From NCBI GenBank assembly GCA_013001755.1, contig JABDLY010000031.1, forward strand, positions 1 through 34,156: 34,156 nt of DNA, written 5' to 3'. The notes under the pieces are model-generated. The model had not been told where the DNA came from, did not search any database, and saw only the letters and a list, made by a program, of their open reading frames with translations. Origin of the DNA: Sphingomonadaceae bacterium (GTDB taxonomy: Bacteria; Pseudomonadota; Alphaproteobacteria; Sphingomonadales; Sphingomonadaceae). Positions 1 to 34,156 of this stretch are shown piece after piece. How positions within the stretch are numbered: position 1 is the stretch's first letter; each line of letters begins with the position of its first letter. Both the position numbers and the translations under genes were made by a program.

Positions 1-1
1 G

Positions 2-1624
<1,623 letters not shown>

Positions 1625-1629
1625 TTAGT

Positions 1630-1716
1630 CCCCCTCCCGCTTGTGGGAGGGGCCAGGGGTGGGCAATCCCACCCTCGCAGACACACCCCGAGCCCCTCCT
1701 GCAAGCGGGAGGGGGG
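1630..1716. repeat. Structured intergenic repeat between atpD and atpC
   Basis: Outer arms CCCCCTCCCGCTTG (1630-1643) and CAAGCGGGAGGGGG (1702-1715) are perfect 14-bp reverse complements. Internal hairpins: CCCCTCCC-gcttgt-GGGAGGGG and GGGTGGG-caat-CCCACCC. Confidence 0.85.
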
Positions 1717-1726
1717 AGAAACGAAA

Positions 1727-1990
1727 ATGCCCTTGAATTTCGAACTCGTGACGCCCGAAAAGCTCCTTCGCTCCGAAGAAGTACATATGGTCGTGGTCCC
1801 GGGCACCGAGGGCGATTTCGGCGTGCTCGAACGCCATGCACCGGTAATGTCGACGATGCGCGACGGCGATATCCAGATTTTCGCGACCGCCGGGGATACG
1901 CCCGAAACGATCAAGGTCGAGGGCGGATTTGCCGAGGTCAACGAAAAGGGCCTGACGATCCTCGCCGAAAAAATCGTCGACGGCGAATAA
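1727..1990 (+). CDS. atpC: ATP synthase F1 epsilon subunit
   Basis: [52 protein letters not shown] matches the epsilon N-terminal domain; ATG at 1727 rather than the ORF-track start. Confidence 0.97.
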
Positions 1991-2037
1991 TCGCTGGTTC
2001 CGGCCGGTTGGCAGGGATTTCTCAACTCCGTTATCTC

Positions 2038-2129
2038 CGTCATTACGAGCGTAGCGAAGCAATCCAGAGCCATTTACGCCGGCGTTCGCGGCTCTGGATT
2101 GTTTCGTCGCTACGCTCCTCGCGATGACG
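2038..2129. repeat. Long imperfect inverted repeat (REP-like) between atpC and cpaF
   Basis: CGTCATTACGAGCGTAGCGAAGCAATCCAGAGCC ... GGCTCTGGATTGTTTCGTCGCTACGCTCCTCGCGATGACG; arms are complementary apart from a few mismatches and small indels. Confidence 0.85.
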
Positions 2130-2308
2130 TTCGCCCTGGAAAAAACTCGACTCCTCGCGTTAACTGGCTGTTTTATAACGTTTTATGGTCCTGGATGAGC
2201 TCGCGGCCGCGCCGTCGCCGCCATTAGCTAATTGTCAAAGTTTTCAATCTATTCACCATGTCCACGAACAGCCCGCCCCCGGTGGGTGCAATGATATTGA
2301 GGGACAGG

Positions 2309-3838
2309 ATGAGCGCATTCGGACGAAAAGACGGCGGTCAGAAACCTTCCTTCGGCGTGGCGCGCCCGATGAAGGGCGGCGGCAAGGCTGAAAAGGTCGC
2401 AACGCCGGTCGATGAAGAAACCGAAGGCGGCGAGCAGTTTCCGCCGCTCGACGCACTCGATAATCCCGCTGTCGACGATGGCAGCCTGGCGCCCGCTGTT
2501 CCGCAGGGCGACGCCATGTCCAAGCTCAACGATCGCGCCAACGCGGTTGCCGAAGCGCTGGCCGAGGTCGAAGGCTTCGAAGCGTCGGTCCACAAGATCA
2601 AGGAACAGGTGCTGCCGCGCCTGCTCGAACGCGTCGATCCCGAAGCCGCTTCGACGCTGACCAAGGACGAACTGGCCGAAGAATTCCGGCCGATCATTTC
2701 CGAAGTTCTCGCCGAGCTCAAAATCACGCTCAATCGCCGCGAGCAGTTCGCGCTTGAAAAAGTGCTCGTCGACGAACTGCTCGGCCTCGGCCCGCTCGAA
2801 GAATTGCTGAGCGACCCCGATATCAATGATATCATGGTCAACGGCCCCGAACAGACCTATATCGAGCGCAAGGGCAAGCTCGAAGTCGCGCAGATCAAGT
2901 TCCGCGATGAGGATCACCTTCTCCAGATCGCCCAGCGCATCTGCAACTCGGTCGGCCGCCGAGTCGATCAGACGACGCCGCTCGCCGACGCCCGGCTTGC
3001 AGACGGTTCGCGTGTCAACGTCATCGTGCCGCCGCTCTCGTTGCGCGGCACCGCAATCTCGATTCGTAAATTCTCCGACAATCCGATCACCATCGACATG
3101 ATGAAAGACTTCGGTTCGATGTCGGAAAAGATGGCGACCTTCCTCAAGGTCGCCGGCGCCAGCCGATTCAACGTCGTTATCTCGGGCGGTACGGGCTCGG
3201 GCAAGACGACGATGCTCAACGCAATGTCGAAAATGATCGACCCCGGCGAGCGCGTGCTGACGATCGAGGATGCCGCCGAGCTTCGCCTGCAACAGCCGCA
3301 CTGGCTGCCGCTCGAAACGCGCCCGGCCAACCTTGAAGGCAAGGGCGAGATTTCGATCGGCGACCTCGTCAAGAACGCCCTGCGTATGCGCCCAGACCGC
3401 ATCATCCTCGGTGAGATTCGCGGCGCGGAATGTTTCGATCTGCTCGCCGCGATGAACACCGGCCATGACGGCTCGATGTGCACGCTTCACTCCAACTCGC
3501 CGCGCGAATGTCTTGGCCGCATGGAAAACATGGTCATGATGGGCGACATCAAGATCCCGAAAGAGGCGATCAGCCGGCAGATCGCCGACTCGGTCGATCT
3601 GATCGTTCAGGTGAAGCGCCTGCGTGACGGCTCACGCCGGACCACCAACATCACCGAGGTGATCGGGATGGAAGGCGATGTCATCGTGACGCAGGAATTG
3701 TTCAAGTTCGAATATACTGGCGAGGGCGACGACGGCAAAATCCAGGGCGAATATCGCTCGATGGGCCTGCGTCCCTATACGCTCGACAAGGCCAAGGCCT
3801 ATGGCTTCGAGCAGCCCTGTCTCGAGTCTTGCCTCTAA
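2309..3838 (+). CDS. cpaF: CpaF-family pilus assembly/secretion ATPase
   Basis: Type II/IV secretion ATPase: Walker A ISGGTGSGKTTMLNAMS, ELRLQQPHWLPLETRPAN, RMRPDRIILGEIRGAECFDLLAAMNTGHDGSMCTLHSNSP. Start could be 2258, 2291 or 2309. Confidence 0.93.
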   Translation: MSAFGRKDGGQKPSFGVARPMKGGGKAEKVATPVDEETEGGEQFPPLDALDNPAVDDGSLAPAVPQGDAMSKLNDRANAVAEALAEVEGFEASVHKIKEQVLPRLLERVDPEAASTLTKDELAEEFRPIISEVLAELKITLNRREQFALEKVLVDELLGLGPLEELLSDPDINDIMVNGPEQTYIERKGKLEVAQIKFRDEDHLLQIAQRICNSVGRRVDQTTPLADARLADGSRVNVIVPPLSLRGTAISIRKFSDNPITIDMMKDFGSMSEKMATFLKVAGASRFNVVISGGTGSGKTTMLNAMSKMIDPGERVLTIEDAAELRLQQPHWLPLETRPANLEGKGEISIGDLVKNALRMRPDRIILGEIRGAECFDLLAAMNTGHDGSMCTLHSNSPRECLGRMENMVMMGDIKIPKEAISRQIADSVDLIVQVKRLRDGSRRTTNITEVIGMEGDVIVTQELFKFEYTGEGDDGKIQGEYRSMGLRPYTLDKAKAYGFEQPCLESCL

Positions 3839-3847
3839 GCTGAATTA

Positions 3848-4033
3848 TCAAGCCGCAAACGCCAAGATCGTGAAGATCAGCGCGGCGACGAGCGACAGGA
3901 CGAGGACGAGCGGCCAGTTGACCCAGCCGACCCGGTCGAGATCGTCGCGCTTGTTGCGGCGGCGATCCATCCATGATGCCCAGCCCGCAATCGCGAGACA
4001 GGCGATGATCGCGCCGATAAAATAATCGGTCAA
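3848..4033 (-). CDS. Small single- or double-TM membrane protein
   Basis: 61 aa, two hydrophobic stretches (IGAIIACLAIAGWASW, WPLVLVLSLVAALIFTILAF); TTG start 7 nt downstream of the phaR stop. Confidence 0.6.
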   Translation of the reverse strand: MTDYFIGAIIACLAIAGWASWMDRRRNKRDDLDRVGWVNWPLVLVLSLVAALIFTILAFAA

Positions 4034-4040
4034 TGCGCTG

Positions 4041-4610
4041 CTAGTCGCTCAGCTTGTCGATCTTGTCTTGCATCTCGGCAAGTTGCGCCTTGAGCGCGGC
4101 GACTTCGTCGTCGCGTTCGCTATGCGCCACCTCATTGGAACTGCCCTCGGCAGCCTGGCCCTTGGTCATCGGGCGGAATGCGCTCGTTGCAGCCTCGAAC
4201 ATTTCCATGTTGCGCCGGGCAATCTCGCCGAATGGGCCCGAGCCGATCGCGCCCTGCATGGCATCGCGAAACTTTTCGTGATTGCGCTGGAACGATTCCA
4301 TCGAGGCTTCGAGATATTGCGGCATCATCGCCGACATCGAATTGCCGTACATGCCGATCAAATCGCGCAGGAAGCTGACCGGGAGCATATTCTGCCCATG
4401 GGTTTCCTGTTCCATGATGATCTGCGTCAGCACCGTGCGGGTGATATCGTCGCCGCTCTTGGCGTCGATGACTTTGAAATCGCGCTTGTCGCGGATCATT
4501 TCGGCGAGATGGTCGAGCGTTATATAGCTCGAGCTATCGGTGTTATAGAGACGGCGGTTGGCGTATTTCTTGATAATGACGGTGCCGGAATCGGAGTCCG
4601 AATTTGCCAT
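4041..4610 (-). CDS. phaR: Polyhydroxyalkanoate synthesis repressor PhaR
   Basis: TVIIKKYANRRLYNTDSSSYITLDHLAEMIRDKRDFKVIDAKSGDDITRTVLTQIIMEQE is the PHB/PHA accumulation regulator DNA-binding domain. ATG at 4610 is preceded by a GGAG. Confidence 0.95.
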   Translation of the reverse strand: MANSDSDSGTVIIKKYANRRLYNTDSSSYITLDHLAEMIRDKRDFKVIDAKSGDDITRTVLTQIIMEQETHGQNMLPVSFLRDLIGMYGNSMSAMMPQYLEASMESFQRNHEKFRDAMQGAIGSGPFGEIARRNMEMFEAATSAFRPMTKGQAAEGSSNEVAHSERDDEVAALKAQLAEMQDKIDKLSD

Positions 4611-5688
4611 GACAGTTTCTCCAAATGTTGGCACCGAGTTAGCACCTGCACATAGTGCAGCGCAACATAAACCCCGCCCGCTCCCGCTTTTCCTTGAATT
4701 GCTGCGCAGCGAAACCGCAGCATTGCCCGAAAGGATGGAAGCGGCACTGGCGGGTGTGAAAGCTTATCAGCAGGCGCGGCGCACGCCGCGGCCCGGTCCG
4801 AGGCCGGCGGTTGCATCGGCGGGACGTGCGCGCTTGCTCGATTATGGCGGCGATGGCCCGGCGGCGGTGTTCGTCCCGTCGCTGATCAATCCGCCGCATG
4901 TGCTCGATCTTGCGGAAGGCAATTCGCTGTTGCGCTGGCTGAGCGCAAACGGCGTCCATCCCTACCTCGTCGACTGGGCCGCGCCTGAAGCTGGCGAAGC
5001 CGAACTGAGCGTGGCGGGGCATATCGAATCGCTGCTGCTTCCGCTGCTCGATGCGCTCGATCGGCCGTGTCACCTTGTCGGCTATTGCCTTGGCGGAACG
5101 ATGGCGATCGGCGCCGCCGCCGCCCGAACGCCGCTGTCGCTGGTCACAATGGCCACGCCATGGCGGTTTGACGGCTTTTCCGATGAAGCGCGCGAGGGGC
5201 TGGCCGAACTTTGGCAGAACGCGCAGCCGACCTCTGCCGCGCTAGGCGCGATGCCGATGGAAGTTTTGCAGACCGCCTTCTGGAAGCTCGACCCGGGAAC
5301 CACGGTCGGCAAGTTCGAGATGTTCGGCCGGCTCGATCCCGCCAGCGACAAGGCGCGCGGCTTTGTCGCGCTCGAAGACTGGGCCAATGACGGACCGCCG
5401 CTGACATTGGGCGCGGCCAAAGAGCTGGTCGAAGAGCTGTTCGGGAATAATGTAACGGGCGAGGCGCGGTGGAAGGTGGACGGGCGGACGGTCGATCCCC
5501 ACGCCCTGCCCTGCCCCGTGCTCGACATCATATCCGCCAGCGACAAGATCGTGCCCGAAGCGAGCGCGGCGCGGGCCGGCGAGGTGCTGACATTGCGGCA
5601 GGGCCATGTCGGCATGGTCGTCGGCGGCCGGGCACGCGCAACATTGTGGGAGCCACTCGCGAAATGGCTTTCGCAGGTGCAGCATTAG
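4609..5688 (+). CDS. Short PHA synthase-like alpha/beta hydrolase
   Basis: GYCLGGTM box matches the PhaC nucleophile motif G-x-C-x-G-G; ASDKIVP and GHVGMVVG supply Asp and His positions of a C-D-H triad; about 359 aa. Confidence 0.75.
   Translation: MTVSPNVGTELAPAHSAAQHKPRPLPLFLELLRSETAALPERMEAALAGVKAYQQARRTPRPGPRPAVASAGRARLLDYGGDGPAAVFVPSLINPPHVLDLAEGNSLLRWLSANGVHPYLVDWAAPEAGEAELSVAGHIESLLLPLLDALDRPCHLVGYCLGGTMAIGAAAARTPLSLVTMATPWRFDGFSDEAREGLAELWQNAQPTSAALGAMPMEVLQTAFWKLDPGTTVGKFEMFGRLDPASDKARGFVALEDWANDGPPLTLGAAKELVEELFGNNVTGEARWKVDGRTVDPHALPCPVLDIISASDKIVPEASAARAGEVLTLRQGHVGMVVGGRARATLWEPLAKWLSQVQH
4646..4673. promoter_or_regulatory. Candidate PhaR-binding region
   Basis: Palindrome CTGCAC-ATA-GTGCAG (4646-4660) overlapping TGCAGCGCAACATAAACC (4656-4673), which aligns 14/18 with a site upstream of phaZ. 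Confidence 0.6.
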
Positions 5689-5736
5689 CTATACAATCGC
5701 CGCGACTCCCCTTCTCGCCAAATAAGGATCGCACCC

Positions 5737-6909
5737 ATGACCGGTATCGTTATCGCAGCCGCCAAACGCACCCCCGTCGGCGGCTTTCTCGGTGCATTGG
5801 GCTCGACGCCCGCGCATGAACTCGGCCGAACCGCTATCGAAGCCGCGCTCGCTCAGTCGGGAATCGCGCCCGAGGACGTGTTCGAGGTCGTGCTTGGCCA
5901 GGTGCTGACGGCGGGTCAGGGTCAGAACCCGGCGCGCCAAGCATCGATGGCCGCCGGCATCCCGAAGGAAATTCCGGCGTGGGGCGTCAATCAGGTTTGC
6001 GGTTCGGGCCTCCGCGCCGTCGCCATCGCGGCGCAGCAGATCGCGGCGGGCGATGCCGATATCGTCGTCGCGGGCGGGCAGGAAAGCATGTCGCTCTCTA
6101 CCCATTGCCAGAATATGCGCGGCGGTACCAAGATGGGCCCGGTCAGCCTTGTCGACACGATGGTCGTCGACGGTCTGACCGATGTGTTCAACGATTATCA
6201 TATGGGGATCACCGCCGAAAATCTCGCCGAGCAATATCAGATCACGCGCGAGGATCAGGACAATTTCGCCGTCGCTTCGCAAAACAAGGCTGAGAAGGCG
6301 CGCGCCGAAGGCCGGTTCAAGGATGAAATCGCACCGGTCACCGTAACCCATCGCAAGGGCGAGACGCTGGTCGAGGATGACGAATATATTCGCGCAGGCG
6401 CGACGATCGACGCCATGTCCGGCCTGCGCCCGGCGTTCAAGAAAGACGGCACCGTAACCGCCGCCAATGCCAGCGGCCTCAATGACGGCGCAGCCGCGCT
6501 TGTCGTAATGAGCGCCGACGAAGCGAAGCGGCGCGGCGCGCCGGTGCTCGCGCGGATCGCGAGCTGGGCATCGGCCGGCGTCGATCCGTCGATCATGGGT
6601 ATCGGGCCCGTCCCTGCGACCAAGCGCGCGCTCGAAAAAGCCGGATGGACGATCGGCGATCTCGACCTGATCGAAGCCAATGAAGCCTTTGCCGCGCAGG
6701 CGCTATCGGTTGGCAAGGAACTGGGCTGGGATCCGGAGAAGGTCAACGTCAATGGCGGCGCGATCGCCATCGGCCACCCGATCGGCGCGTCGGGCGCGCG
6801 TGTCCTGACGACGTTGCTCTACGAAATGCAAAAACGCGATGTTGCCAAGGGTCTCGCCACTTTGTGCATCGGCGGCGGCATGGGCATCGCGATGTGCGTC
6901 GAACGCTAA
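5737..6909 (+). CDS. phaA: Acetyl-CoA C-acetyltransferase (beta-ketothiolase)
   Basis: 390 aa; [16 protein letters not shown] active-site Cys, [21 protein letters not shown], and [18 protein letters not shown]. Confidence 0.95.
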
Positions 6910-6932
6910 GGCCACCTTTTCCGCCTATTCAC

Positions 6933-6961
6933 TTGACACCGTGTTACCGACTTAATACACT
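6933..6961 (+). promoter_or_regulatory. Sigma70-like promoter
   Basis: TTGACA (6933-6938), 17-bp spacer, TACACT (6956-6961), 34 nt before the ATG at 6996. Confidence 0.6.
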
Positions 6962-6995
6962 ATAACCATAATAAATAAAAAATCGAGGTTCAGGA

Positions 6996-7802
6996 ATGTT
7001 AGACAAATTGCTCGCTTTGGGCGCGGCTTCGGCTATCGCGCTGACCGGATACGTGTCGGGATATTTCGACGACGGCGCCGATGCGGTGCCGACCGGTCGC
7101 ATCTATCATTATGTCCGCGATACCCGGGCAGGAGACGAGAATATATACGTCTACCGCGCCGGCGCAAACCATGTCGAAGTCTATACGATGACCGGCCGTT
7201 GCCGCGACGCGGAATATCTGAGCGCATGGGTCGATCCGACGACCGGCCGGGCGGCAATGATGACGAGCGGGCGCCTGATGCCCGAAGCGCGGCACGAGAA
7301 TTTCATGACGATCGCCTTTGACGGTGTCCGCGGACGGCTGAGCGCCGATGCGATACTCGAAGACAGGATGGTCAGCGGTGCCGTCACGATCGACGAACCC
7401 GTCTGGCATTTGCGCGACTTCGAACTCGCCACGCTTTCGGTTCAGACCATGGGCCTTGCCGACCCGCGAGGCGGCTTCGCCTTCGCGCTGCCGACGACAA
7501 CCGGAGAGGGTGACGATTACCTCCAAAATCTCGGCCGTATCGATGCCGAATTCGTTACCGAGGAAGATTTGGACGGTAGGCAGGCCCTGCGGTTCGAACT
7601 TACCGGCCCGGCATTGGCGAATCGCAGCGGATCGCTCTGGCTCGATGCCGACGGGCACCATGTGATCGCCGCCAATCTCGATCTGCCGGGCGAGGGCAAT
7701 CGGGATAATTTCACGCTCCGCCTAACCGAAATTTCCGATGGCGGCGAAGCCGGCTGGGGCGAGCTGCTGCACAGTCATTATGACGGCTGCGCAACGGCCT
7801 GA
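6996..7802 (+). CDS. Hypothetical protein with N-terminal hydrophobic segment
   Basis: 268 aa; MLDKLLALGAASAIALTGYVSG N-terminus; own promoter and coding-like composition. Confidence 0.75.
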   Translation: MLDKLLALGAASAIALTGYVSGYFDDGADAVPTGRIYHYVRDTRAGDENIYVYRAGANHVEVYTMTGRCRDAEYLSAWVDPTTGRAAMMTSGRLMPEARHENFMTIAFDGVRGRLSADAILEDRMVSGAVTIDEPVWHLRDFELATLSVQTMGLADPRGGFAFALPTTTGEGDDYLQNLGRIDAEFVTEEDLDGRQALRFELTGPALANRSGSLWLDADGHHVIAANLDLPGEGNRDNFTLRLTEISDGGEAGWGELLHSHYDGCATA

Positions 7803-7843
7803 ACGCATTGCAATAATCGCGGCGGCGGCTTAGCCTTGCATGC

Positions 7844-8764
7844 ATGACTGGATTTAACGGCCGGGCGGCTATCGCCTGCCTAATCGGATTGAGCGCCTGC
7901 GCGATGCCCGACGACCCTCCGCCTTCACCGCCGCAGACGGCGACCGCCGATAGTATCATGGTGTGGGACGATTTGTTCTCGCGCGAACAGCCGCAGGCGA
8001 GCGAGCGTCTCGCCTATGGCGAAGGGCCGCTGCAATTTTCCGAGCTTTGGCTCCCCGAAGGTGACGGCCCGCATCCAACGGTGCTGATGATCCATGGCGG
8101 CTGCTGGCAGACCGCAATTGCCGAGCGCGATATCATGAACTGGATCGCCGAAGATTTGCGCGGGCGCGGCATCGCCGTCTGGAATATAGAATATCGCGGT
8201 GTCGACCGCGGCGGCGGCTATCCTGGAACCTATGAAGATGTGCTGGCGGCGGGCGATTCGCTCGTCGAACATGCGCCGCGCTTCAACCTCGACATGTCGA
8301 ACATCGTTGCTATCGGCCATTCGGCCGGCGGTCATCTCGCGCTCTGGCTGGCGGCGCGGCAGGGCGGCCTGCCCGGTCAACCGCTGATGAGCCCGCGCAT
8401 CTTGCCGATCACGACCGCGATCAGCCAGGGCGGCCTTCCCGATCTGCGCGCTGGCGAACAGCGCGAAGGTCATCCTTGCGGGACCGAAGCGCCGCGGCTT
8501 ATGGGGGGTGGCCGCTATGACCTGACCTCGCCGCAGGTGATGCCCGCGAGCAGCGCCCGCGAAATCCTAGTCAATGCCGAGCGCGACCGCATCGCTCCGC
8601 CTGCCTATGCCGAAGCCTATCGCGGCGCACAGCTCGCGCGCGACAAGACCGATGTAGCACTCGTCACGATTCCCGGCGAAGGCCATGTCGAGCTGATTGC
8701 GCCGGGCACGGCCAGTTGGGCGCGGCAGGTCGCGCTGATCGAAGAGGCTTTGGGCCTCGAATGA
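7844..8764 (+). CDS. Alpha/beta hydrolase, predicted lipoprotein
   Basis: N-terminal lipobox-like IGLSAC; HGGCWQ oxyanion motif; GHSAGGHLALWLAA nucleophile elbow; terminal GEGHVELIAPGT. 4-nt ATGA overlap with kynU. Confidence 0.85.
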   Translation: MTGFNGRAAIACLIGLSACAMPDDPPPSPPQTATADSIMVWDDLFSREQPQASERLAYGEGPLQFSELWLPEGDGPHPTVLMIHGGCWQTAIAERDIMNWIAEDLRGRGIAVWNIEYRGVDRGGGYPGTYEDVLAAGDSLVEHAPRFNLDMSNIVAIGHSAGGHLALWLAARQGGLPGQPLMSPRILPITTAISQGGLPDLRAGEQREGHPCGTEAPRLMGGGRYDLTSPQVMPASSAREILVNAERDRIAPPAYAEAYRGAQLARDKTDVALVTIPGEGHVELIAPGTASWARQVALIEEALGLE

Positions 8765-9993
8765 CCACGCTCGAAGACGCCCGCGCCCTTGATGTCACCG
8801 ATCCGCTCGGCCCGATGCGCGAACGCTTTGCGCTTGCTGACGGCGTGATTTATCTCGACGGCAATTCGCTCGGTCCCCTGCCCCGACAAACGATCGACCG
8901 ACAGCACGACGCCGTGACGCGGCAATGGGGCGAAGACCTGATCCGCAGCTGGAACGACAATGACTGGATCGGCGCGCCGCAGCGCATCGGCAGCAAGATC
9001 GCCGCTTTGATCGGCGCCAAGCCCCATGAAGTAGTCGTGACAGACTCGGTATCGGTCAACCTCTTCAAGCTGATCGTCGCTGCGGTTGCGACGCAACCCG
9101 ATCGCCGGCAAATCTTTTTTTTAAATGTTAATTTGACGACCGATATCTACACCGCAGGCGGAGCGGCAGGCGTGCTCGCCGACCATATCGTGCAAACCGA
9201 GCAGGCCGACGATCTTGCCGACGCACTCGGCCCTGACAGCGCGCTACTGATGCTCACCCATGTCCATTACAAAACCGGCGCGCGGCACAATATGGAGGTG
9301 CTGACCGAAAAGGCGCATGACGCCGGCGCGCTCGCGCTCTGGGATCTCAGCCACAGCGTCGGCGCGATCCCGGTCGATCTCAACGGCTGCGGCGTCGATC
9401 TCGCGGTTGGTTGCGGTTACAAATATCTCAATGGCGGGCCCGGCGCGCCGGCCTTCCTCTATGTCCACGAAGACCTGCAGGACGGACTGCGCTCGCCGCT
9501 ATCGGGCTGGATGGGCCATGAAGCGCCCTTCGAATTTCGCGACGATTACGCGCCGGCACCGGGCATCAGCCGTTTCCTGTGCGGCACGCCGCCGGTGCTC
9601 AGCCTGCTCGCGCTCGAAAGCGGCGTCGAACTGTTCGGCGATACCGATATGGCGCAGATCGCTACTAAATCGGCCGCCCTGTTCGATCTGTTTGCGGATT
9701 GGATGGACGAACGCTGCGAAAACCATGGTCTGACGCTTGTCACGCCGCGTGATCCGGCGCGGCGCGGCAGCCATATCTCCTATACCCATCCCGACGGCTG
9801 GCCCATCATCCAGGCGTTGATCGAGCGTGGCGTCATCGGCGACTTCCGCGCGCCGGATATACTGCGCTTCGGCCTGACGCCGCTCTACACGAGCCATGAA
9901 GATGTCTGGCAGGCAGTCGATATCCTCGGCGAAATCCTCGACGACGAAATCTGGCGCGAACCGCGCTTTTCGCAGGCGAAGGCGGTTACCTGA
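8761..9993 (+). CDS. kynU: Kynureninase
   Basis: YLDGNSLGPLP, LIRSWNDNDWIGAPQRIGSKIA, LALWDLSHSVGAIPVDLNGCGVDLAVGCGYKYLNGGPGAPAF, RFLCGTPPVLSLLALESG. Start ATG 8761. Confidence 0.95.
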   Translation: MTTLEDARALDVTDPLGPMRERFALADGVIYLDGNSLGPLPRQTIDRQHDAVTRQWGEDLIRSWNDNDWIGAPQRIGSKIAALIGAKPHEVVVTDSVSVNLFKLIVAAVATQPDRRQIFFLNVNLTTDIYTAGGAAGVLADHIVQTEQADDLADALGPDSALLMLTHVHYKTGARHNMEVLTEKAHDAGALALWDLSHSVGAIPVDLNGCGVDLAVGCGYKYLNGGPGAPAFLYVHEDLQDGLRSPLSGWMGHEAPFEFRDDYAPAPGISRFLCGTPPVLSLLALESGVELFGDTDMAQIATKSAALFDLFADWMDERCENHGLTLVTPRDPARRGSHISYTHPDGWPIIQALIERGVIGDFRAPDILRFGLTPLYTSHEDVWQAVDILGEILDDEIWREPRFSQAKAVT

Positions 9994-10017
9994 TTCCTCC
10001 CGTTGGCGGAGGGTTTC

Positions 10018-11235
10018 CTAATCGTGCGCGGCAATCCAGTCATCGACGACGGGGGCGATTTCTTCGCGCCATTTGCGGCCGTTGAAGATGCCGTAATGAC
10101 CGACATTGGGCGCCATGTGATATTTCTTCTTTGCCTTGGGCAGTTTTCTCGCCAGCGTCAGCGCCGCTCTGGTCTGGCCGATCCCCGAAATATCGTCGCG
10201 CTCTCCCTCGATGGCGAGCAGCGCTGTATCGCTTATCGCGCCGACATCGACAGGCGCACCGCGGTGCGTGAACTCGCCCTTGGGCAGCAAATGCCGCTGG
10301 AAGACGACATCGACCGTCTGGAGATAGAATTCGGCCGTCATATCAGCGACCGAACGATATTCGTCGTAGAAATCCTTGGTCGCATCGGCGCTCTCGCCGT
10401 CACCGGTGACGAGATGTTTGAACATTTCCCAATGGCTGATCATGTGATTGCCGAGATTCATCGCCATGAAACCCGTCAGCTGCAGAAAGCCCGGATAAAC
10501 CAGACGTCCGGCGCCCGGATAATAGACCGGGACGGTGGCGATCGCATTCTTCTGGAACCAGGCATGCGGACGCGTCGTCGCCATCGAATTGACCGAAGTC
10601 GGCGCTTCGCGGGTATCGATCGGGCCGCCCATCATCGTCAGCGTCTTTGGCCGGTTGGGGTGTTTTTCCGCGCCCATGATCGCGGCCGCCGCGAGGCACG
10701 GCACCGATGGCTGGCAAACCGCCAGCATATGCGTGTTCGGCCCGATATGATCGAGAAAATCGACCAGATAGTCGATATAGCTGTCGAGATCGAAATGTCC
10801 CTCGGCGAGCGGGACGTTTCTCGCATCGCGCCAGTCGGTGATCCAAACATCATGACCCGGCAACATCCGTTCGACAGTGCCGCGGAGCAAAGTCGCGAAA
10901 TGACCCGACATCGGGGCAACGATCAGCAGCTTTGGCTGTCCGGTGACACCTTGCTTGGAGAAATGTTTGAGCTGCCCGAAAGGCTTGCGGCAGGCGACGC
11001 GCGTCTTGACCGGTACGATCTCGCCATCGACCTCGGTCTCGTGGAGGCCGAAGACCGGCTTCCCGCGCGGCGCCGAAGCGTGCGAGAAAACGTCGAACGC
11101 CGATGCCATCATCGGCCCGGCAGGCGTGTAGCCGAAGGGATTGGCGGGATTCGCCCACCATTGCGCACCCCAGCCAGCGACGCTGCTCGCGCCCGCCAGC
11201 ATCGACCGTTGCATGTCGTAGAAATCGTACAGCAC
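10018..11235 (-). CDS. phaZ: Intracellular polyhydroxyalkanoate depolymerase
   Basis: LYDFYDMQRSMLAGASSVAGWGAQWWANPANPF, KPFGQLKHFSK, LIVAPMSGHFATLLRGTVERMLPGHDVWITDWRDARNVP, CQPSVP. Probable GTG start near 11235 (ORF extends to 11253). Confidence 0.93.
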   Translation of the reverse strand: MLYDFYDMQRSMLAGASSVAGWGAQWWANPANPFGYTPAGPMMASAFDVFSHASAPRGKPVFGLHETEVDGEIVPVKTRVACRKPFGQLKHFSKQGVTGQPKLLIVAPMSGHFATLLRGTVERMLPGHDVWITDWRDARNVPLAEGHFDLDSYIDYLVDFLDHIGPNTHMLAVCQPSVPCLAAAAIMGAEKHPNRPKTLTMMGGPIDTREAPTSVNSMATTRPHAWFQKNAIATVPVYYPGAGRLVYPGFLQLTGFMAMNLGNHMISHWEMFKHLVTGDGESADATKDFYDEYRSVADMTAEFYLQTVDVVFQRHLLPKGEFTHRGAPVDVGAISDTALLAIEGERDDISGIGQTRAALTLARKLPKAKKKYHMAPNVGHYGIFNGRKWREEIAPVVDDWIAAHD

Positions 11236-11303
11236 TCTGTTTCTCCGTAGCACGACCTTGGCCGTTCATTTGAGCATCCAACTTGGGGGATCGCGCTTCT
11301 CGT

Positions 11304-11321
11304 TGCAATGCAGCATAACCC
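11304..11321. promoter_or_regulatory. Candidate PhaR-binding site upstream of phaZ
   Basis: TGCAATGCAGCATAACCC matches TGCAGCGCAACATAAACC of the phaR promoter region at 14/18 positions. Confidence 0.5.
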
Positions 11322-11367
11322 ATTCGATGTGTGTTGAGGGTTATCGGCCACACTGCTAGGCGCAGAC

Positions 11368-13143
11368 ATGGCTGAAAGCGATTTCGAGGCTCCGCCCACC
11401 CGAAAACTCGGCAATCTGGCGCTGATCTGGCGTTTCGCCATCCATTATCCGTGGTATATTGCGGGCGCGGGTCTGATGCTGCTGATCGCGGCCGGCGCGA
11501 CGCTGGCCATTCCCGACGGTTTTCGCCGGGTTATCGACCGCGGTTTTATCGAGACCGGCGGCAATATCGCGCAATATTTCTATTATCTGCTCGGCATCGT
11601 CATCGTGCTCGCGCTGGCAACTTCGATACGCTTCTATTTCGTTTCATGGCTCGGCGAGCGCGTCGTCGCCGATTTGCGTGTTGCGGTGCAGCGCAACCTG
11701 CTCAGCCTCGACCCCAAATATTTCGAAGAGAACCGCCCCTCGGAAATCGCGTCGCGGATGACGTCGGACACGTCGGTGATCGAGATGATCGTCGGGACGA
11801 CGATATCGGTGGCATTGCGCAATGTCGTCATGGGCATCGGCGGAATTGTCTATCTCTTCACGCTGTCGCCCAAGCTCACCTTGATGCTGCTCCTCGGAAT
11901 ACCGCTGGTGATCGGCCCGATCTTCTATCTTGGCCGCAAGCTGCGCGATGTGTCGCGGTTCAGCCAGGACAGGATCGCCGATGTCGGTGCGATGGTCGCC
12001 GAAACGCTAGGCGCGATGAAGATCGTCCAGGCGTTCGGGCAGGAAAAGCGCGAAAGCGAGCGCTTCGGCAGCGCCGTCGACCAGGCGTTTAACACTGCGC
12101 GGCGGCGCATCCTGATCCGATCGGTGATGACCGCGATCGTCATTTCGCTGATCTTCGGCGCGATCACCATGGTGATGTGGCAGGCCGCCGACGATGTCAT
12201 CAACGATCGAATTTCGGGCGGCTCGGTCGCCGCGTTCGTGCTCACGGGCATGATCGTTGCGGGCGCATTCGGCGCGCTGACCGAAGTATTCGGCGAACTT
12301 ATGCGCGGGGCAGGCGCTGCCGGCAGGCTGAGCGAACTGCTTCAGGAAGTTCCGGAGATCCGCGCGCCCGCCAATCCCAAAAAACTGCCCGAGCCGGCTC
12401 GCGGGAAACTCGCTTTCGGCAATGTGACTTTCAGCTATCCGACGCGGCCCGAAACCAATGCGCTCGAAGATTTCACCCTTGCCGTCGAACCGGGGGAGGT
12501 CGTCGCCGTTGTCGGCCCATCGGGCGCGGGCAAATCGACGCTATTCCAACTCGCCCAGCGTTTTTATGATCCTCAGAACGGCGCGATTTCGATCGATGGC
12601 GTCGATCTGCGCGACGCCGATCCCGCCGATGTCCGTGCCCGCATAGCGATGGTGCCGCAGGAAACGGTGATTTTCGGCGCATCGGCGCGCGACAATCTAC
12701 GCTACAGCGAATGGGATGCATCCGACGAGGCGCTTTGGGCAGCCGCTGAAGCCGCCAACGCCGCCGAATTCCTCCGCAAGCTTCCCGAAGGGCTCGATAC
12801 GTTTCTTGGCGAGAGCGGCGCACGGCTATCGGGGGGGCAGCGGCAGCGGATCGCCATCGCCCGCGCGCTGCTCCGCGATGCGCCATTGTTGTTGCTCGAC
12901 GAGGCGACATCGTCGCTCGATGCCGAGTCCGAGCGGCTCGTCCAGGAAGCGCTCGACCGGCTGATGCGCAACCGGACAACGATCGTCATCGCGCACCGCC
13001 TTGCAACCGTTCGCTCCGCCGACCGGATCATCGTGCTCGACAATGGCAGGCTGGTCGAACAGGGCGACCATGCATCGTTATCAGCCCGCGACGGGCTCTA
13101 CGCCAAGCTGGCGCGCTTGCAGTTCGAGGGTTGGGCCGCCTGA
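11368..13143 (+). CDS. ABC transporter, fused permease and ATP-binding protein (exporter type)
   Basis: 591 aa; TM domain then Walker A VGPSGAGKSTLFQL, signature LSGGQRQRIAIARALL, Walker B PLLLLDEATSSLD, IVIAHRLATV. Confidence 0.95.
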   Translation: MAESDFEAPPTRKLGNLALIWRFAIHYPWYIAGAGLMLLIAAGATLAIPDGFRRVIDRGFIETGGNIAQYFYYLLGIVIVLALATSIRFYFVSWLGERVVADLRVAVQRNLLSLDPKYFEENRPSEIASRMTSDTSVIEMIVGTTISVALRNVVMGIGGIVYLFTLSPKLTLMLLLGIPLVIGPIFYLGRKLRDVSRFSQDRIADVGAMVAETLGAMKIVQAFGQEKRESERFGSAVDQAFNTARRRILIRSVMTAIVISLIFGAITMVMWQAADDVINDRISGGSVAAFVLTGMIVAGAFGALTEVFGELMRGAGAAGRLSELLQEVPEIRAPANPKKLPEPARGKLAFGNVTFSYPTRPETNALEDFTLAVEPGEVVAVVGPSGAGKSTLFQLAQRFYDPQNGAISIDGVDLRDADPADVRARIAMVPQETVIFGASARDNLRYSEWDASDEALWAAAEAANAAEFLRKLPEGLDTFLGESGARLSGGQRQRIAIARALLRDAPLLLLDEATSSLDAESERLVQEALDRLMRNRTTIVIAHRLATVRSADRIIVLDNGRLVEQGDHASLSARDGLYAKLARLQFEGWAA

Positions 13144-13337
13144 CGGCGACCGGCAAATACCGGCCGTCGGCTCTCACCATCACGCTCACCGCGCTGGCAT
13201 TGGTTCTGGCCGGACCGATCGCCGCACGACCGCAGTCCCCCGAATTGTCGATCAATCCGGCCGGCGGACAGCTGTTGAGCGCCTTTGCTTCCATCGCGCC
13301 AAGCGTGATGCCAGCGGGCGAAGCGGCGGCTGAATAG
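13131..13337 (+). CDS. Possible small exported protein
   Basis: 68 aa, TTG start overlapping the ABC gene end; signal-like SALTITLTALALVLAGPIAARPQ. Ends before the terminator at 13389. Confidence 0.35.
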   Translation: MGRLTATGKYRPSALTITLTALALVLAGPIAARPQSPELSINPAGGQLLSAFASIAPSVMPAGEAAAE

Positions 13338-13381
13338 GCGGTGCTGAATCCGTGCTGCGGCCAATCGCCTGCACGCTTTCC

Positions 13382-13415
13382 AAAAAAAGGCGGGCCGCAA
13401 GCGACCCGCCTTTTT
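13382..13415. terminator. Bidirectional intrinsic terminator
   Basis: AAAAAAA-GGCGGGcCGCaaGCGaCCCGCC-TTTTT between the + strand ABC region and the - strand exbD/tonB operon. Confidence 0.85.
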
Positions 13416-13434
13416 CGAATATCTGAGAATGAAC

Positions 13435-13863
13435 CTACCAGTTGGCGTATTGGTCGTTACCGATAAAGCCCATATTGGTGACCTGCGCACGCCGCGTCAC
13501 GGCAAGCACTTCATCGACCATATTATAGTTCGATTGCGGGTCGGGGAACATGTGCAGTTCGGGGACCGGTTGCATCGCCACCGTGATGTCGAGATACTGA
13601 CGCAGCGTCCGGATATCGATCGGCTCGCCATTCCACAGGATCTGGTTGGTCGGCGAGATATAGACCTCGTTCTTGACTGGATCGATCATGTTTTCAGGCG
13701 GCGGGTTATCGTCCGCGACCGGAAGGTCGATCTTCACCGCATGGGTCTGGATCGGGATGGTAATGATGAACATGATGAGCAGCACCAGCATGACGTCGAT
13801 CAACGGCGTCGTGTTGATGTCCATCATCGGCTCGTCGTCGCCGCCTCCTACACTTGCACCCAT
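13435..13863 (-). CDS. exbD: ExbD/TolR biopolymer transport protein
   Basis: MMDINTTPLIDVMLVLLIMFIITIPIQTHAVKIDLP. Confidence 0.93.
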   Translation of the reverse strand: MGASVGGGDDEPMMDINTTPLIDVMLVLLIMFIITIPIQTHAVKIDLPVADDNPPPENMIDPVKNEVYISPTNQILWNGEPIDIRTLRQYLDITVAMQPVPELHMFPDPQSNYNMVDEVLAVTRRAQVTNMGFIGNDQYANW

Positions 13864-13900
13864 AATTAATTACTCCTGATACGGTCCGCTTCGCGGTAGA

Positions 13901-14383
13901 TCAAAGTCGCTCGATGCCTTGGCCCGGCGCCGGTTCGGAAATGAAGCCGACACGCGTAAAGCCCGCCTGCTGCATGATGAAAATCGGCCCGCCGATGCAC
14001 CGCCAAGGCGTGCCTACATCGCCGCGGATATGCACTTCGGGAAGATCGTCTTCGGTCATGTTCTCGACACCGCCGGCCGCCTCGATTTCGTCTTCGATAT
14101 GTGAAACCGCGCGGGTGAGCAGCTCGCTCGAATTAACCGGCGTGAGATTCCAGTAAACCTCGCACGCGCCATTATCGGCCGCACGGATCGACAGCGACAC
14201 ATTTTCCGGCTTGGTCGTCGTCGGCAAAAGCCGCACGCTAGGAAGCTCCATCGGCACCGACTGAATGACAACCGGAACCGCGATCAAGAAGATGATCAGC
14301 AGAACAAGCATGACGTCCGTGAGAGGAACCACGTTGATTTCGGACATCGCGCCGCTGTCTTCGCTTTGTACACTCGCGCCCAT
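13901..14383 (-). CDS. exbD: ExbD/TolR biopolymer transport protein (second copy)
   Basis: MSEINVVPLTDVMLVLLIIFLIAVPVVIQSVPMELP. Confidence 0.93.
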   Translation of the reverse strand: MGASVQSEDSGAMSEINVVPLTDVMLVLLIIFLIAVPVVIQSVPMELPSVRLLPTTTKPENVSLSIRAADNGACEVYWNLTPVNSSELLTRAVSHIEDEIEAAGGVENMTEDDLPEVHIRGDVGTPWRCIGGPIFIMQQAGFTRVGFISEPAPGQGIERL

Positions 14384-14475
14384 GAAGGTCTTCCTATCGC
14401 TAGTGCGTCACATATTTCGGCGAACGGGCCGCCGCTGGCTGGCGGGGAGCGAAAACCGCTCCCCGCTCATCCAGA

Positions 14476-15252
14476 TTACGACTTCTTCGGTGCCGTGGCC
14501 GCCCCGGCAGGCTTTGCAGCAGGCTTGGCGGCAGTCTTCGCGACCGGCCCCGTCGGCGTCGGCTTAACCGCACCGTCGGACATAATATAGCCGTGAATCT
14601 CGTTCGAGAAGGTGTTGAGCTCTTCCTCGATCGCCTTGTTGCGACGGAGCAGCCAGTTATAGGCCATAACCGCTGGCACCGCGACGATGAGGCCGAGCGC
14701 CGTCATGATCAGCGCCTCGCCGACCGGGCCGGCAACGGCGTCGATCGATGCCTGACCGGCCGAACCGATCTTGATAAGCGCGCGATAGATGCCGACCACC
14801 GTGCCGAAGAGGCCGATGAACGGTGCCGTCGAACCGACCGTCGCGAGCAGCGCAAGGCCTTCGGCGAGCTTCGAGGTGATCGAACCCACCGAACGATGAA
14901 GGGCGTTGACCGTCCACTCATGCGCTTCGACCGGATCGGTCAGCTTGTCGTGATGTTCGCGGGCGACGAGACCGTCTTCGACGACCTGCCGATAGGCGCT
15001 GTTCTTTTCGAGCTTGGCCGCGCCTTCGCTGAGGCTGTTGGCCCGCCAGAAATTGGCGCGTGCACGCTTGCCCTGGTTTATGATCTTCTGCTGCTCAAAG
15101 AGCTTGGTGAAGAGAATATACCATGAGGCGGCGGACATCAGGACGAGGATCGAGAAGGTCGCGATCGCGACGATACCGCCCTCCTCCAGTGCCTGACGGA
15201 TGCCATATGGATTTTCGGCTGCGACCGCTTCGGTTGCTGGTTCAGTAGACAT
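14476..15252 (-). CDS. exbB: MotA/TolQ/ExbB proton channel family protein
   Basis: LLATVGSTAPFIGLFGTVVGIYRALIKI, VGEALIMTALGLIVAVPAVMAYNWLLRR; Ala/Lys/Pro-rich C-terminus. Confidence 0.93.
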   Translation of the reverse strand: MSTEPATEAVAAENPYGIRQALEEGGIVAIATFSILVLMSAASWYILFTKLFEQQKIINQGKRARANFWRANSLSEGAAKLEKNSAYRQVVEDGLVAREHHDKLTDPVEAHEWTVNALHRSVGSITSKLAEGLALLATVGSTAPFIGLFGTVVGIYRALIKIGSAGQASIDAVAGPVGEALIMTALGLIVAVPAVMAYNWLLRRNKAIEEELNTFSNEIHGYIMSDGAVKPTPTGPVAKTAAKPAAKPAGAATAPKKS

Positions 15253-15325
15253 GGTTTTACTTTCCTCTCAGATAAACAATTTGCGATCGTGCGAAATCCG
15301 TCTCGCCGCGATCAATTAAACGGAT

Positions 15326-15976
15326 TTAGTCCGGTATCTCCCACCGGATGCTGCTCGAATACGTGCCCGACGTCGGGTTACCCGCATCGTTCAAAGCCGG
15401 ATTGAAACGCGCTCGCCGTTGAAGCTGGCGACAGGTTTCGGCGTCCAAACGCGAATGCCCGGTCGAACTCGTGATAGTGCAATCCGAAACACGTCCATTG
15501 GCGTCCACCGTAAGGCGAAAACCGGCCGTGCCCGTTTCATTCGCGCGGATCGAAGCCGAGGGATAATCGGCGTTGGTGACCCAGCGACCGGGATTGCCGC
15601 GCGGGGTTGCTGCCTGCGCCTGGCTCGGCGGCGGCGGTGGCGGTGGTGGTGGCGGAGGAGCCGGACGCGGAACTGGACGCGGTGCCGGCGGTGCCGGTCT
15701 AAAGACTGGTGCGGCCGGTCTCGCCACAGGCGGCGGTGGAGCGACAACCACCGGGGGCGGCGGAATCGGCTGATCCGGCGGCGGAGGCGGCGGCTCTTCT
15801 TCGGGTGGCGGCGGTTCGTCCTCAACGTCGAAGACGCTCAAATCTTCCTGCACGTTGCGGACCACCTGCACGGCGAGTCCCGAAACCAGTGCATAAGCGA
15901 GTACGACATGGAGAAGGGCAACAATGACGATCGCCCATAACCGGCGCGAGCTCATCTTTTGGTCAGCATAGGCCAT
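15326..15976 (-). CDS. tonB: TonB family energy transducer
   Basis: N-terminal TM, long Pro-rich region, C-terminal TonB domain (ADYPSASIRANETGTAGFRLTVDANGRVSDCTITSSTGHSRLDAETCRQLQRRARFNPA). Likely start MAYADQKM. Confidence 0.93.
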   Translation of the reverse strand: MAYADQKMSSRRLWAIVIVALLHVVLAYALVSGLAVQVVRNVQEDLSVFDVEDEPPPPEEEPPPPPPDQPIPPPPVVVAPPPPVARPAAPVFRPAPPAPRPVPRPAPPPPPPPPPPPSQAQAATPRGNPGRWVTNADYPSASIRANETGTAGFRLTVDANGRVSDCTITSSTGHSRLDAETCRQLQRRARFNPALNDAGNPTSGTYSSSIRWEIPD

Positions 15977-16052
15977 TAATCTTGAACTCTCCCTCCAGAC
16001 CCAGGCGCCCATACACAACCGGTTCATCCGGTTTGATGAAGGAAGCGCCCGA

Positions 16053-16083
16053 TTCGATTATGATACGTTGTTTCATAATCGAA
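16053..16083. promoter_or_regulatory. Perfect inverted repeat upstream of tonB
   Basis: TTCGATTATGA-tacgttgtt-TCATAATCGAA; 11-bp arms, 9-nt spacer, about 77 nt upstream of the tonB ATG. Confidence 0.7.
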
Positions 16084-16187
16084 CGCGAATCACTACAGTT
16101 AGCCATCGCGTTACGCAACCGTTACCCGCATGGCCAGACATGAAACAATACGCTTATTGCAACTGACAGGTTCCGAAAGAGAATTTT

Positions 16188-17021
16188 ATGCGCCTGACGC
16201 TCCCCACCCTGCTGTTTTTCTCGCTTGCTCTGCTTCCGCACGATCGGGCTACGAGCCAGGATGTGCCGGACCTTTCCGGCCCGACCTATGCCGATCTGGC
16301 GGATATCGTCCTGCCCGCACCGATTGTCGCGCGGGCAACGATCGATCGGGTGCGCCGCGTTGATGAAGAACGCGCTATCGGCCTCGCCCCCGGCCATGTC
16401 CGCTTCTATATCGAAGCCGATCTCGTCAGCCTGATCCGCAGCAGCCAGTCCGTTCCCGGTCGCGTACGTTATCTGGTTGATGTCCCGCTGACCGCCGACG
16501 GCCGGCGCCCACGGCTCGACGATCGCGAGGTTCTGCTGATGGCCGCGCCCGTTGCCGGCCGCGCCGGGGAAATCCAGCTGACCTCGCCCGACGCGCAGAT
16601 CGACTGGACCGAAACCTATGAAGCGACCATCCGGCAAATGCTGACCGAAGCGAATAGCCCCGATGCGCCGGGCGTCGTCACCGGCATCGGCAGCGCCTTC
16701 AACGTCGCGGGTTCATTGCCCGGCGAGAGCGAAACGCAGATATTTCTCGCGACCAGCGAGGGTCGCCCCGTCTCGCTGAGCATTTTGCGCCGCTTCAATC
16801 AGCGGCCGCGCTGGAATGTCGCACTCGGCGAAATCGTCGATCGCGCGACGCCGCCGCCCGAGCGCGACACGCTGCTATGGTACCGGCTGGCCTGTTTCCT
16901 TCCCGATCGGTTGCCCGCGTCGAGCTTGCAGGCCACGGCAGGCGGCGAGGCCGACACGGCGCGCGAGGATTACCGGCTGGTGATCAGCGATCTCGGACAG
17001 TGCCAGCGCAACCGCAGCTAG
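16188..17021 (+). CDS. Hypothetical exported protein
   Basis: 277 aa; signal peptide-like MRLTLPTLLFFSLALLPHDRATSQ. Confidence 0.75.
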   Translation: MRLTLPTLLFFSLALLPHDRATSQDVPDLSGPTYADLADIVLPAPIVARATIDRVRRVDEERAIGLAPGHVRFYIEADLVSLIRSSQSVPGRVRYLVDVPLTADGRRPRLDDREVLLMAAPVAGRAGEIQLTSPDAQIDWTETYEATIRQMLTEANSPDAPGVVTGIGSAFNVAGSLPGESETQIFLATSEGRPVSLSILRRFNQRPRWNVALGEIVDRATPPPERDTLLWYRLACFLPDRLPASSLQATAGGEADTAREDYRLVISDLGQCQRNRS

Positions 17022-17761
17022 TCGAGACGGACGAAATCGCGGTCAAAGGCTTCGAGATGCGCGCCGCCATCGACGAAGATCGTCTGGCCCGTCACCGCGC
17101 CGGCTGAAGCAAGCCAGGCGACCGCATCGGCGACCTGAGCGGGCTCGGGCAATATTTCGAGCGGCATCGCGCACCGGACCTTTTCAAGCTGGCCGTCCGA
17201 ATAATCTTGCGTCGGGATCGTCAGTCCGGGTGCCACCGCATTGACCCGGATCGACGGCGCGAGTTCGCGCGCGAGGATCGCCGTCAATCCCGACAGCGCG
17301 ATCTTCGACAGCGAATAGCCGAGCTGATCGCCATGCGGATTGGCGATGCGTTGATCGAGGATATTGACGATCGCGCCCTGCCCCGTCTGCGCGGTAAATG
17401 CCTTGGACAGCAAAACCGGCGCCGCGCAATTGACCGCATAGTGCTCAAGCAGAAAGTCCATCGCGGCATCGGCAAGCCTGTCGTCGCCGAATTGCGCGGC
17501 GCTGTTCACCAGCAATGTCGGCGCTGTTCCGAAATGCCCGGTCACGCGCGGCAGCAATTGCTCTGCCGCCGCACCATCCGAAAGATCTGCGGCAAAGCCA
17601 TGCCATTGTGCGCCCGATGCCTCTAGCTTTTCGCGCAGCGCCTCTTCGACGTCGGGGTTTTGCGAGGCATGCAAGGCGAGCGCATAGCCATCCTCGGCCA
17701 GCCGCCGGGCAATTGCCGCGCCAAGCCTCCTGCAACCGCCGGTGACAAGTGCAAGCTTCAC
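17018..17761 (-). CDS. SDR family oxidoreductase, possible pteridine reductase
   Basis: LVTGGCRRLGAAIARRLAEDG; YSLSKIALSGLTAILARELAPSIRVNAVAPG; GTG start overlapping folB stop. Confidence 0.88.
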   Translation of the reverse strand: MKLALVTGGCRRLGAAIARRLAEDGYALALHASQNPDVEEALREKLEASGAQWHGFAADLSDGAAAEQLLPRVTGHFGTAPTLLVNSAAQFGDDRLADAAMDFLLEHYAVNCAAPVLLSKAFTAQTGQGAIVNILDQRIANPHGDQLGYSLSKIALSGLTAILARELAPSIRVNAVAPGLTIPTQDYSDGQLEKVRCAMPLEILPEPAQVADAVAWLASAGAVTGQTIFVDGGAHLEAFDRDFVRLD

Positions 17762-18153
17762 CGCCTGTGCCTCACCAGCGTAATGCCGATCTCCTCGCCA
17801 TTTTCCGATATGGCGAGCTTGACGATATGCACCGCGACCCGAGCAACGCGGCTGTCCTGCATGAACAGCGTCTCGCAGATATGTTCTGCCACCGATTCAA
17901 TGAGCGAGAAATGCCGGTCCTTGGGCAGCGCGTCGGTCATCGCATGTTTGAGGTCGAGATAATTTTTCGACGCCGAAAGCGGCGTGTCCATCTCGAACCG
18001 CCCGGCGATATCGAGATCGGCTTCGACTGAGATGCGCAGCGGCTGCGGCAATTTCGTCTCTTCCGAATAAATGCCCGTCAACACCGGGACTTCGACGCCG
18101 GTTACGCGCAATTGCAGCAGATCGAATCGGGGGTCGGCCATGGCGGTTCGCAA
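17758..18153 (-). CDS. folB: Dihydroneopterin aldolase
   Basis: GIYSEETKLPQPLRISVEADLD, LDLKHAMTDALPKDRHFSLIESVAEHICETLF. Start may be MADPRF, downstream of the ORF-track start. Confidence 0.9.
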   Translation of the reverse strand: MRTAMADPRFDLLQLRVTGVEVPVLTGIYSEETKLPQPLRISVEADLDIAGRFEMDTPLSASKNYLDLKHAMTDALPKDRHFSLIESVAEHICETLFMQDSRVARVAVHIVKLAISENGEEIGITLVRHRR

Positions 18154-18208
18154 AACTCTCTCTTGTCCTTTACCGGCAAAGCGCTAATCGCCGCGGCTCC
18201 CCGAGTAA

Positions 18209-18745
18209 ATGGCCTATGTGAAGGAAGCCGTGGCGAAACTGGTTCCCCTTTCGAAGATTGAGCACAAAGCCGTCGAGTTGTTGCTCGATGCTGCCTTTGG
18301 CCGCGACCGTATCGAGCGGACCGCCTATAAGGTGCGCGCCGGCGTTGCTCCGATCGCCAGCCTGTCCTTCGCGGCACTGGGCGGCGGCGAACTGCTCGGG
18401 ACGGCGCAGAGCTGGCCGGTTTTGCTTAAGCCGCACCACAGCCCCGCTCAGCGGCTGATCATGGTCGGGCCGGTGGCCGTCCGGCCCGATGCACAGGACC
18501 ACGGTATCGGACAGATGCTGACAGACGCGATTTGCGAGGAACTCGACAGCCGCAAATTATCGGCGACGATGATCGGCGATCCGGAATATTATGAGCGGTT
18601 TTTCGGATTCGTCTCGGGACCGGCCGGTGGCTGGACATTGCCAGGGCCGGTCGAACCGCATCGCATATTGCTCCGCGCGGTGCCCGGGGCCGACTGGCCG
18701 GCCGAAGGCACGCTCGGCCCGGATATTTTGCGCTCGGCGCGTTGA
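18209..18745 (+). CDS. GNAT family N-acetyltransferase
   Basis: IMVGPVAVRPDAQDHGIGQMLTDAICEEL; GDPEYYERFFGF. Confidence 0.9.
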   Translation: MAYVKEAVAKLVPLSKIEHKAVELLLDAAFGRDRIERTAYKVRAGVAPIASLSFAALGGGELLGTAQSWPVLLKPHHSPAQRLIMVGPVAVRPDAQDHGIGQMLTDAICEELDSRKLSATMIGDPEYYERFFGFVSGPAGGWTLPGPVEPHRILLRAVPGADWPAEGTLGPDILRSAR

Positions 18746-18763
18746 CGGCCTAGCTTGGAAACC

Positions 18764-19327
18764 ATGGCCGCAACGCTGACCGATCTGTCACCGCACTCGC
18801 TCGCCGAAATCGCCGAGCTGGCGGCCGAACGCGCGCTGCCGCCCGTCGAAAGCTGGCATCCCGAACGCGAAGGCAGGATCGATATTCGCATCGCGCGCGA
18901 CGGCACCTGGTTTCACGAGGGCGACGCGATACGACGCGAAAAACTCGTGCAGCTGTTTTCCACCATCCTGCGCCGCGAGGACGATGGCGGCTATGTGCTG
19001 GTGACGCCCGCCGAGAAGCTGACGATCAAGGTCGAAGACGCACCCTTTGTCGCGGTCGAAATGAAAAGCGAAGGCGAGGGTGCGGCGCGAACGCTCGCGT
19101 TCCGGCTCAACACCGGCGATCTCGTGATAGCCGGCCCCGAACATCCGTTAGTGCTGCGCGACAGCCGCGACGGCCCGTTGCCCTATCTCCATGTTCGCGG
19201 GGGACTCAACGCATTGATCGGGCGCAGCGTCTATTATGAGCTGATCGATCTCGCGCTGGCCGAGGACAACAGCCCGGTCGGTCTATGGAGCGACGGCGCA
19301 TGGTTCCCGCTCGAGGCCGTCGAATGA
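18764..19327 (+). CDS. DUF1285 family protein
   Basis: PPVESWHPEREGRIDIRIARDGTWFHEGDAIRREKLVQLFSTILRREDDGGYVLVTPAEKLTIKVEDAPFVAV. Confidence 0.88.
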   Translation: MAATLTDLSPHSLAEIAELAAERALPPVESWHPEREGRIDIRIARDGTWFHEGDAIRREKLVQLFSTILRREDDGGYVLVTPAEKLTIKVEDAPFVAVEMKSEGEGAARTLAFRLNTGDLVIAGPEHPLVLRDSRDGPLPYLHVRGGLNALIGRSVYYELIDLALAEDNSPVGLWSDGAWFPLEAVE

Positions 19328-19926
19328 GCCTTGCCGAGCGTTTGCGCGCGACTCTCGCTGCCTCGCCGCGCGCCGACGCGATCCTGCGCGGCGACAGCCA
19401 TCTCGATGATGAAGACCGCGCGCGCGACAGCGTCGATGCGGCGGTGCTGATTCCGGTCATCGACCAACCCAGACCCGGCGTCATCCTCACCCGGCGCACC
19501 GATCACTTGCCGAGCCATCCCGGCCAGGTCGCCTTTCCCGGCGGCAAGATCGATCCCGGCGATGACGGTCCGATCGGGGCGGCGCTGCGCGAAGCCGAGG
19601 AGGAAATCGCCCTGCCGCGCGGCCAGGTGGAGATCGTCGGAACGACCGATCTCTATCTTACCGGCACGGGTTTCCATATTACGCCCGTCATCGGCGTCGT
19701 CCCGCCCGATCTCGATCTCCATCCCGAAGAAGGAGAGGTCGCGGCGATCTTCGAAGTGCCGTTCGACACGCTCTTCGATCCCGCTGGATATCGGGAGCAC
19801 AACATCGAATGGCAGGGCAGGCCGCGAACCTATCACGAAATGTACTGGGACGATCACCGGATCTGGGGCGTGACGGCGGCGATTATCATCAATCTGGCGC
19901 AGCGGATGCGGGCGGCTGCGCAATGA
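19324..19926 (+). CDS. CoA pyrophosphatase (NUDIX hydrolase)
   Basis: VAFPGGKIDPGDDGPIGAALREAEEEIAL NUDIX box; ATGA overlap with the preceding gene. Confidence 0.92.
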   Translation: MSLAERLRATLAASPRADAILRGDSHLDDEDRARDSVDAAVLIPVIDQPRPGVILTRRTDHLPSHPGQVAFPGGKIDPGDDGPIGAALREAEEEIALPRGQVEIVGTTDLYLTGTGFHITPVIGVVPPDLDLHPEEGEVAAIFEVPFDTLFDPAGYREHNIEWQGRPRTYHEMYWDDHRIWGVTAAIIINLAQRMRAAAQ

Positions 19927-21128
19927 AATTGCCCGACGCGCCTTGGCGGCATTGGACAGGGATGGAGCGGCTGCTCGACGCGCTCGACACCGGAGGGGGG
20001 AGCGTGCGCTATGTCGGCGGAGCGGTGCGCGATACGCTGCTTGGTCTCGACGTGCAGGATATCGATTGCGCAACGGTGTTTGCACCCGAAGAAACAGCTA
20101 GCCGGCTCGAGGCGGCGGGGCTTAAGGCCATACCGACCGGCATCAAGCACGGCACGATCACAGCGGTGCTGCCTGAAAAACGCACGGTCGAAGTCACCAC
20201 GCTGCGCCGCGATGTCGCCACCGACGGCCGCCATGCAGAGGTCGAATATACCGATAATTGGCAGGAAGACGCCGCGCGGCGCGATTTCACGATCAATGCG
20301 CTTTCGGCCGATCCTGCGACCGGCGAGATCTACGACTATTTCGGCGGGGAAAAAGACCTTGCGGCGCGCCGCGTCCGCTTTATCGGCGATCCGCTGGGGC
20401 GCATCGCCGAGGATCACTTGCGGATATTGCGCTTCTTCCGCTTCCATGCACGCTTCGGCAAAGGCACGCCCGATGTCGATGGTCTCGCGGCGTGCACGGC
20501 GCGCGCCAACGACCTGATGGCGCTCTCGCGCGAACGCATTGCCGATGAGCTGCTCAAAATGCTCGCCCTCCCCGATCCCGGCGAGACGATCGCGCTGATG
20601 ATCGAGCACGCCATCTTCGCTCCCGTCCTGCCCGAGATCACCGACGCCGCGCCGCTCTCACGGCTGATCGCGCGCGAAGCCGGTTTCGCCATCGAACCCC
20701 ACCCCGTCCGCCGCCTTGCGGCGCTACTGCCGCCCGAACCCGATATCGCGCGCGATATCGCCGCACGCCTCAAACTCTCGCGCGCCCAGCGCAAGCGCCT
20801 CGCCACGGCCGCCGGCCGCATCCCGGGAGACGCCGCCACCGCCCGCCCACTCGCCTATCGTCGGGGTATCGAGAGCGCCCTCGATCGGCTGCTGCTCTGC
20901 ACCGCAAATGATATCGTCGTCGGCAATGCGCTCGAAAGCCTCGCCGCCGATCCTCCCCCGCCCTTCCCGCTCAAGGGCGGCCAGCTGATCGCGATGGGCG
21001 TAACCGAAGGGCCCGAGGTCGCGCGGCTGCTCCACGAGATCGAGGACCAGTGGGTCGCCGAAGGATTTCCGGGCGAAGATCGCGTGCGGGAAATTGCGCT
21101 GCAATCGATCGCCCCATCGTCATCCTGA
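19923..21128 (+). CDS. CCA tRNA nucleotidyltransferase/poly(A) polymerase family protein
   Basis: VRYVGGAVRDTLLGLDVQDIDCATVFAPEE; RRDFTINALSADPATGEIYDYFGGEKDLAARRVRFIGDPLGRIAEDHLRILRFFRF; ATGA overlap. Confidence 0.95.
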   Translation: MKLPDAPWRHWTGMERLLDALDTGGGSVRYVGGAVRDTLLGLDVQDIDCATVFAPEETASRLEAAGLKAIPTGIKHGTITAVLPEKRTVEVTTLRRDVATDGRHAEVEYTDNWQEDAARRDFTINALSADPATGEIYDYFGGEKDLAARRVRFIGDPLGRIAEDHLRILRFFRFHARFGKGTPDVDGLAACTARANDLMALSRERIADELLKMLALPDPGETIALMIEHAIFAPVLPEITDAAPLSRLIAREAGFAIEPHPVRRLAALLPPEPDIARDIAARLKLSRAQRKRLATAAGRIPGDAATARPLAYRRGIESALDRLLLCTANDIVVGNALESLAADPPPPFPLKGGQLIAMGVTEGPEVARLLHEIEDQWVAEGFPGEDRVREIALQSIAPSSS

Positions 21129-21205
21129 AGCGGACATAATTTTCGCCCATCGAACCTTTTGCAGTCCTTGAGCGACTATTGGACTGAAAGCGGGAGACAT
21201 CGTCG

Positions 21206-21745
21206 ATGACGCAAAGCGGGCGGGTTTATGACGAACTGCTCGTATTGCACATCCAGAGCGGCGATCGGCGCGCGCTCGATCGGCTGGCGGCGCGCTGGTA
21301 TCCGCGGCTGTTGCGCTCGGCGCGGCGCTTTACCGGCGATGAAGAGCTCGCGAAGGACGCCGTGCAGGACGCCTGGCTCGGCATCGCCAAGGGTATCGGC
21401 CGGTTGAACGATCCGGCGAAATTTCCCGGCTGGGCATTTACGATATTGCGCCGCCGCTGCGCCGATCGGATCAAGGCGCATGCGGCGCACAGACCGCGTT
21501 CGGACGAGCTGACCGAGACGAACGAACCGAGCATATCGCCGCGCGGCGAAGACCAGGCGGCACTGCGACAGGCTTTTGCCGCTCTGCCTGAGGACCAGCG
21601 AATCGCCGCCGCGCTCTATTTCGTCGAACGGCTCAAGCTCGACGAAATCGCGCTCGCCACCGGCGCGCCGCTCGGCACCGTGAAATCGCGCATATTCACC
21701 GCGCGCCAACAATTGAAGACCGCATTGCAAGGAGAAGAGACATGA
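21206..21745 (+). CDS. ECF-type RNA polymerase sigma factor
   Basis: 179 aa; DELLVLHIQSGDRRALDRLAARWYPRLLRSARRFTGDEELAKDAVQDAWLGI region 2, LDEIALATGAPLGTVKSRIFTARQQLK region 4. Confidence 0.92.
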   Translation: MTQSGRVYDELLVLHIQSGDRRALDRLAARWYPRLLRSARRFTGDEELAKDAVQDAWLGIAKGIGRLNDPAKFPGWAFTILRRRCADRIKAHAAHRPRSDELTETNEPSISPRGEDQAALRQAFAALPEDQRIAAALYFVERLKLDEIALATGAPLGTVKSRIFTARQQLKTALQGEET

Positions 21746-22113
21746 CCGAATTCGACACCAAATTGCGCGCCGCGCTCGACGCGGACGACGAGGCGTTTTT
21801 GAACGAACTGGACGGGGATCGCGGCATGTTCGCCCAAGTCAGCGACACCTTGTCCGGGCCGCTGGGCGGCTGGGCGAAGCTGGTGTTCGTGGTCGCGATT
21901 CTGATGGCGTTGGTGATGTTCTACACGGTCTATCGGGTCGCTATCGCCGAAACGGATCGCGAATTTTTCGCTTGGGCGCTCGGCGCGCTCGCCGCTTTCA
22001 TCGGAACCGGCATGATCAAGCAATGGTTTTTCGAACGGATGAACCTGATGGCAATGCTGCGCGAATTGAAACGGATCGAGCTGCGCATCGCGCGGATCGA
22101 GGAGCAGAGCTGA
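21742..22113 (+). CDS. Small two-TM protein, DUF6768-like
   Basis: 123 aa; LVFVVAILMALVMFYTVYRVA and FFAWALGALAAFIGTGMIKQWFF; ATGA overlap with the sigma gene. Confidence 0.7.
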   Translation: MTEFDTKLRAALDADDEAFLNELDGDRGMFAQVSDTLSGPLGGWAKLVFVVAILMALVMFYTVYRVAIAETDREFFAWALGALAAFIGTGMIKQWFFERMNLMAMLRELKRIELRIARIEEQS

Positions 22114-22116
22114 ATC

Positions 22117-22434
22117 TCAGTCCACGTGTCGATGCGCGTTAGCCCAATCGTGCATTGCCGCAAGGACGGGATCGAGCGAGCGCCCAAGCGGCGTCAGACT
22201 GTATTCGACGCGCGGCGGGATTTCGCCGAAATCGCGGCGCGCCACCAACCCATCGGCCTCCATTTCCTTGAGTGTTTTCGACAATGTGCGATGCGTAACG
22301 CTGCCAAGGTCGCGCTGTAACTGGTTGAAACGCTTTGTCTCCTGCAACAACCAGTAAATCACCATCGGCTTCCAGCGCCCGCTGATCAGTTTCAGCGTTA
22401 CCTCCGCCGGACAGCTTGCTTTCTCATCGGCCAT
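22117..22434 (-). CDS. HxlR family transcriptional regulator
   Basis: CPAEVTLKLISGRWKPMVIYWLLQETKRFNQLQRDLGSVTHRTLSKTLKEMEADGLVAR. Confidence 0.93.
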   Translation of the reverse strand: MADEKASCPAEVTLKLISGRWKPMVIYWLLQETKRFNQLQRDLGSVTHRTLSKTLKEMEADGLVARRDFGEIPPRVEYSLTPLGRSLDPVLAAMHDWANAHRHVD

Positions 22435-22553
22435 TTATAGTATCCTTTGGGACCGTACTTGCATAACTTCATCACCCGCATAAATATCTTTCATACGCAA
22501 TAAAAGCCCCGGTGGCCGGGCTTGCCAAGGGCCGCCCTGTAAAGGTGACTGTC

Positions 22554-23414
22554 ATGAAGAAACTTGTCGATATCCTGCGTCCGCACGGCAACCACTGGGT
22601 CGGCGACGGCTTTCCGGTCCGCTCGCTCTTCAGCTATCAGGGCGATACCGACGCGATCAGCCCGTTCCTGCTGTTCGATTATGCCGGGCCGGGCAATTTC
22701 GAACCCAATGACGGCCCGCCCCGCGGCGTCGGCCAGCATCCGCATCGCGGCTTCGAGACCGTGACGATAGTTAATGATGGCGAGGTCAGCCACGCCGACT
22801 CGCTCGGCAATAGCGGCACGATCGGGCCGGGCGACGTCCAGTGGATGACGGCGGCCGGCGGCATCATCCATGAGGAATTCCATTCGAAGGGCTTTTCGAG
22901 AAGCGGCGGCCCGTTCCGCATGGTGCAGCTCTGGGTGAACCTGCCCGCCAAGGACAAGATGAGCGCGCCCAAATATCAGGCGATTACGTCCGCCGACATT
23001 CCGACCGTCGCGTTCGAAGGCGGCGAGGCGCGTCTTATCGCCGGGGAGCTGGACGGCGTCACCGGCCCCGCCTCGACATTCACGCCGATCAATCTCTGGG
23101 ATGTCCGGCTCGATGCCGATGCCGAGGTGACGCTCGACCTGCCCGAAGGCCATAACGCGATGATCGCCGCGTTGACGGGTCATGTGACCATCGACGGCCA
23201 GCGGGTCGGCGAGGCCGAGATTGCGCGCTTCTCCACCGATGGCACAGGCGCAGCCGTTCGTGCCGATGGCGATTCCACACTGCTCGTCATGACCGGCGAA
23301 CCGATCGACGAACCCGTTGTCGGCCATGGCCCGTTCGTGATGAACAGCGAAGCCGAAATCCGCACCGCGATCAGCGATTTCAACGCAGGGAAATTTGCGC
23401 GGCCGGCGGCTTAG
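22554..23414 (+). CDS. Pirin family protein
   Basis: PFLLFDYAGPGNFEPNDGPPRGVGQHPHRGFETVTIVNDGEVSHADSLGNSGTIGPGDVQWMTAAGGIIHEE cupin signature. Confidence 0.95.
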   Translation: MKKLVDILRPHGNHWVGDGFPVRSLFSYQGDTDAISPFLLFDYAGPGNFEPNDGPPRGVGQHPHRGFETVTIVNDGEVSHADSLGNSGTIGPGDVQWMTAAGGIIHEEFHSKGFSRSGGPFRMVQLWVNLPAKDKMSAPKYQAITSADIPTVAFEGGEARLIAGELDGVTGPASTFTPINLWDVRLDADAEVTLDLPEGHNAMIAALTGHVTIDGQRVGEAEIARFSTDGTGAAVRADGDSTLLVMTGEPIDEPVVGHGPFVMNSEAEIRTAISDFNAGKFARPAA

Positions 23415-23485
23415 GCGGTCAGACCGCCTGCTTCACCTTTCGGATTGGGCAACCGATCCGGAAGGTGGAGTGGAGCTAGCAAAGA

Positions 23486-23752
23486 TCAATAATGATAGCG
23501 GCATTGCGCGATTTCGAGCCGTTGATCGCGTCCCTTGCCGGTGACGCGATAGACGATGCGATCCGCTTTCGTGATGCGTCTTGACCACCAGCCCTGGAGT
23601 TCGTTTTTCAGCGACTCCGGTTTACCGGTTCCCCTGAATGGAGAGCGCGTACATTCTTCGATCAAGCCGTTCAGGCGCTTGAGCAATTTGGGATCGGCAT
23701 CTTGCCAGTAACGATAATCTTCCCAGCCCTGCTCGTTGAAAACAATTTTCAA
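23486..23752 (-). CDS. yoeB: Txe/YoeB family toxin (endoribonuclease)
   Basis: MKIVFNEQGWEDYRYWQDADPKLLKRLNGLIEECTRSPFRGTGKPESLKNELQGWWSRRITKADRIVYRV...IAQCRYHY. Confidence 0.95.
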   Translation of the reverse strand: MKIVFNEQGWEDYRYWQDADPKLLKRLNGLIEECTRSPFRGTGKPESLKNELQGWWSRRITKADRIVYRVTGKGRDQRLEIAQCRYHY

Positions 23753-24003
23753 GGATCGATCAGGTCGCGCTCGGTGCCACCGCCTTCCTCGAAGTCCGCG
23801 ATAGATTCGCGCAACCGCTTCGCGTTGGCTGGTGAGGCGAGAAGGTAAGCCGTCTCTTCGAGCGCATTCCAGTCGGACAGCGAGAGCATGACCACCGATT
23901 CGGCTTTCTGCCGCGTGATTACAACGTGATTTTTATCCGCAACCACGCGATCCATAACGTCTTTCAGATTTTTGCGGGCATCCGAATAGCTAATGACATC
24001 CAT
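23749..24003 (-). CDS. yefM: Phd/YefM family antitoxin
   Basis: MDVISYSDARKNLKDVMDRVVADKNHVVITRQKAESVVMLSLSDWNALEETAYLLASPANAKRLRESI; overlaps the toxin start by 4 nt. Confidence 0.93.
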   Translation of the reverse strand: MDVISYSDARKNLKDVMDRVVADKNHVVITRQKAESVVMLSLSDWNALEETAYLLASPANAKRLRESIADFEEGGGTERDLIDP

Positions 24004-24029
24004 AATTCGCACCTTCTGTTTGAAATCAG

Positions 24030-24063
24030 AATATGTGCAATAATTTGTACAATGTCAAGTACA
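24030..24063 (-). promoter_or_regulatory. Promoter and candidate operator of the yefM/yoeB module
   Basis: Minus-strand TTGACA (24053-24058), 17-bp spacer, CATATT (24030-24035); TGTACA at 24046-24051 and AGTACA at 24058-24063, 12 bp apart. Confidence 0.65.
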
Positions 24064-24070
24064 GCTACTG

Positions 24071-26353
24071 TCAGCTGAACCGATTATCCTGCGGGAAGCC
24101 TCTTGGCGGCAGCCTACCGGCCGTGCCGCGATTGCCGAGCCAGTCGCCGAGTTCGGTTTCGGTCCGCGTCCGTCCGGTATCACCGCCCATCGCCCAGCTC
24201 AGGCCCTCGTCGAGCTTGAACGCCACCGCATCCGATAGCCCGCCATCCTTGTATTTCTGCACGATGATCCCCTGCCCGCGTGTCATCTCCGGCAAGGTGT
24301 CGAGCTCAAAGATCAGCATTTTGCGGTTTGCGCCGATCGCGGCGATATGATCGGCACCGGCGGGGATCGCGTGGACGACCGATAGCTTCGCGCCGCCCTT
24401 TACGTTGACCACCTGCTTGCCCTTGCGCGTCGTGCTGACGATGTCTTCGGCTTGGGCGACGAAACCCTTGCCGGCGCTGCTCGCGAGCAATAGCCGCCCA
24501 CCCTCTTCGACCTTCACCAGCCCGACCAGTTCGGCATCGTCCTCGACATCGACCATCGAGCGCACCGGTTCGCCGAAACCGCGCGCGCCGGGGAGCTTGT
24601 CGGCGGCGAGCGTGTAGATGCGGCCGTCGGTCGCGGCGAGCAGCAATTTGTCGGTCGTCTGCGCATGGAAATCGAAAGCCGGGCCGTCGCCTTCCTTATA
24701 TTTGAGCTTGGCGAGCCCCGCCTCGTCGACATGCCCCTTCATCGCCCGGATCCAGCCCTTTTCGGACATCACGACGGTGATCGGTTCCTTCTCGATCATC
24801 GCCTCCAAGGGGATTTCGCGCGGCGGCGCGGCCTCTTCGAGGGAGGTGCGGCGGTGGCCGAGATCGGTGTCGGCGCCGTAGATTTTGAGCAATCCGGCAA
24901 GGTCTTTCTTGAGCCGCGTCTTCTGCCGCGCCTTGGAATTGATCAGCTTGTCGAGCTCGCCGCGTTCCTTGAGCAGATCCTCGCGCTCCTGCTTGAGCTC
25001 CATCTCTTCGAGCTTGCGCAAATTGCGCAGCCGCATGTTGAGGATCGCTTCTGCCTGGCGGTCGTTGAGGCTGAACTCGGCCATCATCAGTTGCTTCGGC
25101 TCGTCCTCATAACGGATGATCGCGATGATCCGGTCGAGATTGAGATAGGCAACGATATAGCCGTCGAGCAGCTCGACGCGGTCGTCGATCTTGCCGAGCC
25201 GATATTCGGAGCGCCGGACGAGCACCACGAACTGGTGATCGAGCCATTCCTTGAGAACCTCCTTGAGGCTCATCACGCGCGGCGTGCGTTCGGCATCGAG
25301 GACGTTGAGATTAAGCGAGACGCGCGTCTCGAGATCGGTCAGCCGGAACAGGCTGTCCATCAGGATATCGGGGTCGATCGTGCGGTTCTTCGGTTCGAGG
25401 ACGATGCGGATATCCTCGTCGCTCTCGTCGCGGACGTCGGCGAGGATCGGCAGCTTCCGGTCGGCGATCAACGCGGCGATCGCCTCGATCAATTTGCCTT
25501 TCTGCACCTGGAACGGAATTTGCGTGATCACCGCCGCCCAGGCGCCGCGGCCGAGATCCTCCTTCTCCCAGCGCGCGCGGACGCGGAATGCGCCTTTGCC
25601 GGTGCGATAGGCCTCGGCGATGATCTCCCTGCTGTCGACGAGCAAACCGCCGGTTGGCAAGTCAGGCCCCTGCACGAATTCCATCAGCTCGGCCTCTTCG
25701 GCCTTGGGATTTTCGATCAGATGCGTCGCGGCGTCGATGAGTTCGGCGGCGTTGTGCGGCGGGATCGATGTCGCCATGCCCACCGCGATGCCGCTCGATC
25801 CATTGGCGAGCAGGTTGGGAAACAGGCCGGGGAAAATCTCCGGCTCTTCCTCTTCGCCATTATAGGTGGGCCGGAAGTCGACGGTGCCCTCATTGAGGCC
25901 GTCCATCAAATCCATCGCCGCATGGGTCAGCCGCGCTTCGGTATAGCGCATCGCGGCCGCGTTATCGCCGTCGACATTGCCGAAATTGCCCTGCCCGTCG
26001 ACGAGCGGATAGCGCATCGCGAAAGGCTGGGCGAGCCGGACCATCGCGTCATAGACCGACTGATCGCCATGCGGATGATATATGCCGATGACATCGCCGA
26101 CAACGCGCGCGCACTTCTTGTAGCCGTTGGCCGGATCGAGCTTGAGCAGCCGCATTGCCCATAACAAGCGGCGGTGCACCGGCTTCAGCCCATCGCGCAG
26201 ATCGGGCAGCGAGCGCGCCGTGATCGTCGACAGTGCATAGACCAGATAGCGCTCGGACAGCGCCGCATCGAAGGGCGCGTCGACGATGCTGCGGTCGAGC
26301 GGATCTTCGGACGGGTCGCCTGACTCTGGCGGGTCGGCAGTATCGGTGGCCAT
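24071..26353 (-). CDS. parC: DNA topoisomerase IV subunit A
   Basis: [58 protein letters not shown]-terminal GyrA/ParC repeats. Confidence 0.97.
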
Positions 26354-26461
26354 GCGCAGCGATTAGCAGTGGCGCGAGAAGGCGGCGAGCGGGGTTTCCA
26401 CAATATTTCACCGGATCACCCCGGATAGCCTATTCCAGCCCGGACGTTTACAGCGAACCGC

Positions 26462-28090
26462 ATGAAATCGCTTGCCGACCTTTTTCCGCGACTGGTCCTG
26501 CCGCTGGCGCTCGTCCTGCTGACCATCGGTTTCCTGATTGCGCCCGAAAATATTCGCTGGCTGCGCTGGGGGCTGGTGGTCACGCTCCCGCTGCTCGCGC
26601 TCGCGATCTGGGATCTGATCCAGACACGCCACTCGCTGCGCCGCAATTATCCGCTGCTCGCCCGCGCGCGTTGGCTCTTCGAATATCTCCGGCCCTATCT
26701 GCGTTCCTATATCGTCGAGGGCGATCAGGAGGGGCGGCCGTTCTCGCATGACGCCCGCGCGCTCGTTTACCAGCGCGCGAAGGATGACATCTCGAGCCAT
26801 CCCTTCGGCACCGAGCTCGACGTATATTCGGAGGAGTATGAATGGCTCAGCCACTCTATCGTTCCGAGCATAGGCCTGCCCGATCATTTCCGGATCGATA
26901 TCGGCGGACCGCAATGTGCGGCGCCCTACAACGCATCGGTGCTCAATATATCGGCGATGAGCTTCGGATCGCTCGGTGCCAATGCGATCGAGGCGCTCAA
27001 TCTCGGTGCGAAACAGGGCGGGTTTTACCATGATACGGGCGAGGGCTCGTTCAGCAAATATCACGCGAAACATGACGGCGATATCGTCTGGCAGATCGCC
27101 AGCGGCTATTTCGGATGCCGCCGGGAAGACGGGGCGTTCGACCCGGAAAGGTTCAAGGTCACCGCCCGGCGCGAGCAGATCAAGATGATCGAAATCAAGC
27201 TGAGCCAAGGCGCGAAGCCCGGCCATGGCGGTGTCCTGCCCGCACCGAAAGTAACGCCCGAAATCGCCGTAACGCGCGGCGTGCCTGTCCATGAAGACTG
27301 TATCTCGCCGGTTGGGCACAGCGCGTTCTCTACACCGCGAGAAATGCTGGAGTTCGTTGCCCAGCTGCGCGATCTTTCGGGCGGCAAGCCGGTCGGGATC
27401 AAGCTCTGCGTCGGCCAGCCGCATCAGGTGTTTGCGATCATGAAGGCGATGCTGGCGAGCGGCATCCTGCTCGATTACATCGTCGTCGATGGCGCCGAAG
27501 GTGGCACGGGCGCGGCGCCGGTGGAGTTTTCGAACCGCGTCGGCATGCCGCTCAAGGAAGGGCTCATCGTGACCAACAACGCCCTGCTCGGAACCGGCCT
27601 CGAGGACAAAATCAAGGTCGGTGCGGCAGGCATGGTCTATAGCGGTGCGGGGCTGGCGATGAACGCCGCGCTCGGCGCCGATTGGTCGAATGCCGCGCGC
27701 TCGTTCATGTTTGCATTGGGCTGCGTTCAGTCGCTGCGCTGCCATGTCGGCACCTGCCCCACCGGTGTCGCTACGCACGACCCGAGCCGCCAGCGCGGAT
27801 TGGTCGTCGAGGAAAAGGCCGAACGCGTCGCCCGCTTTCACAAAGCAACCGTCGCAGCGCTGAGCGAGATCGTCGCGGCGATGGGGCTCGAAACGCCGAA
27901 GCAAATCCGGCCACACCATTTGCATGAACGGATCAACGCGACCGAATCGAATTCGATCGATCATATCTATCCGTTCCTGCAAGAGGGCATCCTGCTCTCG
28001 GCACCCGAAGACACGCCCTACGCCAATTACTGGGCCGCCGCCGATGCCGACAGTTTCACCGCGCGCAGCAGGGTGACGAAACGCGGTTAG
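26462..28090 (+). CDS. FMN-binding glutamate synthase family protein
   Basis: 542 aa; NISAMSFGSLGANAIEALNLGAKQGGFYHDTGEGSFSKYH, DYIVVDGAEGGTGAAPVEFSNRVGMPLKEGL, CHVGTCPTGVATHDPSRQRGL. Confidence 0.93.
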   Translation: MKSLADLFPRLVLPLALVLLTIGFLIAPENIRWLRWGLVVTLPLLALAIWDLIQTRHSLRRNYPLLARARWLFEYLRPYLRSYIVEGDQEGRPFSHDARALVYQRAKDDISSHPFGTELDVYSEEYEWLSHSIVPSIGLPDHFRIDIGGPQCAAPYNASVLNISAMSFGSLGANAIEALNLGAKQGGFYHDTGEGSFSKYHAKHDGDIVWQIASGYFGCRREDGAFDPERFKVTARREQIKMIEIKLSQGAKPGHGGVLPAPKVTPEIAVTRGVPVHEDCISPVGHSAFSTPREMLEFVAQLRDLSGGKPVGIKLCVGQPHQVFAIMKAMLASGILLDYIVVDGAEGGTGAAPVEFSNRVGMPLKEGLIVTNNALLGTGLEDKIKVGAAGMVYSGAGLAMNAALGADWSNAARSFMFALGCVQSLRCHVGTCPTGVATHDPSRQRGLVVEEKAERVARFHKATVAALSEIVAAMGLETPKQIRPHHLHERINATESNSIDHIYPFLQEGILLSAPEDTPYANYWAAADADSFTARSRVTKRG

Positions 28091-29082
28091 GCAGCAGCGA
28101 CGATCAGCGCGGTCAGATAGACGATATAGGCTCCCATAAGCAGCGCGCCTGTAAGCCGCCCGAAACGCCCGCCAAAGGCCACCAGCGCGACCAGCAACAA
28201 CGCACTCGCCAGCAGCAGTGGAAATTCGGTGCGCAGCAATTCGGGCGGCAGGCTGCCGGGCGCGGCAAGCGCCGTGACGCCGCCGATGCCGAGCAGGTTG
28301 TAGATGTTCGAGCCGACGACATTGCCGAAGGCGAGTTCGCCCTGTTTACGCAGCGCCGCAAGCGTCGAGGTGATCAGTTCGGGCGCCGATGTTCCGATCG
28401 CGACAATGCTCAGCCCGATCACGGTTTCGCTCATACCGAGCAGCCGCGCGATATCGACCGCGCCGCTAACCAGTATGCCGCCGCCCGCAATCAGCAGGGC
28501 GAGGCCGGTCAATGTGAGCGCGATCGGGACGACCCAGCCATCGCCGCTCTGTCTGGCATATTGCTCTTCGGCATGTTTCGCTGCTGCGCGATCGAAGGCG
28601 GCGCCGTGATGCGCTTCCGCCTTGCTTTCCTGAAACCAGGCCAGCACCAGATAGCCCAAAAGTATCGCGATCAACACAGCGCCCGCGCCGATCCCGATCC
28701 AGCCCGTCGCGGCGAGCGCATAGAGCAAAGCCGTCGCGCCGAGCGCCGCCGCGCTGTCACGCCACAATCCGCGCTCGGCCAGCGCAAAGGGCGCGACCAG
28801 CGATGCCGCGCCGAGGATTAGCAGCGTGTTGGCGAGGTTCGACCCGGCGATATTGCCCCAGGCGATGCCCGGGGCGCCGATCAGCGCCGCTTCCACGCTC
28901 GCGACGAGTTCGGGCATCGACGTACCGAAGCCGACAATCGCCAGCCCGATCAGCAGCGGCGACACGCCCGCGCGCTTGGCGAGCCGCACAGCCCCGCGCA
29001 CCAGCACCTCGCCGCCAAGGATGAGCAGCGCGAAACCGGCGAGAAGGAAAAGGACGCTGATCATCGCGGAGGCGTTAGGCAA
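28087..29082 (-). CDS. Calcium/sodium antiporter (YrbG-like)
   Basis: Two repeats: [18 protein letters not shown] and [18 protein letters not shown], with [16 protein letters not shown] and [16 protein letters not shown]. Confidence 0.93.
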
Positions 29083-29169
29083 AATCGGACGATTTTGACA
29101 ATATAATGGGTGCCAGCGCCCGCATTTTCTTTTGTCGAAAGAGGCGAGCGGGCAATTCCGGTCTCTCGA

Positions 29170-29198
29170 TTGCGCGTTGCCAAGGGGATCGCTATATA
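29170..29198 (+). promoter_or_regulatory. Candidate purC promoter
   Basis: TTGCGC (29170-29175), 17-bp spacer, TATATA (29193-29198). Confidence 0.4.
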
Positions 29199-29273
29199 GC
29201 TTGCCTTCCGCCTCGGCCCGCGCGCTTTTCGCCGCCGCGTCCGGGGCGCGCTTATTTTTGGGAGACCCACGCC

Positions 29274-30053
29274 ATGTCCCGCCGCCGCCAGATTTACGAA
29301 GGCAAGGCCAAGATCCTCTATGAGGGGCCCGAACCGGGCACGATCATCCAATATTTCAAGGATGACGCGACCGCGTTCAACAATCAGAAAAAGGGCACGA
29401 TCAACGGCAAGGGCGTGCTCAACAACCGGATTTCCGAACATATCTTCACGCGGCTCAACCATATAGGCGTGCCCAACCACTTCATCCGCCGTCTCAACAT
29501 GCGCGAGCAACTGGTTCGCCAGGTGGAGATCGTGCCGATCGAGGTGATCGTCCGCAATGTCGCCGCCGGCTCGCTTTCGAAGCGGCTCGGCATCGAAGAG
29601 GGCGAGCCGCTTCCCCGCACGCTGATCGAATATTGCTACAAGGACGACGCGCTGGGCGATCCGCTTATCGCCGAAGAACATATCGCCTGTTTCGACTGGG
29701 CGACCCAGGAAGAGATGAACCAGATCGCCGACATGGCGATCCGCGTGAACGACTTCATGTCGGGCCTGTTCTCCGCGATCAATATCCGGCTGATCGATTT
29801 CAAGCTCGAATTCGGACGGATTTGGGAAAACGAGTTTTCTCGGCTGATACTCGCCGATGAAATCAGCCCCGATGGCTGCCGGCTATGGGACATGGATTCG
29901 AACGAGAAGCTCGACAAGGACCGTTTCCGCCGCGATATGGGCGGAGAAGTCGAGGCATATCAGGAAGTTGCGCGCCGCCTCGGCCTGTTGCCGGAAGAAT
30001 CCGAGAACGAGGTTCTCGACCTCGAACAACACCGTAAAAATCGCGGAAAGTAG
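29274..30053 (+). CDS. purC: Phosphoribosylaminoimidazole-succinocarboxamide synthase
   Basis: [75 protein letters not shown] at 29274. Confidence 0.97.
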
Positions 30054-30107
30054 ACAAAAACAAGCGCCAGTCCTTTACGCGCCTTTAACCAGTTAACGGT
30101 TATCGCA

Positions 30108-30136
30108 CCCTTCGAGTTCGACCGATCCTCGAAGGG
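30108..30136 (+). promoter_or_regulatory. Hairpin sequestering the Shine-Dalgarno of the surface lipoprotein gene
   Basis: CCCTTCGAG (30108-30116), 11-nt loop, CTCGAAGGG (30128-30136), perfect 9-bp stem; the 3' arm contains the only purine-rich SD candidate, 9 nt before the ATG at 30146. Confidence 0.55.
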
Positions 30137-30145
30137 ACGATATCC

Positions 30146-31504
30146 ATGCGCAATTTTCTGGCCCTGATGGCTGCATCCACCATGCTCGCTGCTTGCGGCG
30201 GCGGCACCGGCCCCACTTTCGCGGGCAGCGCCGCTCCTCCGGCAACCGGCGGCGGCACGGGCGGCGGATCCGGTGGCGGCACGGGCGGCGGCAATACTGG
30301 CTCCAGCCACAGCTTCGTCAATCCGACCGAAGTTCGCACTTATCAGGGTATCGGCGGCGCGCAGACCTATAGCTATCTCAACGAGATTCTCGTCGATCCA
30401 ACAACCGGCAGCTTCATCGGCAATGCCACCAGCCACCAGGCACAGACCTATGCGGGTAACGCATCGTCGGCGCGCAATTCGAACATATCGATCACCTATG
30501 ATCCGCGCGGCGGCGTCTACACGCTGAGCATCGCGGACCCGGCCTCGGGCACCAATGTATCGACGAATTTCCAGGATCCGGCATCGCGGACCGATTTCGG
30601 TGGCAATGTAGAGCCGCAATGGGGAACGCCGGACACCGGATTCCAGAACGTCTCGATCTTCGAGGCGGGCGATGGCGACCCGATTTCGCCCTATCGCCGC
30701 AGCGGCCAGGGCCGTGTCGAACTCGGCCGCAACGACCTCCCGCCGCTCGGCGAGGACGGCAGCTCCTACCAGTCGGCGACGATCTTTCTGCAAAATCCCG
30801 GCAGCGGCACCGATTATGTCACCTTTGCCGGCTTCGTTCGCAACGCGTATAATTATGCCGAGATCGAAGAAGACAATAATGGCGTCACTACGACGACCTA
30901 TCGGGTGGAGCATGAGATTTCGCGCGGCGCCTTTGTCTTTGGCGAGCGCACGCTGAACCAGGATGTTCCGACGACGGGCTTGTTCGATTTCAGCGGCAAC
31001 ATGCTCGCAACGATGATCAACAACCCGACGATCGACGGCCAGAATGGCAGCTCGCTCGACAGTTTTTATCAGTGGATCGAAGGGTCGGTCGATCTGACCG
31101 TCGACTTTGCCAATAACGAAGTCCGCGACATCCTGCTCAACGGTATCGTCAGCGATCCGCAGATCGACGCTCTGACGCAGAACAGCGGCAATTACGATCC
31201 CAATGGCATCTACAGCTATCTGCCGGGCGGCACCGCGTTCGAAGCAAGTGGATCGGCGACGATCGACCTTGTCGGCGCCGGCGGTTTCCTCGGGGCGATC
31301 GATACCGCGCGCTTCGTGGCGCAGGGCGGCAATCTCTTCGCCGACGGTTCGTCGGTCCAGGATATCCTGATCGAGGGTTCGAGCATCGACGGCGCCTTTT
31401 TCGGCCCCAATGGCGATGAAGTCGGCGGCGGATTCCGCATCGTCGGCGGTATCCCCGATGAACGGATCGATATCATGGGCGTGTTCACCGCTGGGCGAAA
31501 CTAG
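30146..31504 (+). CDS. TbpB-like surface lipoprotein (transferrin-binding protein-like fold)
   Basis: Lipobox MLAACGGG, Gly-rich tether GGGTGGGSGGGTGGG, C-terminal barrel pattern VQDILIEGSSIDGAFFGPNGDEVGGGFRIVGG...IMGVFTAGRN; followed by a Slam-like gene. Confidence 0.82.
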   Translation: MRNFLALMAASTMLAACGGGTGPTFAGSAAPPATGGGTGGGSGGGTGGGNTGSSHSFVNPTEVRTYQGIGGAQTYSYLNEILVDPTTGSFIGNATSHQAQTYAGNASSARNSNISITYDPRGGVYTLSIADPASGTNVSTNFQDPASRTDFGGNVEPQWGTPDTGFQNVSIFEAGDGDPISPYRRSGQGRVELGRNDLPPLGEDGSSYQSATIFLQNPGSGTDYVTFAGFVRNAYNYAEIEEDNNGVTTTTYRVEHEISRGAFVFGERTLNQDVPTTGLFDFSGNMLATMINNPTIDGQNGSSLDSFYQWIEGSVDLTVDFANNEVRDILLNGIVSDPQIDALTQNSGNYDPNGIYSYLPGGTAFEASGSATIDLVGAGGFLGAIDTARFVAQGGNLFADGSSVQDILIEGSSIDGAFFGPNGDEVGGGFRIVGGIPDERIDIMGVFTAGRN

Positions 31505-31536
31505 CGGCTGACGGTGCCGAAGACGGAGCGGCCCGA

Positions 31537-32898
31537 ATGCAGAAACAGACATATATCGCGGCGATCGCCGCAAGCTGGATCGCCATGGCGGGTTCGCCCG
31601 CTGCCGCGCAAGACGATACGCTATGCGAGAACGGCGGGTGCACGATAGCGATGGACGGCAATGCGCTGCTCGCTTCGGCAAGCCGCCTGATCGAGGCTGA
31701 GCGTTATGACGAAGCGCGTCTCGTGCTCACGGCGCTCGAAAACTCGCCCGAACTTTCGACGCAGACCAATCTGCTCATGGGCCATGTCGCGATGCGCGCA
31801 GGCGATATCGACGGTGCGATCGGTCATTTCCGCACGGTGCTCAACGAGCAGCCGGGCCAGATCCGCGCGCGGCTCGAGCTTGCCCGCGCGCTGATGATGG
31901 CAGGGCGTCATTCTTCGGCCGATCATCATTTCAGGCTGGCCGAGCAGGACGACAATCTGCCCGAGGATGTTGCGAACCTCGTGCGTTCGGCGCGCGGGCT
32001 CATTCGCGATCGTCGCGGCTGGCATCTCGATGTCGAAGTCGGTTTCGCGCCCGACACCAATATCAACAACGCGACCGACACCCAGCGCGTCGATCTCGTC
32101 GCCGGTCCGTTCGTACTACCGCTCAGCCTCGGCGAGAATTCGCGCGCCCAATCGGGTATCGGCCAGATTGTCGGGCTGTCGGGCGGAATAGAGGTCGGGC
32201 TGTCGGGCGATGTCGCGCTCAGCATCGATGCCGATGCGCGCTTTACCAATTATTCGGGCGGCGATTTCGACGATCTTTCGGGCGCTCTCGCGATCGGCCC
32301 CGAAATCCGTTTCAGCGACCGCAACCGGCTCACCGTCCAGGCGCTCGCCAATCAGCGATTCTATGGCTGGAACGACGCGCAGCGCAGCTTCGGCCTCCGC
32401 GCCAATTATCAGCGCGTGCTCAACCGCGGCGCGCGGCTTGCGCTGGCGGTCGATGGACGTCGGATCGACTCGGGCTTCGGCGACCAGTTTTCAGGTTGGC
32501 AGATGGGGCTTTACGGCACCTATGAGCAGGTACTCAATCGATCGCTGATCGCCTCGGCGACTGTGTTCGGACGCCGCGACGCGCTCCGCTCGGACGCCTA
32601 TTCGCATTTCGAAGTCGGCGGCCGTATCGGCATTGGCGGCGAGCTTCCGCTCGGCATCAACGCCGGCGTCTCGGGCGGCGTATCGCGCGCGCTCTACGAC
32701 GGCGCGTTGCCCCTGTTTTCGGTGAAACCGCGTCAGGATTGGCGTTTCAACAGCCAGGTCCAGCTCGGTCTGCGCAGTTTGCGCGTGCTCGGCTTCTCGC
32801 CCACGGTAACCTATAGCTATGGCCGGACCGACAGCAATGTTTCGCTTTTCCAGTCGGACAGGCATCGCGTCGAGTTTGGCCTCGCGCGCTATTTCTAG
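31537..32898 (+). CDS. Surface lipoprotein assembly modifier (Slam-like, DUF560-type barrel)
   Basis: Signal peptide ending SPAAAQ; TPR-like region (ALLASASRLIEAERYDEARLVLTAL, GHVAMRAGDIDGAIGHFRTVL); GFAPDTNINNATDTQRVD; long beta-strand-rich C-terminus ending in aromatic RVEFGLARYF. Confidence 0.82.
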   Translation: MQKQTYIAAIAASWIAMAGSPAAAQDDTLCENGGCTIAMDGNALLASASRLIEAERYDEARLVLTALENSPELSTQTNLLMGHVAMRAGDIDGAIGHFRTVLNEQPGQIRARLELARALMMAGRHSSADHHFRLAEQDDNLPEDVANLVRSARGLIRDRRGWHLDVEVGFAPDTNINNATDTQRVDLVAGPFVLPLSLGENSRAQSGIGQIVGLSGGIEVGLSGDVALSIDADARFTNYSGGDFDDLSGALAIGPEIRFSDRNRLTVQALANQRFYGWNDAQRSFGLRANYQRVLNRGARLALAVDGRRIDSGFGDQFSGWQMGLYGTYEQVLNRSLIASATVFGRRDALRSDAYSHFEVGGRIGIGGELPLGINAGVSGGVSRALYDGALPLFSVKPRQDWRFNSQVQLGLRSLRVLGFSPTVTYSYGRTDSNVSLFQSDRHRVEFGLARYF

Positions 32899-32924
32899 CA
32901 GGTTCTGGTAATTTGGCGGAGCTG

Positions 32925-33074
32925 TTACCGGCCCACTTTGGTGCCGCAGATAACACCGAAAACGAAAGTCGCGACAAGCGCCAGCTGGACCATTCCGCGC
33001 GGATCGGCATAGCCGAGTATGTCTTCGCCAAATGCGAACAATCCGACAAACATTGCAAGTGCGAGGGCAGCCAT
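32925..33074 (-). CDS. Small membrane protein (49 aa), absent from supplied ORF track
   Basis: Reverse complement reads MAALALAMFVGLFAFGEDILGYADPRGMVQLALVATFVFGVICGTKVGR*; two hydrophobic segments; upstream AGGAAG SD-like sequence. Confidence 0.6.
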   Translation of the reverse strand: MAALALAMFVGLFAFGEDILGYADPRGMVQLALVATFVFGVICGTKVGR

Positions 33075-33214
33075 TTGGATTACTTCCTACAGTGCGCGGT
33101 TTACGCCGAATCAGCGCAACCCCTGCAATCCTAATCGGCACTGGTTGCGTTCGCGTTAAACATCGCGAACGCGACGCCGCACATCGGCAAGCAACGCATT
33201 TTGCTTGACAGATA

Positions 33215-33232
33215 GTTGATTGATCATTCAAC
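33215..33232. promoter_or_regulatory. Candidate operator of the TetR-family gene
   Basis: GTTGATTGATCATTCAAC, 18 bp, palindromic at 8 of 9 pairs, next to a TTGACA at 33205-33210. Confidence 0.55.
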
Positions 33233-33265
33233 CAAGAACCGAATGATGTTAGGAGCAAGCCCGTC

Positions 33266-33865
33266 ATGAACGCGGACACACGCAACAGGATCGTCGAAGC
33301 GGCAAAAGAGCTATTCTGGCAAAAGGGCTATAATTCGACCTCTATCGCCGACATATTGAGCCGGACCCAAGTCCATAGCGGCAGCCTCTATCACTTTTTC
33401 CCCGGAAAACAGGATCTGCTTATCGGCGTGCTCGAATCGCACAGCGAGCGCATCGGTCCCGACCTGCTCGATTACGCCTGGCAGGGCATCGACGATCCGA
33501 TCGACAAAATTTTCGCGCTGCTCGGCGGCTATCGAACGGCGTTGCTGACGACCGAATGCAGCTTCGGCTGCCCGATCGGCAGCCTCGCGCTCGAACTGCA
33601 CGAGCCCGACCCCAAAGTCCGCGCGCTGATGGCCGAAAATTTCGACAACTGGACGCGCGCGATCGAGGGCTGTCTCGAAGACGCCGCCGACAGGCTCCCC
33701 CCCGACACCGACCGCAGGGCGCTCGCCGAATTCGTGCTGACGACGATGGAGGGCGCGGTGATGCAATGCCGCACGCAGCGCGACATCGGCTTTTTCGATC
33801 GCAGCATCGCGATGCTGCGTAAGCATATCGACATGCTGATGGCGGGAGTGACTGCCGACGCCTGA
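33266..33865 (+). CDS. TetR/AcrR family transcriptional regulator
   Basis: TRNRIVEAAKELFWQKGYNSTSIADILSRTQVHSGSLYHFFPGKQDLLIGVLE helix-turn-helix. Confidence 0.95.
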   Translation: MNADTRNRIVEAAKELFWQKGYNSTSIADILSRTQVHSGSLYHFFPGKQDLLIGVLESHSERIGPDLLDYAWQGIDDPIDKIFALLGGYRTALLTTECSFGCPIGSLALELHEPDPKVRALMAENFDNWTRAIEGCLEDAADRLPPDTDRRALAEFVLTTMEGAVMQCRTQRDIGFFDRSIAMLRKHIDMLMAGVTADA

Positions 33866-33891
33866 GATATCTAAAACAGGGAGAATCCAAG

Positions 33892-34156
33892 ATGGACATC
33901 AATTATCTTGCCGTAATCGCGGCCGCGCTTTCGGCATTCCTGCTCGGCGGTATCTGGTACGGACCGCTTTTCGGCCGCAAATGGCGCGAACTGAATGAAA
34001 TATGGGACGACGAAAAGCAGGAGGGCCATCCGGCCCGCGTATTTGGCGGTGCCTTCGTATTCTCGCTGATTTCGGCTTTCGTATTCGCGATGTTTCTCGG
34101 ACGCGGCGTCGAGCTCGGCTTTGCGATAGGCGTCGGCTTTGCGGCCGGTTTCGCTT
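33892..34156 (+). CDS. DUF1761 family membrane protein (truncated by window end)
   Basis: MDINYLAVIAAALSAFLLGGIWYGPLFGRKWRELNEIWDDEKQEGHPARVFGGAFVFSLISAFVFAMFLGRGVELGFAIG. Confidence 0.85.
   Translation, partial: MDINYLAVIAAALSAFLLGGIWYGPLFGRKWRELNEIWDDEKQEGHPARVFGGAFVFSLISAFVFAMFLGRGVELGFAIGVGFAAGFA

Follow-up and report, generated by a model that had tools for sequence, protein, structure and literature searches.

What would an environmental sphingomonad do with a pair of adjacent genes resembling the Slam systems of pathogens, and when would it use them? The question is raised by two open reading frames in the window, that is, the whole 34,156-nt stretch of Sphingomonadaceae DNA that was analysed. 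An earlier note, made from the letters of the sequence, had described them as a surface lipoprotein (SLP) gene followed by a Slam gene, and both ORFs were found at the coordinates it gave, on the same strand with a gap of 32 nt:

30146..31504, + strand: SLP, predicted Slam cargo, 452 aa (PF01298; relatives' matches; PDB folds)
31537..32898, + strand: Slam/T11SS outer-membrane protein, 453 aa (PF04575; model pLDDT 90.2)

Because of the domain scores, the structural models, the fold matches and the strict conservation of the gene pair in 63 relatives, we read the two genes with high confidence as a predicted T11SS (type XI/Slam) unit, consisting of a putative surface-anchored binding protein and its outer-membrane exporter. 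According to sequence and models, Slam most likely puts the SLP on the cell surface. One Slam gene and one TbpB_B_D gene are present in the source genome.

The SLP begins with a signal peptide and a lipobox, LAAC, with Cys17, continues into a Gly-rich stretch, and matches PF01298 (TbpB_B_D) over residues 274-450 at 33.7 bits (Pfam cut-off 26), in agreement with the lipoprotein proposed in the earlier note. Cys17 is invariant across 47 SLPs, the lipobox and start could be placed in 60 of 63 relatives' SLPs, and PF01298 was matched by all 20 SLPs scanned among the relatives. The AlphaFold2 model, built on a 47-sequence alignment (mean pLDDT 83.8), shows a disordered tether at the N-terminus, then a beta-rich handle and finally an 8-strand barrel, and the parts of the protein are placed as follows:

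30197..30313, + strand: Gly-rich disordered tether after the predicted lipidated Cys17, residues 18-56 (sequence; pLDDT <50 at residues 16-53)
30323..30955, + strand: handle/effector domain of the SLP, about residues 60-270 (AlphaFold2 strands 64-266)
30980..31498, + strand: TbpB-type 8-strand barrel of the SLP, residues 279-451 (PF01298; 8 modelled strands)

The best 36 PDB matches of this model in Foldseek are all TbpB, LbpB, NHBA or fHbp, which are Slam cargoes, and the chains 5kkx and 6cuj, each a single lobe or domain, gave target-normalised TM-scores of 0.51-0.67. Only one PF01298 match and one modelled barrel were found, rather than the two lobes of TbpB. Sequence variability among the SLPs is highest in blocks 81-100, 241-260 and 341-360, with 241-260, inside the handle, as the top 20-residue block, and conservation is highest over the last 32 residues, where the last two barrel strands vary least. 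From this pattern we infer that the barrel end may be a shared export signal and the remainder a variable binder.

The second protein matches PF04575 (SlipAM/DUF560) over residues 162-453 at 84.1 bits (Pfam cut-off 22), and its N-terminus matches TPR_19 at 38.2 bits (cut-off 25); the Slam-specific profile TPR_Slam scored under its cut-off for the window Slam (27.3 vs 35.2). Its AlphaFold2 model comprises seven helices followed by 14 barrel strands:

31657..32013, + strand: periplasmic TPR-like helices of Slam, residues 41-159 (TPR_19; seven modelled helices)
32020..32892, + strand: 14-strand outer-membrane barrel of Slam, residues 162-452 (SlipAM profile; 14 modelled strands)

The TPR-like N-terminus and outer-membrane barrel claimed for this protein were therefore recovered by both profiles and model. 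The earlier note had also named profile searches and AlphaFold models as ways of checking its reading: the DUF560/SlipAM and TbpB_B_D scores both exceed their cut-offs, and the 8-strand barrel appears in the SLP and the helices with the 14-strand barrel in Slam, within the very stretch, 31537-32898, where that note had allowed that a barrel might be lacking.

BcsC and PelB are the best PDB fold matches of the Slam model, and a high score was also obtained for the porin OmpG. Since BcsC and PelB likewise have TPR helices joined to a barrel, the second protein could be taken for an exopolysaccharide exporter of their kind and the lipoprotein for its partner, with no Slam pair at all. We regard this as highly improbable and rejected it on strand number and SlipAM score, as 14 strands were modelled and the SlipAM match reaches 84 bits; in addition, recurrent polysaccharide genes are absent nearby, and a lipoprotein partner with a TbpB barrel is found in every relative checked. 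The fold ranking itself says little, because no solved Slam is among the PDB matches listed for the model. When the PDB was searched by sequence with the SLP or Slam as query, TPR or chance matches were the only ones returned, and NCBIfam holds no specific model for the pair.

Under the preferred Slam reading, the SLP would be synthesised with a lipoprotein signal, acquire its lipid at Cys17 and travel to the outer membrane, where the TPR domain and 14-strand barrel of Slam would move it outside, with the C-terminal TbpB-type barrel of the SLP acting as the export signal. Once on the surface, the Gly-rich tether would hold out the single handle-plus-barrel lobe, which would then bind some partner. 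Slam itself has been described as the translocon, aided by the chaperone Skp (PMC9090332).

The pair belongs to a known kind of system, since both T11SS subcluster 1C, described in PMC8406197 (Grossman 2021) as largely environmental Sphingomonadaceae without characterised members, and Sphingomonas cargo with TbpBBD barrels (Grossman 2025, PMC12282271) have already been reported. Such systems are, according to PMC12282271 and PMC8406197, already catalogued in Sphingomonadaceae. By description, the pair matches subcluster 1C and was provisionally assigned to it on that basis: a DUF560 protein of an environmental sphingomonad is present in both, and here a TbpBBD lipoprotein lies adjacent. Every T11SS that has been verified by experiment belongs to the animal-associated cluster 1 (PMC12282271). 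Like Neisseria Slam1 with TbpB or fHbp, the window pair combines a TPR domain and 14-strand barrel with a lipoprotein that has a C-terminal 8-strand barrel; unlike it, the window pair has a single-lobe cargo, no TonB receptor nearby and an environmental alphaproteobacterium as its host. The SLP also resembles the Sphingomonas surface proteins and the disordered N-terminus 1 cargo (PMC12282271) in being a predicted T11SS cargo with a disordered N-terminus and a C-terminal barrel. However, where the Sphingomonas surface proteins carry several TbpBBD domains along with Pro-Thr repeats, the SLP has a Gly-rich tether and one TbpBBD.

How widely the pair is distributed was examined at two levels. 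Among 301 family genomes, a SlipAM match was found in 91 and an SLP match in 37, five of the latter being marginal. Many family genomes carry SlipAM proteins without an SLP of the window type, for example L172, L174 and L179, and L174 has two tandem Slam-like genes. For the named genomes, a scan with the Slam alignment found 141 loci, of which 80 were kept, while a single-protein scan of genome contigs returned zero relatives. The closest kept locus is that of a Parasphingopyxis MAG, with a Slam 67-68% identical to that of the window, followed by Sphingomonas and its relatives, which agrees with the sphingomonad origin that had been guessed from the sequence.

We separated 65 close loci (L102-L166) from the more distant Slams (L167-L181), with genes at the loci called by a codon-score caller. 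In all 63 close loci with upstream sequence, Slam is immediately preceded by the SLP in the same orientation, bearing out the claim of a Slam-pair architecture, and in the distant group the SLP match is weak or absent. In L109 and L160 the SLP appears to be split between frames, as does Slam in L164; these genes are perhaps assembly errors or decaying copies. A further mark of the close group is found at the start of the mature Slam:

31618..31647, + strand: likely Cys30/Cys35 hairpin at the start of mature Slam (subfamily-specific conservation)

Cys35 is present in 32 of 32 close Slam sequences and Cys30 in 31 of them, and both are mostly missing from the distant Slams; a disulfide hairpin is likely.

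The pair usually has purine genes as neighbours, one of which lies before it in the window:

29274..30053, + strand: purC (SAICAR synthetase), conserved upstream neighbour (PF01259 280 bits)

The purC family was found upstream of the pair in 22 loci from 10 genera. With identities assigned by Pfam, purC occurs around the pair in 39 of the 65 named loci, purS in 42 and purQ in 42, and the usual site of the pair is between purC and purS-purQ. In the window, purC lies 5' of the pair, and a TetR gene and a DUF1761 gene, the latter cut by the contig end, lie 3' of it; in the Parasphingopyxis MAG, the TetR-DUF1761 cassette lies 5' of the SLP and purS comes after Slam. As a side observation, the TetR-DUF1761 genes occupy 33266-34156 of the window, after Slam, vs positions 273-1322 of L102, the locus of the Parasphingopyxis MAG, before the SLP, giving two cassettes swapped in one purC-purS gap. 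Empty sites were also seen: in three genus mates that lack the pair (L189, L193, L194), a few hundred nt separate purC from purS, and an SLP match is absent from five genus mates. Reading by eye, we noticed a putative membrane protein of about 49 aa downstream of Slam (about 32926-33074, minus strand), and a similar protein of about 49 aa seems to be present between purC and purS in the pair-less L193 and L194.

PurC and Slam distances correlate across 39 loci (Mantel r 0.55, p 0.001), a pattern compatible with a mainly vertical descent of the pair, with losses; transfer is also possible. Co-occurrence of T11SS with purine-metabolism genes has been published (PMC12282271), and the purC-purSQ placement offers a simple reason for some of it.

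When the pair would be expressed is suggested by the DNA between purC and the SLP, where two features were located:

30074..30090, + strand: predicted CtrA-type box TTTA-N7-TTAACC, with TTAACC 61 nt before the SLP start (conserved; unique in the window)
30099..30106, + strand: possible -10 element GTTATCGC (from T/A-rich columns common to relatives, 15-17 nt after the TTAACC start)

The box pattern matches once in the window, with 0.01 expected, and the left half-box of this site is degenerate. TTAACC occurs in 54 of 61 SLP upstreams, taken as the 130 nt before the start codon, when 2.2 would be expected from shuffles; it nearly always stands 47-70 nt before the SLP start and is missing from the other 7. 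A T[ATG]N[AG] half-box lies exactly 7 nt upstream in 53 of these 54; no other spacing tried gave more than 15. At the same loci, TTAACC was found before none of 37 purC and none of 42 purS genes, and outside the purine context it is kept in 12 of 18 pairs. The possible -10 element GTTATCGC was compared with the Caulobacter-type -10 element GCTANAWC. The predicted site in the window has the layout of a CtrA full site, TTAA-N7-TTAA, for which a variant TTAACCAT and activating sites near -35 have been described (PMC6180460).

We consider it probable that the SLP-Slam operon is under CtrA control through this full box, which lies about 60 nt ahead of the start codon and is predicted to bind CtrA. 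A site for another regulator, or a promoter feature unrelated to CtrA, is the unlikely alternative, and two findings speak for it. The ctrA gene was not found in the source assembly (90.5% complete), in which a ChpT-type protein is present; and the strict pattern is not enriched genome-wide, with 6 matches vs 8 for the reversed control, so that its meaning rests on position and conservation. Against this alternative stand the exact N7 spacing and the nine other genus genomes, every one of which encodes a CtrA with 76-79% identity to an approximate Caulobacter CtrA query. The company of the box argues in the same direction: of its six strict occurrences in the source genome, those besides the SLP lie near cheA, which has a gene of the chpT type next to it, near a chemoreceptor gene (in opposite orientation), and near two GGDEF genes and one membrane protein gene.

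In Sphingomonas melonis, motility, EPS and c-di-GMP are under the control of CtrA (cited in PMC8921679), and Sphingomonadales have conserved the CckA-ChpT-CtrA relay (PMC2877005). For these reasons we prefer a role linked to motility or attachment: under CtrA control, the SLP would act with that programme, as an adhesin or surface-contact factor, and not as the partner of a TonB receptor. Tentatively, and with somewhat less than even confidence, we propose that the SLP is a CtrA-timed surface binder or adhesin with an attachment-linked role rather than a nutrient co-receptor.

A nutrient role would make the SLP of this T11SS unit a protein capturing iron, heme or metal (like TbpB, HpuA or hemophilin) and feeding a TonB receptor encoded at a distance. 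The SLP fold is indeed closest to TbpB/LbpB, and iron and heme genes frequently accompany cluster 1 T11SS (PMC12282271). We nevertheless find this reading doubtful, given the CtrA-like character of the conserved upstream site and a cargo that is single-lobed instead of two-lobed. No TonB receptor was found in the window or among the recurrent or sampled large neighbours of the relatives, which extends the absence of an adjacent receptor noted earlier. A conserved set of His or Cys ligands is also absent from the residues conserved in >60% of 47 SLPs, the sole conserved His column being 147 (Ser in the window SLP) and the only conserved Cys being the lipidated Cys17. That the ligand might be metal or heme, as suggested in the earlier note, gains no positive support from these residues, and a heme or metal ligand was set aside on this basis.

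What appears new in the preferred, CtrA-linked reading is the conserved upstream DNA site that suggests CtrA control. The earlier note mentions neither this site nor the location of the pair among the purine genes. The T11SS literature, in the parts examined, yielded neither the CtrA-type promoter nor the Cys30/Cys35 pair of Slam: a CtrA box and the Cys pair are not mentioned in the consulted part of the subcluster 1C description (PMC8406197), and the term CtrA is absent from the main text of PMC12282271. The conserved site gives a concrete hypothesis on when and why an environmental Sphingomonadaceae branch displays its cargo. Whether the CtrA cell-cycle and motility programme takes in an entire lineage of environmental type XI systems is, in our judgement, an evenly balanced matter. 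If it does, a surface lipoprotein would appear on the cell at a defined stage, coinciding for instance with motility, attachment or a biofilm switch, and Slam would here be used differently from the way it is in pathogens, where its known roles are in host-nutrient capture and immune evasion.

Finally, a possible hairpin was identified between the promoter region and the SLP start:

30108..30136, + strand: 9-bp inverted repeat CCCTTCGAG/CTCGAAGGG in the SLP 5' UTR, its 3' arm abutting the ribosome-binding region (fold energy z -2.9)

Folding is strong in some upstreams, the window among them, but the mean fold-energy z over 53 upstreams is only -0.9, and the hairpin was dropped as a shared RNA element. 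In the window it possibly serves translational control. Hairpins of differing sequence recur in the SLP 5' UTRs of L108, L114, L124 and L159.
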